From the NCBI GenBank assembly GCA_018401705.1, contig JAGYKL010000002.1, forward strand, positions 67,526 through 131,525: a stretch of DNA of 64,000 bases. Reading direction: 5' to 3'. Below, in pieces: positions 1-64,000 of this stretch. A program made the translations under genes and the position numbers. The DNA comes from Bacteroidia bacterium (lineage in GTDB: Bacteria > Bacteroidota > Bacteroidia > M30B66). Within the stretch, counting starts at the first letter, position 1; each line of letters opens with the position of its first letter. Below the pieces are notes generated by a model. The model was not told the origin of the DNA. It did no database searches and worked only from the letters and a program-made list of their open reading frames with translations.

Positions 1-2
1 CT

Positions 3-1418
<1,416 letters not shown>

Positions 1419-1466
1419 TCAGTGAAACTAAGCTGGAGTCCGGGCAAATACTGGCAACCTAAATTT

Positions 1467-2498
1467 ATGAATAAGTACTTTTTGTTTGATGGTGGTTTTA
1501 AACTAGAATCCGGGGAAGAATTGGCTTCCCCGGTAATTGCATACCACACCTACGGCACGTTAAATAAAGATGCCTCAAATGTTATATGGGTTTGTCATGC
1601 CTTAACAGCAAACTCAGATGCCGTCGAATGGTGGAAGGGTCTTGTTGGAGAAGGATTTCTCTTTGACCATGCCCGAGATTTTATTGTGTGTGCCAATGTT
1701 CTTGGCTCATGTTATGGGACTACGGGTCCATTGAGTAAGAATCCCGCCGAAGGCGGACCTTATTACTATGACTTCCCATTTATAAGCATTAAGGATATGG
1801 TAAATGCACATATCGAATTAAGGAAGCACCTTGGTATTGAGAAAATTAAACTACTTATTGGAGGTTCACTGGGCGGACAGCAAGCTTTAGAATGGTCAAT
1901 AGAAGAACCTGAGCGAATAAAACGTCTGATTCTAATTGCTACCAATGCCATTCACTCAGCTTGGGGAATCGCATTTAACGAGGCTCAGAGAATGGCCATT
2001 AGGGCAGATTTGACCTATAGCGAAAGACTACCCAATGCAGGTAAAGTAGGTTTAGAAGCTGCTCGAGCTATTGCTATGTTAAGCTACAGGACTTATGAAA
2101 CATTTCAATTAACGCAAGAAGATAGGAACAAGTCGTTATATGAAACTGCTGCTGCTGTTAGTTATCAGCAATATCAAGGACAAAAACTAAGCAAGCGATT
2201 CAATGCATTTAGTTATATAACACTACTTAATGCAATGGACAGTCATGATATAGGTCGTGGCAGGAAATCCATCGAAGATGCCCTTTCAAAAATTCAGGCT
2301 AATACTCTGGTAGTGAGCATTAGCAGTGACAATCTTTTCCCGGTGGATGAACAAAGACGCCTGGCTCTCTTTATCCCTGATTCAACACATACAATCATTC
2401 ATTCTATTTATGGACACGATGGATTTCTCATTGAAACCTGCGCACTAAGGAACGAAATCATAAAATTTCTTTTAGAAACAACAAACGTTAGTATATGA
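1467..2498 (+). CDS. metX: Homoserine O-acetyltransferase
   Basis: An alpha/beta-hydrolase-fold acyltransferase that acetylates homoserine, giving the substrate of the preceding metY product. The nucleophile elbow GGSLGGQQ puts the catalytic Ser at residue 134. The C-terminal acid and base lie in the SSDNLFPVDEQ and YGHDGFL segments, as usual for MetX. I chose ATG 1467 because the family normally begins just before the F-x-LESG motif. The frame is also open from a GTG at 1422, 3 bp after the metY stop, which would add 15 residues. It overlaps hom by 4 bp, so translation is probably coupled. Confidence 0.93.
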   Translation: MNKYFLFDGGFKLESGEELASPVIAYHTYGTLNKDASNVIWVCHALTANSDAVEWWKGLVGEGFLFDHARDFIVCANVLGSCYGTTGPLSKNPAEGGPYYYDFPFISIKDMVNAHIELRKHLGIEKIKLLIGGSLGGQQALEWSIEEPERIKRLILIATNAIHSAWGIAFNEAQRMAIRADLTYSERLPNAGKVGLEAARAIAMLSYRTYETFQLTQEDRNKSLYETAAAVSYQQYQGQKLSKRFNAFSYITLLNAMDSHDIGRGRKSIEDALSKIQANTLVVSISSDNLFPVDEQRRLALFIPDSTHTIIHSIYGHDGFLIETCALRNEIIKFLLETTNVSI

Positions 2499-3742
2499 GC
2501 ACTCAAAAAATAAATATTGGATTATTCGGTTTTGGACCTGTAGGACAAGGCTTTTACAAACTTGCAGGGCAGCGCGCTAATAATAAAATCAATATCATAC
2601 GAATAGCGGTTAAAGACCAAAAAAAAGAAAGAACCCTAGATCGTTCGGCATTTACATTCGATTATCGAGAGCTACTGCATGCGCCTGATTTAGAACTTAT
2701 TGTAGAAGCTACTGACGATGAACGCGCAGGTTATGAGATAATAAAAACTGCATTATTAAAAGGAATTCCTGTGGTTTCGGCCAATAAAAAGCTTCTTGCG
2801 AATAACTTAGAAGAGTTTGTTGATTTGAGCATAAAAACCCAAACCCCACTGCTATATGAAGCTGCTGCCGCAGGAGCTATTCCCATTATTACAAGTCTAG
2901 ATAGTTACTTTAACGATGAAGTAGTTAATGCTATAAGAGGAATTATAAACGGCACAACTAATTATATTTTAAGTAGTATGCTTCAGCAAGGAATCAGTTT
3001 TGAAACTGCCTTGAAAAATGCTCAAGAGCTTGGCTTTGCCGAATCTGACCCTAAGAATGATGTAGATGCCTACGATGCTGCTTTTAAGTTGGCATTGTTG
3101 TCTGTTCATGCTTTTGGGAAAATCTTAGATGTAAATGATATTCTGCGTTATGGAATAAGGTTCATAAAAAAAGAAGATCATCAGGAGGCAGAGGCACTTG
3201 ATAAAGTGATAAAATTAATTGCTCATGTTTTCCCTTCGGGCGATGGAATTGAGGGCCTTGTGTTACCAACATGGCTTGCTAAGGAAGATGATTTCTCAAG
3301 TGTGTCGGCAGAGTTTAATGCCATTGAAATACTTGCTAAAGATAGTGGCGCGCATCTTCTAAAAGGCAAAGGTGCCGGGTCTTTACCAACCGGTTCGGCT
3401 TTGTTGAATGATGTAATCAAAGCCCTTTCGGGCGGATATACTTATAAGAAACTCAATAAAGCTCAGAATCCGGATGGTATCGAAATCGAGGTAATTCTAA
3501 CTCTTAAAAACCCAAGTGAAATTAATGGCTTATTGGAAGTTCAGAAACAGGTTGAAGCGAATGGGAATATCAAAATCACAGCTTGGATAAACACAAGAGA
3601 CTTAAAGGCTCAAATAGGATACTTGGAAGAAAATGAGGCTGGACTTATTTCAACCGGAAGGATAAGAAAGGTGATTAAGCAAAGCAAGTCAGATAAATTA
3701 AGTTGTACAGAAAAGAAGATTCAGAATGAAGTTCTGAATTAG
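2495..3742 (+). CDS. hom: Homoserine dehydrogenase
   Basis: A monofunctional NAD(P)-dependent homoserine dehydrogenase of 415 residues that reduces aspartate semialdehyde to homoserine, feeding MetX and threonine synthesis. The Rossmann motif GLFGFGPVGQGF is at residues 9-20, and the catalytic domain shows GIINGTTNYIL and the ESDPKNDVDAYDAAFKL segment with the substrate-binding acids and lysine. The C-terminal tail of about 90 residues does not look like a clear ACT domain. The start overlaps the metX stop as ATGA. Confidence 0.93.
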   Translation: MSTQKINIGLFGFGPVGQGFYKLAGQRANNKINIIRIAVKDQKKERTLDRSAFTFDYRELLHAPDLELIVEATDDERAGYEIIKTALLKGIPVVSANKKLLANNLEEFVDLSIKTQTPLLYEAAAAGAIPIITSLDSYFNDEVVNAIRGIINGTTNYILSSMLQQGISFETALKNAQELGFAESDPKNDVDAYDAAFKLALLSVHAFGKILDVNDILRYGIRFIKKEDHQEAEALDKVIKLIAHVFPSGDGIEGLVLPTWLAKEDDFSSVSAEFNAIEILAKDSGAHLLKGKGAGSLPTGSALLNDVIKALSGGYTYKKLNKAQNPDGIEIEVILTLKNPSEINGLLEVQKQVEANGNIKITAWINTRDLKAQIGYLEENEAGLISTGRIRKVIKQSKSDKLSCTEKKIQNEVLN

Positions 3743-3756
3743 TTCCTCATTTGGCT

Positions 3757-3810
3757 TCATCGACCTCTCCCCTAACCCCTCTCCTCAAGGAGAGGGGAAG
3801 ATAATTGATA
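3757..3810. repeat. Palindromic intergenic repeat, copy 1
   Basis: A unit containing a 10-bp perfect stem with a 2-nt loop (3776-3785 with 3788-3797), flanked on the left by a C-rich segment and on the right by GATAATTGATA. A second copy follows at 3844-3920. It lies just after hom and could also act as its transcription terminator. Dispersed palindromes of this CCCCTCTCC/GGAGAGGGG type occur between genes in many bacteria. Confidence 0.7.
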
Positions 3811-3843
3811 GAATTTGCATGGTTTTTTGACTTTCTCCTAGCA

Positions 3844-3920
3844 TCATCGACCTCTCCCCTAACCCCTCTCCTTGACGAGGCAAGCTCCTCATAAACAGGG
3901 AGAGGGGAAGATAATTGATA
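3844..3920. repeat. Palindromic intergenic repeat, copy 2 with enlarged loop
   Basis: The same unit as copy 1, with left arm 3863-3871 and right arm 3899-3907. The 2-nt loop is replaced by a longer insert that holds its own small inverted repeat (GAGG and CCTC). Both flanking sequences of the unit are kept, so this is a variant copy and not chance similarity. Confidence 0.7.
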
Positions 3921-3959
3921 TAATTTTCTTTATGTTTGTTAATGTTAAGAGATTGAATC

Positions 3960-4182
3960 ATGGAAAGTATAACCATTTATCCAAAAAACGAGAAGTAAAA
4001 ATCCTTACTCAAATCCCTTTTGGAGGAGTTGAAAGTTCGTTTTGAAATAGGAGAAAAAAAAGATGATTCGATTCTTTCGAAAGAAGAATTCCATTCCAAA
4101 ATAGACAAGTCAATTAAACAAGCAAAAGAAGGAAGAACCAAAATTCTTTCCAAAGACAAGCAAAAGAATTATTGGGTTTAAG
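3960..4182 (+). pseudogene. Degraded antitoxin of a YoeB/Txe-type pair
   Basis: Reading from ATG 3960 gives MESITIYPKNEK, then a TAA at 3996 where relatives carry a glutamine (CAA to TAA is one change). The same frame continues with a recognisable small antitoxin body (SLLEELKVRFEIGEKKDDS, KIDKSIKQAKEGRTK). Near the end the usual KELLGL tail is present only in another frame, so a base also appears to be lost around 4170. A short stop-bounded reading frame on the opposite strand here is a shadow. Family assignment rests on resemblance to the Asp/Lys-rich antitoxins paired with YoeB toxins. Confidence 0.7.
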
Positions 4183-4210
4183 AATTACTAACTTGAATTA
4201 ACTGATGTTG

Positions 4211-4450
4211 TACGTTCGACATTGAAAACATATACCTGATAAGAAACTGCTTATTAAAATTGACAAGCTTTTCAATGAATTAAGGAAACATCCAAGTACC
4301 TGGAACTGGAAAACCTGAGAACAAAAGCATTATAAAGTTGCAGCTTTGTCAAGAAGGATTTCTGATAAGCACAGATTAATCTACCGAATTGTTGAAGAAA
4401 AAGTTATAGTCTTGATTTTTTTAATTTGGGGACATAATAATGACAAATAG
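4211..4450 (+). pseudogene. Degraded YoeB/Txe-family toxin
   Basis: Frame pieces rebuild a RelE-superfamily toxin: KKLLIKIDKLFNELRKHPST (from 4241), GTGKPE in a shifted frame around 4302-4320, and LSRRISDKHRLIYRIVEEK from about 4343, ending at TAG 4448. The SRRI...HRLIYRI block is the catalytic C-terminal half of YoeB. A TGA at 4316, paired shifts around 4300-4325 and another shift near 4226 break the frame, and the first 10-15 residues are not recognisable. It follows the dead antitoxin in the usual antitoxin-toxin order. Confidence 0.68.
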
Positions 4451-4550
4451 CAAACAGCATATAACAAAGGTTTTCACTCGAGATTACTCATTTCTCCGCT
4501 TCGGGCCTTCGAGAGCCTCAGGCACCTCAGATAGAAATTAATAGCGGTTC

Positions 4551-4660
4551 GCGCACAGGGGCAGTTTGGGATTGGTGACCAAAATATTTCAATCTACGAC
4601 GAAGTTACAAAGAAACCGAAATGATCAACCTTCAGAAATGCCCAAACTGCGCTTGTGCGC
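4551..4660. repeat. 20-bp imperfect inverted repeat with 70-bp spacer
   Basis: The arm at 4551-4570 matches the reverse complement of 4641-4660 at 18 of 20 positions. It sits between the dead toxin-antitoxin pair and higBA, in a segment richer in GC than its surroundings. Together with the AGCATATAACAAAGG segment near 4457 and the CTGTTAGCAG segment at 4660-4669, it resembles the folded recombination sites of mobile gene cassettes, but the 7-bp core boxes do not match the attC consensus well. The rest of 4451-4704 shows no gene. Confidence 0.5.
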
Positions 4661-4704
4661 TGTTAGCAGATGTGCCCTTTCCATTTACATTCCGAGACAA
4701 TAGT

Positions 4705-4733
4705 TTGCAAATTGAAAACTTTGTTTATCTTTG
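4705..4733 (+). promoter_or_regulatory. higBA promoter (TTG-N18-TATCTTTG)
   Basis: A TTG at 4705-4707 and TATCTTTG at 4726-4733 are separated by 18 bp and match the Bacteroidota primary sigma consensus TTG-N17-20-TAnnTTTG. Transcription should begin about 5 nt further on, essentially at the GTG start codon of higB at 4738, which implies a leaderless or nearly leaderless message. Confidence 0.7.
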
Positions 4734-4737
4734 TCAT

Positions 4738-5046
4738 GTGAAAGTTCTTGTCAGGAAAACGATTCAATACTATATCAAAAAGTATCCAATGGCTGAAACT
4801 CAGTTATTGATATGGTTTACAGAATTTTCCGGGCATAAATTCAATAATTTCAATGAGCTTAAGAAAGTCTATGGAAATGCTAGCATCGTGAATAATAACA
4901 GAGTTGTTTTTAATATAAAGGGTAACGAATTCCGATTGGTCATTTCAATAAATTTCTCTCAAGCTGCATCTTATGTCATTTGGTTTGGAACGCATAAAGA
5001 ATACGACAAAATTAATGCTTGTTATCATTTGATACTTCAATTTTAA
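4738..5046 (+). CDS. higB: HigB-type mRNA interferase toxin
   Basis: A type II toxin of the HigB/RelE superfamily that cleaves mRNA on the ribosome. The family-defining block NNNRVVFNIKGNEFRLV followed by GTHKEYDKI is fully present. The open frame extends up to 4621, but that extension overlaps the promoter and an inverted repeat and has no family similarity. With GTG 4738 the protein begins KVLVRKTIQYY (102 residues), matching the normal N-terminus of the family. The higA gene follows 18 bp later in toxin-first order. No inactivating change is visible. Confidence 0.87.
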   Translation: MKVLVRKTIQYYIKKYPMAETQLLIWFTEFSGHKFNNFNELKKVYGNASIVNNNRVVFNIKGNEFRLVISINFSQAASYVIWFGTHKEYDKINACYHLILQF

Positions 5047-5064
5047 CAAGCAAAAAATAATGTC

Positions 5065-5421
5065 ATGACCTGGAAAGTTTTAAAAACAGAAGAAGAGTAT
5101 AACAAAGCTTCCATTCGAATGATGGAAATATTTCATGCCGAGCCGAACACACCAGAAGGTGATGAGCTGGATTTGTTATTAGTCCTTGTAAAAGATTTTG
5201 ATGACAAACATTATCAATTGCCTGAACTCGATGCATTAGAAGTCATCAAATACAAGATGAAAGAGAAAGGACTGAAGGCAAAAGATCTTGAATCTATTAT
5301 TGGAAGTAAAGGTCATGTTTCTGCAATACTGTCTGGTAAACGTGAAATCACTCTAAAAATGGCGCAAAAACTGAAAAATTATTTTAGTATTCCAGCCGAA
5401 GTCTTTCTACATGGCGCCTAA
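5065..5421 (+). CDS. higA: HigA-type antitoxin (HTH)
   Basis: Antitoxin and DNA-binding partner of higB, 118 residues. Residues 1-55 form an acidic N-terminal part; about 60-115 form an XRE-type helix-turn-helix, visible as KEKGLKAKDLESIIGSKG followed by VSAILSGKREITLKMAQKL. In the family, the antitoxin blocks the toxin and represses the shared promoter. It is translated from the same message as higB. Confidence 0.88.
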   Translation: MTWKVLKTEEEYNKASIRMMEIFHAEPNTPEGDELDLLLVLVKDFDDKHYQLPELDALEVIKYKMKEKGLKAKDLESIIGSKGHVSAILSGKREITLKMAQKLKNYFSIPAEVFLHGA

Positions 5422-5504
5422 AAGATGTAATTGTTTATAGGAATGATCATTAGGCATTTCTGCCAACCTCCTAATCCCCGCTTTTTACTTTCTACTTTTA
5501 CCTT

Positions 5505-6932
5505 TTACTCCACCTTCACCACCTTCTCAACCACAACAACTTCCTCACCCTGCATAACCCTACAATAATAAATACCTTGGGCTAAACCGTTCAAATCCAA
5601 CGTATGTGTGCCGATGCCTGAGAACTGCTCGTTTTGAATTAGGCGGCCGGTGGCGTCTAGGATGCTTACTTGGAAAGTACCTTTTAGAGAAGAATTACGA
5701 ATATTTAATTGATTCGAAATTGGGTTTGGATAAATCTCAAATGCATCTAGGTCTGGCTTATTTTCAATAGATGTAGCATTACCGCAAGGTTCATAAACAT
5801 CAGGGCCAACGTATTTGGCAATATATTTTATTGTCGTATCGGATTCAATTAAATTAAAGCCCCCACTGACAATAATCTCATTATTGAACTCAACGATACT
5901 AGAAATCTGTCCTGCAAAGGTATTTAATTCAGTACCTAAGCTACACCAATTTTCACCGTCCCAAACAGCGATGTTTGGCGCAAATACTCCACCTGCAAAT
6001 AGTATTTGCCCAGAAGCATAAAGCTTTCCGTTAATGACTTGCGCATCTAAAATATGATTGTCTACAAAATTTTCTAAACCTCCACCTACATCATCCCATT
6101 GTTCTCCGTCCCAAGCGGCAATGCCATTACCCGGACTGCCCCAAGATTTACTCATGGCTCCATAAACCAATAATTTACCACCATATAATTCAAAGCCTTC
6201 AACTCTTGATAATGAACCAGGAATACCACCGCTTACAGAAGTCCATTGAAGCCCATCATATTGAAGAATGTTCCACTTTGGTCCACCAAAATTATCATAT
6301 TCATAGAAGTGGCCTCCAATAAACCACCTACCATTGAAGTATTCAATATCCTTAATAGGTCTAGCTACCGAATAAATCTGAGGGGCATCAAATACTGAAC
6401 TCCATGTGTAGCCATCGTATTTAGCAACTGAATTAGCTGCAACGCCATTACAAAATGAAAACTGACCACAAACATATAATTCATCGTTGATGATTTTTAA
6501 GCGGTGACCTATTCCTCTTATGCCAGAATTGTACAATAAACCTTCTCCAACAGGCTCCCATTCGCTTCCATTAAATCGTATTAAACTATTTGAAAGTTGT
6601 CCATTGATTGTCGTAAATGCGCCAGTAGCATATATTGTATCATGAAATACGATCACATCATTAACATCAACAAATAAATTAGCAATTGGTAGATTCATGC
6701 AGTCATGAACTATTCCACAACCAATCTCAGAAAAGGTATTTCCATCCCATTTAGTTACCTGATACATTGCTTCACCATCCACAACCTTAAAATAGCCACA
6801 GAAATAGAGCTCATTATTTAACTCATCATGATAGGCAATTTTTGTATATCCATTAAAAGAAGCTACCGGAGCCCAATTTTGAGCATGGCTCGTTGCACTA
6901 AACAAAAGAATAAATACAGTTGCTATTCTCAT
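5505..6932 (-). CDS. Secreted kelch-like propeller protein with T9SS sorting domain
   Basis: 475 residues: signal peptide at 1-17 (ending SHAQ), then repeated segments of the type NGKLYASGQ...WDGENW that resemble kelch/galactose-oxidase beta-propeller strands. Residues from about 397 form a type A T9SS sorting domain (EIYPNPISNQLNI through GIYYCRVMQ). It is predicted to be exported by Sec, carried across the outer membrane by T9SS and released or attached. It is the last gene of the operon and overlaps the preceding gene by 4 bp. The ligand is unknown. Confidence 0.85.
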   Translation of the reverse strand: MRIATVFILLFSATSHAQNWAPVASFNGYTKIAYHDELNNELYFCGYFKVVDGEAMYQVTKWDGNTFSEIGCGIVHDCMNLPIANLFVDVNDVIVFHDTIYATGAFTTINGQLSNSLIRFNGSEWEPVGEGLLYNSGIRGIGHRLKIINDELYVCGQFSFCNGVAANSVAKYDGYTWSSVFDAPQIYSVARPIKDIEYFNGRWFIGGHFYEYDNFGGPKWNILQYDGLQWTSVSGGIPGSLSRVEGFELYGGKLLVYGAMSKSWGSPGNGIAAWDGEQWDDVGGGLENFVDNHILDAQVINGKLYASGQILFAGGVFAPNIAVWDGENWCSLGTELNTFAGQISSIVEFNNEIIVSGGFNLIESDTTIKYIAKYVGPDVYEPCGNATSIENKPDLDAFEIYPNPISNQLNIRNSSLKGTFQVSILDATGRLIQNEQFSGIGTHTLDLNGLAQGIYYCRVMQGEEVVVVEKVVKVE

Positions 6933-8374
6933 CTTTTAATAATCTTATAGGCTTTTGAGTTTGCTTCAGTTTCTGAATAAACAACTAGAAAATAAATTCC
7001 CGAAGATTCTCCACTTAAATCAAACTGATATTTCTGAATCCTCTTTTGAGATTGTACCTGTTGAATCTGCTGACCAAGGTAATTGTATATAGCAAAGCTT
7101 CCTGTGAAATCTTCATTGAAATCAATACTAAATATACCATTTGTAGGGTTGGGGTAAAGAGAAGCAACATCATCCTTTATTTCATTTTCAATAGAAGTAG
7201 CATTACCACAAGGTTCATTAACATCAGGGCCAACATACCTTGCTATATATTTTAATGTAGAATCACCATTGATTGACCAAAAACCTCCACTAATAATCAG
7301 ATGGTTGTCATGCAAAGTAATGCCTGTAACTCTATTATCAAACGTATTTGGCAATACCCCAAGTCCGCACCAATTCGTCCCATCCCAAGAGGCAATATTA
7401 TAAATGGGCTGACCTCCTGCAATTGTAAAATCTCCGACAACGTAAAGTCTGTCATTAAAAACAACAGCATCGAAATTTGTTGGATCAAAATTAGTCGTAT
7501 TGGTTAACCCACCACCTACATCCAACCATTCATTTCCATCCCATGCTGCTATTCCGTCACCAGGGTCGCCAGCGTTTTTCGACATTCTGCCGATACAATA
7601 TAATTTATCTTGAAATTTAATGAGCTTAAATGGTCCAGATAAACCACCTGGGATACCATTACCAACTCCTACCCATTGATTTCCGTCAAACTTGGCTATT
7701 CTGTCTATTTCAATTGAATCTTCATTTGAACTAAAAAAACTTCCGATAACGTATATTTCATCATTATAAATCTCAATATCAGTTATGCTACTAATAGAAA
7801 CTGAACTAGGAAAATTATAAGTATTTGACCATTGACCATTTTGGAAAACGGCGATCGAAGTGCATTCTACACCATCTACTGTATCGAACGATCCTATTAA
7901 AAATAATCTACCATTAAGAATTTTCAATGACCCTGAACCTGTAAATTGCCCACCAGATAATAACCCAGTTCCAAAATTATTCCAATCATCATTTTCATAA
8001 AATGCTAAACTATTTAAAACTTGATCATTTGAGTAAGTAAAAAAACCAGAAGCAAATAGTTTCTCATTATACCTAACAATTGAACCTATACTTACTAAAT
8101 TTGGACTAACATAAATAGAATCATCAAAACAATTGCATTCTATTCCACATCCAAGTCTTTGAAAATTATTATTTGAGTCAAGCCTTGTAATTCTGCATAT
8201 TGTTTGATTATTTATTTGAGTAAAGCTTCCTCCAATAAATAATTCATTTGTTTCATTATCTGCATAAAAGCCACTAATGCGCTTATCGAAATCCCCTACA
8301 AACTCCCAATCTTGAGAATAAGCCGAATTCGTTAAGATAACTGTGGCGATTATTAGTTTGAATCTAATCATCAA
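6929..8374 (-). CDS. Secreted kelch-like propeller protein with T9SS sorting domain (paralog)
   Basis: 481 residues, a paralog of both neighbours. The signal peptide MMIRFKLIIATVILTNSAYS is identical to that of the gene at 9817. The body repeats the NELFIGGSFTQI / FDGNQWVGVG propeller pattern, and the C-terminus from about residue 405 is a type A sorting domain (SLYPNPTNGIFSIDF...GIYFLVVY). Start and stop overlap the neighbouring genes by 4 bp each, which points to translational coupling within the operon. Confidence 0.85.
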   Translation of the reverse strand: MMIRFKLIIATVILTNSAYSQDWEFVGDFDKRISGFYADNETNELFIGGSFTQINNQTICRITRLDSNNNFQRLGCGIECNCFDDSIYVSPNLVSIGSIVRYNEKLFASGFFTYSNDQVLNSLAFYENDDWNNFGTGLLSGGQFTGSGSLKILNGRLFLIGSFDTVDGVECTSIAVFQNGQWSNTYNFPSSVSISSITDIEIYNDEIYVIGSFFSSNEDSIEIDRIAKFDGNQWVGVGNGIPGGLSGPFKLIKFQDKLYCIGRMSKNAGDPGDGIAAWDGNEWLDVGGGLTNTTNFDPTNFDAVVFNDRLYVVGDFTIAGGQPIYNIASWDGTNWCGLGVLPNTFDNRVTGITLHDNHLIISGGFWSINGDSTLKYIARYVGPDVNEPCGNATSIENEIKDDVASLYPNPTNGIFSIDFNEDFTGSFAIYNYLGQQIQQVQSQKRIQKYQFDLSGESSGIYFLVVYSETEANSKAYKIIKR

Positions 8375-8609
8375 TTTTTGATAAACTTTAAAGTCTTGAA
8401 GATATCTAAATCTGATTGAAAATTAACCAAATAAATACCTCTAGCCCAATTAGAAGAATTAACAGAAAGTAGCTTTGTGTTCTTATTGAGAATAAATCTA
8501 TCTACAACTTTACCTTCAATAGAGATTATGGTTACCCCACTAACACTATTATCTTTAAAATCAATAACAAACTGGTCATTACTTGGATTAGGGTAAAGGG
8601 AAATATCAT
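8298..8609. repeat. 312-bp direct repeat, copy A
   Basis: Nearly identical to 9741-10052, offset by exactly 1443 bp with few mismatches. The repeat spans the junction between two genes: the end of one sorting domain plus the signal-peptide start of the next. It marks a recent tandem duplication or gene conversion of one propeller gene. Confidence 0.85.
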
Positions 8610-9186
8610 GTTGTGTTAGATTTTCTTCAACACTTGTAGTATTGCCGCAAGGCTCATAAACATCAGGACCAACATAGCGAGCTATATATTTTAATGTAGA
8701 ATCTCCATTGATTGACCTAAACCCACCTCCAATAATAAGACTACCATTGTGCACGCCGATTCGACTAACCCTATTATCAAAAGTATTTGGTAAAACTCCC
8801 AGACCACACCAATTTATTCCATCCCATGCGGCAATGTTATTTATTGGCTGTCCGCCAGCTACAGTAAAATCTCCAACAACGTAAAGCCTATTATTAAAGA
8901 CTACAGCGTCTGGATTAGTAGGAGTGCTAGTATTATTATTTCCATTTAACCCCCCTCCAACATCCAACCATGAGCTCCCATCCCATGCAGCAATTCCATC
9001 CCCGGGGTCACCTGAATTTTTTGACATTCGCCCTACTACAAACAGTTTGTCCTGAAAAACAATGAGCTTGAAGGGGCCTGATGCCTCCTGGAATACCTTC
9101 AGCCACAGATACCCAAGCATTACCATCAAATTTAACAATTCTATTAATGTTACTTGAATCATTACCGCTACTAATAAAATTACCAA
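8371..9186 (-). CDS. C-terminal part of a frameshifted T9SS propeller paralog
   Basis: This frame carries the second half of a third propeller paralog: from SGPFKLIVFQDKLFVVGRMSK onward it aligns with the 6929-8374 protein, and it ends in a type A sorting domain (SLYPNPSNDQFVIDF). The true coding part begins near 9080; the open frame above that is out of phase. The N-terminal half lies in another frame at 9008-9817. The break is at 9078-9086, where the paralog reads GIPGG-L-SGPFK and this copy lacks two bases or has one extra. Confidence 0.75.
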   Translation of the reverse strand: MVILLVAVMIQVTLIELLNLMVMLGYLWLKVFQEASGPFKLIVFQDKLFVVGRMSKNSGDPGDGIAAWDGSSWLDVGGGLNGNNNTSTPTNPDAVVFNNRLYVVGDFTVAGGQPINNIAAWDGINWCGLGVLPNTFDNRVSRIGVHNGSLIIGGGFRSINGDSTLKYIARYVGPDVYEPCGNTTSVEENLTQHDISLYPNPSNDQFVIDFKDNSVSGVTIISIEGKVVDRFILNKNTKLLSVNSSNWARGIYLVNFQSDLDIFKTLKFIKN

Positions 9187-9817
9187 TTACATAGAATTCC
9201 CCGAGATATTCTTCAATATCGAAAACAGAAACGCCAATATTTCCGAAAGTTGGAAAATCATAAAATGAATACCAAATTCCATCTTCCAGATAGGCTATAG
9301 AATTGGCATCAATGCCAGCACAACTGTCGAACGACCCTAAAACAAATAGTTTATTCCCAATTATTTTCAATTTACGGCCAGAGCCAGGCGTTTCAAATAA
9401 TTGTAAACCAGAAAGAACTGGCAGCCATGTATTGTTTGTGGAATCAAATTTTGCAAGACCATTAACTAATACTTGATTAGATCGTCTAAATAAACCTGTT
9501 GCATAAACTTCATTATTAAATTTTGCAATTGACAACACAGGACCTAAACCGGTTGTTGAGGTGTCATTAGACTCACAAATGCAATCGAAACCGCAACCCA
9601 ATGGAGAAGTTGTATCTTCTGATTTTATTAAAATTGCACAAACATCAAGAAAATTTGACTTGGTAAATTCACCTCCAATAATTAATGAATTTAAAAGATC
9701 GTCTGAATAAAAACATCTAGGACTATCATCTAAGTCTAACACAAACTCCCAATCTTGAGAATAAGCCGAATTCGTTAAGATAACTGTGGCGATTATTAGT
9801 TTAAATCTAATCATCAA
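9008..9817 (-). CDS. N-terminal part of a frameshifted T9SS propeller paralog
   Basis: It begins with the same signal peptide as the next gene (MMIRFKLIIATVILTNSAYS) and has the first propeller half up to VSVAEGIPGG. It then leaves the correct frame near 9083 and ends after a short unrelated tail at 9008. Joined to 8371-9083 it would give a protein of about 480 residues like its neighbours. The start overlaps the stop of the giant upstream gene by 4 bp. It could be a real pseudogene or an assembly error. Confidence 0.75.
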   Translation of the reverse strand: MMIRFKLIIATVILTNSAYSQDWEFVLDLDDSPRCFYSDDLLNSLIIGGEFTKSNFLDVCAILIKSEDTTSPLGCGFDCICESNDTSTTGLGPVLSIAKFNNEVYATGLFRRSNQVLVNGLAKFDSTNNTWLPVLSGLQLFETPGSGRKLKIIGNKLFVLGSFDSCAGIDANSIAYLEDGIWYSFYDFPTFGNIGVSVFDIEEYLGEFYVIGNFISSGNDSSNINRIVKFDGNAWVSVAEGIPGGIRPLQAHCFSGQTVCSRANVKKFR

Positions 9818-10052
9818 TTTTTGATAAACTTTAAAGTCTTGAAGATATCCAAATCTGATTGAATTTTAACCAAATAAATACCTCTAGCCCAATTAGAAGA
9901 ATTAACAGAAAGTAGCTTTGTTTTCTTATTGAGAATAAATCTATCTACAACTTTACCGTCAATAGAGATTATGGTCACCCCACTAACACTATTATCTTTA
10001 AAATCAATAACAAACCGGTCATTACTTGGATTAGGGTAAAGAATAATATCAC
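9741..10052. repeat. 312-bp direct repeat, copy B
   Basis: Partner of 8298-8609. It covers the signal peptide of the gene starting at 9817 and the sorting domain of the giant gene ending at 9814. The two sorting domains differ at only a handful of residues, whereas the propeller bodies between the repeats differ widely. Confidence 0.85.
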
Positions 10053-13000
10053 TTTCAACTTTATTTTCTTCAACAGGTGGTATCGAAAGAGCAACCTCAG
10101 CTAAATCAAACTTAGCAATAAAGCCATCGAAGTCATAACTGAATGTCGCGCCCGGATTTTGAAACCACGAAGGATTTCCTGGAACTGAAGAATCTTCAAA
10201 AGGGAAATTCAAATTATGATTTCCAGCATAACCGGATATGTAAAGTTTATCATTACTAGAAATTGCTACTGCAGAACTAACATCAAAATTCCTTGGATAC
10301 CAAAGGCCTGGTCCAAAATTATCATCGCTTCCAAAATAACTAGCCCAATTAAATTTATTGGTATTGCTATTTAAGCTAAAAATTGTGACGTCAGTTGCAA
10401 GATTTTGAGCCCCGCCATCATAAATATCATCAAAAAACATAGGAGAGCTAAGGTTTGAAGATTGCAAAGTATAGCTGCCATTTCCACTACAAAGAGATAC
10501 TCCGAAAATGTTACCATTGGAAGATGATGCTAACCCTAGAGTTTTGGGATAAATGTTATTGTAATCTTCTCCAAAAAAAGAGTCGTTGGGAAAAAAGTAA
10601 CCCGGCTGGGCATCCTTAAAATATTGAGTTCCTGGGATTAAACTTGCCCATAGAAGATTGAAATTAGTGCTACTAAGTTTCATTAAATAAATTTGCCCAT
10701 TAGTAAAGCCATCCTCTCCTGACTGATAGCAAATTGGTAATGAAGCATTTGCCAGCGTTGGGGTGCATTGCAATGAAGTGCTTGGATTATCAGTATAGCC
10801 ACCAACATAAACAATATCATTAACAGAAGTTATTGTTTGAAATTCAACATCTTTAACATTTGTAGACCCATTCAAGATAAACCCATTGGGTTTGAATCTT
10901 GATATAAAACCCCCTGAACTTTTTTCAAAGTAAGAGCTACCTACATTACAAAGTGGAAAATCTATAAAGCCAGCGTCATGCTGATCAATCCAATTGCCTG
11001 AACAATCATAGGTTGCGTCTGACACTTTATCTGTTTGCCCAACAACAAATATATAACTTGGTATATCAACGCTAACGTCTACAAAATGAATATCATATAT
11101 TTTGTCATTACTATTGCTGCCAAAGAAAGTCGAGCCAGTTAATTCATTATTTGATTTAAACCTGGAAATAAATCCACTTTGAAAACCATCTAAACCACTA
11201 TTTAAATTTACATTCTGATAATAGCCCATACCTTGCGCACACAATGGGAACTCATAATTAGTGCCTGGCTGACAAGTTTCAATTGTTGTTTCAGAATTAG
11301 TGTTTCCTGCAAAATAATAATTGTCAGCCTTATCATTTGTTATCGAAACAATTTCATCAAAGCCTTCCCCTCCAAAATATGTAGACCACGTTCTACTACC
11401 ATCACTAATTCTAAGAGATGTTATTACAGCATCAAAATCTCCATGATTACCGGGTTGGTTGAAACTATTTTGCCCCCCTTCAACAAGAGGATAATCCTCT
11501 GAATCAGATTTACCTGCAAAAAACACCTCCCCATTAGTTGAGTTTTGTTCTGAAAGGGTTTGTAACATATCCCATCCTGAGCCTCCATAATAAGTTGACC
11601 AAACTAATTGATCATTTTCATTAAAACTAGCCATGAAGCCATCGTACCACCCTCCGGTGTTTTCAGAATAAAGCTCGTTTAAATAAGGAAAGTTATTTGA
11701 TGAAGTCATTCCACAAACCAAAACCTGATTCCCTTGAACAACCCCTTCAGAAATAGTTGTTGTCATATCTAGGATATAATCATTGCCATCACCCCCAAAA
11801 TAAGTGCTCCATTCAATGTTACCATCGATGACCTGTAAAGCCCTCACCTTTTTCTTTATCTCTATAACCAAAGGCAAATTGCTTGCGTAACTTCCAACAT
11901 TACCAAATGACATTTGACCAAAACTAATTTGGTAATTTGGCTGCCAGGGTAGTTTGCTTTTTTGACCATTTGGGTACAATGTATAAGCTTCCGCCTTATC
12001 AAAGCTCTTTTCTCCAAGAATAGATTGAATAAATAATTCTCCGTTGGCATCTGTAAATACTGAATCCTGACCATCGAATTTAACTTTTATGTCACCCACT
12101 TTTCCACCTGGGTTCACAATAAAATTAATTAACAAACCTTCTTGGTTACTAGCAAATTCTGCATCAATATTGAACCATGCATTTTGCTTATATAATGAAC
12201 TATGTGTAGGAACTCTTTCTCGGCCATTTTCAATATGTGGATAATAGAAATTGGTCATTGATTTATTATTACCACGCGGCTCATACCTTGTATTTTCAGT
12301 TCCATTTACGAAAATCATATCAACTCTTTGTAAAGAATCCATTGCGTTTCCTGAAGTATCAGCATAGATTTTAGAGAAAACAAAGCTTACTGTATCCGTT
12401 TTATAGTAAGTGCTAGGATACATAAATTGATTGTAGTAAAGCACCTCTGTTTCTGATTGAGCGTTTGTATTTAGCAATTGACCTCTATTTTCTATAAAAC
12501 CTCCAGCTGAAGCAGATTGAGAGTTTGATTCTGTTTCGTGAATTTGTTTTTTCATGTAACGTACTGTTGTATAATTCATTGTGCTGTCTGTTTCGCTTTG
12601 CCCTGAAATAACCACTGCTCCAGCATCATCAATGGCAAGCGCTGTAGCTCGATCATTTTTATTGGACCAGCTATTCCATGTTTTTTGGTAACGTAAATTC
12701 CCTAAGGTGTCATATTGCTGCACAAAATAATCATCATTGGCATCATTAAATGTTGAGCCTGCTATGGTGATAAGACCAGCTTGGTCAATTAATACAGCAT
12801 TTGCAGTATCAGCACCTGAGCCTTCGCCATTGTAACTTTTTGCCCAAAGCAAGCTACCACTAGCATTGTATTTTAACAAGCGAGCATCAGTTCCATTTTC
12901 TGCTGTTTGAGAATATCCCGTTACATAAACATTTCCATTATCGTCAAAAGTTAAGGCCTTGCCCTCATCGTTGTAAGATGCGGCACTATTGTAAGTTGAT

Positions 13001-14736
13001 GACCAGATTACAGATAAACTACTATTTAAAGCAACAGTTTGTATGTCTCTTCCAGAAGCTCCACTAGGTGTACTCCCTGTTAAATAAATATTTCCGTTTG
13101 AAGCAAATTTTACATCTCTGAGCTTATAGAAATTAATACTATCACTTGCTGCGATGCTTGTTGAGATTGTATCTCCTGATGGATTATAAGTAACCGATAG
13201 AAAACTAAAATCAGTTATTCCGGTTTGCGAAACACCTGCCACGGTAATTGTGTCTCCAGAGGTCACAGTATGTCCAGTAGCAACATCGAATAAACCATTA
13301 TCATACACTTTGTTCCAAAGGATATTTCCATTAGTGTCAAGTTGCATAGTTAGAAAGTCGGTTAGGGGAGCCAATGTGCCTGTTGTTATACCCGAAACAT
13401 ACACTTTGCTGGTCGATGAATTAACGCTAATATCAACACCTGCATCAGCTCCATCGCCAACACCATTAAAATGCGCGCTCCAAGCTAATGTTCCATTTGA
13501 TAAATATTTTAGAACAATTACGTCATTACTATCAGCTGCTACTTCAACAGATGAACCGCAAACAAAAAGTGAAGCATTGTTGTCTAATTCAATATCCCCA
13601 ACAACATCCATCCCATTTGCTGCTCCTCCATATTGCTCACACCATAAATTCACACCGTTTGAGTCGTATTTGCATACCAAAATATCATAATCTCCATTTT
13701 CATTTAACGTTGAACCAGCTTTGTAAACATTGCCTAGAGCATCAGTTTTAACCAAAGTCTTATGGTTTAAGAAAAACTCTTGAGCTCCATCATTACTTGC
13801 CCAATCAAAAACAAGTTCAGTAGCAGGTGTATAGGGCTCATTTGCACTTTCAACAATAGTTAAACTAGCAGATCCCTCACAACCATCTAAATTGGTAACT
13901 ATTACAGATACTGAATCCGCATTAATAAAAGATGATGAAGAGTAATAGCTCTGAGCACCATTTTGAACTTCAATTCCATTATTCAAAAATTTATAATTCA
14001 GTTGATTTTCAGGTGAAGCTTGCACAAAACCTAAATAACCATCAATTAAAGTGTCTAGATTAGTGGTAAGTTCAGGAATGAAGCTACACACTCCACCCAA
14101 ATTAACTATAGTCGGGTAAGAAGTAATTACAGCTGTGCCTTTTACATTTCCGGCTGTGCTTGTTCCAGAGTAAGCTGCATTTCCTTTGTCTTTCCACGTA
14201 CTACCATCCCAAAATGCTACTGAAGCATCTACGGGTGCTGTGCTGTAACATGGGTTATTGCTCCAACCTAAGGTTGGAGTTGTATTTTGTGTACCGAAGG
14301 TTCTGTCGAATACCCAATACCCACAACGGTTAACAAATCCAATGGTAGAGTCTTTTGCAGAACGGCTGTACAGTGAATCAGGGTCTTGAGCAAAGTATTC
14401 AACTTTAAAGGTGCAGTTTGATGCTACGGCATCTAGAGTTACAGGCGCATACACCCCACCACCTCCAACAGGATAAGTAAATGCACTTGTGCCATACCTG
14501 AGCATAGCGCCTTCTACATAAGCACTATCTGAACCTCCTGTTATGGTCGTATTTAATGATGCTGCAAAATTGTTTCCTGCCGTTGGCTTTATGATTCCTT
14601 TCTGAAGGTTTATGTTTAAAGCAACTGTAATTGGCATATCTATGATTAAATCTCCGCTAGGTTTATCTACATCTAACCTTAAAAATATGGTATGATGGCG
14701 AATGTCCTCTAGAGATGGTTTGATTGCCAGTTCCAT
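9814..14736 (-). CDS. Giant secreted SBBP-repeat protein with T9SS domain (C-terminal bulk of a broken gene)
   Basis: 1640 residues without a signal peptide of its own; the N-terminal parts of the same gene lie at 14797-15993 and 15986-16525 in other frames, so the first residues here are probably not a true start. In order: a carbohydrate-binding-like region; a propeller with repeats of the GNVYVTGYSQT type (about 330-735); an FIENRGQ module normally found at the mature N-terminus of SBBP proteins (about 750-1000); SBBP repeats marked by WSTYFGG (about 1000-1560); and a type A sorting domain (LYPNPSNDRFVIDF). It looks like a fusion of two secreted architectures. Confidence 0.75.
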   Translation of the reverse strand: MELAIKPSLEDIRHHTIFLRLDVDKPSGDLIIDMPITVALNINLQKGIIKPTAGNNFAASLNTTITGGSDSAYVEGAMLRYGTSAFTYPVGGGGVYAPVTLDAVASNCTFKVEYFAQDPDSLYSRSAKDSTIGFVNRCGYWVFDRTFGTQNTTPTLGWSNNPCYSTAPVDASVAFWDGSTWKDKGNAAYSGTSTAGNVKGTAVITSYPTIVNLGGVCSFIPELTTNLDTLIDGYLGFVQASPENQLNYKFLNNGIEVQNGAQSYYSSSSFINADSVSVIVTNLDGCEGSASLTIVESANEPYTPATELVFDWASNDGAQEFFLNHKTLVKTDALGNVYKAGSTLNENGDYDILVCKYDSNGVNLWCEQYGGAANGMDVVGDIELDNNASLFVCGSSVEVAADSNDVIVLKYLSNGTLAWSAHFNGVGDGADAGVDISVNSSTSKVYVSGITTGTLAPLTDFLTMQLDTNGNILWNKVYDNGLFDVATGHTVTSGDTITVAGVSQTGITDFSFLSVTYNPSGDTISTSIAASDSINFYKLRDVKFASNGNIYLTGSTPSGASGRDIQTVALNSSLSVIWSSTYNSAASYNDEGKALTFDDNGNVYVTGYSQTAENGTDARLLKYNASGSLLWAKSYNGEGSGADTANAVLIDQAGLITIAGSTFNDANDDYFVQQYDTLGNLRYQKTWNSWSNKNDRATALAIDDAGAVVISGQSETDSTMNYTTVRYMKKQIHETESNSQSASAGGFIENRGQLLNTNAQSETEVLYYNQFMYPSTYYKTDTVSFVFSKIYADTSGNAMDSLQRVDMIFVNGTENTRYEPRGNNKSMTNFYYPHIENGRERVPTHSSLYKQNAWFNIDAEFASNQEGLLINFIVNPGGKVGDIKVKFDGQDSVFTDANGELFIQSILGEKSFDKAEAYTLYPNGQKSKLPWQPNYQISFGQMSFGNVGSYASNLPLVIEIKKKVRALQVIDGNIEWSTYFGGDGNDYILDMTTTISEGVVQGNQVLVCGMTSSNNFPYLNELYSENTGGWYDGFMASFNENDQLVWSTYYGGSGWDMLQTLSEQNSTNGEVFFAGKSDSEDYPLVEGGQNSFNQPGNHGDFDAVITSLRISDGSRTWSTYFGGEGFDEIVSITNDKADNYYFAGNTNSETTIETCQPGTNYEFPLCAQGMGYYQNVNLNSGLDGFQSGFISRFKSNNELTGSTFFGSNSNDKIYDIHFVDVSVDIPSYIFVVGQTDKVSDATYDCSGNWIDQHDAGFIDFPLCNVGSSYFEKSSGGFISRFKPNGFILNGSTNVKDVEFQTITSVNDIVYVGGYTDNPSTSLQCTPTLANASLPICYQSGEDGFTNGQIYLMKLSSTNFNLLWASLIPGTQYFKDAQPGYFFPNDSFFGEDYNNIYPKTLGLASSSNGNIFGVSLCSGNGSYTLQSSNLSSPMFFDDIYDGGAQNLATDVTIFSLNSNTNKFNWASYFGSDDNFGPGLWYPRNFDVSSAVAISSNDKLYISGYAGNHNLNFPFEDSSVPGNPSWFQNPGATFSYDFDGFIAKFDLAEVALSIPPVEENKVESDIILYPNPSNDRFVIDFKDNSVSGVTIISIDGKVVDRFILNKKTKLLSVNSSNWARGIYLVKIQSDLDIFKTLKFIKN

Positions 14737-14796
14737 TAAATGTGAAAGTAATTATTGTTTTGTGTAAAGGCATGTGTTCCAGTAATATGAGTCTTT

Positions 14797-15993
14797 TTAA
14801 CTGATGTATTGCTGTATCCCGCCAAGTATTCCGCTACCGCTTCTATCATAAGTTACGTCATCATGATACACACAAGCTGCTCCAGCATAATTTATCTGCC
14901 AAGTACCACTGCTGTGGGTCGATTTAAATGAAACCGGTCCATAACAGGTTAGGTTTCCGCTACCTTGATCGGTAATATTGCCGGTTTTAATTAATGTTAA
15001 TGAATCTGCATATGTTCCACCTTGAATCATAATGGATGGAAATTCAGCTTTGAACTTCCCTGAAAATGAAGAGCCTGTTCCTAAAGTGATGCGGTTTGAA
15101 CTTCCTGTTGATACAAGATGTACCTCTGTACTACTTAGTTGATTAAAATTCTTAAAAGTGATGCCTCCACCCAGATTTGTATAGCTTATAGAGCTGGCAC
15201 TTTGCTGATTTAGACCTCCAAAGATTAGAAGTCCGCCCGTTGAGTTAATAGAAATGTTACCCGTTATACTAGCTCTGTTGGCCGTTTCGATGCCTATAGA
15301 TAAAGTTCCATTGGTGATAATGGTTTCTAAATTTCCGGCAATGGTATTCCCCGCCCCGCGTCTACAGAAAGCTAAGTTGCCCGTTGAAGTGTTTTCTAAA
15401 GTGACATCCTGATAGGAATCTCCATGGTCGCCCTCGATGTAAAAAAGACCACTTCCTGTGTTTTTAAAGTGAACCGATCCTGTAGCTGTTATTGGACCAA
15501 GACTTTGGTCCACACCACTACCTGTTTTTGTAAACTCAGTTAAGCCCTGAAGTTCGCACTGATGAATCAACAGGTTTGAAGCCGAAAGACTCAGACTATC
15601 TTCAAAAACAGTTTCATTGTCCAACAAAAAGGAAGAATTTCCGCTTAAGCTTAAATATGTGGGAACGGCTACTGTTGAATTTAAAAATTTAACTTGACCT
15701 AATGCAAATCCACTTGTATCAATACCTACAGATGCAGTAGAATCGAACAAACAATCTCGAAATTCAATTACAGAAGTTGAAAAAGTTCCAACAGCTGAGC
15801 TGTTGGTTGAGAGCTTAACTTGATTTAGCAGTGCGGTTGTTGAACCGGTGTTGCCAACCTGAATGCCTGTAGAGGTAGCTGAGGCGCCTCTCTGAAATAA
15901 AGTATATCCCTCAAAGCGATTTCCTATTGATGAAATTCCAAAAACAAGTGCATTGCTTCCATTGGAAACAGCAAAAAGACTGTCTTCAAACAC
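14797..15993 (-). CDS. Middle part of the broken giant T9SS gene (beta-helix-like)
   Basis: 398 residues of short Ser/Thr/Asn-rich repeats (SLTLSASNLLIHQCELQG, GNLETIITNGTLSIG and similar) typical of secreted right-handed beta-helix or adhesin-like regions. There is no signal peptide. The correct reading continues upstream as DYITQSGTGLFVFGQSNPD, joining the 15986-16525 frame near 16055-16062, where one base appears lost. Downstream the frame breaks between about 14800 and 14740, with at least two more shifts before the 9814-14736 frame. Confidence 0.65.
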   Translation of the reverse strand: MFEDSLFAVSNGSNALVFGISSIGNRFEGYTLFQRGASATSTGIQVGNTGSTTALLNQVKLSTNSSAVGTFSTSVIEFRDCLFDSTASVGIDTSGFALGQVKFLNSTVAVPTYLSLSGNSSFLLDNETVFEDSLSLSASNLLIHQCELQGLTEFTKTGSGVDQSLGPITATGSVHFKNTGSGLFYIEGDHGDSYQDVTLENTSTGNLAFCRRGAGNTIAGNLETIITNGTLSIGIETANRASITGNISINSTGGLLIFGGLNQQSASSISYTNLGGGITFKNFNQLSSTEVHLVSTGSSNRITLGTGSSFSGKFKAEFPSIMIQGGTYADSLTLIKTGNITDQGSGNLTCYGPVSFKSTHSSGTWQINYAGAACVYHDDVTYDRSGSGILGGIQQYIS

Positions 15994-16525
15994 GTCGGGG
16001 TTGCTTTGACCAAAGACAAATAAACCCGTTCCTGATTGAGTAATGTAATCGGCTCCAACTCAAAGTATTGCCTCCCGAATTTACGTTTGCAGAACCGGTA
16101 TAGTTCAATGAAACTTCGCCTTGATAGGTACTTGATGTTGTAATGATGGATGAACCTGAAGCACTTACGTCTGCCGAAAATGTTGAAGAACTTGCATTGA
16201 AGGAGCCTGTAAAAAGTTCTCCACTTGAAACACTACAAGAGGTAAATGAACCTGTGCCACTTACCGTTAAAGTGTAGGTGTTTAGGTCTAAGGTTGAACT
16301 GCTTGATAAAGTAAGGGAAGCAACAGTTCTATTGCCATCTAAGACAGGTTGATTGGTCGAACTTGCAATGCTTACAGCATCGCCCGCAGATGGCACTCCA
16401 CTTGGAGACCAATTGGAAGAAGTTGCCCAATCAGTATCGGTTGAGCCTGTCCAAGTGTAAGATGTTTGAGAAAAACCATTCAGACTCAATAGCCCAAAGA
16501 GTAAAAAGAAGGTAAAGAATTTCAT
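15986..16525 (-). CDS. N-terminal part of the broken giant T9SS gene (signal peptide)
   Basis: It begins with a clear signal peptide (MKFFTFFLLFGLLSLNGFSQ) followed by a Ser/Thr-rich region with YTWTGSTDTDWATSSNWSP, a motif common at the start of large Bacteroidota cell-surface proteins. After about residue 155 the frame is wrong because of the deletion near 16055-16062; the last 24 residues are nonsense. Restored, the gene would span 9814-16525 and encode about 2230 residues. Confidence 0.7.
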   Translation of the reverse strand: MKFFTFFLLFGLLSLNGFSQTSYTWTGSTDTDWATSSNWSPSGVPSAGDAVSIASSTNQPVLDGNRTVASLTLSSSSTLDLNTYTLTVSGTGSFTSCSVSSGELFTGSFNASSSTFSADVSASGSSIITTSSTYQGEVSLNYTGSANVNSGGNTLSWSRLHYSIRNGFICLWSKQPRRV

Positions 16526-16582
16526 AAGCTAATGAGTTTTATGGAGTCTTTATAAGAATTGAGTGGTAATGAAAGGCAATAA

Positions 16583-17014
16583 TTAATTGAGCATTCCGGT
16601 GTAAGAGCCAAGAACAGCACCTGTTGAAGAAAGGGCATCAAGGCGCAGGTAGGCAAAGTCGCGGTTAACAAACTGCCCCAATGAAAACTGACACATAATA
16701 CCTGTTCTTGAAAAGGATAAAAAGGCAGAAGCAATTTCGCCCGAGAAATTGAAGCTATGATTTAGAATATCTGAACCACCTTCTTCATTACCTAGCTTAA
16801 CTCTAATAGAAGCTATACCTGAAGTGTCAGAGACCTGACAAGAGAGTCCTTTTGCTACCGATGTTACAAGTTCAAGATTGCCGTATTCATCGTAGGTTGT
16901 ATCAACTTGAACATCTGTAGAAATCCCTTCCACAAACTGGAAATCGATGGTTTGAGCGAGAGAATTGCTAATCGAAATTGCAACTACATATATATAAAGT
17001 ACAATTGTTCTCAT
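16583..17014 (-). CDS. Small secreted protein, first gene of the T9SS operon
   Basis: 143 residues with a signal peptide at 1-20 (ending SNSLAQ) and a beta-rich body; I do not recognise a family. It has no sorting domain. It lies 57 bp ahead of the giant gene on the same strand and is the first gene after the promoter at 17036-17063. Small secreted proteins of this kind often accompany large surface proteins in Bacteroidota, but a role here is only inference. Confidence 0.65.
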   Translation of the reverse strand: MRTIVLYIYVVAISISNSLAQTIDFQFVEGISTDVQVDTTYDEYGNLELVTSVAKGLSCQVSDTSGIASIRVKLGNEEGGSDILNHSFNFSGEIASAFLSFSRTGIMCQFSLGQFVNRDFAYLRLDALSSTGAVLGSYTGMLN

Positions 17015-17035
17015 ATCATTTAAGTTTTATTGTCC

Positions 17036-17063
17036 TAAATGTAGGGAACAAATACAGGTGCAA
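17036..17063 (-). promoter_or_regulatory. Likely promoter of the T9SS operon
   Basis: On the minus strand, TTG (17063-17061), 17 bp and TACATTTA (17043-17036) match TTG-N17-20-TAnnTTTG with one mismatch. Transcription would start about 16 nt before the ATG at 17014. A run of ten C (minus strand) lies only 5 bp upstream of the TTG box. Confidence 0.55.
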
Positions 17064-17068
17064 TGTTA

Positions 17069-17078
17069 GGGGGGGGGG
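17069..17078. repeat. Poly-G/C tract of 10
   Basis: Ten consecutive G on the plus strand in an otherwise AT-rich spacer, immediately upstream of the presumed T9SS operon promoter. It is the longest G/C homopolymer I noticed in the window. Such tracts change length by slippage and, at this spacing, can alter promoter strength. Confidence 0.8.
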
Positions 17079-17231
17079 TGAACTAATTGTTATGGAATTG
17101 TTAAGGGCGACAAAGAATATTGCTCGGTTACTTAATAATAATGTTAAACCAAAACCTAAATTGATAACAATCAAAGGCACTTACATCTCTGAGTTTAACA
17201 AGCCTTAATCAATTATGTGTTTAGGTACATG

Positions 17232-17714
17232 TTAAAACAACTCTGACACAATTACATACCAAACCGGGAAGCTGATAACAACAGCTACAATAGTTTTGAT
17301 TAGGATTCCTGCCAAAGCTCCAAGTAAAGTTCCCGCGCCTGAAAGCGTAGCTTGAGACAAAGACCGCCCTTCCATTAAATCGCCAATGATAGCACCAAGG
17401 AGAAGTCCACCAATCATACCCACGGGAGTAAAAAACATACCTACAACCATACCTACGATACTACCGCGAATACCTGTTTTTGTGGCTCCAAAAATTCTTG
17501 CACTAAAAACCGGTATGGTATAATCAAGGATGAGGACGACTATCGTTAATATTCCAAAAATAATCAGGCTTGAATCTGAAAAGGGGTAGCCATTAAAATG
17601 AAGAAGTAGTAATGCTGCATAGTTAAATGGCGGACCGGGTAGGCCGGGTAGAATACAGCCGGCAATTCCGATCAGGGTTAAAAGGGAAGCCAAAAGTATT
17701 AACCAAATGGGCAT
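17232..17714 (-). CDS. DUF456 family membrane protein
   Basis: 160 residues with four to five hydrophobic segments and the glycine-rich loops typical of DUF456 (LPGLPGPPFNYAALLLL near residue 23, GSIVGMVVGMFF and GGLLLGAIIGDLMEG). It is an inner-membrane protein of unknown function. A heptamer repeat array lies just upstream of its start. Confidence 0.85.
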   Translation of the reverse strand: MPIWLILLASLLTLIGIAGCILPGLPGPPFNYAALLLLHFNGYPFSDSSLIIFGILTIVVLILDYTIPVFSARIFGATKTGIRGSIVGMVVGMFFTPVGMIGGLLLGAIIGDLMEGRSLSQATLSGAGTLLGALAGILIKTIVAVVISFPVWYVIVSELF

Positions 17715-17720
17715 TTTTTT

Positions 17721-17783
17721 ACGATTTACGATTTACGATGGTCGATGTACGATAAGCGATGTACGAAGTTCGATGTACGATTT
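17721..17783. repeat. Tandem array of nine heptamers (nCGATnn)
   Basis: Nine contiguous 7-nt units begin at 17721 and every 7 nt after it, each matching nCGA(T/a)nn (for example acgattt, acgatgg, tcgatgt, gcgatgt). It starts 7 bp before the DUF456 ATG (minus strand) and ends 55 bp from the dsbD stop. The strict period of 7 shows it is a real array and not low complexity. Confidence 0.8.
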
Positions 17784-17837
17784 TAGATATGTGATTGGAG
17801 AATTCCATGTTTGAGTTAGGCTATTCTATCACATAGA

Positions 17838-19910
17838 TTACTTAGACGCGGTTTTTGAATTTAGTCCGCTCTTTAGGAAACTTAAATAGTTCTCAGTGCT
17901 GGTATATCCAACCGGTTCTGAAAGGAGCTTTCCTTCGGGCGATAATAATACATACTGAGGTTGGGAGTTTGTATTAAAGTTTACCACTTGCATATTACTC
18001 CATTTGTTACCTACTGTCTTAATTCGTTTACCTGTGATGCAGCTTGTAAATTGCTCTTCTTCAGGCAGTTCCTTTTTCTCATCAACATAAAGAGATACTA
18101 GAACATATTCCTCACTCATGAGCTTTTTGACTTCCGAATCAACCCAAACGCCTTCTTCCATTCTGCGGCAGTTTACACATGCCCAGCCGGTAAAATCTAT
18201 GAGTAATGGCTTATTCTCAGCCTTCGCCCGTTCAAGGGCAACATAAAAATCGTGTTCACATGGAATACCTTGTGGACAATGGTTATCGCCTTCGGCGGAA
18301 GCCTCGTCATGTTTGGCAGAAGCAGCGGCGTAACTGTAAAACATGGGTGGTGGGAAACCTGAAATAAGCTCCAGATTAGAGCCGAAAATCCCGGTAGTAA
18401 AATAAACCCCGGCAATAAGGAAGAAGCCTGATAATCCCAATCGAAATGCTCCACGCTTTTTAAGCGGACTATCATGCGGGAAACGAATAAAACCTAAAAG
18501 ATAAAGCGCCAGGCCAAAAGCAATTAAAGCCCAGATTACTAAAAAGGTTTCTCTTTTAAGAATTCCCCATTGCTCAACTAAATCAGCATTAGAAAGGAAT
18601 TTTAGCGCCATGCCTAATTCAAGGAAGCCGAGAACCACCTTCACTGAATTTAACCAGCCACCACTCTTTGGTAATGAGTTTAACCAGGAAGGGAACATGG
18701 CAAACAAGGCAAAGGGCAAGCCGAGAGCGGTGCCAAAGCCCAGCATAACAGAAAGGATGTTGTAGGGATCAGGGTTGGTTGCGAGAGTTCCGGCCAAGAA
18801 AGAACCCAAAATAGGTCCTGTACAACTAAATGAAACCAAAGCCAGGGTGATTGCCATAAAAAACACACCAATAATTCCTCCCATATTCGAGGCGCTATCG
18901 GCTTTGTTTGCCAAAGAAGAAGGTAATTGTATCTCAAAATATCCAAAGAATGAAATGGCAAAGACAACAAAAATCACAAAGAAAACAATGTTTAATGCTG
19001 AGCTGGTAGCAATTTCGTTTAGGGTATCAGGTGGAACTTTAAATACGATGAAAGGCACTGCCAACAGGGTATAAATTCCGGCGATTGAAACGCCATAAAG
19101 AATAGCCATGAACATTCCTTTACGTTTGTTCTGTGCACTCTTGGTGAAGAAGCTAACGGTTAGAGGAATCATTGGAAACACGCAAGGTGTTAATAAGGCA
19201 ACCAAGCCACCACCAAATCCTAAAAGAAAAATAAACCAATAACCTTCGGTTGAAGCATCATCAGTTGAATTGCCCTCTAAACCTTCAATAATTAAATCCT
19301 TACAATCACCTTCGGCTGTGGTTGTAGTTTGTTCTGAAGAAGCCTGAACCTCTTCAACTTCAGTAACATCAACTTCTGCTGTGTCTATAATTGAAGCCTC
19401 CATTTGGTTGGCGGTCTCAACTGGGTCTTCCTCTTTAATAACTTCAGCAACTGGACGACCTTTTAAAGAAAAAGCAAAATTCACTTCATCCATTGGAATA
19501 CAACCCACCTCATCTTTACAGGTCATTCCGTTAATGGTTCCCTTAACTTTTACAGGCTTGTCTGATAAGACCTTTACTCTTTGAGTAAATTTTACTTTAT
19601 CTGTTTCAAAGAAATGCACATCTACCCCGAAAACATCCTCAAAAACAACCTTAGCCTTAGGCTCTTCAACTTTGCCAACTCGCTCGTAAGCTTTGTCTGA
19701 CAAGAAATCAAATTCTGTTGGTAAAGGACCACCTTCCGGGGTTTTCTGAGAGTATAAATGCCATTGATCTTCTAGCTTAGCAGTAAAAATGAGTTCGGCG
19801 ATGCTATCGTTAATTTGCTTCTGGCTGAATGACCATGAAATGGTATTTAGCATCTGTGCAGACGCTTGCCAAGAAGTTAAAATGAGAAGTAGGATAAGAA
19901 TTCGTTTCAT
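17838..19910 (-). CDS. dsbD: Thiol:disulfide interchange protein DsbD-type
   Basis: 690 residues carrying electrons from cytoplasmic thioredoxin to periplasmic proteins. Signal peptide 1-18; N-terminal DsbD-alpha domain with the cysteine pair in MTCKDEVGCIP (about 125-140); an acidic linker; eight-helix membrane domain (about 225-510) with cysteines in LLTPCVFPMIP and SFSCTGPILG; C-terminal thioredoxin-like domain with the WACVNCRRME active site (about residue 580). It lies 19 bp downstream of the S41 protease gene in the same orientation. All key cysteines are present. Confidence 0.93.
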   Translation of the reverse strand: MKRILILLLILTSWQASAQMLNTISWSFSQKQINDSIAELIFTAKLEDQWHLYSQKTPEGGPLPTEFDFLSDKAYERVGKVEEPKAKVVFEDVFGVDVHFFETDKVKFTQRVKVLSDKPVKVKGTINGMTCKDEVGCIPMDEVNFAFSLKGRPVAEVIKEEDPVETANQMEASIIDTAEVDVTEVEEVQASSEQTTTTAEGDCKDLIIEGLEGNSTDDASTEGYWFIFLLGFGGGLVALLTPCVFPMIPLTVSFFTKSAQNKRKGMFMAILYGVSIAGIYTLLAVPFIVFKVPPDTLNEIATSSALNIVFFVIFVVFAISFFGYFEIQLPSSLANKADSASNMGGIIGVFFMAITLALVSFSCTGPILGSFLAGTLATNPDPYNILSVMLGFGTALGLPFALFAMFPSWLNSLPKSGGWLNSVKVVLGFLELGMALKFLSNADLVEQWGILKRETFLVIWALIAFGLALYLLGFIRFPHDSPLKKRGAFRLGLSGFFLIAGVYFTTGIFGSNLELISGFPPPMFYSYAAASAKHDEASAEGDNHCPQGIPCEHDFYVALERAKAENKPLLIDFTGWACVNCRRMEEGVWVDSEVKKLMSEEYVLVSLYVDEKKELPEEEQFTSCITGKRIKTVGNKWSNMQVVNFNTNSQPQYVLLSPEGKLLSEPVGYTSTENYLSFLKSGLNSKTASK

Positions 19911-19929
19911 TATTGCTTAGTTCTTCTTA

Positions 19930-21594
19930 TTAAAATGATGGTTTATCAGAAGGGTTATTTTGAGCACTTACCAATTTGTTTGATTCTAGTAATTCAAGTG
20001 CCTTTTTTATGCTTTTATCGTTTTTATTACTTATTGCATAATATCCATCGTTGCCATAAAGAGCCCTTCCCATGAGTGCTAACAATTGATTTGTGATAAT
20101 AGAAGACGATGTTTCAAACTCAACCTTACGAAATTCAACACCCTCTTTTTCTGCAAATTTGATAAAATCTTTTAGAACACCTTCAATAGAAAATCTGTTG
20201 GAGAATTCAAGAGCGCTGGGATAGGAAGATTTTAGTTTTTCCCGGCGGCTATCAACAAAATCAAATGCAAAGCGATTTATGATGCCTTTAGAAACAATTT
20301 CTGAGATGTATGGCGAATAGCCGCTTGTGTCGACCGGAATAAAAATATCGGGCATAATTCCTCCACCGCCAAAAACCTTTCTTCCGGCAGGAGTAAGATA
20401 TGCCAAAGTATCTCCGGCGGTAATTGAGTCGCCGGAAATCATTTCTCCATGCTTATAGCGCTCATTCAACTCGTTGTAATAAGCTTCTAAACCTTCTTCA
20501 TAAGGCTTTTGTATACATCTGCCGGTAGGCGTGTAATACCTTGCAATAGTTAAACGCATAGCAGAGCCATCATCAAACCTAACCTCTTCCTGCACAAGCC
20601 CTTTACCAAATGATCTTCTGCCAATTACCCAGCCGCGGTCGTTATCCTGAACAGCTCCGGAAACAATTTCAGACGCAGAGGCTGAGCCTTCATCTATCAA
20701 TACTACTAGTCCACCTACTTCAAAACCTCCCTTAGCTGTTGCAGTAAAATCTTCTCGTTTGCGGGCTTTCCCTTCGGTGTAAACAATTTTATTTCCTCTT
20801 GAAAGGAACTCGTCGCAAATATCAACTGCTGCATTCAAATACCCTCCGGGATTACCTCTAAGATCTAGGACAAGTTTCTCCATCCCTTGCATTTTAAGTT
20901 TATTAAACGCCTTCAGATATTCATTATAGGTAGTAGCCGCGAAGCGCGAGATTTTTATATATCCAACCTCAGGGCTAAGCATATAGCTTGCTTCAAGACT
21001 GTATAGAGGAATTTGACCACGAGTTATGCTATAGTCGATTTTCTTTCGGCCGGCAGGCCTAAAAACAGTAATATTTACTTTGGTTCCGCGTTCTCCGCGA
21101 AGTTTTGATATAACATCTTCGTTCTTAACGCCAATTCCGGCAATACTTTCTCCTTCAATTGAAATAATTCTATCGCCACTCTGAATACCAAGAGATTCTG
21201 AAGGTCCTCCTGTAATTGCAGCAACCACCATAATTGTGTCGCGCTGAATGTTGAACTCCACTCCTATTCCATCAAAGTTTCCTTGAAGCTGCTCGCTAAC
21301 AGACTTTAAATCCTGAGCCGGAATGTAGGATGAATGTGGGTCGAGCTGTTCTAGCAGGGAAACAATGGCATCCTCTTCAAGATTGTCTTTGTTGAGTGTA
21401 TCTACATATTCGTGCATGATGTATTGAATGGCATCTTGCAACTTATCAGACTTTGAAGAAGACTTAAAAGGTGAAATAGGATTCTCCTGGCCGTTTCCTC
21501 CAAGAAAAGAGCCAATAAAAATCCCTGCGGCAACTGCAGCTCCAATTAAGAATGGAACGAAAAAGTAAAATCGATTGTTAGACGAATTATTCAT
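19930..21594 (-). CDS. S41 family C-terminal processing peptidase
   Basis: 554 residues with an N-terminal membrane anchor or signal (about 10-30), a PDZ domain (about 80-170) and a tail-specific protease core. The catalytic Ser lies in GSASASEIVSG (about residue 305) and the Lys in RRSFGKGLVQ (about 330). In this family the enzyme cleaves periplasmic proteins at exposed C-termini. A second S41 gene is at 54369. It lies between dCMP deaminase and dsbD. Confidence 0.92.
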   Translation of the reverse strand: MNNSSNNRFYFFVPFLIGAAVAAGIFIGSFLGGNGQENPISPFKSSSKSDKLQDAIQYIMHEYVDTLNKDNLEEDAIVSLLEQLDPHSSYIPAQDLKSVSEQLQGNFDGIGVEFNIQRDTIMVVAAITGGPSESLGIQSGDRIISIEGESIAGIGVKNEDVISKLRGERGTKVNITVFRPAGRKKIDYSITRGQIPLYSLEASYMLSPEVGYIKISRFAATTYNEYLKAFNKLKMQGMEKLVLDLRGNPGGYLNAAVDICDEFLSRGNKIVYTEGKARKREDFTATAKGGFEVGGLVVLIDEGSASASEIVSGAVQDNDRGWVIGRRSFGKGLVQEEVRFDDGSAMRLTIARYYTPTGRCIQKPYEEGLEAYYNELNERYKHGEMISGDSITAGDTLAYLTPAGRKVFGGGGIMPDIFIPVDTSGYSPYISEIVSKGIINRFAFDFVDSRREKLKSSYPSALEFSNRFSIEGVLKDFIKFAEKEGVEFRKVEFETSSSIITNQLLALMGRALYGNDGYYAISNKNDKSIKKALELLESNKLVSAQNNPSDKPSF

Positions 21595-21627
21595 GTTTAA
21601 ACAACAAGGATGGAGCAGAGAAGTTAA

Positions 21628-22116
21628 TTAGATGCTTGTTTCTTTTTCGGTTAGATTTGCTAATTGCTCAACTTCAACGCCAAATTTGCGTAAAAATTCT
21701 ACCCCTTCATCAATAGCAATGCCTTTATATTCGGCATAGGACTTTAAAAAGTACACTTTTTTAATACCCACCGATAAAATAATTCTTGCGCATGAAAGGC
21801 AGGGCGACAAGGTTACGTAAAGGGTGCTATTTTCTAAATCGACTTTATTCTTAGCAGCATATAAGATTGCATTAGCTTCGGCATGCAATGCCAAATAACA
21901 GCTCCCTTTTCTATCTCTTGCACAACCTTGTTCAGGCCATTCTTCATCACAATTATGCGTTCCGGCCGGAGGGCCGTTATAGCCCAAAGAGATAATTCTT
22001 GTGTCTTTAGTTAGAACTGCTCCAACCTGCTGTTTTACGCAATGTGAGCGTAATGCCAGATTTGAAGCTAAGTTCATATATATCTCGTTGAACGAGGGAA
22101 TGTTCTTGTTTTTCAT
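21628..22116 (-). CDS. dCMP deaminase family protein
   Basis: 162 residues; a zinc-dependent cytidine/deoxycytidylate deaminase converting dCMP to dUMP for dTTP synthesis. The HAEANAI motif gives the zinc His and the proton-shuttle Glu, and PCLSCARI the two zinc cysteines. A further Cys/His set in HNCDEEWPEQGC is typical of the ComEB/dCMP deaminase branch. Cytoplasmic. Confidence 0.92.
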   Translation of the reverse strand: MKNKNIPSFNEIYMNLASNLALRSHCVKQQVGAVLTKDTRIISLGYNGPPAGTHNCDEEWPEQGCARDRKGSCYLALHAEANAILYAAKNKVDLENSTLYVTLSPCLSCARIILSVGIKKVYFLKSYAEYKGIAIDEGVEFLRKFGVEVEQLANLTEKETSI

Positions 22117-22167
22117 TAATACCGTAAAAATAGTATATTGATTTCAATCCTTTTGGACTAAGATGTA

Positions 22168-22599
22168 CTAATGCTCGTTTAGATACATCCCCGGACGAAT
22201 AATTTCCATCATCCTTTCAGGAAATTCGGGACTTTCAAATCCAAATGGACGATAAACATCATGTGCATTTACAGTTGCCAATGTCCAACGACGAAGGTTT
22301 TGCAATTGCGGATAGGCCATGATATCCTGCATTAATAATTTGCTCAAACCTTTTCCTCGATGAGCTTTAAGAATATACACATCGGCCAAATAGGCAAAAG
22401 TAGCCTGGTCGGATATCACACGAGCAAATCCGATTTGCTGATTCTCGAAATAAACTCCCCAGCAAATTGAGTTTTTAATTGAACGCTTTACTGTTTCAAT
22501 TGGAATTCCCTTTGCCCAATAAGATTCTTGACTTAAATAAGTGTGTATTGCCTCAATTTGCAGTAAATTCTTGTCTGAACTGATCTGATAATTATTCAT
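22168..22599 (-). CDS. GNAT family N-acetyltransferase
   Basis: 143 residues with a single GNAT domain. The acetyl-CoA binding loop is visible as ADVYILKAHRGKGLSKLLMQ (R/Q-x-x-G-x-G/A). The substrate is unknown; the ending GFESPEFPERMMEI is common to a Bacteroidota group next to dCMP deaminase. It overlaps the upstream gene by 8 bp. Confidence 0.87.
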   Translation of the reverse strand: MNNYQISSDKNLLQIEAIHTYLSQESYWAKGIPIETVKRSIKNSICWGVYFENQQIGFARVISDQATFAYLADVYILKAHRGKGLSKLLMQDIMAYPQLQNLRRWTLATVNAHDVYRPFGFESPEFPERMMEIIRPGMYLNEH

Positions 22600-23773
22600 C
22601 TTTATTCATTTCTGCTTGCACTTCAAATAACTTATTCACCTCAGCTCTTTTCTTGTATTCAAACTGTAAATTCAGAACTTCCTCTCCTGTTTCAAGCTGA
22701 TCTTTAGTTACATAATACAAGGATTTTAAGGCGTCAATCTGATTCTTTGAATTGTATGATAATGTAGTAATGTGACTGGTTTCAGAATCGAGAAAATGAT
22801 GCAGTTCAACAAGCCCACCATCATTATAAATTAATGAGTCTTTTGTAAATCCTGACCAACTATTAGAATACGTAATTGATTCGACCAGCTTAGAATCTTG
22901 ATACTTGTATTGAATTAAGCCCTGAATTGATTGTCCGCTTTCAGGGTTTTCTAAACTTCTAATTAATGAATAAATAGAGTCATTGTTTTCATAAAACGTT
23001 GCTTCAATTGAATTGGCAATTTCTTGAGGGTTATTTACTGTTGCATTATCTAGAGTATCGGTAAACGTTATTATATATTCAAGTTGCTGGTCTTTGTTGT
23101 AATTAAACTGAAGAATACTTCTTAGTTGATGATGACCAACTTCTTCGGGATACTCTAAACTGCGTATTTCAATTCTACTAAATTGGTCTTCTTTATTATA
23201 CCAATACTTCCAAAGAGCTTTGTCATTCTTAATAATTGAATCGCCGTAATTAGAAGAAGAACCCATAATTGCAGAATCTAAAAAATCTTGCTCATTCGAC
23301 CTATACTTAATGTAATGACTTGAATACCAATCGGTTCCGTTGCAATTGTAGCCTCTAACAGTGTAATTATGCTCTTGCCAGGTGTTTACGGAAGATTGTA
23401 GTCCAAAAGGCATAAAAAACCCAAAAGTGGACATTGAATTTTGAGCCGCTGCAAATGGTGAATAAGCCAAACCTTCGGTTTTTTGGATTACAGGCAATTC
23501 TGCCTCAGGGCTATAAATAATTTCCTCTTTATTATAAGCTGCTTGTGCGCGTTTCTGCTTTCTCTTTGCAGCGCGACTCATTTCAGGAAATGTGTAAACG
23601 AATGATCCGCTCGGAGCTCCTTCATTAGCAAAGGCATTAAAAGGATCGCTTGACCAAGTAGATATTTCTGCTTGCCCAGTTTCTGAAATTGATAAACTTA
23701 TAGAAACAGGCTGAGCCAAAAGAGAACATCCTAAACTAGAAATGAAAACCCAAAACAAGGCTGAGGCTTTCAT
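22592..23773 (-). CDS. Secreted protein of unknown function
   Basis: 393 residues with a signal peptide (about 1-21). After a Lys/Arg/Ala-rich stretch (about 67-85), most of the body repeats short YNKDQQLEYIITF / YQDSKLVESITYS units, like the RHS/YD-type or MORN-like repeats of Bacteroidota periplasmic proteins. No catalytic motif was seen. It overlaps both neighbours by a few bases, so it belongs to the gltA-downstream operon. Confidence 0.7.
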   Translation of the reverse strand: MKASALFWVFISSLGCSLLAQPVSISLSISETGQAEISTWSSDPFNAFANEGAPSGSFVYTFPEMSRAAKRKQKRAQAAYNKEEIIYSPEAELPVIQKTEGLAYSPFAAAQNSMSTFGFFMPFGLQSSVNTWQEHNYTVRGYNCNGTDWYSSHYIKYRSNEQDFLDSAIMGSSSNYGDSIIKNDKALWKYWYNKEDQFSRIEIRSLEYPEEVGHHQLRSILQFNYNKDQQLEYIITFTDTLDNATVNNPQEIANSIEATFYENNDSIYSLIRSLENPESGQSIQGLIQYKYQDSKLVESITYSNSWSGFTKDSLIYNDGGLVELHHFLDSETSHITTLSYNSKNQIDALKSLYYVTKDQLETGEEVLNLQFEYKKRAEVNKLFEVQAEMNKDE

Positions 23774-24363
23774 ATAAAAAGTATCTCCGCCAATTCGTCA
23801 AATGGAAATGCGGGAGCTAGAGAATTATCGTGACTTGTGTCAGAATAAATCTCTAAAAACATTGGGCGGTCGTTGGCCGAATGAACAACAATAGAAATGA
23901 TACCATATAGCTGTTCGGGCTTATCTTGAAGGTTAAAAGCCGGCACATAAGGCCTAAGTACATGCCTATCTACAACTTCTAAATGAGATATACGATTGAT
24001 AATTTGCCTGTCGCTTAGATAGAGATTATAGCCAATTCGCATGATACGATCACGGAAATAATCCTGTAAAAAGGCAAACTGGTTTTTGCCCATCACATCC
24101 ATGTAATGAATAATTACATGCCTGTTATTGCCTTCGCTAAACACATGCATGGGGATATCTCCTGAAATACCCGACTTGCTCAGTGTAAAAGAGGTGTAGA
24201 TATTTTTAAGCACTTCGTTATGCGTGCCTTGCTGAATCCAGGATTTAAATAATTGCTTTTGCTTATGAGTTCTGACAAGCATTTCCTGAGTCACCGTTTC
24301 AGAAGAAGGCTCCTGAGGCGACTGCAACCACTTTCGTATTTGTTGCATCAGCTTGTCAAACAT
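23770..24363 (-). CDS. Conserved-looking protein of unknown function
   Basis: 197 residues, no signal peptide or membrane segment, moderately charged, predicted cytoplasmic. I do not recognise the family. It starts 5 bp after the citrate synthase stop and overlaps the following gene by 4 bp, so it is cotranscribed with gltA. Base composition is like that of its neighbours. Confidence 0.7.
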   Translation of the reverse strand: MFDKLMQQIRKWLQSPQEPSSETVTQEMLVRTHKQKQLFKSWIQQGTHNEVLKNIYTSFTLSKSGISGDIPMHVFSEGNNRHVIIHYMDVMGKNQFAFLQDYFRDRIMRIGYNLYLSDRQIINRISHLEVVDRHVLRPYVPAFNLQDKPEQLYGIISIVVHSANDRPMFLEIYSDTSHDNSLAPAFPFDELAEILFI

Positions 24364-24368
24364 GGCAA

Positions 24369-25655
24369 TTATCTATCGGCAATATTCTGGTAATTCCTTT
24401 GAGTGTGACCTGTATAAATTTGACGTGGACGAGAAATAGGCTCTTTATTTCCAAGCATTTCTTTCCATTGTGCTATCCAGCCTGGAAGGCGACCTAATGC
24501 AAACATTACTGTAAACATTTCGGTTGGGATTCCCATAGCTCTGTAAATGATTCCTGAGTAGAAATCTACGTTTGGATATAACTTTCTTTCAACGAAATAT
24601 GGGTCGTTCAGTGCAGCTTCTTCAAGTTGTTTTGCAATGTCGAGCATTGGATCGCTAACACCTAGCTTATTCAACATTTGATCGCAAGCATCTTTGATGA
24701 TGCTGGCTCTTGGGTCAAAATTCTTATATACACGGTGACCAAATCCCATCAAACGGAAAGGGTCGTTCTTGTCTTTTGCTTTATTGATGAACTTCTGAAC
24801 GTCACCGCCGTCATTTTTAATTTGCTCAAGCATTTCGATTACAGCTTGATTTGCTCCACCATGAAGTGGACCCCATAAGGCGCAGATTCCTGCTGAAATT
24901 GAAGCATACAAATTTGCTTGTGATGAACCAACCATTCTCACTGTTGATGTTGAACAATTTTGCTCATGATCTGCATGAAGAATAAGTAGCTTGTCGAGTG
25001 CATTAACAATTACCGGATCAGCGTCAAAATTCTCGGTAGGCATGCCAAACATCATATGCAGGAAATTCTCAACATAATGAAGAGAGTTTTTTGGATACAT
25101 TACTGGATGCCCAACTGAGTTTTTATACGCCCAGGCAGCAATAGTGCTGAATTTAGCCAATAAACGAACAATGGTTAATTCAATCTCTTCTGCAGAGCGA
25201 TTCGGTTGTTGAGATTCAGGGTAAAATGTTGACAAAGAGCAAGTAATGGAAGCAACTACACCCATAGGATGAGCCTTAGCCGGATATGCTTCATAAAAGC
25301 GTTTCATATCCTCATGAATGAGGGTGTGTCGGGTTATGTCGTTCTGAAATTTCTCCAGTTGAGCTTTTTTAGGCAACTCGCCATAAATTAAAAGATAAGC
25401 TACTTCAATAAAAGAAGATTTTTCGGCAAGTTGTTCAATAGGATATCCGCGATAGCGCAAAATGCCCTTTTCTCCATCAAGAAATGTGATTTCACTTGTG
25501 GTAGCTCCCGTATTTTTATAACCTGAGTCAAGTGTAATTAATTCTGAATCAGCTCTTAGCTTTTGAATATCAATAGCTTGCTCATTCTCAGAACCCGTAA
25601 CTACAGGTAACTCGTATGATTTATCGTTAAAATTTAAGGTTGCAGTATTAGTCAT
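24369..25655 (-). CDS. gltA: Citrate synthase
   Basis: Type II-like citrate synthase, 428 residues from the chosen start, condensing oxaloacetate and acetyl-CoA in the TCA cycle. Active-site segments: LILHADHEQNCSTSTVR, WGPLHGGANQAV and GFGHRVYKNFDPRA. The frame also opens 9 codons earlier, at 25682, but MTNTATLNFNDKSYELP matches the usual N-terminus better. It is the first gene of a minus-strand set running to dsbD. Confidence 0.95.
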   Translation of the reverse strand: MTNTATLNFNDKSYELPVVTGSENEQAIDIQKLRADSELITLDSGYKNTGATTSEITFLDGEKGILRYRGYPIEQLAEKSSFIEVAYLLIYGELPKKAQLEKFQNDITRHTLIHEDMKRFYEAYPAKAHPMGVVASITCSLSTFYPESQQPNRSAEEIELTIVRLLAKFSTIAAWAYKNSVGHPVMYPKNSLHYVENFLHMMFGMPTENFDADPVIVNALDKLLILHADHEQNCSTSTVRMVGSSQANLYASISAGICALWGPLHGGANQAVIEMLEQIKNDGGDVQKFINKAKDKNDPFRLMGFGHRVYKNFDPRASIIKDACDQMLNKLGVSDPMLDIAKQLEEAALNDPYFVERKLYPNVDFYSGIIYRAMGIPTEMFTVMFALGRLPGWIAQWKEMLGNKEPISRPRQIYTGHTQRNYQNIADR

Positions 25656-25772
25656 GATGTTTGGGAAATTAATCGACCGCAAGTTAACAAACGAGAAGCA
25701 ATCGTGTTCATTTTAGGCGGCTAAAAAACTTTTTAAATCTCCTGTCATTTAATTGATGCTGAAACTGAATTT

Positions 25773-26576
25773 CTAAAATTTATTTTCAGCTATAATCTGC
25801 ACAAATGTGAAAGAAAACACGGCCTTTTCATGTAGATGCAAGTTCAGTAAATGCTCACGGCTTAAATCGCGGGTTTCAGCATCAATATAACCTTTAAAAA
25901 TTAGCTCCTCAGCAGCACTGTTTAGCAAACGCCACCAATACTCACAAATAGCCTTGAGCGCAGACTTATCATGCTGATTATAAATAAACATGCAAGGTTT
26001 TATATTTAATTCTCTAAAACCAGCTTCCTGCAAATAGCCGGGAAGTTTTATACCGATAAAAGGATCTCCTTTATAATCTAATTGCATCCTGTTGTAGGCA
26101 GCCCAGTATCGTTCAAGATTTTCATTATGTGGATAAACTTGCAGGGTATTGTTTTGCACTTCGGTAAGAAAAACCTTTGCACCGGGCTTCAAGCTTTTTG
26201 AGGCCTGTTTTAGCAAAGCAACCGGATTGTTGGCATGTTCGAGCATCCAGCAATAAAATGCTGCATCCGCCGGCTGAGGCGAAATAAAATCGCTTAAATC
26301 TGAACAAACAAATTGCACGCGGGGCAGATATTCTTCCTTCATACCCAATTTGGCAGTTGCAATAGCTTCTTCAGAGCGGTCTACTGCTATAATACGTAAC
26401 CGGGGATACTTTTGCAGTAGGATTCGGGTTTGAGCTCCAACTCCGCAACCTAATTCCAATAGTAAACCTTCTGAAGGAATATCTAGTTTACTGTAGACTA
26501 AATCTTTAAGAAACTCAGCTTGATGAATCAAACGTTCATATTCTTGCTTTGTATATCCGTGAAGGTACTCCGACAT
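25773..26576 (-). CDS. Class I SAM-dependent methyltransferase
   Basis: 267 residues. SAM-binding motif I is LLELGCGVGAQTR (about 40-52), motif II acid in RIIAVDRSEEA, and CSDLSDF follows. The C-terminal half (EYWWRLLNSAAEELI) resembles methyltransferase family 11/25 proteins of unknown substrate. It stands apart from gltA by 117 bp and has its own upstream region. Confidence 0.85.
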   Translation of the reverse strand: MSEYLHGYTKQEYERLIHQAEFLKDLVYSKLDIPSEGLLLELGCGVGAQTRILLQKYPRLRIIAVDRSEEAIATAKLGMKEEYLPRVQFVCSDLSDFISPQPADAAFYCWMLEHANNPVALLKQASKSLKPGAKVFLTEVQNNTLQVYPHNENLERYWAAYNRMQLDYKGDPFIGIKLPGYLQEAGFRELNIKPCMFIYNQHDKSALKAICEYWWRLLNSAAEELIFKGYIDAETRDLSREHLLNLHLHEKAVFSFTFVQIIAENKF

Positions 26577-26842
26577 AATTTATAATTGATTGCGAAGATG
26601 GAAAGAATTTAGATTCTCCTGCACTTTATGACTATTTAAAACAAAGCAACCTAAGGGTTAAAATAAGCTGAATAAACGTTTAACTATCAATCATTAAATA
26701 CTCCGAATCATGATTTAATGAATAAATTACCGCTTATTCAAGATAGACCAATAAGTGCTGATTCTTAAGTGATATACATTTAACAAATAAGCAGTTTGTT
26801 TTGCAAGAATCATTAAATTAGAAGACAAAATATTCTTTACTC

Positions 26843-29800
26843 ATGAATTCTCGTCTGGCAAGCATAGTCTTGGCTCTAGCTTTAACTTCCTGCAATAGTC
26901 AGCAAGAGAAAAACTTAAGCATTGAATCAAAACGTGCAAACGTTTCAAGTGAAAGATCTGAACCATCCTCTCAATTAAAATTAGCTGATAGTTTGCTGCC
27001 AAAAACTTATTTTTTGGATAGTATGCCTTCTCCGGTTTTTAGAATAGCTACTGAGGCGCCAACAAGTCACTACCTGTTCACAAACCCCGATGGTGAAATT
27101 AAGAAAAGTAAAATTCTTCCCCCCGAGAGCAAAGATGTGGCAGTACTGAGAGGTATCAAAGGAAATCCTTTAACTGATAAAGAAGGAAATTCCTTTCCAA
27201 TGGGCGATAAAGGAAAATCTAATTTCACAAACTTTACAACAGAAAGCGGCTTACCAATTGATGGAATTGGCCCTTCAATAATTGATAGATTCGGTAATAT
27301 TTGGTCTTGCACTTACGGTGGAGGTCTATTCCGGTATGACGGAAAATCCTTCACTAATTTTAGTATTTCACAAGGGCTTCTAAGCTCATCGATTTTGAGC
27401 ATTTTAGAGGATAAAAATGGGAATATCTGGCTCGGAACAGATGGAGAAGGAATAAACCGTTACGATGGTAGGTCTTTTATAAATTTCGCCAATGAACTTG
27501 AATTGCCTTTCGAATATGTTTGGGACATTGAAGAAGATAGAAATGGTGATCTTTGGTTTAGCACCAATGATGGAGGAGTTATTAAATATGATGTTAAACG
27601 AGACAACATGCCTTGTAACCAACGCAACTGTGGTCACAATTTATTAAATAAGCAAGAACTCGAGATTCATAAAAAGGAGCTGTCTAAATCATTTACAAGT
27701 TTTACAACTGCTCAAGGCCTTGCAAACAATAGTGTGAGGTGTATAAACGAAGATAAGAATGGCAACCTTTGGTTCGGAACGCAGGGTGGAGGTGTTAGCA
27801 GATATGATTACAAACGCAGCAAACAACCATGTAATAATAACTTATGTAAACACAATCTAGATGATCTTGAAGAATTAAAGGAGCACCAAAAAATCATAGC
27901 AAAATCCTTTACAAACATCAGCACAATGAACATTATGCCGGGTGCTGAAGACTACGTATACAGTATTTTCGATGATAAAAATGGAGATGTTTGGTTTGGA
28001 ATTTCAGGTGTAATGGTAAAATATGATGGAAAATTTGATAATCATCCATGCCATAATACAAGCTGCAAACATGATTTAAGTATCCCAAATGAACTTGATA
28101 ATCATAATAAGGAACTTTTGAAATCCTTGCGAATTTTCTCAAGCAAAGAAGGTACTTCATATTTCACCATTTTAGATATTACTGAAGACAAGAATGGATT
28201 CCTTTGGATGGCCACCGACGGAGGAGGTGTGAGCAGATTTGATGGGGAAAAATTTACTACTTATTCTGAGACTCAGGGTTTGGCAAAAAACAACGTCTGG
28301 AGTATAACTCCTGATAAAATCGGGAACCTTTGGTTTGGAACCATGGGAGGAGGTTTAAGCAGATACAATGGGAGTTCTTGTGTAAATATTACAACCAATC
28401 ATGGATTAAACAGAAATCTGGTTTGGAGCATCATTGAAGACAAGGAGGGAAATCTTTGGTTTGGAACCGAACGCGGAGGTGTTAACCGGTATAACGGCTT
28501 GTCATTTAGCTACTACGGCGTAGCTCAAGGACTTGCCAACTATACTGTAATAAGCATCGCAGAAGATATGTCAGGTAATCTTTGGTTTGGAACTCAGTAC
28601 TCCGGAGTGAGTCGTTTTAACGGAAAATCTTTCACAAGCTTTGATGTTAAAAAAGGTTTGGCTGGAAATTATGTTTCTTGCATCATAGAAGATAAAATGG
28701 GCAATATATGGCTAGGCACCAATGGTGGAATAAGCAAATATGATAGCAAATCCCTTCCTGAAGGGCAGGCAGGAATTACAAATTACTCGGTTGCCCAAGG
28801 CTTGACTGACAATAATATTACCTGCATTTTCGAAGAGCGATTTCTCCCAAAAAACGAAATAGGAATTTGGTTCGGAACCACTAACGGGCTTAGTCGATTT
28901 GATGGAAAATCCTTTACAAACTTTGGTTCAGCTCAAGGTTTAGCTAAAAACTATGTTTTTGATATAAGTGGAGATAAAAGTGGCAATATTTGGTTTGGAA
29001 CTGAATCGGGCTTGTCTTTACTTTTGGCCGAAGATGTTAAAAAAATCTCTTCAGGTTTAGGTACATCAAGATTCAACAATAATAACAACCCACTTTTTAA
29101 ATCCTTCACTACTGATGATGGATTACCTGACAATGTAATTACTCAAATAATTCAAATGCCGGATGGAAGAATGGCTCTTGGGAGCAATTCTGGCATTACC
29201 TTTTTTGAACTTTCAGAGGATTTCAACAAACTTGAATCTATCGAAAACTTTAGCGTCAATACCGGATATCCAATAAAGGATGTTAACGTTTCTCAAAATA
29301 GTATGATTGTAGATTCCAAAGGAATTATTTGGGCAGCTACCGGCTCAGAAAAAACCGCTTTGGTTCGTTTTGACTATAATGCAATAAACAAGGACACTAT
29401 ACCTCCTGAATTAATTATTCAGTCAGTAAAAGTAAATGATGAGAATATAAGCTGGTACAACCTTGAACCAAACAAAGAAAAAAGAAATACTTACGACAGC
29501 ACAAGCAACATACTTCAAGAGTTTTTAGCATACGGAAGGACCCTTTCGAAATCTGAAAATGAAGAAATATACAAGCGTTTTGGCTCCATTCAATTTGATA
29601 GTATTAGTAAGTTCTACCCCTTGCCTCAAAATTTAATACTGCCTCACAAGAATAACAAAGTCTCATTTGAATTTGCTGCTATTGAAACCAGCAGGCCGTT
29701 CTTACTTAAATATCAATATATGTTAGAAGGGTATGATAAAGATTGGAGCCCGGCAACATCATACAGCAATGCAAGTTTTGGTAATATTAATGAAGGTTCT

Positions 29801-30697
29801 TACGTATTTAAAGTCAGAGCAAAAGGAGCTAATGGAATTTGGACCAAGCCAGTTACATATAAATTTGAAGTTCTACCGCCTTGGTATCGAACTTGGTGGG
29901 CATATTTGGCTTACGCATTAATTGTAATATTAATTCTTGGAGCTTTTATCAAGTGGCGCGAGCGAAATTTAAGATTGGAAAAAGAAAGACTTGAATACAC
30001 AGTTGAATTGAGAACCGCCGAAGTTGTGGCTGAAAAAAAAGAAGTAGAAAAGCAGAAAAAACTAAGTGATGATTTATTGTTAAATATTTTACCTGAAGAA
30101 GTAGCAGAAGAATTAAAGGAAAAAGGCAGCGCAGAAGCAAAGCTGTTTGAAGAAGCTACTGTGCTTTTTACAGACTTTAAAGGTTTTACTTCTCTGTCAG
30201 AAAAACTGAGCCCCAAAGAATTAGTTAATGATTTGAACGTATGCTTTTCTGAGTTCGATAAAATTGTAAGTGAACTCAACGTAGAGAAAATAAAAACCAT
30301 TGGCGATTCTTATATGGCAGCAGGCGGTTTACCAACCACAAATAATTCACATAGCACTGATGTGATTAAGGCAGCAATTAGAATGAGAGATTTTGTTGAA
30401 GAGGGTAAAGCAAAGAAAATAGCCGCCGGACTGCCCTATTTTGAAATACGAATCGGCATTCATACAGGTCCGCTGGTTGCCGGAATTGTTGGTGTTAAAA
30501 AGTTCCAATACGATATCTGGGGCGATACTGTTAATACAGCAAGCCGAATGGAAAGCAATGGAGAAGTCGGTCAAATTAATATTAGTGGAGCAACTTACCA
30601 ACTGGTAAAAGATAAATTCAAATTCACCTATCGTGGTAAAATTCAAGCCAAAGGGAAAGGTGAACTGGACATGTATTTTGTGGAAGAACTTAATTAA
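26843..30697 (+). CDS. Beta-propeller sensor lipoprotein with cytoplasmic class III adenylate cyclase
   Basis: 1284 residues. Lipobox LTSC with Cys17; about 14 propeller blades with the two-component-regulator signature DKNGNIWLGT (about 95-830); a Y_Y_Y domain (about 935-1010); one membrane helix (about 1019-1036); a coiled coil and the LLLNILPEEVAEEL cyclase linker; then a class III cyclase (about 1100-1280). Metal-binding Asp1111 (FTDFKGF) and Asp1155 (IGDSY) are present. Lys1151 and Asp1224 are the adenine-selecting pair, and Asn1231 and Arg1235 stabilise the transition state, so it should make cAMP. Three blades carry a 30-residue insert with C-x4-C-x-H-x10-H (C258/C263/H265/H276; C330/C335/H337/H348; C403/C408/H410/H421). 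The signal is unknown. Confidence 0.9.
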   Translation: MNSRLASIVLALALTSCNSQQEKNLSIESKRANVSSERSEPSSQLKLADSLLPKTYFLDSMPSPVFRIATEAPTSHYLFTNPDGEIKKSKILPPESKDVAVLRGIKGNPLTDKEGNSFPMGDKGKSNFTNFTTESGLPIDGIGPSIIDRFGNIWSCTYGGGLFRYDGKSFTNFSISQGLLSSSILSILEDKNGNIWLGTDGEGINRYDGRSFINFANELELPFEYVWDIEEDRNGDLWFSTNDGGVIKYDVKRDNMPCNQRNCGHNLLNKQELEIHKKELSKSFTSFTTAQGLANNSVRCINEDKNGNLWFGTQGGGVSRYDYKRSKQPCNNNLCKHNLDDLEELKEHQKIIAKSFTNISTMNIMPGAEDYVYSIFDDKNGDVWFGISGVMVKYDGKFDNHPCHNTSCKHDLSIPNELDNHNKELLKSLRIFSSKEGTSYFTILDITEDKNGFLWMATDGGGVSRFDGEKFTTYSETQGLAKNNVWSITPDKIGNLWFGTMGGGLSRYNGSSCVNITTNHGLNRNLVWSIIEDKEGNLWFGTERGGVNRYNGLSFSYYGVAQGLANYTVISIAEDMSGNLWFGTQYSGVSRFNGKSFTSFDVKKGLAGNYVSCIIEDKMGNIWLGTNGGISKYDSKSLPEGQAGITNYSVAQGLTDNNITCIFEERFLPKNEIGIWFGTTNGLSRFDGKSFTNFGSAQGLAKNYVFDISGDKSGNIWFGTESGLSLLLAEDVKKISSGLGTSRFNNNNNPLFKSFTTDDGLPDNVITQIIQMPDGRMALGSNSGITFFELSEDFNKLESIENFSVNTGYPIKDVNVSQNSMIVDSKGIIWAATGSEKTALVRFDYNAINKDTIPPELIIQSVKVNDENISWYNLEPNKEKRNTYDSTSNILQEFLAYGRTLSKSENEEIYKRFGSIQFDSISKFYPLPQNLILPHKNNKVSFEFAAIETSRPFLLKYQYMLEGYDKDWSPATSYSNASFGNINEGSYVFKVRAKGANGIWTKPVTYKFEVLPPWYRTWWAYLAYALIVILILGAFIKWRERNLRLEKERLEYTVELRTAEVVAEKKEVEKQKKLSDDLLLNILPEEVAEELKEKGSAEAKLFEEATVLFTDFKGFTSLSEKLSPKELVNDLNVCFSEFDKIVSELNVEKIKTIGDSYMAAGGLPTTNNSHSTDVIKAAIRMRDFVEEGKAKKIAAGLPYFEIRIGIHTGPLVAGIVGVKKFQYDIWGDTVNTASRMESNGEVGQINISGATYQLVKDKFKFTYRGKIQAKGKGELDMYFVEELN

Positions 30698-30915
30698 ATC
30701 ATTTTTTACTATCGGTCTGGTGGTTTTAGCAAGGGAGGATTTCGGAGCACTGCATTGTTAATATTTGACAAAGTTTGATGCTTGTAGAAATTTGATTTAA
30801 GCTCTGAAACAGCCAGTGGTTCTATTTCTGTCGTTTATTTGTGTTTAATCAAAAGATAAATACGCCTGTAGAATTACAGTTGTATAAAACTTTGGTATCA
30901 ATCATTTTCTCTCAA

Positions 30916-32343
30916 CTAGTGATTGATAATTAGTAGCGATACTAAAATAATTACTGCCGAATAAATGCCTACTAAAAGAAAATTGAATTTGAATATCTGA
31001 GCATAACCTATATGAGGCTGATTGACCACCGACTTTACCATAAGAATATTTTGCAAAGAAATGGCATTACCTATGGCGCTTCCTGTATGCAATAGTGCTA
31101 AGAAAATCGGCAAATTTCCTCCGTTTATTTCATTTACAATTATCGCACTACCCAACAATATGTTGCTCATAGTAGCACTTCCACTTATGAAACTGCCCAT
31201 AATTCCAAGAAAAGGACTTGCAATTACTTTTACTATTGGTAGTAACTCTGCGTAGTAATTTCTGATAACAACAGATAAATCCTGTTGAATTAATTGTGCA
31301 AGAAAAACAAGCAAACAAATAGCTGCCACTGATTTGAAGGTTCTACAAAGGGTGTCTCTACTTTGATTATAAAATTGTTTTGCCAGATTATTTTTATCAA
31401 TAAACATTAAATATGTAATACTTGAAATGATAAAAATTATTCCAGGTTGGTAAAGAGATATGGATCTAGAACCCTCTTGCAGATTCCAAGTAAAATCGCT
31501 GAGAAAATATTTAGCAATAAAAAGAAACAAGGTTAAAATTAAATAAGGATAAAATGTTTTCAGCCAAAAGCTGTAACTAGGATTTTCACTCTTAGAAACA
31601 TTAAAAGCAAAAAACAGAATCAAGCCAACAATTCCAGCAACAACAGAAGGATATTCGATGCTTAAGAACCCGGTAATAAAGTATGGTACAGTAAAGGAGA
31701 AACCCGCTCCTAAAAGCATTTTCCAGTTTTTTGTCCATTGTATATCGGTTTGCTCAGTTTTACTGTAGATATAAGCCAACAAAAAAGGAAGCGTGATGGC
31801 TGGCAGGCTGTTTAACAAAAGTGTAAATACTACTGTAGAATCTGATTCATAAATATTCAGACCTACTTTTAAAGGTGTTCCTAATGCTCCGAAAGTAACG
31901 GCGGTTGTGTTGGCTGCCAGTGGTAAAACAATACTTGTTAGAGGCTTGAATCCTAATGTAATCAGAAGAGGTGCTATAAGCATCGCTGGAATTCCAAATC
32001 CTGCGATACCCTCCATAAAACTTCCCATAAAAAGACATAAACTAATAATTATGAAAAGTCTTGAAGAAAAAGAAGATGTTACTTGTATAAATTCTGAGAA
32101 ATGATGATTAGTATATAACGTGTTATAAAACAGGTAGGCTCCAAAAAGGAGGAGTCCTAATTCGAAAGAGATAAGTGTTCCAGATAAAAATGGCAGATAA
32201 ATAAATTCGATACTTGTAAGTAAAAAAGCTTTGGAAAGGATAAAAACCAGTATTGCTACTAAAGCACTTAACCATAGTTTCTTAAAAAAGAATACTCCAA
32301 AAAGTAGAATAGTAAACGATATGACTAGAGTCCAACTTTCCAA
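30916..32343 (-). CDS. L-lactate permease family transporter
   Basis: 475 residues with 12 or more hydrophobic helices. The LctP signature FMEGIAGFGIPAMLIAPLL and the NTTAVTFGALGTPLKVGL segment are clear. Members import or export lactate or glycolate with protons. It starts 2 bp after the stop of the D-lactate dehydrogenase-like gene, so the pair is one transcription unit. The 218 bp separating it from the cyclase gene hold no gene. Confidence 0.88.
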   Translation of the reverse strand: MESWTLVISFTILLFGVFFFKKLWLSALVAILVFILSKAFLLTSIEFIYLPFLSGTLISFELGLLLFGAYLFYNTLYTNHHFSEFIQVTSSFSSRLFIIISLCLFMGSFMEGIAGFGIPAMLIAPLLITLGFKPLTSIVLPLAANTTAVTFGALGTPLKVGLNIYESDSTVVFTLLLNSLPAITLPFLLAYIYSKTEQTDIQWTKNWKMLLGAGFSFTVPYFITGFLSIEYPSVVAGIVGLILFFAFNVSKSENPSYSFWLKTFYPYLILTLFLFIAKYFLSDFTWNLQEGSRSISLYQPGIIFIISSITYLMFIDKNNLAKQFYNQSRDTLCRTFKSVAAICLLVFLAQLIQQDLSVVIRNYYAELLPIVKVIASPFLGIMGSFISGSATMSNILLGSAIIVNEINGGNLPIFLALLHTGSAIGNAISLQNILMVKSVVNQPHIGYAQIFKFNFLLVGIYSAVIILVSLLIINH

Positions 32344-32345
32344 TT

Positions 32346-33335
32346 TTAATAGACTTCATTTTCAGACTTGCCTGTCTGCGACCATTGGTCTAAGTTGTCG
32401 ATAGTTGTTTTGGCAATACCTTGCAATGCTTCATTAGTAAGAAATGCTTGATGCCCAGTAATTATAACATTCTCATGAGAACGCAGTTTCTCGAAGAGTT
32501 CGTCTTCTATTTGGGTATTAGAATGGTTATAAAAGAAGATAGGTTTTTCGTGTTCATATACATCTAGTCCGGCGCTTCCTACAATTCCATGAGCAAGAGC
32601 ATCCAATAAATCCTTTGTATTTACTATTCCACCCCTGGCTGTATTGATAAAAACGACTCCGCTCTTCATTTGTGAAAAAGTTTTCTTGTTAAACATATAT
32701 TTTGTAGCATCATTCAAGGGGCAATTAACCGAAATAACATCCGAATTTTTACACAGCGTTTCTAATGATGTGTATTGTACCCTGCATTGCTCGATTAATT
32801 CATTATCCTGCTCAATGTCATAAGCTAGTATTTTACAGCCAAAACCGTGCATTATTCTAATAAAAGCAGAACCGATTTTTCCGGTGCCAACAACGCCAAT
32901 GGTTTTATTATGAAGATCAAAGCCCACTAATTTATCGAGTCGAAAATCGTTTTGCTTCATCAGTTCCTGAGCCAATATTATCTTTCTATTTAAAGCCATT
33001 AATAACGCTACTGAATGCTCGGCTATGGCATAGGGAGAATAGGCTGGCACGTTGGCAACTTTAATATTTAGTTTTTTTGCTTTTGCTATGTCAACGTGGT
33101 CGTAGCCTACAGACCTAAGTGCAATAAATCTGACACTCAATGTATGTAACTGTTCAATTACTTTTGAGGAAACATTATCTGAAGTAAAAAGAGCTACAGC
33201 TTCAAATCCTTCAGCAAGATGAGCAGTATTTTCATTCAATGGTAGCTCTGTAAATACTAATTCATGTTTGCCCTTTCCTAATTTTTCTATAAATGGCTTG
33301 TCAAAACCGTGAATGCTGTATACTAGTGTTCTCAT
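32346..33335 (-). CDS. D-2-hydroxyacid (D-lactate) dehydrogenase
   Basis: 329 residues. NAD-binding motif VVGTGKIGSAF (about 148-158); catalytic Arg in NTARGGIVNT, Glu in GSAGLDVYEHEKPIFF, His in ITGHQAFLTNEAL. This matches the LdhA-like branch that reduces pyruvate to D-lactate with NADH. Its coupling to the lactate permease supports lactate as the substrate. A possible minus-strand promoter variant (CATCTTTG) lies about 210 bp upstream. Confidence 0.88.
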   Translation of the reverse strand: MRTLVYSIHGFDKPFIEKLGKGKHELVFTELPLNENTAHLAEGFEAVALFTSDNVSSKVIEQLHTLSVRFIALRSVGYDHVDIAKAKKLNIKVANVPAYSPYAIAEHSVALLMALNRKIILAQELMKQNDFRLDKLVGFDLHNKTIGVVGTGKIGSAFIRIMHGFGCKILAYDIEQDNELIEQCRVQYTSLETLCKNSDVISVNCPLNDATKYMFNKKTFSQMKSGVVFINTARGGIVNTKDLLDALAHGIVGSAGLDVYEHEKPIFFYNHSNTQIEDELFEKLRSHENVIITGHQAFLTNEALQGIAKTTIDNLDQWSQTGKSENEVY

Positions 33336-33816
33336 TTTTTTAATTAAATCTAATCATTTGTTAATCAGCTGTTTGCAAGAATTGGTTTGCCTTTTAGTTT
33401 TTGTTTGAATTCAAGTTAATCATCTGTCGTTGAAACAGTCGTCATACCAGTGGCTATAACTCAGTAATTTCATAGTAAAAGACTCTCTTATTGCTTCTTT
33501 TTGCCTTTGTGAAAATACTCAGATATGGTAAAATTTGCTGCAAAGATGTAAAGAATAAGGCTTCAAAGTCACAAGCAAAAAGCATCAGTGGATTAAGGTT
33601 TTAAAAGTTTGGGGCTTCCCGCGAGCTTTGCTGCGAACTTCGCGTAAACGCTCAGTCGCATCTTCACTCCCGGTCGCGTGCTCCCGGCTACATGGTAGCT
33701 TCGTACGCCCGCTAAGCCAGAAAAATTAAACTTCATCTCATGCATTTGAGATAAAACTATTCTGATTTTACCCGCCTTGAAAACAATCGTCCTACTTTTG
33801 CATTTGATAAATCAGC
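33336..33816. other. Gene-free 481-bp spacer with a GC-rich island
   Basis: The spacer lies between divergently oriented ldh and ctaA genes. Positions 33611-33720 are distinctly GC-rich and hold small palindromes (GCGAA-C-TTCGC around 33633-33643 and GCGT-AA-ACGC next to it), against AT-rich sequence on both sides. No reading frame there looks like a protein. The island may be an intergenic repeat of this genome or a remnant of inserted DNA. Confidence 0.5.
33793..33800 (+). promoter_or_regulatory. ctaA promoter -7 box (TACTTTTG)
   Basis: A perfect TAnnTTTG box lies 16 bp before the ctaA ATG, giving a leader of about 12 nt. No TTG at the ideal spacing is seen upstream. Confidence 0.5.
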
Positions 33817-34836
33817 ATGCAAAAGCTTTTCAAAATACTCACCTACACTAGCCTTATTTGTACATTTCTGGTAATTCTTGCCGGTTCGGTGGTTCGCACC
33901 ACTCAGTCGGGAATGGGTTGTCCCGATTGGCCTAAGTGTTTTGGATACTACATCCCGCCAACGGCGGATGAACAAGTTCGCTACGAGCAAGGCCGAACCT
34001 ACACTAAAGGCATGATGGTTATCGAATATGATACACTCTGGAGGGCAAAATCGAACATCATCGCACAAGCTGATTTTAACCGTGATGAATGGGAGAAATA
34101 TCCCAAGCACGATTACTCTGATTTTGTAGTTCACCAAACCTGGATTGAATACATAAACCGACTTTTGGGTGCATTACTTGGCATCTTCGTTTTTGGAATG
34201 TTTGTGACTTCCTTCTCTTACCGAAAAACCAAACCTTTACTTATATTTCTAAGTTTTGCATTGGTGTTTGTAACCGGTTTTCAAGCCTGGTTAGGTAAGT
34301 TGGTTGTTGATGGCAATCTCATTCCACAATCGATAAGCATTCACATGTTAGGAGCTTTATTATTGCTTTTGCTGGCTCAACTTGTTATTAATCAAATTCG
34401 AATGAATGAGAATTCATCTGTAAATAAACCTTTACGAAACATAGGTTATCTTGCAGCATTGATGGTGCTTTTGCAGATTCTAATCGGCACTCAGGTAAGA
34501 GAAGAAATTGATGTTATTGCCAAAAGTATGGGATTCGATATGAGAGCTTTATGGGTTGATGAGCTTTCTTCTACTTTCTTGATTCACCGTGCATTTTCAC
34601 TTATCGTTACTGCCGCATGCGCTTACGCAGTATATTTAAGTTTGCAAACCCGTGATAATAACCTTAAGTTAATTGGTAAATTATCGGCTTTAGTTATTGC
34701 CCTAGAGTTAATTGCAGGTATTGTTCTAGGCTTCGCTGGGATGCCGGCAGCTTTTCAACCTGTGCATTTACTTTTAGCTACAGTGTTATTCTGGAGCATG
34801 TTTGCTATTGGCAGCAGAAAGGTATCAAATTCCTAA
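33817..34836 (+). CDS. ctaA: Heme A synthase (COX15/CtaA family)
   Basis: 339 residues with about eight membrane helices; oxidises the C8 methyl of heme O to make heme A for terminal oxidase. The N-terminal motif GSVVRTTQSGMGCPDWPKC is diagnostic. Heme-ligand helices include VHQTWIEYINRLLG, SIHMLGALLLL, FLIHRAFSLI and QPVHLLLATVLF. No oxidase genes are next to it here. Confidence 0.93.
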   Translation: MQKLFKILTYTSLICTFLVILAGSVVRTTQSGMGCPDWPKCFGYYIPPTADEQVRYEQGRTYTKGMMVIEYDTLWRAKSNIIAQADFNRDEWEKYPKHDYSDFVVHQTWIEYINRLLGALLGIFVFGMFVTSFSYRKTKPLLIFLSFALVFVTGFQAWLGKLVVDGNLIPQSISIHMLGALLLLLLAQLVINQIRMNENSSVNKPLRNIGYLAALMVLLQILIGTQVREEIDVIAKSMGFDMRALWVDELSSTFLIHRAFSLIVTAACAYAVYLSLQTRDNNLKLIGKLSALVIALELIAGIVLGFAGMPAAFQPVHLLLATVLFWSMFAIGSRKVSNS

Positions 34837-34862
34837 AAAATTAGCTCTATCACATTAAAGGC

Positions 34863-36050
34863 ATGAACCTCAAAACAATTTTATTTCTTCTGGCTTTCTC
34901 GTGTAAGTTACTTTCAGCTCAGAAATACGACTGTTACAAAAGCTCTTTTGACACATCTTTAGTTTCTGAAAAACTAGGCTATCAGAAAAAGCTTAGCATA
35001 ACATTACCCGATGAATATCAAAGCTCCGGCAAATCTCCAAACTATCCACTAATCATAATTTTCGATAGTCAGAATTCAAGAAGCTACACTTACCTTCTGA
35101 ATACCATCGATTACCTCACGGCAAATGAACAAATGCCGGCTTCGGTAATAATTGGTGTTGAATCGACCATGGAAAAAAGATATGGGGAAACTCAGCTGGA
35201 AATTAGCGACAGCAATGCTTTTGGCTCTAAAAACGAGGATTTTATTCTTGAAGAACTCATCCCCTTTGCAAGGCAAAACTTTCAAACTCTAAATTACAAT
35301 CTGCTAATTGGTCACTCGAGATATGGCTATTTCACCTCTTATCTATTCTCAAAAAATCACCCGGAGATTCAAGCTGTAATTTCTGCAAGTCCGGTTTTTA
35401 GTCAGAAAAATCTGGATATACTAAAGCCAATTATCGATTTAAACGAGAATTACCGGGGTGCTTGCACAAAATACCTTCGTTTTGGCATTGGCAACGATTA
35501 CCCCGAGGATTTTCAAATTATGGATGAAGCTCTAAAGGGCAGAAAAAAAGAGAACGAAAATTTGAGTATTGCAGGATATTTATTCAAAGATGCCGATCAT
35601 AACGTAACTCCCGGTTTAACTGTAGGTAGGGCTTTGTATGAAATTTTTGAGTTTTGGAGTAAACAACAAAATACTTTTATAAGGAGCAATGATAACCTCA
35701 CAGTTGACTATTCTAAATCACAAGAAAAAGTAAGTAAGCATTATGGTGCAGAATTAAAGCTCTCACTTGGAATTCTTAATGGCAAGGGTTGGGAATATTA
35801 CAATAATGGCAAATATGAAGAAGCTATTGAGGCTTGGCAATTAACGTTTAAGAACTATCCTTCATTCTCAGAAGCCTTGCTTTTTGAAATGTATGCGCAC
35901 ATGGATTTAAAAAGAGATTATTCTAAAATCAAACAGGCGTTTATTGATGATTTAAAAGCTTCAGAGATGTATTCTCCTGCCGAAAAGGCAGAGCTTTTTA
36001 AAGAGTTAGATGAGTTGGAGAATGAAATACCACTAAAAGGTCAAAACTAA
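34863..36050 (+). CDS. Secreted esterase-fold alpha/beta hydrolase with TPR-like C-terminus
   Basis: 395 residues: signal peptide (1-19); an esterase D-type alpha/beta hydrolase domain (about 35-275) with nucleophile elbow GHSRYG and late His in DADHNVTPG; then a C-terminal helical part (about 300-390) including YYNNGKYEEAIEAWQL, a TPR-like helix pair. Likely periplasmic or outer-membrane facing; the substrate is unknown. It follows ctaA by 26 bp and may be cotranscribed. It converges with gldD. Confidence 0.82.
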   Translation: MNLKTILFLLAFSCKLLSAQKYDCYKSSFDTSLVSEKLGYQKKLSITLPDEYQSSGKSPNYPLIIIFDSQNSRSYTYLLNTIDYLTANEQMPASVIIGVESTMEKRYGETQLEISDSNAFGSKNEDFILEELIPFARQNFQTLNYNLLIGHSRYGYFTSYLFSKNHPEIQAVISASPVFSQKNLDILKPIIDLNENYRGACTKYLRFGIGNDYPEDFQIMDEALKGRKKENENLSIAGYLFKDADHNVTPGLTVGRALYEIFEFWSKQQNTFIRSNDNLTVDYSKSQEKVSKHYGAELKLSLGILNGKGWEYYNNGKYEEAIEAWQLTFKNYPSFSEALLFEMYAHMDLKRDYSKIKQAFIDDLKASEMYSPAEKAELFKELDELENEIPLKGQN

Positions 36051-36051
36051 A

Positions 36052-36624
36052 TCACTTCCACTTTATTGAAGAAATCAAGTGCTCAATATCTTCTCGTATA
36101 AATTCCATTACAGGCCTCAATGAATCAGCATTTGGGCTTGAGTAGAAATATAAACTTCCTCTTAGAAAATGCGCTGTATTATCGGTAGTATAAAATTGCA
36201 CTGATGATGCGGCATTTCCATTGATTTTATACATAATTCCGAAAACATTGTCATCAGGATTTTCAAAAACTTTCTCCTCAATTCCATTCGCTTTTACAGC
36301 ATGTTTATATGCCATAGTGCGCGAATCCTCCATGAGTTGAGCGGCATCAGTTTCAATATCTTTATAACTGAGGTGCAGTGTTGCTCTTTGTTTTGGAAAC
36401 TGAAGATTTAACCAACACGGTTCAGCATCCCCCGCAGAGCCGGGGCCCATAACAGCATACTTAGGAATTTCAAAGCTAAATGGACAATCGGTTTGATAAA
36501 CCTGATATGATTTTTCAGGAAGATCAATTCTAAAATAACCTCGTGGCCGAGGGATAGATGCCTCTTCTGTGCAAGAAGCAAGTACTGGCAAAAAGCAAAA
36601 AAGGAGAAAACGCCTTAGATTCAT
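36052..36624 (-). CDS. gldD: Gliding motility lipoprotein GldD
   Basis: 190 residues from the chosen start. Lipobox VLASC, then the GldD hallmarks RPRGYFRIDLPEKSY, CPFSFEIPKYA and GNAASSVQFYTTD. It is an outer-membrane lipoprotein required for gliding and T9SS function in studied Flavobacteriia. The frame opens 6 codons earlier (36642), but M7 starts the lipoprotein signal. It lies 42 bp after ssb. The partner gldE, usually between ssb and gldD, is absent. Confidence 0.92.
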   Translation of the reverse strand: MNLRRFLLFCFLPVLASCTEEASIPRPRGYFRIDLPEKSYQVYQTDCPFSFEIPKYAVMGPGSAGDAEPCWLNLQFPKQRATLHLSYKDIETDAAQLMEDSRTMAYKHAVKANGIEEKVFENPDDNVFGIMYKINGNAASSVQFYTTDNTAHFLRGSLYFYSSPNADSLRPVMEFIREDIEHLISSIKWK

Positions 36625-36666
36625 GTTCACAAATAACGTCAATCTAGAGGAGATGTTATTTATAAA

Positions 36667-37059
36667 TTAATGGGCCATATCATCGTTGTAATGACTGCCT
36701 TCATACCCAGAATTACCTTGAGAATCATCTCTTTTGGAAGACAACATAGTTAGCACATCAGCTACAACCTCAACCGAATAGCGTTTTATTTTGTCTTTAT
36801 CTTCCCAGGTTCTTGAACGCAATTTGCCTTCAATGTATACAGTAGCTCCCTTTCTAACAATCTTTTCTGTGACTTCGGCAAGACCTCGCCATAAGACTAC
36901 ATTGTGCCATTCGGTTTGTTCAAAACGCTGACCGTCTTTTTTGTAGACTTCGGTTGTTGCTAAAGGAAAATTGGCAACCCTAACCCCATTATCTAAAACT
37001 TTTACTTCCGGATCTTTTCCTACGTTCCCTATCAGAATTACCTTGTTTACCCCTGCCAT
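36667..37059 (-). CDS. ssb: Single-stranded DNA-binding protein
   Basis: 130 residues, OB fold: MAGVNKVILIGNVGKDPEVK start, FPLATTEVYKKDGQ, TEWHNVVLWRGLAEV and GATVYIEGKLRSRTWED. The tail after residue 112 is short, and the acidic tip ends DDMAH instead of the common DDxPF that recruits repair partners, so partner binding may be weaker or different. Confidence 0.93.
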   Translation of the reverse strand: MAGVNKVILIGNVGKDPEVKVLDNGVRVANFPLATTEVYKKDGQRFEQTEWHNVVLWRGLAEVTEKIVRKGATVYIEGKLRSRTWEDKDKIKRYSVEVVADVLTMLSSKRDDSQGNSGYEGSHYNDDMAH

Positions 37060-37084
37060 ATGTTCAATTTCAAGAAATTACATT

Positions 37085-37092
37085 CAAATATA
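37085..37092 (-). promoter_or_regulatory. ssb promoter -7 box (TATATTTG)
   Basis: On the minus strand a perfect TAnnTTTG box stands 26 bp before the ssb ATG. It would drive ssb and gldD. No clear TTG box is seen at 17-20 bp upstream. Confidence 0.5.
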
Positions 37093-37336
37093 GCAGTAAA
37101 TAGTCTTGAAAACATAGTAGCAAATTTTGCTAGACTGAAATAATCAGCCAAAAAAGCCCAACAATCTTAAAGAGGCATTATGCGATTCTATTTAATTGAA
37201 GCATACCAATATACACTAACACTTAATCATGTTGCTCTTTTTGCCTACTTCCAATTCTAACTTGTATCACCCAATTGAGGGATTGGCAAAGCTTCGCATT
37301 GAAATTAATTTCGAGAAAAAATAACTGATACACTTT

Positions 37337-39271
37337 ATGAGATTAATTTTCCTTTTGTCAGCGCTTCTTGTTTCAATAAATCAATTGTTTTGTCAAGAGT
37401 ATTATCCGCAAAACTATGCTCCTGAGAATGGCTACATAACAAGATTGTTACAGAGCAGCGATACCTTATTTGGAGCAGGCAATTTTTACATAAGCGGTTA
37501 TAAAACAGGCAGTTTAATTGGGTATGCAGGAAACGAAAGAACTTCCATCGATGCAGATATTCCTTTTATTGATACCGGAGAATTAAATGATATCGTGGCC
37601 GATGGAAATGGAGGCTGGTACATTGCAATAGCAGGAGGCATTAACTATGAAGGAAACTCTTACAGAGGAATTTTGCATTTTAATGCTGATAAAAGCCTTG
37701 ATCAGGACTTTACACTAATGCAGCAAGGGTCGAGTTTCGCGGGTGTGGTAAATGCTCTTAAAGTGAATAGCAATGTACTTTACGTCGGCGGTTCCTTCGA
37801 GTCATACAATGGCATTGCTAGGGCTTATTTACTTGCTTACGACCTCTCAAACAATCAAATTATTGAAAGTTTCAATGCCGGTTTTGTTCCTACTCCGCAA
37901 ACCGCTGTTAAGAAAATAGAAGTTTATCAGAATAAACTATTTGTTGGTGGTGATTTTATAGCCTCATCAGGTCAACCTGCGAATAACTTTGGTGTATTTG
38001 ACTTAAATACGGGTGAATTACTTCACGATTTCAATACCAATGCTGATGTTAAACAGATAGCATTCGACGCCGATACTCTTTTTGCTGGAGGCGCATTTAG
38101 CACTTTTCAAGGGAGCAATAAATTAGGCTTTGCTAAAGTAAACTTAAGCGATAACTCTCTCCTCACTTTTAATGCTTCGTTTGATGGTTTTGTTGGAAGA
38201 GTATGGGATTTTAAATTCTCAGAAACCGATTTATACGTATGCGGTCAATTTTCAACTGTAAATGGGCTTAACAAAAGTGGTCTAGTTAAAATGAATCGCT
38301 ATTCGGGTGAAATTGACGCAGCATTTAACGTCACTTTTGACAATCCAAACATACAAAGTATGGATTTGCAAGGCGAGCAGCTTGTTTTCGGAGGAAATTT
38401 TAATCAGGTAAACGGTTTCTCCAGAGAAAAGCTAGCTCAGGTAAATCTTTATACCGGAGAATTAAGCACATGGGAAAGTTCAGTTTCTGGAACTCCGGTA
38501 TACGTTAAAAATATTGATGACCGAATTTTGATTTATGGCAATATGGATCAAATGAAAAGGGAAATTACGCATGGTTTCTTTGCCCTCAAATTGCCAGAAC
38601 GCACCTTACTTCCTATGGGTTTTAGCTCTGGAGATTTCGGGATTTCCTTGCGAGATATGGCCAAACTAGGTAACAAACTTTATTTTGCCTGCTCAGGCGG
38701 CCAAATAAATGGTATCAGTGTAGGGAAACTATTTTCATACGATCTGTTAACACAGGAAATAGTTAATATAGCAGACATTGGCGGCATTCCTAATTCAACT
38801 GTCGACAGATTATTAATTCACGAAGGCAAACTTTATGTGCATGGATATTTTCTCGAAGTTAATGGAATGCCTCGATCCAGAATGGCAAGAATCAATCTAA
38901 GTGATAACACCCTTGATGAGTGGAATCCTAGCTTGGGAAGCAGCTCCGGGGCTAGGAATATGCTCGTACTCAACTCTAAACTTTACTTAGCTGGAATAAT
39001 TTATTACGACAACACTGAGTATGCATTGGGAGCTCTTAATCTTATAGACGCAAGCTGGACGGGAGGGTTCTTAAGTCAGCCATCGATAAATCAAGATTTC
39101 AACGCAACAGACCTTATTATTGATGGCAATACTTTATATCTCTCTGGAGATCATTATTTAAATTTCAATCCGCTTGTTAGAAGTGCAGTAATTAAACTGG
39201 ATGAACAATTTGAAATGGATCAAAATTTTGTTGCTCCAATGATAGAAAATGCCAATGGAGCTAATCTTTAG
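37337..39271 (+). CDS. Secreted propeller protein, N-terminal part of a broken T9SS gene
   Basis: 644 residues: signal peptide (1-19), then repeats of the type LFVGGDFIASSGQPANNFGVFDL typical of delta-60/DUF5122-like beta-propellers. The frame stops at TAG 39269-39271, yet the same frame continues with VDAKSKNLISI, and the rest with the sorting domain lies at 39391-39819. It is on the plus strand between ssb and mutY, which are usually adjacent. Confidence 0.8.
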   Translation: MRLIFLLSALLVSINQLFCQEYYPQNYAPENGYITRLLQSSDTLFGAGNFYISGYKTGSLIGYAGNERTSIDADIPFIDTGELNDIVADGNGGWYIAIAGGINYEGNSYRGILHFNADKSLDQDFTLMQQGSSFAGVVNALKVNSNVLYVGGSFESYNGIARAYLLAYDLSNNQIIESFNAGFVPTPQTAVKKIEVYQNKLFVGGDFIASSGQPANNFGVFDLNTGELLHDFNTNADVKQIAFDADTLFAGGAFSTFQGSNKLGFAKVNLSDNSLLTFNASFDGFVGRVWDFKFSETDLYVCGQFSTVNGLNKSGLVKMNRYSGEIDAAFNVTFDNPNIQSMDLQGEQLVFGGNFNQVNGFSREKLAQVNLYTGELSTWESSVSGTPVYVKNIDDRILIYGNMDQMKREITHGFFALKLPERTLLPMGFSSGDFGISLRDMAKLGNKLYFACSGGQINGISVGKLFSYDLLTQEIVNIADIGGIPNSTVDRLLIHEGKLYVHGYFLEVNGMPRSRMARINLSDNTLDEWNPSLGSSSGARNMLVLNSKLYLAGIIYYDNTEYALGALNLIDASWTGGFLSQPSINQDFNATDLIIDGNTLYLSGDHYLNFNPLVRSAVIKLDEQFEMDQNFVAPMIENANGANL

Positions 39272-39390
39272 AATGATAAACAGGGTTGTATTTTGCATGC
39301 ATGTGTTGATGCGAAATCGAAAAATCTTATTTCCATAATCCTATCACCGGTGATTCACTTCTGAACTTAGATATTCTCTTCAATGGTTCA

Positions 39391-39819
39391 GTGCCTTTTA
39401 TAGAAACTTTAAATCAACCATACAGTTATGTCTTTAGCGACAATTTTCTTTTTATTGGAGGAAACTGGAACAGTGTAAGAGGAAACACTGTTAGAGGTTT
39501 AGCTATAATTGATGGCCGAACAGTAGCCTTTCCAAATTTAATCACATCTATTCAACAACAAACTTTTAATACAGCAGAAAATTGGTCAATCTATCCCAAT
39601 CCTAACAAAGGCCAATTCACCATCAAGATGGATGATGTGATTTCTAGAAACGCTAGATTCGAAATTTTCGACATAAGTGGTCGAATGGTATACAACAGAG
39701 ACCTTCAATATGGTTTTCAAAAAGAATCAATCAACTTGAATTTTTTAACACCCGGCACTTATGTAGCTAAAATTAATTCAGATGTCAAAAGATTTATTGT
39801 GATTCAAAACAGCAATTAG
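39391..39819 (+). CDS. C-terminal part of the broken T9SS propeller gene (sorting domain)
   Basis: 142 residues: last propeller strands (LFIGGNWNSVRGNTVRGLAI) and a type A sorting domain (WSIYPNPNKGQFTIKM...GTYVAKINSD). The GTG used as a start is internal; upstream in this frame HNPITGDSLLNLDILFNGS belongs to the same protein. One base appears missing near 39341 (ATAATCC where ATAAATCC would restore the frame), in addition to the TAG at 39269. Confidence 0.78.
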   Translation: MPFIETLNQPYSYVFSDNFLFIGGNWNSVRGNTVRGLAIIDGRTVAFPNLITSIQQQTFNTAENWSIYPNPNKGQFTIKMDDVISRNARFEIFDISGRMVYNRDLQYGFQKESINLNFLTPGTYVAKINSDVKRFIVIQNSN

Positions 39820-39848
39820 AAAACAATATGCCTGTTCTGATTTCTAAA

Positions 39849-40907
39849 TCAAGATTGCTCAAAATAACGGGTGATTACCCTTGGCATTCCCAGTTGAGCT
39901 AAATCACTAAACGATTTCCGCTCATAATCACGAACAGAGCTTTTTGTGTTTCCAGTAACCCGAGCAAACAATACATGCAAATGCTGGTGACTAAGTATAT
40001 GCTTCACAGGATTGCTGAGATGATTAAGTTCAGCCTGAAAGACTTTCAGGCTTTCTTTGTATTTATCAGTTGATTCAAATCCCAGCCATTCTTCAGCACT
40101 TTGAAACTCAATTATTGGGAATTCATACAAGCCAGCCCAAATATCTTTGTCTCCACGTTTTCTAACAAGAGTATGGTCTTCATCATCCTTTACAATTAAA
40201 TAAAGTAAATACCTCTTTTTCACTTTCGTTTTTCCCCTTTTGATTGGTCTAGATGCAATAGTTTCATTTTTCAAGGCCAAACATCCCGCGTTAAGCGGAC
40301 AATCTATACAAATTGGATTAGAAGGTTTGCACACCAAAGAGCCAAAATCCATCATTGCCTGATTAAAATCTCCAGGTGAAAAATTGGGGATTAACTCATT
40401 TGCTAAATCAAAAAACTCTCGTATTCCGGCAGAAGAATCAATTGGAGTATCTATGTCAAAGTAGCGCGAAAGTAGGCGGTACACATTCCCATCAACCACA
40501 GCATGGCGAAGGTTAAACGCAATAGATGAAATAGCGGATGCTGTGTAGGGTCCAACTCCTGGTAGTTTTCTCAAATCATCATAAGAGTCGGGAAAACGGC
40601 CTTTATATTCTTCTACAACCATTTTTGCAGCAGCATGCAGGTTTCTGGCTCTGGAATAATATCCTAAGCCCTGCCAAAGTTGCATTACATGATCTTCTTT
40701 TGCTGCAGCAAGATGATTTACAGTGGGGAATGCTTCAATGAATTTTAAATAGTAACTTAATCCTTGTTCTATTCTAGTTTGTTGAAGGATAATTTCAGAA
40801 AGCCAAATTGAATATGGATTCTTATTATTTCGCCAAGGTAATTCACGCTTGTGAGCAGAATACCATGAAAGAATTATTCTAGAAAAAGGGTGTAAAACAG
40901 AATCCAT
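39849..40907 (-). CDS. mutY: A/G-specific adenine glycosylase
   Basis: 352 residues. Removes adenine mispaired with 8-oxoguanine. Helix-hairpin-helix LRKLPGVGPYTASAI, catalytic region WLSEIILQQTRIEQG, and a [4Fe-4S] loop C-x6-C-x2-C-x5-C (CKPSNPICIDCPLNAGC). The C-terminal NUDIX-like domain (about 225-350) recognises 8-oxoG. Divergent from the HU gene. Confidence 0.94.
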   Translation of the reverse strand: MDSVLHPFSRIILSWYSAHKRELPWRNNKNPYSIWLSEIILQQTRIEQGLSYYLKFIEAFPTVNHLAAAKEDHVMQLWQGLGYYSRARNLHAAAKMVVEEYKGRFPDSYDDLRKLPGVGPYTASAISSIAFNLRHAVVDGNVYRLLSRYFDIDTPIDSSAGIREFFDLANELIPNFSPGDFNQAMMDFGSLVCKPSNPICIDCPLNAGCLALKNETIASRPIKRGKTKVKKRYLLYLIVKDDEDHTLVRKRGDKDIWAGLYEFPIIEFQSAEEWLGFESTDKYKESLKVFQAELNHLSNPVKHILSHQHLHVLFARVTGNTKSSVRDYERKSFSDLAQLGMPRVITRYFEQS

Positions 40908-40969
40908 CGCAACAATAATAGGTGATTCAGCTAATTGTAAAAAACTTTTTCGTTTGAAAAGAAATCTAA

Positions 40970-40977
40970 TATCTTTG
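40970..40977 (+). promoter_or_regulatory. HU gene promoter -7 box (TATCTTTG)
   Basis: A perfect TAnnTTTG box followed by CACCCCC, a context common before highly expressed Bacteroidota genes. The predicted leader to the HU ATG is about 75 nt and ends in an A/T-rich stretch. Confidence 0.65.
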
Positions 40978-41056
40978 CACCCCCGTTTTTACAACGCTAA
41001 CATCCACATTAACAAAAAACTAAATACTTTATAAATCTTTTAAATTCCATCCAGCC

Positions 41057-41344
41057 ATGACCAAAGCTGAAATTGTTACAGAAATCGCAGAAAAAACAGG
41101 TATTGAAAAAGTAACTGTTCAGGCAACTGTTGAAGCGTTCATGAAGAGCGTTAAGAACAACTTGTCACAAGGTAAAAATGTTTATCTCCGTGGTTTCGGT
41201 AGCTTTGTAGTAAAGAAGCGCGCAACTAAAAAAGGCCGCAACATTTCTAAAAACACAACAATCGTTATTCCTGAGCACTTCATTCCTTCTTTTAAGCCAG
41301 CTAAGACTTTTAGCGACAAGGTTAAGAAGTCTGTGAAGGCGTAA
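41057..41344 (+). CDS. HU/IHF family DNA-binding protein
   Basis: 95 residues. A histone-like nucleoid protein: MTKAEIVTEIAEKTGIEKVTV helical start, GKNVYLRGFGSFVVKKRATKKGRN beta-arm with basic residues, and the FKPAKTFSDKVKK end. It is divergent from mutY and starts a plus-strand run of HU, TPR protein, COX24-like peptide and RNase G, an order common in Bacteroidota. Confidence 0.94.
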   Translation: MTKAEIVTEIAEKTGIEKVTVQATVEAFMKSVKNNLSQGKNVYLRGFGSFVVKKRATKKGRNISKNTTIVIPEHFIPSFKPAKTFSDKVKKSVKA

Positions 41345-41350
41345 TAATCA

Positions 41351-42190
41351 ATGAATATTCGACTGCTATCGGTTGTTTTAGCTTGTACCCTAGTTGGCGC
41401 AGCTATTATTCTTGCTCCAAGAGCAGGAAAGTCTCAGAAGGATTCAACCAAGACCGAGGCAACGAATTCTACCGGAGAAGCTGAGTTTAACGAACAGCTT
41501 GAATCGGTAAAAAAAGCTATGGATGCTCCTGCACTAGCAGGCATCGAGTTCTTTGAAAGCCGGTTGAACCAATCAACCGGGATGGCCAAAACAACATGGC
41601 TCGACTCACTTACATCAGCATGGGATCGTCAAATGAGACCTGGAATATCGGCTGAGTATGTTTACAGGAAAGCTGAACTAACAAATACTGCCGAAGACTG
41701 GTTCGCAGCTGGGAAGAGGTATTTGGGTATTTCAAGGTTTTTTCAAGGTGAAGATCAGCAAGCTCTTAATGAGCGTGCTACAATTTGTCTTGAAAAAGCA
41801 AATGAGTTAAAGTCTGGTAACAACGAAACAAAAACGATGTTAGGGGCTGCTTATGTTGAAGGAGGGAAAGAGCCAATGAAAGGAATTTTTCTTCTGAGAG
41901 AAGTTATTGCTGATGATCCCGAAAACATTGATGCCCTTTTAAATTTAGGGTTCTTTTCAATGCAAAGTGGACAGTATGATAAAGCAGAAGAACGATTTAA
42001 AACTGTTGTTGGTTTGCAGCCTGAGTTAGCCGAAGTGAGATTATATCTTGCCGAAGCGCTACAAGCTCAAGGCAAAGATGATTTGGCCATCAAAGAATTA
42101 AAAGAAATTAAGAAAATCACGTCCGATTCGCTTCTTATTCAGGAAACTGATAGAAGAATAGGACAAATTGAACTGAATACAAAACTTTAA
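41351..42190 (+). CDS. TPR repeat protein with N-terminal membrane anchor
   Basis: 279 residues: one hydrophobic segment at about 5-22, a Ser/Thr-rich linker, then helical repeats; the clearest TPR is ALLNLGFFSMQSGQYDKAEE followed by LAEALQAQGKDDLAIKEL. It starts 6 bp after HU and probably sits on the periplasmic side of the inner membrane. Conserved at this place in the phylum; function unknown. Confidence 0.82.
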   Translation: MNIRLLSVVLACTLVGAAIILAPRAGKSQKDSTKTEATNSTGEAEFNEQLESVKKAMDAPALAGIEFFESRLNQSTGMAKTTWLDSLTSAWDRQMRPGISAEYVYRKAELTNTAEDWFAAGKRYLGISRFFQGEDQQALNERATICLEKANELKSGNNETKTMLGAAYVEGGKEPMKGIFLLREVIADDPENIDALLNLGFFSMQSGQYDKAEERFKTVVGLQPELAEVRLYLAEALQAQGKDDLAIKELKEIKKITSDSLLIQETDRRIGQIELNTKL

Positions 42191-42202
42191 AAAACATTCA
42201 TT

Positions 42203-42292
42203 ATGCCAAGCGGTAAGAAAAGAAAGCGTCATAAAATGGCCACGCACAAGCGCAAGAAGCGTCTGCGTAAGAATCGTCACAAGAAGAAGTAA
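42203..42292 (+). CDS. COX24/AURKAIP1-like tiny basic protein
   Basis: 29 residues, 20 of them Lys, Arg or His, starting MPSGKKRKRHK. It is easy to miss because of its size. The same peptide is found in Bacteroidota before the RNase G gene and belongs to the COX24/AURKAIP1 (mitochondrial mS38-like) family, so a ribosomal role is likely. It follows the TPR gene by 12 bp. Confidence 0.85.
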   Translation: MPSGKKRKRHKMATHKRKKRLRKNRHKKK

Positions 42293-42386
42293 GCTGCGGC
42301 ATTTAATCTGATATCGGGGACGAATGTGCCCATGTTTCAGATTACTGACCGTTCCGTTTTATTATCCTCGTAAGGGAATCCCTTCG

Positions 42387-42409
42387 GGCACGTCTTTGAT
42401 GTGCCTTTT
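42387..42409 (+). terminator. Weak hairpin between the COX24-like gene and RNase G
   Basis: GGCAC (42387-42391) pairs with GTGCC (42401-42405), 9-nt loop, followed by TTTT. The 5-bp stem is weak; it may attenuate, not terminate. The surrounding 135-bp spacer repeats CCCTTCGGG twice (around 42380 and 42419). Confidence 0.3.
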
Positions 42410-42429
42410 GGTGTTTATCCCTTCGGGTG

Positions 42430-43995
42430 ATGAATATTTTACACGTGAACAAAGAACTAATCATCAATGCCTCAGGCAGTGATGTTATCATAGCCCAGCT
42501 GGAAGATCGCCGACTAATAGAACTGAACCGCGAAAAAAGTAATGTTTCTTTTGCCGTTGGTGATATTTATCTAGGTCGCGTTAAAAAAGTTATGCCCGGA
42601 CTCAACGCTGCATTTGTAGATGTTGGGTACGAAAAAGATGCATTTCTTCATTACTTAGATTTAGGACCGCAAGTGCAGTCGCTGATAAAGTATATGAAAA
42701 TGGGCCTTGCTGGCAAAGCACCTGAGAGCAGACTGGCCGATTTCAGAATGGAAGGCGACATCCGCAAGGATGGAAAGATCATTGACGTGTTGCAAAACAA
42801 CATGCCAATGCTTGTGCAAATAGCTAAAGAGCCAATATCTACTAAAGGCCCAAGGATAAGCTCTGAACTTTCTCTTGCAGGAAGGTATCTTGTTTTAGTA
42901 CCTTTTTCAGATAAGATTTCAATCTCACAAAAGATTAAAGAATCTGAAGAAAGAAACAGACTTAAGCGTCTTATTATGAGCATCCGCCCAAAGGGCTTTG
43001 GTGTTATAATAAGAACTGTTGCTGCAAATAAAAAGGTTGCAGAACTTGACCAGGACCTCAACGAATTAGTAGAACGTTGGGATACTCTTGTTAAGAATCT
43101 TCAAAAAGCACAGCCAAAAACTAAAGTTCTTGGAGAAATCAAAAGGACTTCTGCTTTATTAAGGGATGTGCTTAACGATTCTTTCAATAGCATCGTTATC
43201 GACGATCAGACCATTTATAATGAAGTAAAGAATTACATCGCTCATATTGCTCCTGATAAGGAGAAAATCGTAAAACACCACAAAGGAAAAGAAGATGTTT
43301 TCGAGGCTTATGGTGTTGACCGTCAGATAAAAGCGGCATTTGGTCAAAATGTAAGCATGAAAAGCGGGGCTTATCTCATTATTCAGCATACTGAGGCAAT
43401 GCACGTAATTGATGTGAACTCAGGCCACCGTTCACGTTCAGATAGCGATCAAGAAACAAATGCCCTCGATTGCAACCTAGAAGCTGCTTCTGAAATAGCT
43501 AGACAGTTGCGTCTTCGTGATATGGGCGGGATTATCGTTATCGACTTTATTGATATGCACTCGGCTACAAACCGGAAAGTGCTGTTCGATAAACTAAAAG
43601 AAGCGATGCTACAGGATAGAGCCAAGCATACCATTTTACCTCCGAGTAAATTTGGCTTGATTCAAATTACTCGTCAACGAGTTAGACCTGAACTGGTAAT
43701 AGAAACGCTTGAAAAATGCCCTACCTGCAACGGTTCTGGTGAAATTCAACCTTCTATTCTAATTACCGACGAAATTGAAAACACATTGCGTTTCATCTTG
43801 AAAGAGCAAAACGAGAAATCTGTAAGCCTTTGGGTAAATCCATTTATCGAAGCTTATCTAAAGAAAGGCTTTCCTTCAATTCGTATGAAATGGTTTTTCA
43901 AATACAAAAAGTGGATTCAAGTAAAATCTAATCTGAATTACCATATTAACGAATACCACTTCCTAAATAATCAGGACGAGGAAATTAAACTTTAA
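42430..43995 (+). CDS. rng: Ribonuclease G/E family endoribonuclease
   Basis: 521 residues. S1 domain (about 35-125, FAVGDIYLGRVKKVMPGLNAAFVDVG), RNase H-like and DNase I-like parts with metal-binding acids in HVIDVNSGH and IIVIDFIDMH, and the zinc-link cysteines CPTC near residue 435. It lacks the long C-terminal scaffold of RNase E, so it is RNase G-like. It processes rRNA and mRNA. A GTG at 42427 directly before the chosen ATG is an alternative start. Confidence 0.93.
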   Translation: MNILHVNKELIINASGSDVIIAQLEDRRLIELNREKSNVSFAVGDIYLGRVKKVMPGLNAAFVDVGYEKDAFLHYLDLGPQVQSLIKYMKMGLAGKAPESRLADFRMEGDIRKDGKIIDVLQNNMPMLVQIAKEPISTKGPRISSELSLAGRYLVLVPFSDKISISQKIKESEERNRLKRLIMSIRPKGFGVIIRTVAANKKVAELDQDLNELVERWDTLVKNLQKAQPKTKVLGEIKRTSALLRDVLNDSFNSIVIDDQTIYNEVKNYIAHIAPDKEKIVKHHKGKEDVFEAYGVDRQIKAAFGQNVSMKSGAYLIIQHTEAMHVIDVNSGHRSRSDSDQETNALDCNLEAASEIARQLRLRDMGGIIVIDFIDMHSATNRKVLFDKLKEAMLQDRAKHTILPPSKFGLIQITRQRVRPELVIETLEKCPTCNGSGEIQPSILITDEIENTLRFILKEQNEKSVSLWVNPFIEAYLKKGFPSIRMKWFFKYKKWIQVKSNLNYHINEYHFLNNQDEEIKL

Positions 43996-44030
43996 TATCG
44001 GCTTAACATTCAAGATGTTAATTTCACATC

Positions 44031-44482
44031 ATGAATCCTAACTACGCTGAATCATTATTTGAATACGATTTCTGGGCAAACTCTAGAGTCTTTGAAGCCA
44101 TAGAGCCATTTTGTGAAAATGTGCCCCATGAAATTCTTGAACTCATGAGTCACATTCTTGGAGCCAAACAAGTTTGGTATAATCGAATCCAAAATATTCC
44201 TGCAGGTAAAGATCTTTTGAAGTTCAAACCTTAGAAATGCTCAAAAGAAGTAATGAATCTCTATCACAACTTTGGTCAGATTTAATTCATAGAATTGATA
44301 TCAACAAAACTCAAATAACCTACAATAATCTGGCAGGAGATTCTTTCGAGAGTTCTATTTCTGATATAATAACACAATTATTTTCACACGGCAGTTACCA
44401 CCGTGGTCAGGTTGCCAGAATTATCAGAGAATCAGGCCAAAAGCCCCTGTCAACAGATTTCATTGTTTTTGCAAGACAATAA
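44031..44482 (+). pseudogene. DinB family protein, frameshifted
   Basis: The four-helix DinB/YfiT fold is split: 44031-44234 encodes MNPNYAESLFEYDFWANSRV through LMSHILGAKQVWYNRI with the first metal His, and the rest continues in another frame as EVQTLEMLKRSNESL through LFSHGSYHRGQVARII with the HGxxHRGQ metal motif. A deletion of one or two bases near 44217-44221 separates them. Joined, the product is about 150 residues, normal for the family. Confidence 0.8.
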
Positions 44483-44563
44483 GCCTTATAATAGCATTAT
44501 TCAGCTGTAATGAATACTAAGAAATACCGGGGTCATTTTCTAAGCGATTCCACCTCTTTTTCC

Positions 44564-44571
44564 TACCTTCG
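44564..44571 (+). promoter_or_regulatory. Possible -7 box (TACCTTCG) of the MMPL-rfbA operon
   Basis: One mismatch to TAnnTTTG, 63 bp before the transporter ATG. TTCG-type variants are common in Bacteroidota, but no clear -33 box is seen. Confidence 0.35.
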
Positions 44572-44634
44572 CCGACTTATAGTTTTGCTGTTTCATAGCT
44601 AGGTGAAAACAGTAGCTAAAATTGAGTATAAGGC

Positions 44635-47049
44635 ATGTGGGCATATTTATCCCGTATAATTTTACGTTACAGATTACCAATTCTTATTACAATTGGTATC
44701 TCAACTGTGCTTATGGGTTATTTTGCTTCAAAGGCAGAAATGACTTACACATTAGCTCAGCTACTTCCTGAAGATGACCCTGAGTACCAGAACTATGCTG
44801 AATTTAATCGCCTTTTTGGAGAGGATGGAAATTTGCTGGTTATTGGAATCGAAACTGATGAATTCTTCGAAAAAGAAGTTTTTAGTGATTGGGCTATTGC
44901 TTCAGATTCGATAAAAGCGATTCCTGAAGTTAAAAACGTACTCTCAATCACAGGTATTTACGACCTAGAACGAAACGACGAACTTCAAAAGTTTAACGTA
45001 CACCCAATAATGGATAGCCTGCCTCAGTCGCAGGCAGAAATGGATTCATTGCGAAATAAAATTTTATCACTAAAATTTTATGATGAATTACTCATAACAA
45101 AAACTGAATCAAACACTTATGCCACTGTGATGCTTGTCACAATGGACCAAGAAAGTATTGATAGAAAAGGAAGGAAAGAACTAATCAATCATTTGGTTTC
45201 TTATACCGACGAATTTGCAGCAAAACATAATATCAGCATACATTATTCAGGACTTCCATACATAAGAACAATAAATGCAGAAAAATTAAAAGGCGAATTG
45301 GGAATGTTCCTTTGGATGTCTTTAGGAATAACGGCATTGGTTCTTTTACTTTTTTTCAGGTCTTTTAAAGCTATAGTCTTCCCACTTTTAGTGGTAGCAA
45401 TAAGTGTTGTTTGGGTTATGGGAACAATGGTGCTTTTGGGCTATAAAATCACCATCCTAACAGCGTTAATTCCTCCATTGATAGTAATTATAGGAATACC
45501 CAATTGTATATTCCTTACCAATAATTTCCATAGAGAATACCGCGGGCATGGCAATAAAATTAAAGCCATAGCAAGAGTTGTTCAACGTATCGGAAATGCT
45601 ACATTTTTAACAAACTTTAATACCGCTCTTGGCTTTGTAACATTTGCTTTCGTAAGAAGTGATATTCTTAAAGAGTTTGGGATTCTCTCGTCAATCAATG
45701 TAATGCAGGTATTTGTTCTTAGCATTACTATCCTTCCTATTGCTTATTCATACATCCCATCGCCTAAAGCAAAACAGATAAAGCATCTCGATAATAAGTA
45801 CATGGATGGTTTCGTGGAGCTTCTCATCAGGCTTGTTACTAACCACCGAAAGTGGATTTACGCTACTACTTTTATCATTGCCGGGGTTAGCATCTGGGGG
45901 ATGACAATGATAAGAACAACAGGAAATTTCACAGATGATATTCCTGATACAGACAAACTTATTGTTGATTTAAAATTCTTTGAAAACAACTTTCATGGAG
46001 TTATGCCTTTCGAAATTACCATCGACACTAAAAAGAAAAACGGTGTGATGAAACTTTCGACCTTACGAAAAATTGATGAGCTACAAAAGGTTCTTCGAGA
46101 TTATCCTGAATTTTCAAAGGCCCTTTCTATTGCTGAAGTAATAAAGTTTGCAAAGCAAGGTTTTTATAATGGTGATTCTGCATTCTACTCTTTACCTACC
46201 AACGAGGAAGTTTCTTTCTTGCTGCCATATGCCCAGAATATGGACTTAAAAGGAAGCAGCACTAGTTCTTTTATCGACAGTACCCGACAGTATACAAGAA
46301 TAAGTGTGCAAATGGCCGACATTGGTACTGTTGAAATGCAAAGAATTAGAGATGATGTTAGACCAAGAATTGACTCCATCTTTAATCCCGAGAAGTACGA
46401 GGTAAAACTTACTGGGACTTCACTTGTGTTTCTAAAAGGAACCGACTACCTGGTCGACAACCTCTTGATGAGTCTTGTAGCAGCAATTTTCCTGATTTCA
46501 GGACTCATGTATTTCATGTTTTATTCAATGCGAATGCTGCTGGTTTCTGTGATTCCAAATGTTGTTCCGCTACTATTTACGGCAGGCTTGATGGGTTTCT
46601 ATGGTATTTCGCTGAAATCATCTACAATTCTGGTTTTTAATATAGCATATGGTATTACAGTAGATTCGGCAATCCACTATTTTTCACGTTATGGATTGGA
46701 CCTGAAAACATACAATAATCAAATAAAACCAGCTGTAATTGCCTCAATGCGAGATACAAACATAAGCATCATCTACACCTCAATTATTTTGCTTCTGGGC
46801 TTTAGTATCTTCTTATTCTCTTCGTTTGGAGGTACAATTGCTCTAGGATTCTTGATTTCTATTACAATATTTGTTGGACTATTTACCAATTTACTTCTTC
46901 TTCCTACCTTGCTCTTATCAATGGACAGGGCTTTTACGGTAAAGTCATATCAAGAACCTCTCATTGCTGTTTATGATGAAGAAGAAGATATTGATTTAGA
47001 TAGTCTTACAATTAGAAAAGAACAAAGCACAAACGAAACCGACGAATAA
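44635..47049 (+). CDS. MMPL/RND family transporter
   Basis: 804 residues. Two halves, each with a leading membrane helix, a large periplasmic loop, then five or six helices (about 220-385 and 620-775): the RND architecture of MMPL lipid exporters. Each helix bundle has the small-residue patterns of the family (PPLIVIIGIPNCIFL, AYGITVDSAIHYFSRY). The substrate is unknown; cotranscription with rfbA, an SDR and a polyprenyl synthase suggests an envelope lipid or glycolipid. It ends directly before rfbA. Confidence 0.88.
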   Translation: MWAYLSRIILRYRLPILITIGISTVLMGYFASKAEMTYTLAQLLPEDDPEYQNYAEFNRLFGEDGNLLVIGIETDEFFEKEVFSDWAIASDSIKAIPEVKNVLSITGIYDLERNDELQKFNVHPIMDSLPQSQAEMDSLRNKILSLKFYDELLITKTESNTYATVMLVTMDQESIDRKGRKELINHLVSYTDEFAAKHNISIHYSGLPYIRTINAEKLKGELGMFLWMSLGITALVLLLFFRSFKAIVFPLLVVAISVVWVMGTMVLLGYKITILTALIPPLIVIIGIPNCIFLTNNFHREYRGHGNKIKAIARVVQRIGNATFLTNFNTALGFVTFAFVRSDILKEFGILSSINVMQVFVLSITILPIAYSYIPSPKAKQIKHLDNKYMDGFVELLIRLVTNHRKWIYATTFIIAGVSIWGMTMIRTTGNFTDDIPDTDKLIVDLKFFENNFHGVMPFEITIDTKKKNGVMKLSTLRKIDELQKVLRDYPEFSKALSIAEVIKFAKQGFYNGDSAFYSLPTNEEVSFLLPYAQNMDLKGSSTSSFIDSTRQYTRISVQMADIGTVEMQRIRDDVRPRIDSIFNPEKYEVKLTGTSLVFLKGTDYLVDNLLMSLVAAIFLISGLMYFMFYSMRMLLVSVIPNVVPLLFTAGLMGFYGISLKSSTILVFNIAYGITVDSAIHYFSRYGLDLKTYNNQIKPAVIASMRDTNISIIYTSIILLLGFSIFLFSSFGGTIALGFLISITIFVGLFTNLLLLPTLLLSMDRAFTVKSYQEPLIAVYDEEEDIDLDSLTIRKEQSTNETDE

Positions 47050-47916
47050 ATGAAAGGAATCATACTCGCCGGAGGCTCAGGAACTCGATTGCATCCTTTA
47101 ACTCTTGCTGTTAGCAAGCAGTTGATGCCAGTTTACGATAAGCCCATGGTATACTATCCACTTTCTACATTGATGCTTGCAGGCATCAGAGAAGTGCTTA
47201 TCATTTCAACACCTCATGATCTTCCACACTTTAAGAAACTGCTTGGAAATGGCAATAATCTCGGAATGGAGTTTAGTTATGCTGAACAAGTTGTTCCCAA
47301 TGGACTAGCTCAAGCTTTTGTGATTGGAGCCGACTTTATAGGTAATGATAAGTGTGCTTTAGTACTTGGAGACAATATCTTTTACGGATCAGGAATGACC
47401 AAGCTTTTGAGGTCAAATAACGACCCTGATGGAGGAGTGGTTTATGCCTATCACGTGTCAGACCCTGAGCGCTATGGCGTGGTGGAATTTGATGATGAAA
47501 TGAATGCTATTTCTATTGAAGAAAAGCCTCTTAATCCTAAATCAAATTTTGCTGTTCCTGGACTATATTTCTATGATAATTCTGTCGTAGAAATTGCCAA
47601 AAACCTTAAGCCAAGTGCGAGAGGCGAATACGAAATCACCGATGTAAATAAGCAATATCTTGAGCAAGGCAAACTCAAAGTGGGTGTTCTAGACAGGGGA
47701 ACTGCTTGGCTCGATACAGGAACATTTGACTCTCTCATGCAAGCAGGTCAGTTTGTTCAAGTAATCCAAGAGAGACAAGGCTTGAACATTGGCTGTATTG
47801 AAGAAATAGCTTGGAGAAACAAATTTATAACTGATGAACAGCTCTTTGAGCTTGCTCAACCTCTTAGAAAAAGCGGTTACGGAGAGTACCTTATAAAATT
47901 AATTCACGAAAAATGA
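47050..47916 (+). CDS. rfbA: Glucose-1-phosphate thymidylyltransferase
   Basis: 288 residues. Makes dTDP-glucose for dTDP-rhamnose-type sugars. Nucleotide-binding [25 protein letters not shown], metal Asp in [11 protein letters not shown], and [16 protein letters not shown]. Start is directly after the transporter stop, and the stop overlaps the next gene by 4 bp. No rfbB, C or D is adjacent. Confidence 0.95.
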
Positions 47917-48851
47917 AACGCATACTAATTACAGGTGGCGCGGGATTTATTGGTAGCTGCCTAGCTGCAAAACTTGCTGAGAATCCAGAAAATTTGGTTG
48001 TTATCGTTGATAACCTCCGCACTGGTGAACTAAAAAAAGTCCCTGAATCAGCACATGATAATGTGCGATTTATAAAGTGTGATGTGAATGACTACAGAGA
48101 CATCTCAGCGGTGTTTTTTGCATATAAATTCAACTATGTATTTCATTACGCAGCCTTAGTTGGTGTTTTAAGAACTTTGCAAAATCCTGTTGCAGTGCTT
48201 GATGACATTGCTGGAATAGAAAATATTCTAAAACTTTCAAAAAACACTGGCGTTCAGCGAGTTTACTTCTCTTCTTCATCCGAAGTTTATGGTGAGCCGG
48301 TTGAATTTCCCCAAAACGAACATACAACTCCTTTAAACTCTCGACTTCCTTATGCTATCGTAAAGAATGTAGGAGAGGCATATTTAAGATCTTACTATCA
48401 GGAATTCGGCTTAGAGTACACTATTTTTAGGTTCTTCAACACATTTGGCCCTAAGCAAAGCAAGGACTTTGTTATTTCTAAGTTCATTCGCGCAGCTCTT
48501 AACAATGAACCAATTACCATTTATGGTGATGGCTCGCAAACAAGAACTTTCTGCTTTATTGAAGATAATATCGAAGCCTGCACAAATGCTTTCTACCAAA
48601 ACATGTTCATTAACGATGTTGTTAATGTGGGTGGAACAATTGAAATTCCAATTTTAGAAGTAGCTAAAACGATAATAAAAATAACTGACTCGCAAAGTGA
48701 GATTCGTTTTTTGGATCCTCTCGAAGAAGGCGATATGACACGAAGAAAGCCAGATACTGCAAAAATGAGTCAACTTATTAATAAGCCACTAGTAACTTTC
48801 GAAGAAGGACTGCAGCGAGTTATTAACGACACGGCCTTTATTCTTCAATGA
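47913..48851 (+). CDS. NAD-dependent epimerase/dehydratase (sugar-nucleotide SDR)
   Basis: 312 residues of the extended SDR family. [11 protein letters not shown] at the N-terminus binds NAD, the catalytic pair is in YAIVK (about residue 147) with Ser in SSSSEVYGE, and FRFFNTFGP and [13 protein letters not shown] are typical of UDP-glucose 4-epimerase and UDP-glucuronate decarboxylase relatives. The exact sugar is not decided by sequence. It overlaps both neighbours as ATGA. Confidence 0.9.
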
Positions 48852-49819
48852 TTGCCAAACAGGTCTTTCAAGAAAAAATAAGTTCGGCTTTGGAGAACAT
48901 GAGTTTTCCAATTGAGCCTGAAGAGCTCTATGAACCTATTCGCTATACTCTTAGTATGGGCGGAAAGCGTTTACGCCCTCAACTAACATTGATGTCGTGT
49001 AGCTTGTTTAGCGATGATATTCAGGCAGCCGTGAATCCTGCTCTTGGTATTGAGATATTTCACAACTTCACTCTGCTTCATGATGATATTATGGATGAAG
49101 CGCCTTTGAGAAGAGGAAAAGCCACGGTTCATACAAAATGGAACAGCAATATCGCGATTCTATCGGGTGATGTTATGTTTGTTGAAGCCTGCCGGCTGAT
49201 GTCTAAAGCGCCAGATCATGCTTTAAGAGATGTTCTGGATGTTTTCTACAAAGCAGCAGTTGAAGTTTGCGAGGGTCAACAATATGATATGAATTTCGAG
49301 CTTCGCTCGGATGTTACCCTGAGTGAATACCTTGAGATGATTCGCCTTAAAACAGCGGTGCTTTTAGGTGCTGCATTACAAATTGGGGCGCTATGCGGTG
49401 GCGCTTCAACAGACGATGCAGAACATTTATATGCTTTTGGATGCTCTCTTGGTGTTGCTTTTCAACTCATGGACGATATTCTTGATGTGTATGGAGACCC
49501 TTCAAAATTCGGCAAACAAGTTGGAGGAGATATATTAGCAAATAAGAAAACTTTTCTAAGCCTTAAAGCTTTCGAAAAAGCCAAGGTAGAGAAGGCCACT
49601 GAATTAAAATCTTGGTACTCTACCCGGGAGCAAACTGAAAAAAAAGTTGAAAGAGTAACTGCTCTATTTGATGAGTTGGGTATCAGAAAAGATGCTGAGG
49701 AGCAAAGAGATGCCTTTTACCAAAAAGCAATTTCTGAACTAAATGCCCTTCGGGCGGATGATAACAAAAAGGAACTTTTCTATGACTTTGCTGCCAAATT
49801 GATGCATCGCGATCGCTAA
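48848..49819 (+). CDS. Polyprenyl diphosphate synthase
   Basis: 323 residues of the trans-isoprenyl diphosphate synthase family. First Asp-rich motif LLHDDIMDEAPLRRG, second QLMDDILDVYGD, substrate Lys/Arg in MGGKRLRP. Chain length cannot be fixed by eye; it could make the menaquinone tail or a geranylgeranyl precursor. It is the last gene of the four-gene operon and converges with the radical SAM gene with no spacer. Confidence 0.92.
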   Translation: MIAKQVFQEKISSALENMSFPIEPEELYEPIRYTLSMGGKRLRPQLTLMSCSLFSDDIQAAVNPALGIEIFHNFTLLHDDIMDEAPLRRGKATVHTKWNSNIAILSGDVMFVEACRLMSKAPDHALRDVLDVFYKAAVEVCEGQQYDMNFELRSDVTLSEYLEMIRLKTAVLLGAALQIGALCGGASTDDAEHLYAFGCSLGVAFQLMDDILDVYGDPSKFGKQVGGDILANKKTFLSLKAFEKAKVEKATELKSWYSTREQTEKKVERVTALFDELGIRKDAEEQRDAFYQKAISELNALRADDNKKELFYDFAAKLMHRDR

Positions 49820-50851
49820 TCAGGCAAATATTTTGGTGCCTTCACTGCAATTTCTGCAAATATCAATCTGAGAGCGGTCTTGTAAAATGGAATTTCTGAA
49901 TTGTTCATAAGCAGGGCTCTTCCAAACTTCTTGAAATGCTTTCCCCTCTGCTAAATTTCCGAGAGAATGGCTTGCATCTTTGTCGAAACAACAAGGCACA
50001 ACTTTACCATCCCAAGTAACTACGCATCCCTGCCACATTCTCCAGCATTTGTTTTCTAATTTGTTTTTGAGCTTCCACTTTCCAGAAGGCATTCTTCGAT
50101 ATCGTGAATATTTGTCATTTTCAGGAATCAAATCATTTCCATTCTCATAGTCATACATTTGAGCCGTTTTAAAACGAACCTCATCAACTTCAAGTTCATT
50201 TGCTAATTGAAGAACATCTTCAGTCTGATGCTCGTTTGGCTTAACCACTAAAAACTGGAAAATAACATATGGAGTGCGGCTCTTTAATTCTTTTCTAGCC
50301 TTAAGGATTTCTTTAGTTCCTTCAAGCACAGTGCTTAACTTTCCTCCAATTCTATATTGTTCATAGGTATCTTGACTAGTTCCATCAATCGAAATTATCA
50401 ATCGGTGTAGACCCGACAATACAGTTTTCCTTGCCTGTTCGGGTTTAAAGTAATGCGCGTTAGTAGAAGTACTAGTATAAATCCCTTCATCTGCCGCCAG
50501 GCGAACCATCGATAACAAATCTCTATTCAAAAATGGCTCTCCTTGAAAATAAAAGTTTATTGCCCATAGCCTTGATTTTAGCCCCGGAATTATTCCAGCA
50601 AAAGTCTCTGGTGTAAGCATTCCGGTTGGTCTTGAGAATGAACGCAATCCACTTGGGCATTCGGGGCAACGAAGGTTACAGGAAGTTGTTGGCTCTATTG
50701 AAATACTTAAAGGCATACCTGCATGATATGACTTCTTGAAAAAAGCCGATACTGTATATGAAGTCCTTAATTGCAAGGCATTTATAAGCTTCAGAACTCC
50801 TGAAGTCTTTCCCCAACTCAACCAATCTTTTAAAACCGAAAGTGAATTCAT
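49820..50851 (-). CDS. Radical SAM/SPASM domain protein
   Basis: 343 residues. Radical SAM cluster motif CNLRCPEC (about residues 58-65) and a SPASM-type C-terminal set (CWRMWQGCVVTWDGKVVPCCFD, CRNC) for an auxiliary [4Fe-4S] cluster. This branch is related to Fe-S oxidoreductases acting on lipids, sugars or peptides. There is no precursor peptide gene nearby, so the substrate is open. Confidence 0.88.
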   Translation of the reverse strand: MNSLSVLKDWLSWGKTSGVLKLINALQLRTSYTVSAFFKKSYHAGMPLSISIEPTTSCNLRCPECPSGLRSFSRPTGMLTPETFAGIIPGLKSRLWAINFYFQGEPFLNRDLLSMVRLAADEGIYTSTSTNAHYFKPEQARKTVLSGLHRLIISIDGTSQDTYEQYRIGGKLSTVLEGTKEILKARKELKSRTPYVIFQFLVVKPNEHQTEDVLQLANELEVDEVRFKTAQMYDYENGNDLIPENDKYSRYRRMPSGKWKLKNKLENKCWRMWQGCVVTWDGKVVPCCFDKDASHSLGNLAEGKAFQEVWKSPAYEQFRNSILQDRSQIDICRNCSEGTKIFA

Positions 50852-50949
50852 ATCGCCAAAGTTAAACTTCTTGCCAATGAATGAACACTTAGCATGTTAC
50901 AGATGTTATTTCCTTTTTTATATTAGCTCACTTTCAAAAAACTACCTGA

Positions 50950-51783
50950 ATGAAAAAACTATTACTATTTACATCAGCATTCTTGTCTGTTATCGCTATC
51001 TCACTAAGTAGTCTGACTTATACATTCTCAAGTCCAGGAGGAGCTCCAGCTGGAGCAACAGGATCTCCCGGAGATAACAACTTAACTTGTGCAAGATCTG
51101 GTTGTCATTCAGGAACTGCCAACCCTCAGTCGGGACTCATTTCCACCGATGTTCCATCTTCTGGTTATGTTCCTGGACAAACGTATCAAATCACTGTTAG
51201 TATTACTCAAGCAGGAATATCCAAATGGGGTTTTCAGGCTTCACCACAAAGCTCTAATGGAACTCTGCTTGGCACATTAACCCTTACTGAAACCAGTAGA
51301 ACTCGCTTTATTGGAACAGGTAACAAATATGTAACTCACACTACTGGAGGTAATTCAGGTGCTACTGGCTCGACTTCTTGGTCATTTAACTGGACAGCTC
51401 CTTCAACAGGAACCGGACCGGTAACTTTTTACACTGCTGCAATGGCTGCAAATGGAAACAATGGAACTTCAGGAGATCAGGTTTACTTTGACAACCTTGT
51501 AATTGAGGAAGATGTTACTATCTCGATTAATGACAATCAATCTCTCTCAGATATAATTCTTTACCCTAATCCTGCTCAAGGTTCTGAAATGTTCATAAAA
51601 AACCTAAAGAGCGATGAAACTCTGACTATCAGAGACATGCAGGGAAAAACGGTTTTAAAAACTGATTTTTCAGGAAATAATCTAATTCAAAGTATCAATA
51701 TTGAAAATCTTCCAAAAGGAGCTTATACCCTTGAAATATCAAGTGAATCAGGCTCTAAAATCAAGAGATTCATTAGACAATAA
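50950..51783 (+). CDS. Secreted choice-of-anchor V-type protein with T9SS sorting domain
   Basis: 277 residues: signal peptide (about 1-22), then GGAPAGATGSPGDNNLTCARSGCHSG with a C-x4-C-H motif, a Reeler-like beta-sandwich (GYVPGQTYQITVSITQ, WGFQASPQSSNGTLLG, SWSFNWTAPSTGTGPVTFY), and a type A sorting domain from about residue 200 (DIILYPNPAQGSEMFI). Related Bacteroidota proteins usually have C-x2-C-H, a possible covalent heme site; here two residues are inserted. Divergent from the radical SAM gene. Confidence 0.82.
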   Translation: MKKLLLFTSAFLSVIAISLSSLTYTFSSPGGAPAGATGSPGDNNLTCARSGCHSGTANPQSGLISTDVPSSGYVPGQTYQITVSITQAGISKWGFQASPQSSNGTLLGTLTLTETSRTRFIGTGNKYVTHTTGGNSGATGSTSWSFNWTAPSTGTGPVTFYTAAMAANGNNGTSGDQVYFDNLVIEEDVTISINDNQSLSDIILYPNPAQGSEMFIKNLKSDETLTIRDMQGKTVLKTDFSGNNLIQSINIENLPKGAYTLEISSESGSKIKRFIRQ

Positions 51784-51803
51784 CTGAATTAAATTTCAAC
51801 ATT

Positions 51804-51855
51804 TGCCGGAATATCCTTTTCTAGTGATGAGGGTCTTCCGGCATTTGTATTTTTG
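51804..51855 (+). terminator. Hairpin terminator after the anchor-V gene, overlapping a -7 box
   Basis: TGCCGGAA (51804-51811) pairs perfectly with TTCCGGCA (51836-51843), with weaker pairing inside, followed by TTTGTATTTTTG. The trailing sequence contains TATTTTTG (51848-51855), a perfect TAnnTTTG box that would start the DUF4271 message. One element may therefore end one gene and start the next. Confidence 0.6.
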
Positions 51856-51870
51856 CAGATAGCTTTCTCG

Positions 51871-52951
51871 ATGCAGCCTTCTAACATGTACCTTCTAAAC
51901 GACTTTAAAATCTTCTTTGAAGATTCAAGTTCTGTTTTACAGGATACAACTACAATAAAAAAGAAAGACAGCGTTCAAATTAACGTTTCGAAAGAAACCT
52001 CAAACAAAGCAGGAAAAAAGGACAGTCAGCAAACAGCAAAAGCACCTAGTGAGAATTTAATTAAAGCTAAACAATTAGACTCCGCCTCTAAGGCTCAAAC
52101 TAACAAAGATACAGGGAGTAGTATTCAGTTTCAGACTAGTCAAAATAACAGTAATACACTTACAGATACTTCCCAAACAAAAAAAGACACGGTTGCAATT
52201 GCCATCATTGAGCCGGCAGTTATTATTACACCAAAGCAAGAAGAAAAATTCCCAAACTTTTTCTTTACAGAATACTCAAAAGATTTAAGCCCAAGACCTA
52301 AAATTCAAGAAGCAGATGCTTGATTTTGCCTTGCTTCTTTTATCATTTTTCTTTCTTGCCCTATTAAACACGCTTTATAGCAGAGAAATTTTCTCAATTC
52401 TAAGCGGTATCTTTAAAAAGAAGGTTTGAAGAAACTTGAAGAGCAAGACAACAATATTATTTGGAGGTCTCTGCTTTTGTTTCTTTTGTTATTTCTAATC
52501 GTTTCGCCTGTTTTCATGTATCAAACAGCCGAATATTTTCAATGGACTACAGCATTTCTCCCTTATCTCTCACCATATTTCCAGTTGGTTTTGATTGAGC
52601 AGGATTGCTGGGAAATTAAAATTTTATGATAGGGTTCATTGGGAATTTGTTTCTGGTTCAAGAAGAAGCAGCAAGCTATGTTACTGGAATTGTAGTTATG
52701 AATGCCCTACTTACAGCTTTACTGATTCCAATTTCGCTAGCAATTAAATTAAGTCCAGAACCATTTACCACTTATATTCTTCAGGGAGGACTAATAATAT
52801 CAGGCATCTGCTACATGTACAGCGTGATCCACGGAGTGATAATTGGATTGAAAATGCAAGTCTTTCTAAGTTCCATTTGTTTTTGTACTTTTGCACCCTC
52901 GAAATTTTACCTGTTTTTATAATTATTAAAACAGTCAAAAGTCTCATCTAA
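51871..52951 (+). pseudogene. DUF4271 membrane protein, broken by several frameshifts
   Basis: Pieces in three frames rebuild one protein of about 360 residues: a low-complexity Thr/Ser/Lys/Gln-rich N-terminal part (51871-52320), helices LLLLSFFFLALLNTLYSREI (from 52317), KKLEEQDNNIIWRSLLLFLL (from 52426), IGFIGNLFLVQEEAASYVTG (from 52626), and the C-terminus SKFHLFLYFCTLEILPVFII in a further frame, ending TAA 52949-52951. Shifts lie near 52318, 52424, 52600 and 52865. DUF4271 normally precedes hemD, as here. Start ATG 51871 follows the -7 box at 51848. Confidence 0.78.
52886..52893 (+). promoter_or_regulatory. Possible hemD promoter -7 box (TACTTTTG)
   Basis: A perfect TAnnTTTG followed by CACCC, inside the 3' end of the DUF4271 gene and 68 bp before the hemD ATG. 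There is no convincing -33 box. Confidence 0.4.
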
Positions 52952-52960
52952 CTAAAACTT

Positions 52961-53759
52961 ATGGGATCAGCAAGTATGGCTAAAGCAGAAGAACCGATGG
53001 AGAATTTCGCATGGAGCGAGTAAAAACGATTCTGGTATCACAACCGAAGCCAGAGTCGGACAAATCTCCATATTTTGATCTTGCTAAAAATGCAATGTAA
53101 AAATTGATTTTCGCCCTTTCATTCACGTAGAAGGTATCTCTGCTGTGATTTCAGAAAAGACAAAATCAATATTCTGGATCATACTGCTATCATTTTAACT
53201 AGCAAACGACGTAGATAATTTCTTCAGACTTTGTGAAGAAATGCGAGTTATTGTGCCTGATACTTTGAAGTATTTCTGCATCAGTGAGGCTATTGCCTTC
53301 TATCTTCAGAAATATGTACAGTACAGAAAAAGAAAGATTTTTGTTGGAAAACAAAAGTTCATCGATTTGATGGATCTAATCAAAAAGAACAAAGGTGAGA
53401 AGTTTCTTCTGCTATGCTCTGATATTCACAAAGATGAGATTCCTGAAATTCTAGATGAGAATAAGATAGACTATACTAAAGCTGTAATTTACAAAACAGT
53501 TTGCAGCGACCTAAGTGATCTTTCTGATGTTAAGTACGACATGCTGGTTTTCTTTTCCCCTTCAGGGATAAAATCATTATTCCAGAACTTTCCTGACTTT
53601 AAGCAAAATAACACTCGAATAGCAACCTTTGGCAGTACAACTGCTGCTGCTGCTATTGAAGCAGGTTTAATTCTTGATATTGGAGCACCAATGCCAAATG
53701 CTCCTTCTATGACTATGGCTATCGAGAATTATATAAAGGAAGCCAACAAAGGAAAGTAA
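52961..53759 (+). pseudogene. hemD: Uroporphyrinogen-III synthase, N-terminal third broken by frameshifts
   Basis: From about 53220 to the stop the frame is intact (FRLCEEMRVIVPDTLKYFCI through SMTMAIENYIKEANKGK). Upstream, pieces in different frames give MGSASMAKAEEPME, RVKTILVSQPKPESDKSPYFDLA, KIDFRPFIHVEGISAV, FRKDKINILDHTAIILTSKR. Missing bases are placed near 53012, in an A-run near 53092, near 53141 and near 53213. HemD closes the tetrapyrrole ring and should be needed for heme, especially with ctaA present, so sequence error is the likelier cause. Confidence 0.78.
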
Positions 53760-53764
53760 ACTCG

Positions 53765-54175
53765 ATGAATCAGCTGCCTAAAGTTGAACGCTTAAGCGGC
53801 AAATCAAGCATTCAACACCTGTTCCGAAAAGGCAAAAGGTTTCGAATTGACCCCTTCTCTGTTATTTGGATTCTAAGAACAGAATCTGCTGAAATTCCAG
53901 TCAGATTTGGAATATCTGTGTCAAAAAAAATCAGCAAAAAAGCTGTCGAAAGAAATAAAATTAAGAGACAAGTGCGCGAAGCATATCGCACAACCAAACA
54001 GGCTCTTAGTGAACAACTTATAAATAATGAGAAACAGATTGACTTTTTTCTCGTTTATAATGGGGAAATTCACACCCATACAGATATTCTTCGCGAGAAA
54101 ATAATCTTAATTTTAAATCGTTTAAATGCCTTACATGGCCAGACTCCCAGGTCTGATAATCATAGGACTGATTAA
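53765..54175 (+). CDS. rnpA: Ribonuclease P protein component
   Basis: 136 residues, the protein subunit that helps RNase P mature tRNA 5' ends. The RNP motif [28 protein letters not shown] is textbook (residues about 42-70). It lies 5 bp after hemD and overlaps yidD by about 50 bp, a usual arrangement. Confidence 0.93.
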
Positions 54176-54356
54176 GTTCTACAAATATGCAATCTCTCCG
54201 GTGCTCCCTAATGCTTGCCGGTATACTCCTACATGTTCCGACTACGGTGTGCAGGCTGTTACTAAACATGGGGCACTGAAAGGTACATATTTAACGATTA
54301 AAAGAATTCTGAGATGCCACCCCTGGGGTGGTCATGGACATGACCCGGTACCTTGA
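54126..54356 (+). CDS. yidD: Membrane protein insertion efficiency factor
   Basis: 76 residues. Family signature [35 protein letters not shown] and GGHGHDPVP at the end. Helps YidC-type membrane insertion at the inner membrane. A second ATG at 54135 (MARLPG) is also possible; either way the gene overlaps the end of rnpA. Confidence 0.92.
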
Positions 54357-54368
54357 TAAATAGAAAAA

Positions 54369-56060
54369 ATGAAAAAATATTTCCGCCGTTTTAGGCTCTT
54401 CTTCCTCTCCCTTCCTCTAGTGCTAATGGCTCTTCTAACCTGGAGCTTTAAGGATGATTACTTCGAGATTTCTAAAAACCTCGACATTTTTGCAACTCTT
54501 TTCAGGGAAGTAAACCTCTATTATGTGGATGAAGTTCCTCCAGGTGCATTAATGAAAACAGGTATTGACGCCATGTTGGAATCTCTCGACCCTTACACCA
54601 ATTACATTCCTGAAGAGGATATTGAGGATGCCCGATTTATGACAACCGGACAATATGGTGGAATTGGTGCGCTTATTCGCACTAAAGACGATTTTGTTGT
54701 CATTGCCGAACCTTACGAAAACTCTCCAGCGGCCAAAGCAGACTTGAGAGCCGGAGATGTAATAATGGAAATTGAAGGCAGAAGCACTGAAGGTAAGTCT
54801 ACTAACGATGTAGTCAAATTTCTGAAAGGAACACCTAACACTCCTGTAAAAATTAAAATTAAACGAGATGGCGTTGACGATCTTATTGAAAAAGAAATCA
54901 TTCGCGAGGAAATTAAGGTCGATAACGTTCCTTATTTCGGAATGATTAACGATAACATCGGCTACATCAAATTAACCGGCTTTACTCGTGATGCCGGTCG
55001 TGAAGTAAAAGATGCTCTTACTTCTCTAAAAGAAAACCCTGAACTTAAGGGAGTTGTACTTGATTTGAGAGGTAATCCTGGAGGCTTGCTTCGTGAAGCA
55101 ATTAATATTGTTAATGTTTTCGTAGAAAAAGGACTTGACATCGTTAGTACTAAAGGTAAGGTGAAAGAGTGGGACAAAACCTATAAAACTCTAAATGCAC
55201 CTGTTGACACTAACATACCTCTAGCAGTATTAATTAACCGCTCTTCGGCTTCAGCTTCGGAAATTGTTAGCGGCTCAATTCAAGATTTGGATAGAGGCGT
55301 TATTATTGGTCAAAGAAGTTTTGGAAAGGGCCTAGTACAAACCTCTCGTCCTTTATCATACAACACTCAGCTAAAGATTACTACATCAAAATATTATATC
55401 CCTAGCGGGCGATGTATACAGGCTAAGGACTATTCACATAGAAACGAAGATGGAAGTGTAGGAACTGTTCCAGACTCTTTAATTAAAGAGTTTACTACTT
55501 CTAAAGGCAGAAAGGTTTTTGATGGTGGAGGTGTTATTCCTGATATTAGTCTTGAACCCAGAGAATTCGCTCCAGTAGCACGCTCAATTGTGAGTAATAA
55601 CCTCATATTTGATTATGCTACTTTATACCGAAGAAATCACGAACAAATTGCAGAGGCTAAGAGCTTTAAAGTGAACGATGACTTGTTCGCAGATTTTAGC
55701 AATTACCTTTCAAATAAAGAATACAGCTACAAAACAGAAAGCGAAGAGCTTTTAGAAAAGTGGCAAGAGGTTGCTACAAAAGAGAATTATTTTAGCGCTG
55801 CACAGGATGAGTTCAACAACCTCAAAGCAAAAATCGATCATGATAAAAAAGCAGATATCGACAAAGCAAAAAACCAATTAAGCGAATTGCTCGTTGATGA
55901 AATAGCAAGCAGATATTATTACAAAAGAGGACGTATTGAGGCTTCTTTTGAGTTTGATCCAGAAATTAAACGAGCTATTGCTGTATTAAATGATCAGGCT
56001 TTTTACAATGATATCCTTTCAGGAAAATACGTTGAAGAAGTTATTAAGAAGGGCAAGTAG
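54369..56060 (+). CDS. S41 family C-terminal processing peptidase (CtpA-like)
   Basis: 563 residues: signal or anchor (about 8-27), PDZ (about 85-170, GGIGALIRT...AAKADLRAGDVIMEI), protease core with catalytic Ser in SSASASEIVSG (about 298) and Lys in QRSFGKGLVQ (about 320), then a helical C-terminal extension rich in Lys and Glu (about 410-560). It follows yidD by 12 bp. Paralog of the protein at 19930, sharing the PSGRCIQ / GRKVFDGGGV-type segments. Confidence 0.93.
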   Translation: MKKYFRRFRLFFLSLPLVLMALLTWSFKDDYFEISKNLDIFATLFREVNLYYVDEVPPGALMKTGIDAMLESLDPYTNYIPEEDIEDARFMTTGQYGGIGALIRTKDDFVVIAEPYENSPAAKADLRAGDVIMEIEGRSTEGKSTNDVVKFLKGTPNTPVKIKIKRDGVDDLIEKEIIREEIKVDNVPYFGMINDNIGYIKLTGFTRDAGREVKDALTSLKENPELKGVVLDLRGNPGGLLREAINIVNVFVEKGLDIVSTKGKVKEWDKTYKTLNAPVDTNIPLAVLINRSSASASEIVSGSIQDLDRGVIIGQRSFGKGLVQTSRPLSYNTQLKITTSKYYIPSGRCIQAKDYSHRNEDGSVGTVPDSLIKEFTTSKGRKVFDGGGVIPDISLEPREFAPVARSIVSNNLIFDYATLYRRNHEQIAEAKSFKVNDDLFADFSNYLSNKEYSYKTESEELLEKWQEVATKENYFSAAQDEFNNLKAKIDHDKKADIDKAKNQLSELLVDEIASRYYYKRGRIEASFEFDPEIKRAIAVLNDQAFYNDILSGKYVEEVIKKGK

Positions 56061-56076
56061 AAGACAATTGCTTAGT

Positions 56077-56649
56077 CTATTTTAAAGGAATAAACATTGG
56101 AGAAACTCCTGGGCCATAAAATCCTTGGAGTTTTCCATTTTCTGACACCAGATACTTGCTGAAGTTCCAAACAGGTTCCTGATCACACCAACCGTTCTGT
56201 TTTGCATCAGACAGCCACCTAAAAACATCTTGCTGGCTCCCGCCCTTAACAACAGACCCCTTTTTAGCTAATGGAAAACTCACGCCATAATTGAGCTCGC
56301 AAAATGCGGCAATGTCTTTATCACTTGCACTTTCTTGGTTTTTGAAATCATTTGCCGGGAATCCAATTATAGTTAGCTTTTCTCCATTTTGTTCATATAG
56401 CTCTTGCAGCTCTTTGTATTGCCCGGTATACCCACAATCTGAAGCTGTATTCACCAATAATAGCTGCTTGTTCTTAAATTCTGATAGCGATAGCTTATCT
56501 CCACTGTTTAACTCAATTTCAAGATTATAAATACTAGCGCCCGGAACAACGCCTTTCTTATTCTCTAGTACTTTCCCTTTCTCAGTCATTTTACTTCCTC
56601 GCATAATCTGAGGATAGAACAGCTTTAATAGGCGTTGTTTGAATGTCAT
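56077..56649 (-). CDS. Glutathione peroxidase family protein (cysteine type)
   Basis: 190 residues. Peroxidatic Cys in NTASDCGYTGQYKELQELYE, Gln/Trp partners in IIGFPANDF and WNFSKYLV. Probably thioredoxin-dependent, reducing hydroperoxides. The first about 20 residues (KQRLLKLFYPQIMRGSKM) precede the core and may not all be translated. Overlaps the upstream gene by 4 bp and converges with the protease gene. Confidence 0.88.
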   Translation of the reverse strand: MTFKQRLLKLFYPQIMRGSKMTEKGKVLENKKGVVPGASIYNLEIELNSGDKLSLSEFKNKQLLLVNTASDCGYTGQYKELQELYEQNGEKLTIIGFPANDFKNQESASDKDIAAFCELNYGVSFPLAKKGSVVKGGSQQDVFRWLSDAKQNGWCDQEPVWNFSKYLVSENGKLQGFYGPGVSPMFIPLK

Positions 56650-57734
56650 AATTCGTTTTTATGTATAACAACTTTTAACCTTACAGGTTGATGATCGCTG
56701 AATTTAAAATCCATATTTATCGTTTTTACTGATAAAACCTCTATTCCAGGAGAAGTAATAAAATAGTCAATCAATGTAGTGTATGTGCTCTTTGCATCAT
56801 ATGGTTTGTCATTGCTCCTATTTGTGGCGAAACTTGCATCAAACCAAACTGAGAAATTATCTGGAAGCATATCGGTTGTTGTAGCCTGAGGTGTATATCC
56901 ATTTGGCATATCTGCATTAAAATGCTTAGAATCCCAACCCGGAGGAACTTGATTCCAATCTCCTCCAATAATTACTTTATTCCCCTTCTTTACTTCAGCC
57001 TCATACCTCTGCTTTATAAATTCCATCTCAACTTTCTTTATTTCTCCTGTAGCATCGTAAGCTGTATTATGGGTATTTACAATAATAAGATCCCATCCCC
57101 ATATTGTGGGATACCTAAATTCTAAAGCACATCGGTCTAGCATATAAATTCCTGTAGGCCAAGAAAAACCACCTGGGTATTGAACTCTCGTTGCCGAAGC
57201 AGGCTTTACTTTACTCAAGCTTACCAATCCACCATAAGTTTTTCCATAAGGAGTGTATGGCAATCCAAATGGAACCGGAACAAATTTCACATCATAGTTA
57301 AGAGCAAAAGAATAATTAAATCCATTACTCACACTCGCTAGTTCTTCAACCTGATCAACTTCATAAGAACGCTTGCTATCTCTGTCAACCTCCTGAATAA
57401 GAATAAAATCGGTTGAATCGGTATTTGCCTTTATGAAGTCTTTTATACCTTGTAAATACTTCTTCGATAGGTCCTCTTCGGGTCGTGTTCCTGTTCCTCC
57501 ATCATTAAAAAAATCCATCTCAGCTCCCAAACCTCCGTAGCCAATATTCCAAATTAGCAAAGAAAGTGTATCGCTAATACCACTAACTCCGTTTGAACCT
57601 TCAATAGCTAATTGCTCTTCAGATCCCGCTTCGGGTGAATAATCAGTAATAGTCGAGAAAACTAATAATCCGCCGAAGGCGATAACAAAAATGGAAATAA
57701 TCCAAGCCAGCGATTTTAAAATGATTCTTAGCAT
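56646..57734 (-). CDS. Endonuclease/exonuclease/phosphatase family protein
   Basis: 362 residues from the chosen start. N-terminal membrane helix (MLRIILKSLAWIISIFVIAF), then the EEP fold: IWNIGYGGLGAEMDFF, LIQEVDRDSKRS, IIVNTHNTA, GGDWNQVPPG and late FSDHQPVRLKV. The Asn/Glu/Asp/His set is present, so it is likely a phosphodiesterase or nuclease facing the periplasm. The frame opens 34 codons earlier (57836), but that extension lacks family character and the membrane helix begins at M35. Confidence 0.85.
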   Translation of the reverse strand: MLRIILKSLAWIISIFVIAFGGLLVFSTITDYSPEAGSEEQLAIEGSNGVSGISDTLSLLIWNIGYGGLGAEMDFFNDGGTGTRPEEDLSKKYLQGIKDFIKANTDSTDFILIQEVDRDSKRSYEVDQVEELASVSNGFNYSFALNYDVKFVPVPFGLPYTPYGKTYGGLVSLSKVKPASATRVQYPGGFSWPTGIYMLDRCALEFRYPTIWGWDLIIVNTHNTAYDATGEIKKVEMEFIKQRYEAEVKKGNKVIIGGDWNQVPPGWDSKHFNADMPNGYTPQATTTDMLPDNFSVWFDASFATNRSNDKPYDAKSTYTTLIDYFITSPGIEVLSVKTINMDFKFSDHQPVRLKVVIHKNEL

Positions 57735-57865
57735 AGTATCAAGTTTACAGCTCAAACCTACAAAATAGCTCATGCCCTTTATCAAAAATAATGAAGATTC
57801 GTTCTTTTTTTTAATAGTTTCAGGATTCAATAACATCCTTATTTTTACGCATATTTCGTTTCATT

Positions 57866-58699
57866 ATGCAACACGCCGAATTTTCCTGGAGAACAGGTTC
57901 AGATCAAATTAAAATGTTTGGGCAGGTTTGGCAACCTATTGAAGAACCCAAAGCAGTGATTGCTTTAGTCCATGGTATGGGTGAGCATAGTGGCCGATAC
58001 CGCAAATTTGCTGAGTTCTTTACTTCTAATGGCATCGCCGTTATTAGCTTTGATCAGCGAGGCCATGGAAAAACCAAAAGCAAGCAAGGCCATATTCTCC
58101 ATTTTAATCAGCTGTTAGAAGGAGTTGAGGAATTAATTGAACGTGCCAATCTGAGATTCAAGTTCAAACCTCTATTCCTTTATGGCCATAGCATGGGTGG
58201 AAATGTTGCTCTGAATTATGCACTTAAACGTTCAAACTCAATTAAAGCAGTTATAGCAACGGGGCCATGGCTTAGACTTGCATTTGAACCGCCGGCTTTT
58301 CAGCTGAAGTTAGCCCAAATAATGAAGAATCTTTATCCCGGATTTACTCAAGCCTCAGGCCTGAAAACCGCTCATTTATCGCGCGACCCTGAAGTGGTAA
58401 AGGCTTATGAAAAAGACAAACATGTTCATGACAGGATATCCGCATCCTTCTTTACAAACGCCTATGCAGCGGGATTATATGCCTTACAACACGCCAATGA
58501 ACTAAAAATACCTGCATTAATTATGCATGGTCAGGAAGATAAAATCACTTCCTATGAAGCTTCTGTTGAATTTGCAGAAAAATCAAAATTGGTTTCTGAG
58601 TTCAAAGGTTGGCCTGACTTGTATCATGAAATTCACAATGAACCTGAAAGAGAAGAAGTTTTAAGATACGTGCTGTATTGGATTGAAAATAAATTATAA
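57866..58699 (+). CDS. Alpha/beta hydrolase (monoacylglycerol lipase-like)
   Basis: 277 residues. HGMGEHSGRYRKFAEFF oxyanion region, nucleophile elbow FLYGHSMGGNVAL (Ser near residue 112), acid in MHGQEDKIT and His in DLYHEIHNE. This pattern is typical of serine aminopeptidase S33/monoglyceride lipase. No signal peptide, so cytoplasmic. Followed after 9 bp by an MFS transporter. Confidence 0.88.
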   Translation: MQHAEFSWRTGSDQIKMFGQVWQPIEEPKAVIALVHGMGEHSGRYRKFAEFFTSNGIAVISFDQRGHGKTKSKQGHILHFNQLLEGVEELIERANLRFKFKPLFLYGHSMGGNVALNYALKRSNSIKAVIATGPWLRLAFEPPAFQLKLAQIMKNLYPGFTQASGLKTAHLSRDPEVVKAYEKDKHVHDRISASFFTNAYAAGLYALQHANELKIPALIMHGQEDKITSYEASVEFAEKSKLVSEFKGWPDLYHEIHNEPEREEVLRYVLYWIENKL

Positions 58700-58708
58700 G
58701 TTAGAGAT

Positions 58709-59998
58709 TTGGCACTTAAACAAGAGTTAAACAGAAACACTGTCATTCTAATTATTGTAGCCGCTCTGGGCTACTTTGTTGATATTTATGACCTCATTCT
58801 ATTTAACGTTGTTAAAAAAGAAAGCCTAATTGCTCTTGGCATAACAGAATTCGAGGCAATAAAAAGTACTTCCATTACTCTGTTTAACTGGCAAATGGGA
58901 GGTATGCTTCTGGGAGGCATTCTTTGGGGCGTGTTAGGCGATAAAAGAGGAAGAATAAAAGTACTATTTGGTTCTATCCTCATGTATTCGGCAGCTAATA
59001 TGGCCAATGCCTTTGTCACTGATATCGATGTTTATGCTTTTGTGAGGTTTATTGCAGGCATTGGGCTTGCCGGAGAACTCGGTGCCGGAATTACCTTAGT
59101 ATCGGAGGTGATGAGCAAAGAAAACAGAGGTTATGGTACAATGATTATTGTAACCTTTGGAGCTCTGGGAGCAGTTTTAGCCGCTGTTGTAGGCGGAGAT
59201 GGCCACGCGATAAGAGATCTACTTCAAAACTCATTTGATATCTCACTTCAAAATTGGCAGGTTGCATATATTATCGGCGGACTACTAGGCTTAATGCTTT
59301 TGATGCTTAGAATTGGAACCTTAGAATCTGGAATGTTTACCGGTTTAGCCAAACACCAAAGCAAAAGAGGCGACTTTCTCTCACTCTTTAAACAAAAGAG
59401 AATTTTCAAGACCTACCTAAACTGCATCCTAATTGGTTTGCCTGTTTGGTATGCTGTAGCTATTTTGGTTGCTTTGGCAGAAGATTTTGCTTCACCAGAG
59501 ATTTTAAATGTTAGTGGCAATGTCATTAACGGACAAGCAGTTATGTATGCCTATTTAGGCCTGTCGGCCGGAGATTTACTTAGTGGATTACTCTCTCAGT
59601 GGTGGAGAAGTAGGAAGAAAGTTGTTCTGCTCTACCTCTTATTGACAATTGTTCTGGTGCTTTTATATCTGTTCACCACATCAGGACAAAGTGCCGAATA
59701 TTTTTACATAATTTGTTTCTTTATCGGGATTGCCACGGGGTATTGGGCTCTTTTTGTGTCAATTGCCTCTGAGCAATTTGGCACCAATATACGAAGCACC
59801 GTTACAACAACAGTTCCTAACTTTGTTAGAGGTGCGGTTATTCCAATTACAGCAGGCTTCAAGTTGTTCGAAGCTTACTTCGGCTCTGTGAATTCTGCAT
59901 TAATTATGGGGGTAATTTGTGTTGGATTAGCTATTTATGCTTTAAAAGGTCTTGACGAGACATTCGCAAAAGACCTCGATTACATAGAAACACTCTGA
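58709..59998 (+). CDS. MFS transporter
   Basis: 429 residues, 12 helices. The A-motif between helices 2 and 3 reads GDKRGRIKVLFGS. FVDIYDLILFNVV in helix 1 and GIGLAGELGAGITLVSEVMSKENRGYG resemble metabolite:proton symporters of the sialate/shikimate type. The start is TTG 58709; no ATG lies near the first helix. Its 3' end overlaps purQ (opposite strand) by 19 bp. Confidence 0.85.
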   Translation: MALKQELNRNTVILIIVAALGYFVDIYDLILFNVVKKESLIALGITEFEAIKSTSITLFNWQMGGMLLGGILWGVLGDKRGRIKVLFGSILMYSAANMANAFVTDIDVYAFVRFIAGIGLAGELGAGITLVSEVMSKENRGYGTMIIVTFGALGAVLAAVVGGDGHAIRDLLQNSFDISLQNWQVAYIIGGLLGLMLLMLRIGTLESGMFTGLAKHQSKRGDFLSLFKQKRIFKTYLNCILIGLPVWYAVAILVALAEDFASPEILNVSGNVINGQAVMYAYLGLSAGDLLSGLLSQWWRSRKKVVLLYLLLTIVLVLLYLFTTSGQSAEYFYIICFFIGIATGYWALFVSIASEQFGTNIRSTVTTTVPNFVRGAVIPITAGFKLFEAYFGSVNSALIMGVICVGLAIYALKGLDETFAKDLDYIETL

Positions 59999-60717
59999 GC
60001 TTTCACTAGCTCTTCTCCAAAAAGTTGCTGCATAAAACCATCAAGAATTAATCTACCATCGGTATTTCCAAGAGCCGAATCTGCAGCTCTTTCGGGATGA
60101 GGCATCATGCCAAATACATTCATGCCTTTGTTACAAACCCCAGCTATATTATTTAAAGATCCATTGGGATTAAACTCTTGATTCACAACTCCTTCAGCTG
60201 AACTATACTTAAAAATAATTCTATCTTCATCCTGAAGATTCTTGATTGTTGCTTCATCTGCATAATACCTTCCTTCACCATGTGCAATTGGAATAAGATA
60301 AGTCCTATCTTTCTTTAATGAAGCTGAAATTGCAGCTGTTGAAGATGCAGCCACTAAAGGAATATTCTCACAAATAAATTTGTGGGATGTGTTATGAAGC
60401 AAGGCTCCGGGTAATAGATGAGACTCACATAGTATCTGAAAGCCGTTGCAAACACCAAAAACAAAACCTCCTTGCGAAGCAAAACGAATCACCTCAGTCA
60501 TGATTGGTGAAAAACGAGCAATTGCACCTGATCTTAAATAATCTCCATAACTAAAGCCTCCCGGAAGTACAATTAATTGAGAACCTTCAAGATTTGCCGA
60601 TTTATGCCAAAGCTTTTTCACCTCTACCTGAGGGTAAACCGACAAAGCATCAACCATGTCTTGATCACAATTAGAACCGGGAAAAACGATAACACCAATG
60701 CGGATTTTTGAAGACAT
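59980..60717 (-). CDS. purQ: Phosphoribosylformylglycinamidine synthase subunit PurQ
   Basis: 245 residues. Class I glutamine amidotransferase of purine synthesis: GVIVFPGSNCDQD start, LPGGFSYGDYLRSGA, nucleophile Cys in FVFGVCNGFQIL, and His/Glu in MMPHPERAAD. A separate PurQ implies that PurL is the small Gram-positive-like type in this organism. The C-terminus overlaps the MFS gene. Confidence 0.94.
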   Translation of the reverse strand: MSSKIRIGVIVFPGSNCDQDMVDALSVYPQVEVKKLWHKSANLEGSQLIVLPGGFSYGDYLRSGAIARFSPIMTEVIRFASQGGFVFGVCNGFQILCESHLLPGALLHNTSHKFICENIPLVAASSTAAISASLKKDRTYLIPIAHGEGRYYADEATIKNLQDEDRIIFKYSSAEGVVNQEFNPNGSLNNIAGVCNKGMNVFGMMPHPERAADSALGNTDGRLILDGFMQQLFGEELVKAQSVSM

Positions 60718-60728
60718 GAGCTAAGAAA

Positions 60729-61730
60729 TTAAAAATTAGAAAATTGCAAAAAGTAAAGCACTTGATTATAAATTACTGCTGCCAACAAAAGTAAGAATAC
60801 CAATTCGGCCAACAGCTGATTTTTTAAGGATAAAAAGTAATTTGATATAATTACTGATAATGGAATAGCTAAAAACGACAAGCTAATCATCGTGCGTTTT
60901 ACAGATACCAGATAACTTAATCCTGCAAATAGGAAAAACCAAACTACAATAGCCAGAAACTTCCTGGTTCTAACCTTCGCGAACGTATTCAAATCACGCG
61001 AAAAGCGGAAAAGAGAAGCCATTAAAATAATCACCAGAATGATAAATAAGATAATATATGTTCCATTGTAAGCTGTAGAAAACTCGACCTTGTAAAAAGG
61101 CTCTAAAATAGCTTTTAAGCTGTTGAATGACAGCATATTAAACCAATACAAAATGCTTCCGAAAAATAAAAATGGAAGAAACACTCCTATAAAACTAGCA
61201 AGCCACTCTTGCCATGCAAATGGCCTAAGAACATACAATCCAGCCCAGATTAGCGGAAAGAGAAATAAACATGGCCAATAAAACAATGAAGCGATCCCAA
61301 TAAATAATCCAGCATCAAATACTTCATAAACCGCAGTATCACTCCTAAAGAAGTTAAATATTGAGTTCAGGAATATGATTATAAAGAAATTAGCAAAAAG
61401 CAAAGGGTTGAAAGAAAGCTGCTCAGGAAAACAACTCATCAAAACCACATAGAGCAACGCCGGCAAATGAGAAGAATCTCTTAAAACGCCCTGTTTATTG
61501 ATAACGGTAGTAAGAAGAAATGCCTGCAATACAATCATCACTAATGATACGCCTACCATTAGCACCCTCTGATCTCTTAATTCCTGAAAAGCATAAAGAA
61601 ATAATGGAAAGGCATTTTCTGTATTACTTATCTCGGGTTTAGGAAGCACAAAAACCCACATTACCATGAGAATTAATGGCAACATGAGCAGGTTGATGAA
61701 ATGTGAAGACCTGAAAAAACTTATAAACAC
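60729..61730 (-). CDS. DUF6427-like multi-pass membrane protein
   Basis: 333 residues with about 9 hydrophobic helices. The LSFNPLLFANFFIIIFLNSIFNFFRS segment and the YWPCLFLFPLIWAGLYVLRPFAWQEWLASFIGVFLPF segment match the flavobacterial DUF6427 group. Function unknown. It ends 11 bp before purQ. A small DUF6341-like gene is divergent from it, a pairing I recall from other Flavobacteriia. Confidence 0.75.
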   Translation of the reverse strand: MFISFFRSSHFINLLMLPLILMVMWVFVLPKPEISNTENAFPLFLYAFQELRDQRVLMVGVSLVMIVLQAFLLTTVINKQGVLRDSSHLPALLYVVLMSCFPEQLSFNPLLFANFFIIIFLNSIFNFFRSDTAVYEVFDAGLFIGIASLFYWPCLFLFPLIWAGLYVLRPFAWQEWLASFIGVFLPFLFFGSILYWFNMLSFNSLKAILEPFYKVEFSTAYNGTYIILFIILVIILMASLFRFSRDLNTFAKVRTRKFLAIVVWFFLFAGLSYLVSVKRTMISLSFLAIPLSVIISNYFLSLKNQLLAELVFLLLLAAVIYNQVLYFLQFSNF

Positions 61731-61761
61731 AGAAAATGAATGTTGGAAAAAGGAAAATCCT

Positions 61762-61769
61762 TACTTTCG
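61762..61769 (+). promoter_or_regulatory. Possible -7 box (TACTTTCG) of the small membrane protein
   Basis: One mismatch to TAnnTTTG, 19 bp before the ATG at 61789, with a TTG 16-17 bp further upstream. Confidence 0.4.
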
Positions 61770-61788
61770 TGGCAAATTTATTTAAATC

Positions 61789-61950
61789 ATGAATACTTTG
61801 GTTTACGCATTGCGCGACTTCTTCGAATTTACTTTTCAATACATGCCGTCTGTTGGTGAAGCTGTGAATTTAGTGTTCATGCTTTTAATAACAGCTTTTA
61901 CAATATACTGGATTGTACAAATGTACAAGAACCCTGACGAAGTAAAATAA
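61789..61950 (+). CDS. DUF6341-like small membrane protein
   Basis: 53 residues: a short amphipathic N-terminal part (YALRDFFEFTFQYMP), one membrane helix (VNLVFMLLITAFTIYWIVQM) and a charged tail. The pattern and the divergent position next to the DUF6427-like gene match the flavobacterial DUF6341 proteins of 55-70 residues. A rho-independent terminator follows directly, which supports a real gene. Confidence 0.72.
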   Translation: MNTLVYALRDFFEFTFQYMPSVGEAVNLVFMLLITAFTIYWIVQMYKNPDEVK

Positions 61951-61969
61951 CAAGAACAATATAGTTCTG

Positions 61970-62000
61970 GCCTTTCTGATTTCCATCGGAAAGGCTTTTT
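61970..62000 (+). terminator. Rho-independent terminator
   Basis: GCCTTTC (61970-61976) pairs with GAAAGGC (61989-61995), followed by TTTTT. It lies 20 bp after the small membrane protein gene. Confidence 0.8.
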
Positions 62001-62056
62001 CATGCCAATAAACTTCAAACTGTTGATACTATCCTGATTTTGCATAGCAAATGAAA

Positions 62057-62064
62057 TAATTTTG
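62057..62064 (+). promoter_or_regulatory. -7 box (TAATTTTG) of the DUF5686 gene
   Basis: A perfect TAnnTTTG, with transcription expected near 62070 and the TTG start at 62096. A TTG stands only 14 bp upstream, shorter than the usual spacing. Confidence 0.45.
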
Positions 62065-62095
62065 TAGTTCTTTTGATAGTATCACAATCTTCACA

Positions 62096-64000
62096 TTGCT
62101 ACACAAACTTTCTCTTTGCTTTCTACTCATAGTTCTTGCCGCATTTTTCCGGCATAACGAGCTATCTGCGCAGCTCACGAAAGTTAAAGGAACTGTTTAC
62201 GATAATAAAACAGGCGAAACAATGCCATTTGTAAATGTTGTTTTCAAGGGAACAACAATAGGCACAACCACCGACATCAACGGAGAATACGAATTAGAAG
62301 CCCAAAGAGCCATAGACACCATGATGGTTAGTTTTATTGGTTATAAAGCTCAACGAATTGGAATCAAGAGGCTCAAATCCAACCAAGTAGATGTTCGACT
62401 AGAGTCCGAAAATGTGCAACTCCGTGAGGTGGTCATTCGCCCTGGCGAAAATCCTGCTCATAGAATCATGCGAGAAGTTGTGGCCCACAAAAAGGAAAAC
62501 AATCCCGAAAGAGTACAGACTTACGAATATGATGTTTACAATAAAATTCAATTTGACCTCAACAACTACAAAGAAAAATTCACTGATAAGAAACTGTTCA
62601 AGCCATTCAATTTTATATTCGATTATGCCGATACCACCGAAGATGGGAAGCCTTATCTGCCAATAGCATTTACCGAAACCTATGCACATGTTAGACATAC
62701 CACCGAACCTAACAGGAAACAAGAAACCATTCTTGGCAGCAAAATATCAGGGATAAAAAACGCGAGTGTTTCCCAGTTTATGGGCGACATGTATCAAAAT
62801 GTGAATATCTACAATGATTTCCTTCTCATTTTTAACAAAAGTTTTGTTAGCCCAATCACCGATAATTTTCTTAGATATTATAAATATTACCTCATCGACA
62901 GTGTCTACATTGATAATGAACGATGCTATAAATTGCTGTTTCTTCCAAAGCGAAAGCAGGATTTAACCTTTACAGGTAATTTGTTTATTCACGATTCAAC
63001 TTGGGCAGTAAAGCAAGTAAGCATAAGCTTTAACGACAATGCCAACGTAAACTTCATTAAGCAGTTTGATGTGTTTCAAGAATACGAGCATGTAAACAAT
63101 GAACAATGGATGCTTAAAAAAGAGAAGTCTCTTGGAGATTTCGCGCCTTTTGAAAAAAGCAACGGTGTTGGTGTTTTCGGTCGTAAAACAACCTATTATG
63201 AAAATTTCAGAATTAATGAGCCCATACCCGATTCTGTTTTTCAAACGGGAAGAGATATAATAGTTACCGACTCGGCTACTTCTAAAGACACTCAATTCTG
63301 GGATGACATCCGACCTGATACGCTTTCAAAAAGAGAAAAAGACATCTACACGATGGTTGATTCTCTAAAACAGGTTCCCAGACTAATCAATACCCGCTAT
63401 TTCGTCCAAATGCTCGCAACCGGTTACCTGCATTCAAAGTGGATGGAAATTGGGAAGTATTACACCTTCTGCAGTTGGAACGATATAGAAGGTGTTAGAT
63501 TCAAATTTGGAGGAGTTACCTCAAACGACTTCAGCAAACGCCTAGAGCTAAGAGGCTGGTTAGCATACGGCCTCCTGGATGAGCGATTTAAAGTAAGAAG
63601 CGGTTTAAGATGGTTCGTCGACAAAGACAAAACCAATAGAAGACTACTAACATTATCTTATCAGTCTGACCTTGAGCAACTCTCCCTTAGCGCAAACTCA
63701 TTAACACTCGACAACGTGCTTACCTCTTTGCTTAGAAGAACAGCACTTACCAATGTTACCAATGTTGAAGACATTAAAGCTCAGCTAGAATATGAGTGGT
63801 TCCCGGGCCTAATGAACAAGTTCACTGTCTTTAACAGAAGGCTTACGCCTCTGGGAAGTTTTAACTTTAAAAGACCAACAATAGATGGCGGTTTGCAAAA
63901 TGTAAGTCAAATCACAACCACCGAAGTGGGATTCCAAACCCGATTTGCATGGGGCGAAAAATTTATATCAGGAGAATTTGACAGAACTAGTGTTGGGACT
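62096..64000 (+). CDS. DUF5686 and carboxypeptidase-like regulatory domain protein (5' part)
   Basis: Open to the right edge (635 codons, no stop). The TTG start gives a signal peptide (LHKLSLCFLLIVLAAFF...LSAQ), then a carboxypeptidase-regulatory-like beta-sandwich (KVKGTVYDNKTGETMPFVNV, TTTDINGEYELEAQ; about 27-100), then the DUF5686 region (VVIRPGENPAHRIMREVVAHK, FIHDSTWAVKQVSISFNDNANVNFI). Late segments with alternating strands (GLRWFVDKDKTNRRLLTLSYQ) look like the start of an outer-membrane barrel. No ATG is available upstream in frame before a stop at 62057. Confidence 0.85.
   Translation, partial: MLHKLSLCFLLIVLAAFFRHNELSAQLTKVKGTVYDNKTGETMPFVNVVFKGTTIGTTTDINGEYELEAQRAIDTMMVSFIGYKAQRIGIKRLKSNQVDVRLESENVQLREVVIRPGENPAHRIMREVVAHKKENNPERVQTYEYDVYNKIQFDLNNYKEKFTDKKLFKPFNFIFDYADTTEDGKPYLPIAFTETYAHVRHTTEPNRKQETILGSKISGIKNASVSQFMGDMYQNVNIYNDFLLIFNKSFVSPITDNFLRYYKYYLIDSVYIDNERCYKLLFLPKRKQDLTFTGNLFIHDSTWAVKQVSISFNDNANVNFIKQFDVFQEYEHVNNEQWMLKKEKSLGDFAPFEKSNGVGVFGRKTTYYENFRINEPIPDSVFQTGRDIIVTDSATSKDTQFWDDIRPDTLSKREKDIYTMVDSLKQVPRLINTRYFVQMLATGYLHSKWMEIGKYYTFCSWNDIEGVRFKFGGVTSNDFSKRLELRGWLAYGLLDERFKVRSGLRWFVDKDKTNRRLLTLSYQSDLEQLSLSANSLTLDNVLTSLLRRTALTNVTNVEDIKAQLEYEWFPGLMNKFTVFNRRLTPLGSFNFKRPTIDGGLQNVSQITTTEVGFQTRFAWGEKFISGEFDRTSVGT

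Follow-up and report, generated by a model that had tools for sequence, protein, structure and literature searches.

A duplicated promoter element with a length-variable poly-C tract suggests a slippage switch for surface-protein operons in an uncultured Bacteroidota

The genome of an uncultured member of the Bacteroidota carries, in at least five copies, a putative promoter element with a poly-C tract of a different length in each, suggesting that surface proteins may be switched on and off at random. One copy is located in the 64-kb stretch of DNA analysed here (the window), upstream of an operon coding for predicted secreted proteins, followed by proteins with a T9SS tail. Comparison among the copies makes this observation stronger than the sequence of the window alone could show, since it points to a conserved, duplicated promoter element, of which a pure C-tract is the length-variable part. 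We propose a transcriptional phase variation of the Bordetella fim kind, the tract being the variable spacer of a slippage-switched promoter; judging from the sequences compared, this is probably a working switch, a view that we hold with modest confidence.

The Poly-C Tract and Its Rarity

The G10/C10 run is the sole run of at least seven G or C in the window; for runs of at least ten in 64 kb, the expected number is 0.002–0.014 under Markov models (orders 0 to 3) trained on the window. In the whole genome, a draft assembly of 3.74 Mb in 95 contigs, five distinct G/C runs of at least eight are observed versus 3.9–18.6 expected from Markov models, with no excess; three of these five, together with one run of seven C and one of six, occupy the homologous position of paralogous promoters, an arrangement that is far from chance. 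A pattern search for C/G runs of at least seven, which misses exact runs of seven C preceded by G, returned 13 in the genome: four are loci of the element, seven lie inside open reading frames (ORFs) of at least 100 aa, and two, on contigs C51 and C60, lie outside. These last two tracts, both of nine C, were considered as further members of the family and rejected, their contexts being unrelated. On contig C60 (L020, positions 438–446) the tract abuts the ATG of a helix-turn-helix regulator predicted by eye, and it may represent another site of slippage, with an effect on either translation or transcription.

Anatomy of the Promoter Element

The element (Table 1) comprises, in order, a TTAACA-like box, a second box 11 bp on, 9 bp, a run of 6 to 10 C, a third box, 20 bp, the motif TAC(A/T)TTTA and the start codon. 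In the five copies the TAACA of boxes 1, 2 and 3, the length of the 9-nt spacer and the 20-nt distance are constant, and among these parts the tract alone changes; upstream of box 1 the sequence is not conserved across all five copies. From this conservation we infer that the element is a promoter. The 11-bp direct repeat of boxes 1 and 2 was also reported independently by a repeat finder; 11-bp direct repeats are typical of OmpR/PhoB-type regulators.

On the minus strand of the window the ten C (17078–17069) are followed by TAACATTG and later by TACATTTA (17043–17036), and 21 nt separate the latter from the ATG. The -7 element of Flavobacterium psychrophilum sigma-A is described as spanning -12 to -5 (PMC9723704); if this also holds here, transcription would start near 17031 on the minus strand, and, by arithmetic on the TAACA parts from the same start, box 3 would fall at -37 to -33, the tract at -47 to -38, box 2 at -61 to -57 and box 1 at -72 to -68. 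The first-pass annotation had read this strand as ten C, TAACA, TTG, 17 nt, TACATTTA and an ATG at 17014, and the reading is exact, with TAACA at 17068–17064 and TTG at 17063–17061. Its further claim, that the tract adjoins a promoter, stands insofar as the tract lies inside the conserved element; however, the TTG that it had taken as the "-35" of a TTG-N17 promoter is TTA in contigs C9 and C18 and TAG in contigs C34 and C10 and is not meaningful, box 3 being conserved there instead. A sigma-70 promoter was rejected, as a scan of 16400–17300 gave a single plus-strand match, below the shuffle mean, and folding of the strand of the element gave nothing beyond shuffles. Genome-wide, TTAACA-N5-HTAACA has eight matches, five of which are the element, versus eight for the reversed control, and thus the boxes alone define no wider regulon; the pattern ACCCCC-N0-7-TAACAT has six matches (the five copies and one on contig C5 without boxes), with three for its reversed control.

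Table 1. Features of the poly-C promoter element and of the operon that follows it in the window
Feature	Position	Strand	Remarks
Box 1, TTAACA	17099–17104	-	Identical in 5/5 paralogs
Box 2, ATAACA	17088–17093	-	11 bp from box 1; TAACA kept in 5/5 paralogs and in the sister species
Spacer, 9 nt	17079–17087	-	TCA at its end, before the tract; equal length in 6/6 copies
C10 homopolymeric tract	17069–17078	-	G10 on the plus strand; approximately -47 to -38 relative to the inferred start
Box 3, TAACA	17064–17068	-	Place of the -33/-35 element; 5/5 paralogs; TAAAA in the sister species
TACATTTA, putative -7 element of Bacteroidota type	17036–17043	-	20 nt after box 3; TAC(A/T)TTTA at the same distance in 5/5 paralogs
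First gene, predicted secreted protein of 143 aa	16583–17014	-	Signal peptide by eye; beta-rich model
Broken module gene, N-terminal piece (179 aa)	15986–16525	-	Frame changes near 16060 relative to the contig C9 and C34 copies
Broken module gene, middle piece (398 aa)	14797–15993	-	
ORF of 1640 aa	9814–14736	-	Module (C-terminal part), DUF7948, SBBP/delta-60 repeats and T9SS tail, in this order
T9SS-tail proteins of 475 and 481 aa	5505–9817	-	With a frameshifted third copy at 8371–9817

The Operon and Its Products

The first gene product has no Pfam or NCBIfam family, and its relatives were found in 5 of the 60 genomes searched, including its own; its model has a pLDDT of 69, with antibody domains as the best matches of the structure search, at low confidence. 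The product of the second gene, a module of some 900 aa, has a beta-rich model, and no structure match was obtained for it at an E of 0.1 or better; the structure searches yielded no function for either protein. The dN/dS of the first gene is 0.26 between the window and contig C9 and 0.18 between contigs C9 and C18, synonymous sites being saturated in the comparisons that involve contig C34; for residues 18–680 of the module, between contigs C9 and C34, it is 0.155. The values of 0.26 and 0.155 indicate constraint on the two predicted proteins.

The module is open in contigs C9 (896 aa) and C34 (917 aa), while a frameshift and two stops interrupt it in the window; in contig C18 it is broken many times, and the first gene has an extra T near its start. 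Contig C24 (L125, positions 1–4511) begins inside the module and contains an open ORF of 1485 aa, the longest open form found in the genome; relative to this form, the downstream part of the contig C9 gene is broken or shortened. As a guess, contig C24 may be the continuation of the contig C10 copy. Downstream of the module the operons diverge, with DUF7948 and delta-60 repeats in the window, a beta-helix in contig C9 and FG-GAP in contig C34. T9SS tails above the cut-offs are present downstream in the window, contig C9 and contig C24, and the match in contig C34 is under the Pfam cut-off. In the window, the C-terminal sorting domain (TIGR04183/PF18962) occurs in ORFs 5505–6932, 6929–8374, 8371–9186 and 9814–14736 and is absent from the first gene. 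Thus, the initial proposal that the controlled genes code for secreted or surface proteins is borne out for operons in which signal-peptide proteins are followed by T9SS-tail proteins, but it has to be narrowed for a first gene without a T9SS tail and for the interrupted second gene of the window. At 8371–9817, two overlapping ORFs (271 and 269 aa) are similar, respectively, to the C-terminal and the N-terminal part of the neighbouring 481-aa T9SS protein, and represent a frameshifted duplicate.

Copies of the Element, Tract Length and Spacing

When 40 genomes were searched at the DNA level with this region, three further copies came to light in the genome itself (contigs C18, C9 and C34), with the tract equally placed in each; a pattern composed of the two boxes, the spacer and five C added a fifth one, located where contig C10 ends. 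With at most one mismatch, and among 10 genomes of the family, this pattern occurs five times in the genome itself (G000), once in the sister species (G001; contig JAGQVC010000035.1 of Bacteroidetes bacterium HKST-UBA05) and in none of the other eight; the reversed control has one match each in G006 and G007 and none in G000 or G001. The five paralogous copies share the element and differ in tract length, as in systems of the fim type: the run has 10 C in the window (contig C12), 9 on contig C9, 8 on contig C34, 7 on contig C18 and 6 on contig C10, with 8 in the sister species, and it is uninterrupted in all six. Its placement, between the conserved boxes and the -7 element, is within the putative promoter, as in contingency loci; in the copy of the sister species the -7 element is not clearly present. 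That these lengths are assembly or sequencing errors is very improbable: the genome is a draft and the coverage of the sister contig is given as 2.9, yet five different contigs and a second species carry the tract, and errors could shift a length by about one, not create a conserved tract. The variation is seen among the five paralogs of one genome, a second strain of the species being absent from the genome_contigs and viral_contigs scans.

Contigs C9 and C18 have 2 substitutions in 90 flanking bp, yet their tracts are two C apart. The alignment of contigs C12 (window) and C9 contains 8 gap events over 2633 bases, one of which is the tract; contigs C9 and C34 show 4, and in the three comparisons with contig C18 the number rises to 20–26, chiefly within the broken gene of that contig. 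A count of 19 differences between contigs C34 and C10 was not used, as it takes in a region ahead of the start codon that aligned poorly. The homology of the window to the contig C34, C9 and C18 copies stops 1 to 44 bp upstream of box 1, which indicates that the promoter was duplicated together with the operon. Neutral drift of a functionless tract, simply carried along by these duplications, would agree with the decay of several copies and with the readiness of homopolymers to drift; it appears improbable, however, since the tract was retained in the sister species and despite saturated synonymous sites in the first gene between contig C34 and the other copies, and the boxes on both sides of it are conserved, whereas the sequence upstream of box 1 is not conserved in all five copies.

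The spacing between box 2 and box 3, measured from start to start, is 24 bp in the window, 23 in contig C9, 23 in contig C34, 21 in contig C18, 21 in contig C10 and 23 in the sister species. An extra T follows the tract in the contig C34 and C10 copies; contigs C9 and C34 are therefore equal in spacing, and differ in effect by a C-to-T change rather than in length. Three values in five copies (21, 21, 23, 23, 24) are against a simple reading of five free lengths. Because the 23-bp copies include both copies with the first two genes open, 23 may just be the working spacing, and the data allow a sharper model, in which 23 works and 21 and 24 do not. The main rival explanation assigns the tract to a fixed part of the promoter, either a spacer or a protein-binding stretch, with a preferred spacing of 23 bp, the other lengths drifting or dying in the absence of any regulated switching. 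The 23 bp of contigs C9 and C34 and of the sister species, and the broken genes of the deviating contigs C12 and C18, are in its favour; a pure C run, on the other hand, would be an unstable build for a fixed spacer, yet interruptions occur in none of the six copies, and the contig C10 copy, with six C, ends with the contig, where the state of its gene is not readable. Overall, we regard this explanation as rather unlikely, while giving it real weight.

G008, belonging to another genus of the same family, has both proteins, but no C/G run of at least five around the first gene. A scan of genome_contigs for the family proteins gave no match, as did the scan of viral_contigs. The element pattern had seven matches in genome_contigs, namely the sister species and six in unrelated genomes, close to a rough chance estimate; in these six, box 3 was not found within 60 bases after the pattern. 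In a Bacteroidales MAG (L103, JAIRNR010000019.1, positions 5560–5597), 13 C follow two TAACA boxes, and a 586-aa ORF whose start resembles a signal peptide lies about 200 bp downstream; this locus is without box 3 or a clear -7 element and may be due to chance.

Proposed Mechanism and Known Systems

In the proposed slippage switch, a putative activator would bind upstream of the tract, at the two TTAACA-like boxes spaced by 11 bp, and RNA polymerase would occupy the downstream side, with box 3 and TAC(A/T)TTTA. The gain or loss of C by slipped-strand mispairing would then shift activator and polymerase by one base relative to each other, about 34 degrees of helix per C, and transcription of each surface-protein operon would rise or fall heritably, independently of the other copies. 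Several points speak against such a switch: the genes of the window and contig C18 copies are broken, and that of contig C9 is shortened relative to the contig C24 form; contigs C9 and C34 and the sister species share one spacing, so that there are three values instead of five; the sister species lacks a clear -7 element; and a mutS1 match above the cut-off is present, hence nothing obvious marks the genome as a mismatch-repair mutant. Where mismatch repair is active, mononucleotide tracts usually slip less, and tracts of six and seven C would be slow switches. A more specific version, which we put forward as a tentative possibility, is a genus-specific repertoire of at least five surface-protein operons, independently switched by poly-C slippage that would alter the helical phase between activator and promoter; copies with an off spacing would no longer be under selection and would degenerate, and this would account for the broken state of the readable copies at 21 and 24 bp.

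The element resembles the architecture of Bordetella pertussis fim3, in which one C is reported to decide expression (PMC10172299); likewise, the C7 and C8 alleles of fimX are described as differing in transcript level (PMC1891110, PMC10172299). As outlined for the BvgA-activated fim2, fim3 and fimX, paralogous surface-protein genes are preceded by a promoter C-stretch that adjoins the activator sites, here, as candidates, the direct-repeat boxes where an activator would bind, with the conserved -7 element downstream, and whose length differs between paralogs. Unlike in Bordetella, the phylum is another, the promoter is TAnnTTTG-like, the tracts are shorter than in fim3, the activator is putative, and T9SS-cargo operons take the place of fimbriae; the first gene, lacking a Pfam or NCBIfam family, is not recognizable as a fimbrial major subunit. 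Variable promoter G-tracts in a paralogous outer-membrane protein family are also described for Treponema pallidum tprE, G, J and L, with eight G or fewer given as permissive in tprE, G and J (PMC7864442); the tprL tract, however, is at the -10 region beside the start site, whereas the present one is upstream of -33/-35, between direct repeats. The Helicobacter pylori adhesin gene sabA, as presented in PMC2715451, similarly combines a promoter-region homopolymer with control by a two-component regulator, ArsRS, but its tract consists of 13–19 T, ArsRS represses, and repeats in the coding region also switch the gene. The invertible promoters of Bacteroides are likewise an example of phase variation of surface components in Bacteroidota (PMC11868660); they need inverted repeats and an invertase, while no strong inverted repeat pair flanks this promoter, and a repeat search of 16800–17400 gave only weak arms, 71–79% complementary, or local palindromes, so that an invertible promoter was rejected.

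If the proposed switch is true, slippage-driven promoter switching, known in Bordetella, Neisseria, Helicobacter and Treponema, would extend to Bacteroidota and to T9SS surface-protein operons, and slippage-type transcriptional phase variation would be present in a phylum known for invertible promoters. The benefit would likely be escape from phages or grazers rather than immune escape, in an uncultured and possibly environmental bacterium. No description of slippage switching in Bacteroidota was recognized in a limited open-access literature (titles and starts of abstracts), and no priority is claimed. With five lengths occurring naturally, the spacing model lends itself to a direct test.

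Other Features of the Window

The intergenic region at 3746–3937 contains a repeat of the CTCTCCCCTAACCCC type, which recurs several times in L016 at 77–83% identity. The adjacent region (3950–5421) looks, by eye, like what is left of a toxin-antitoxin pair, with a HigBA-like pair after it.
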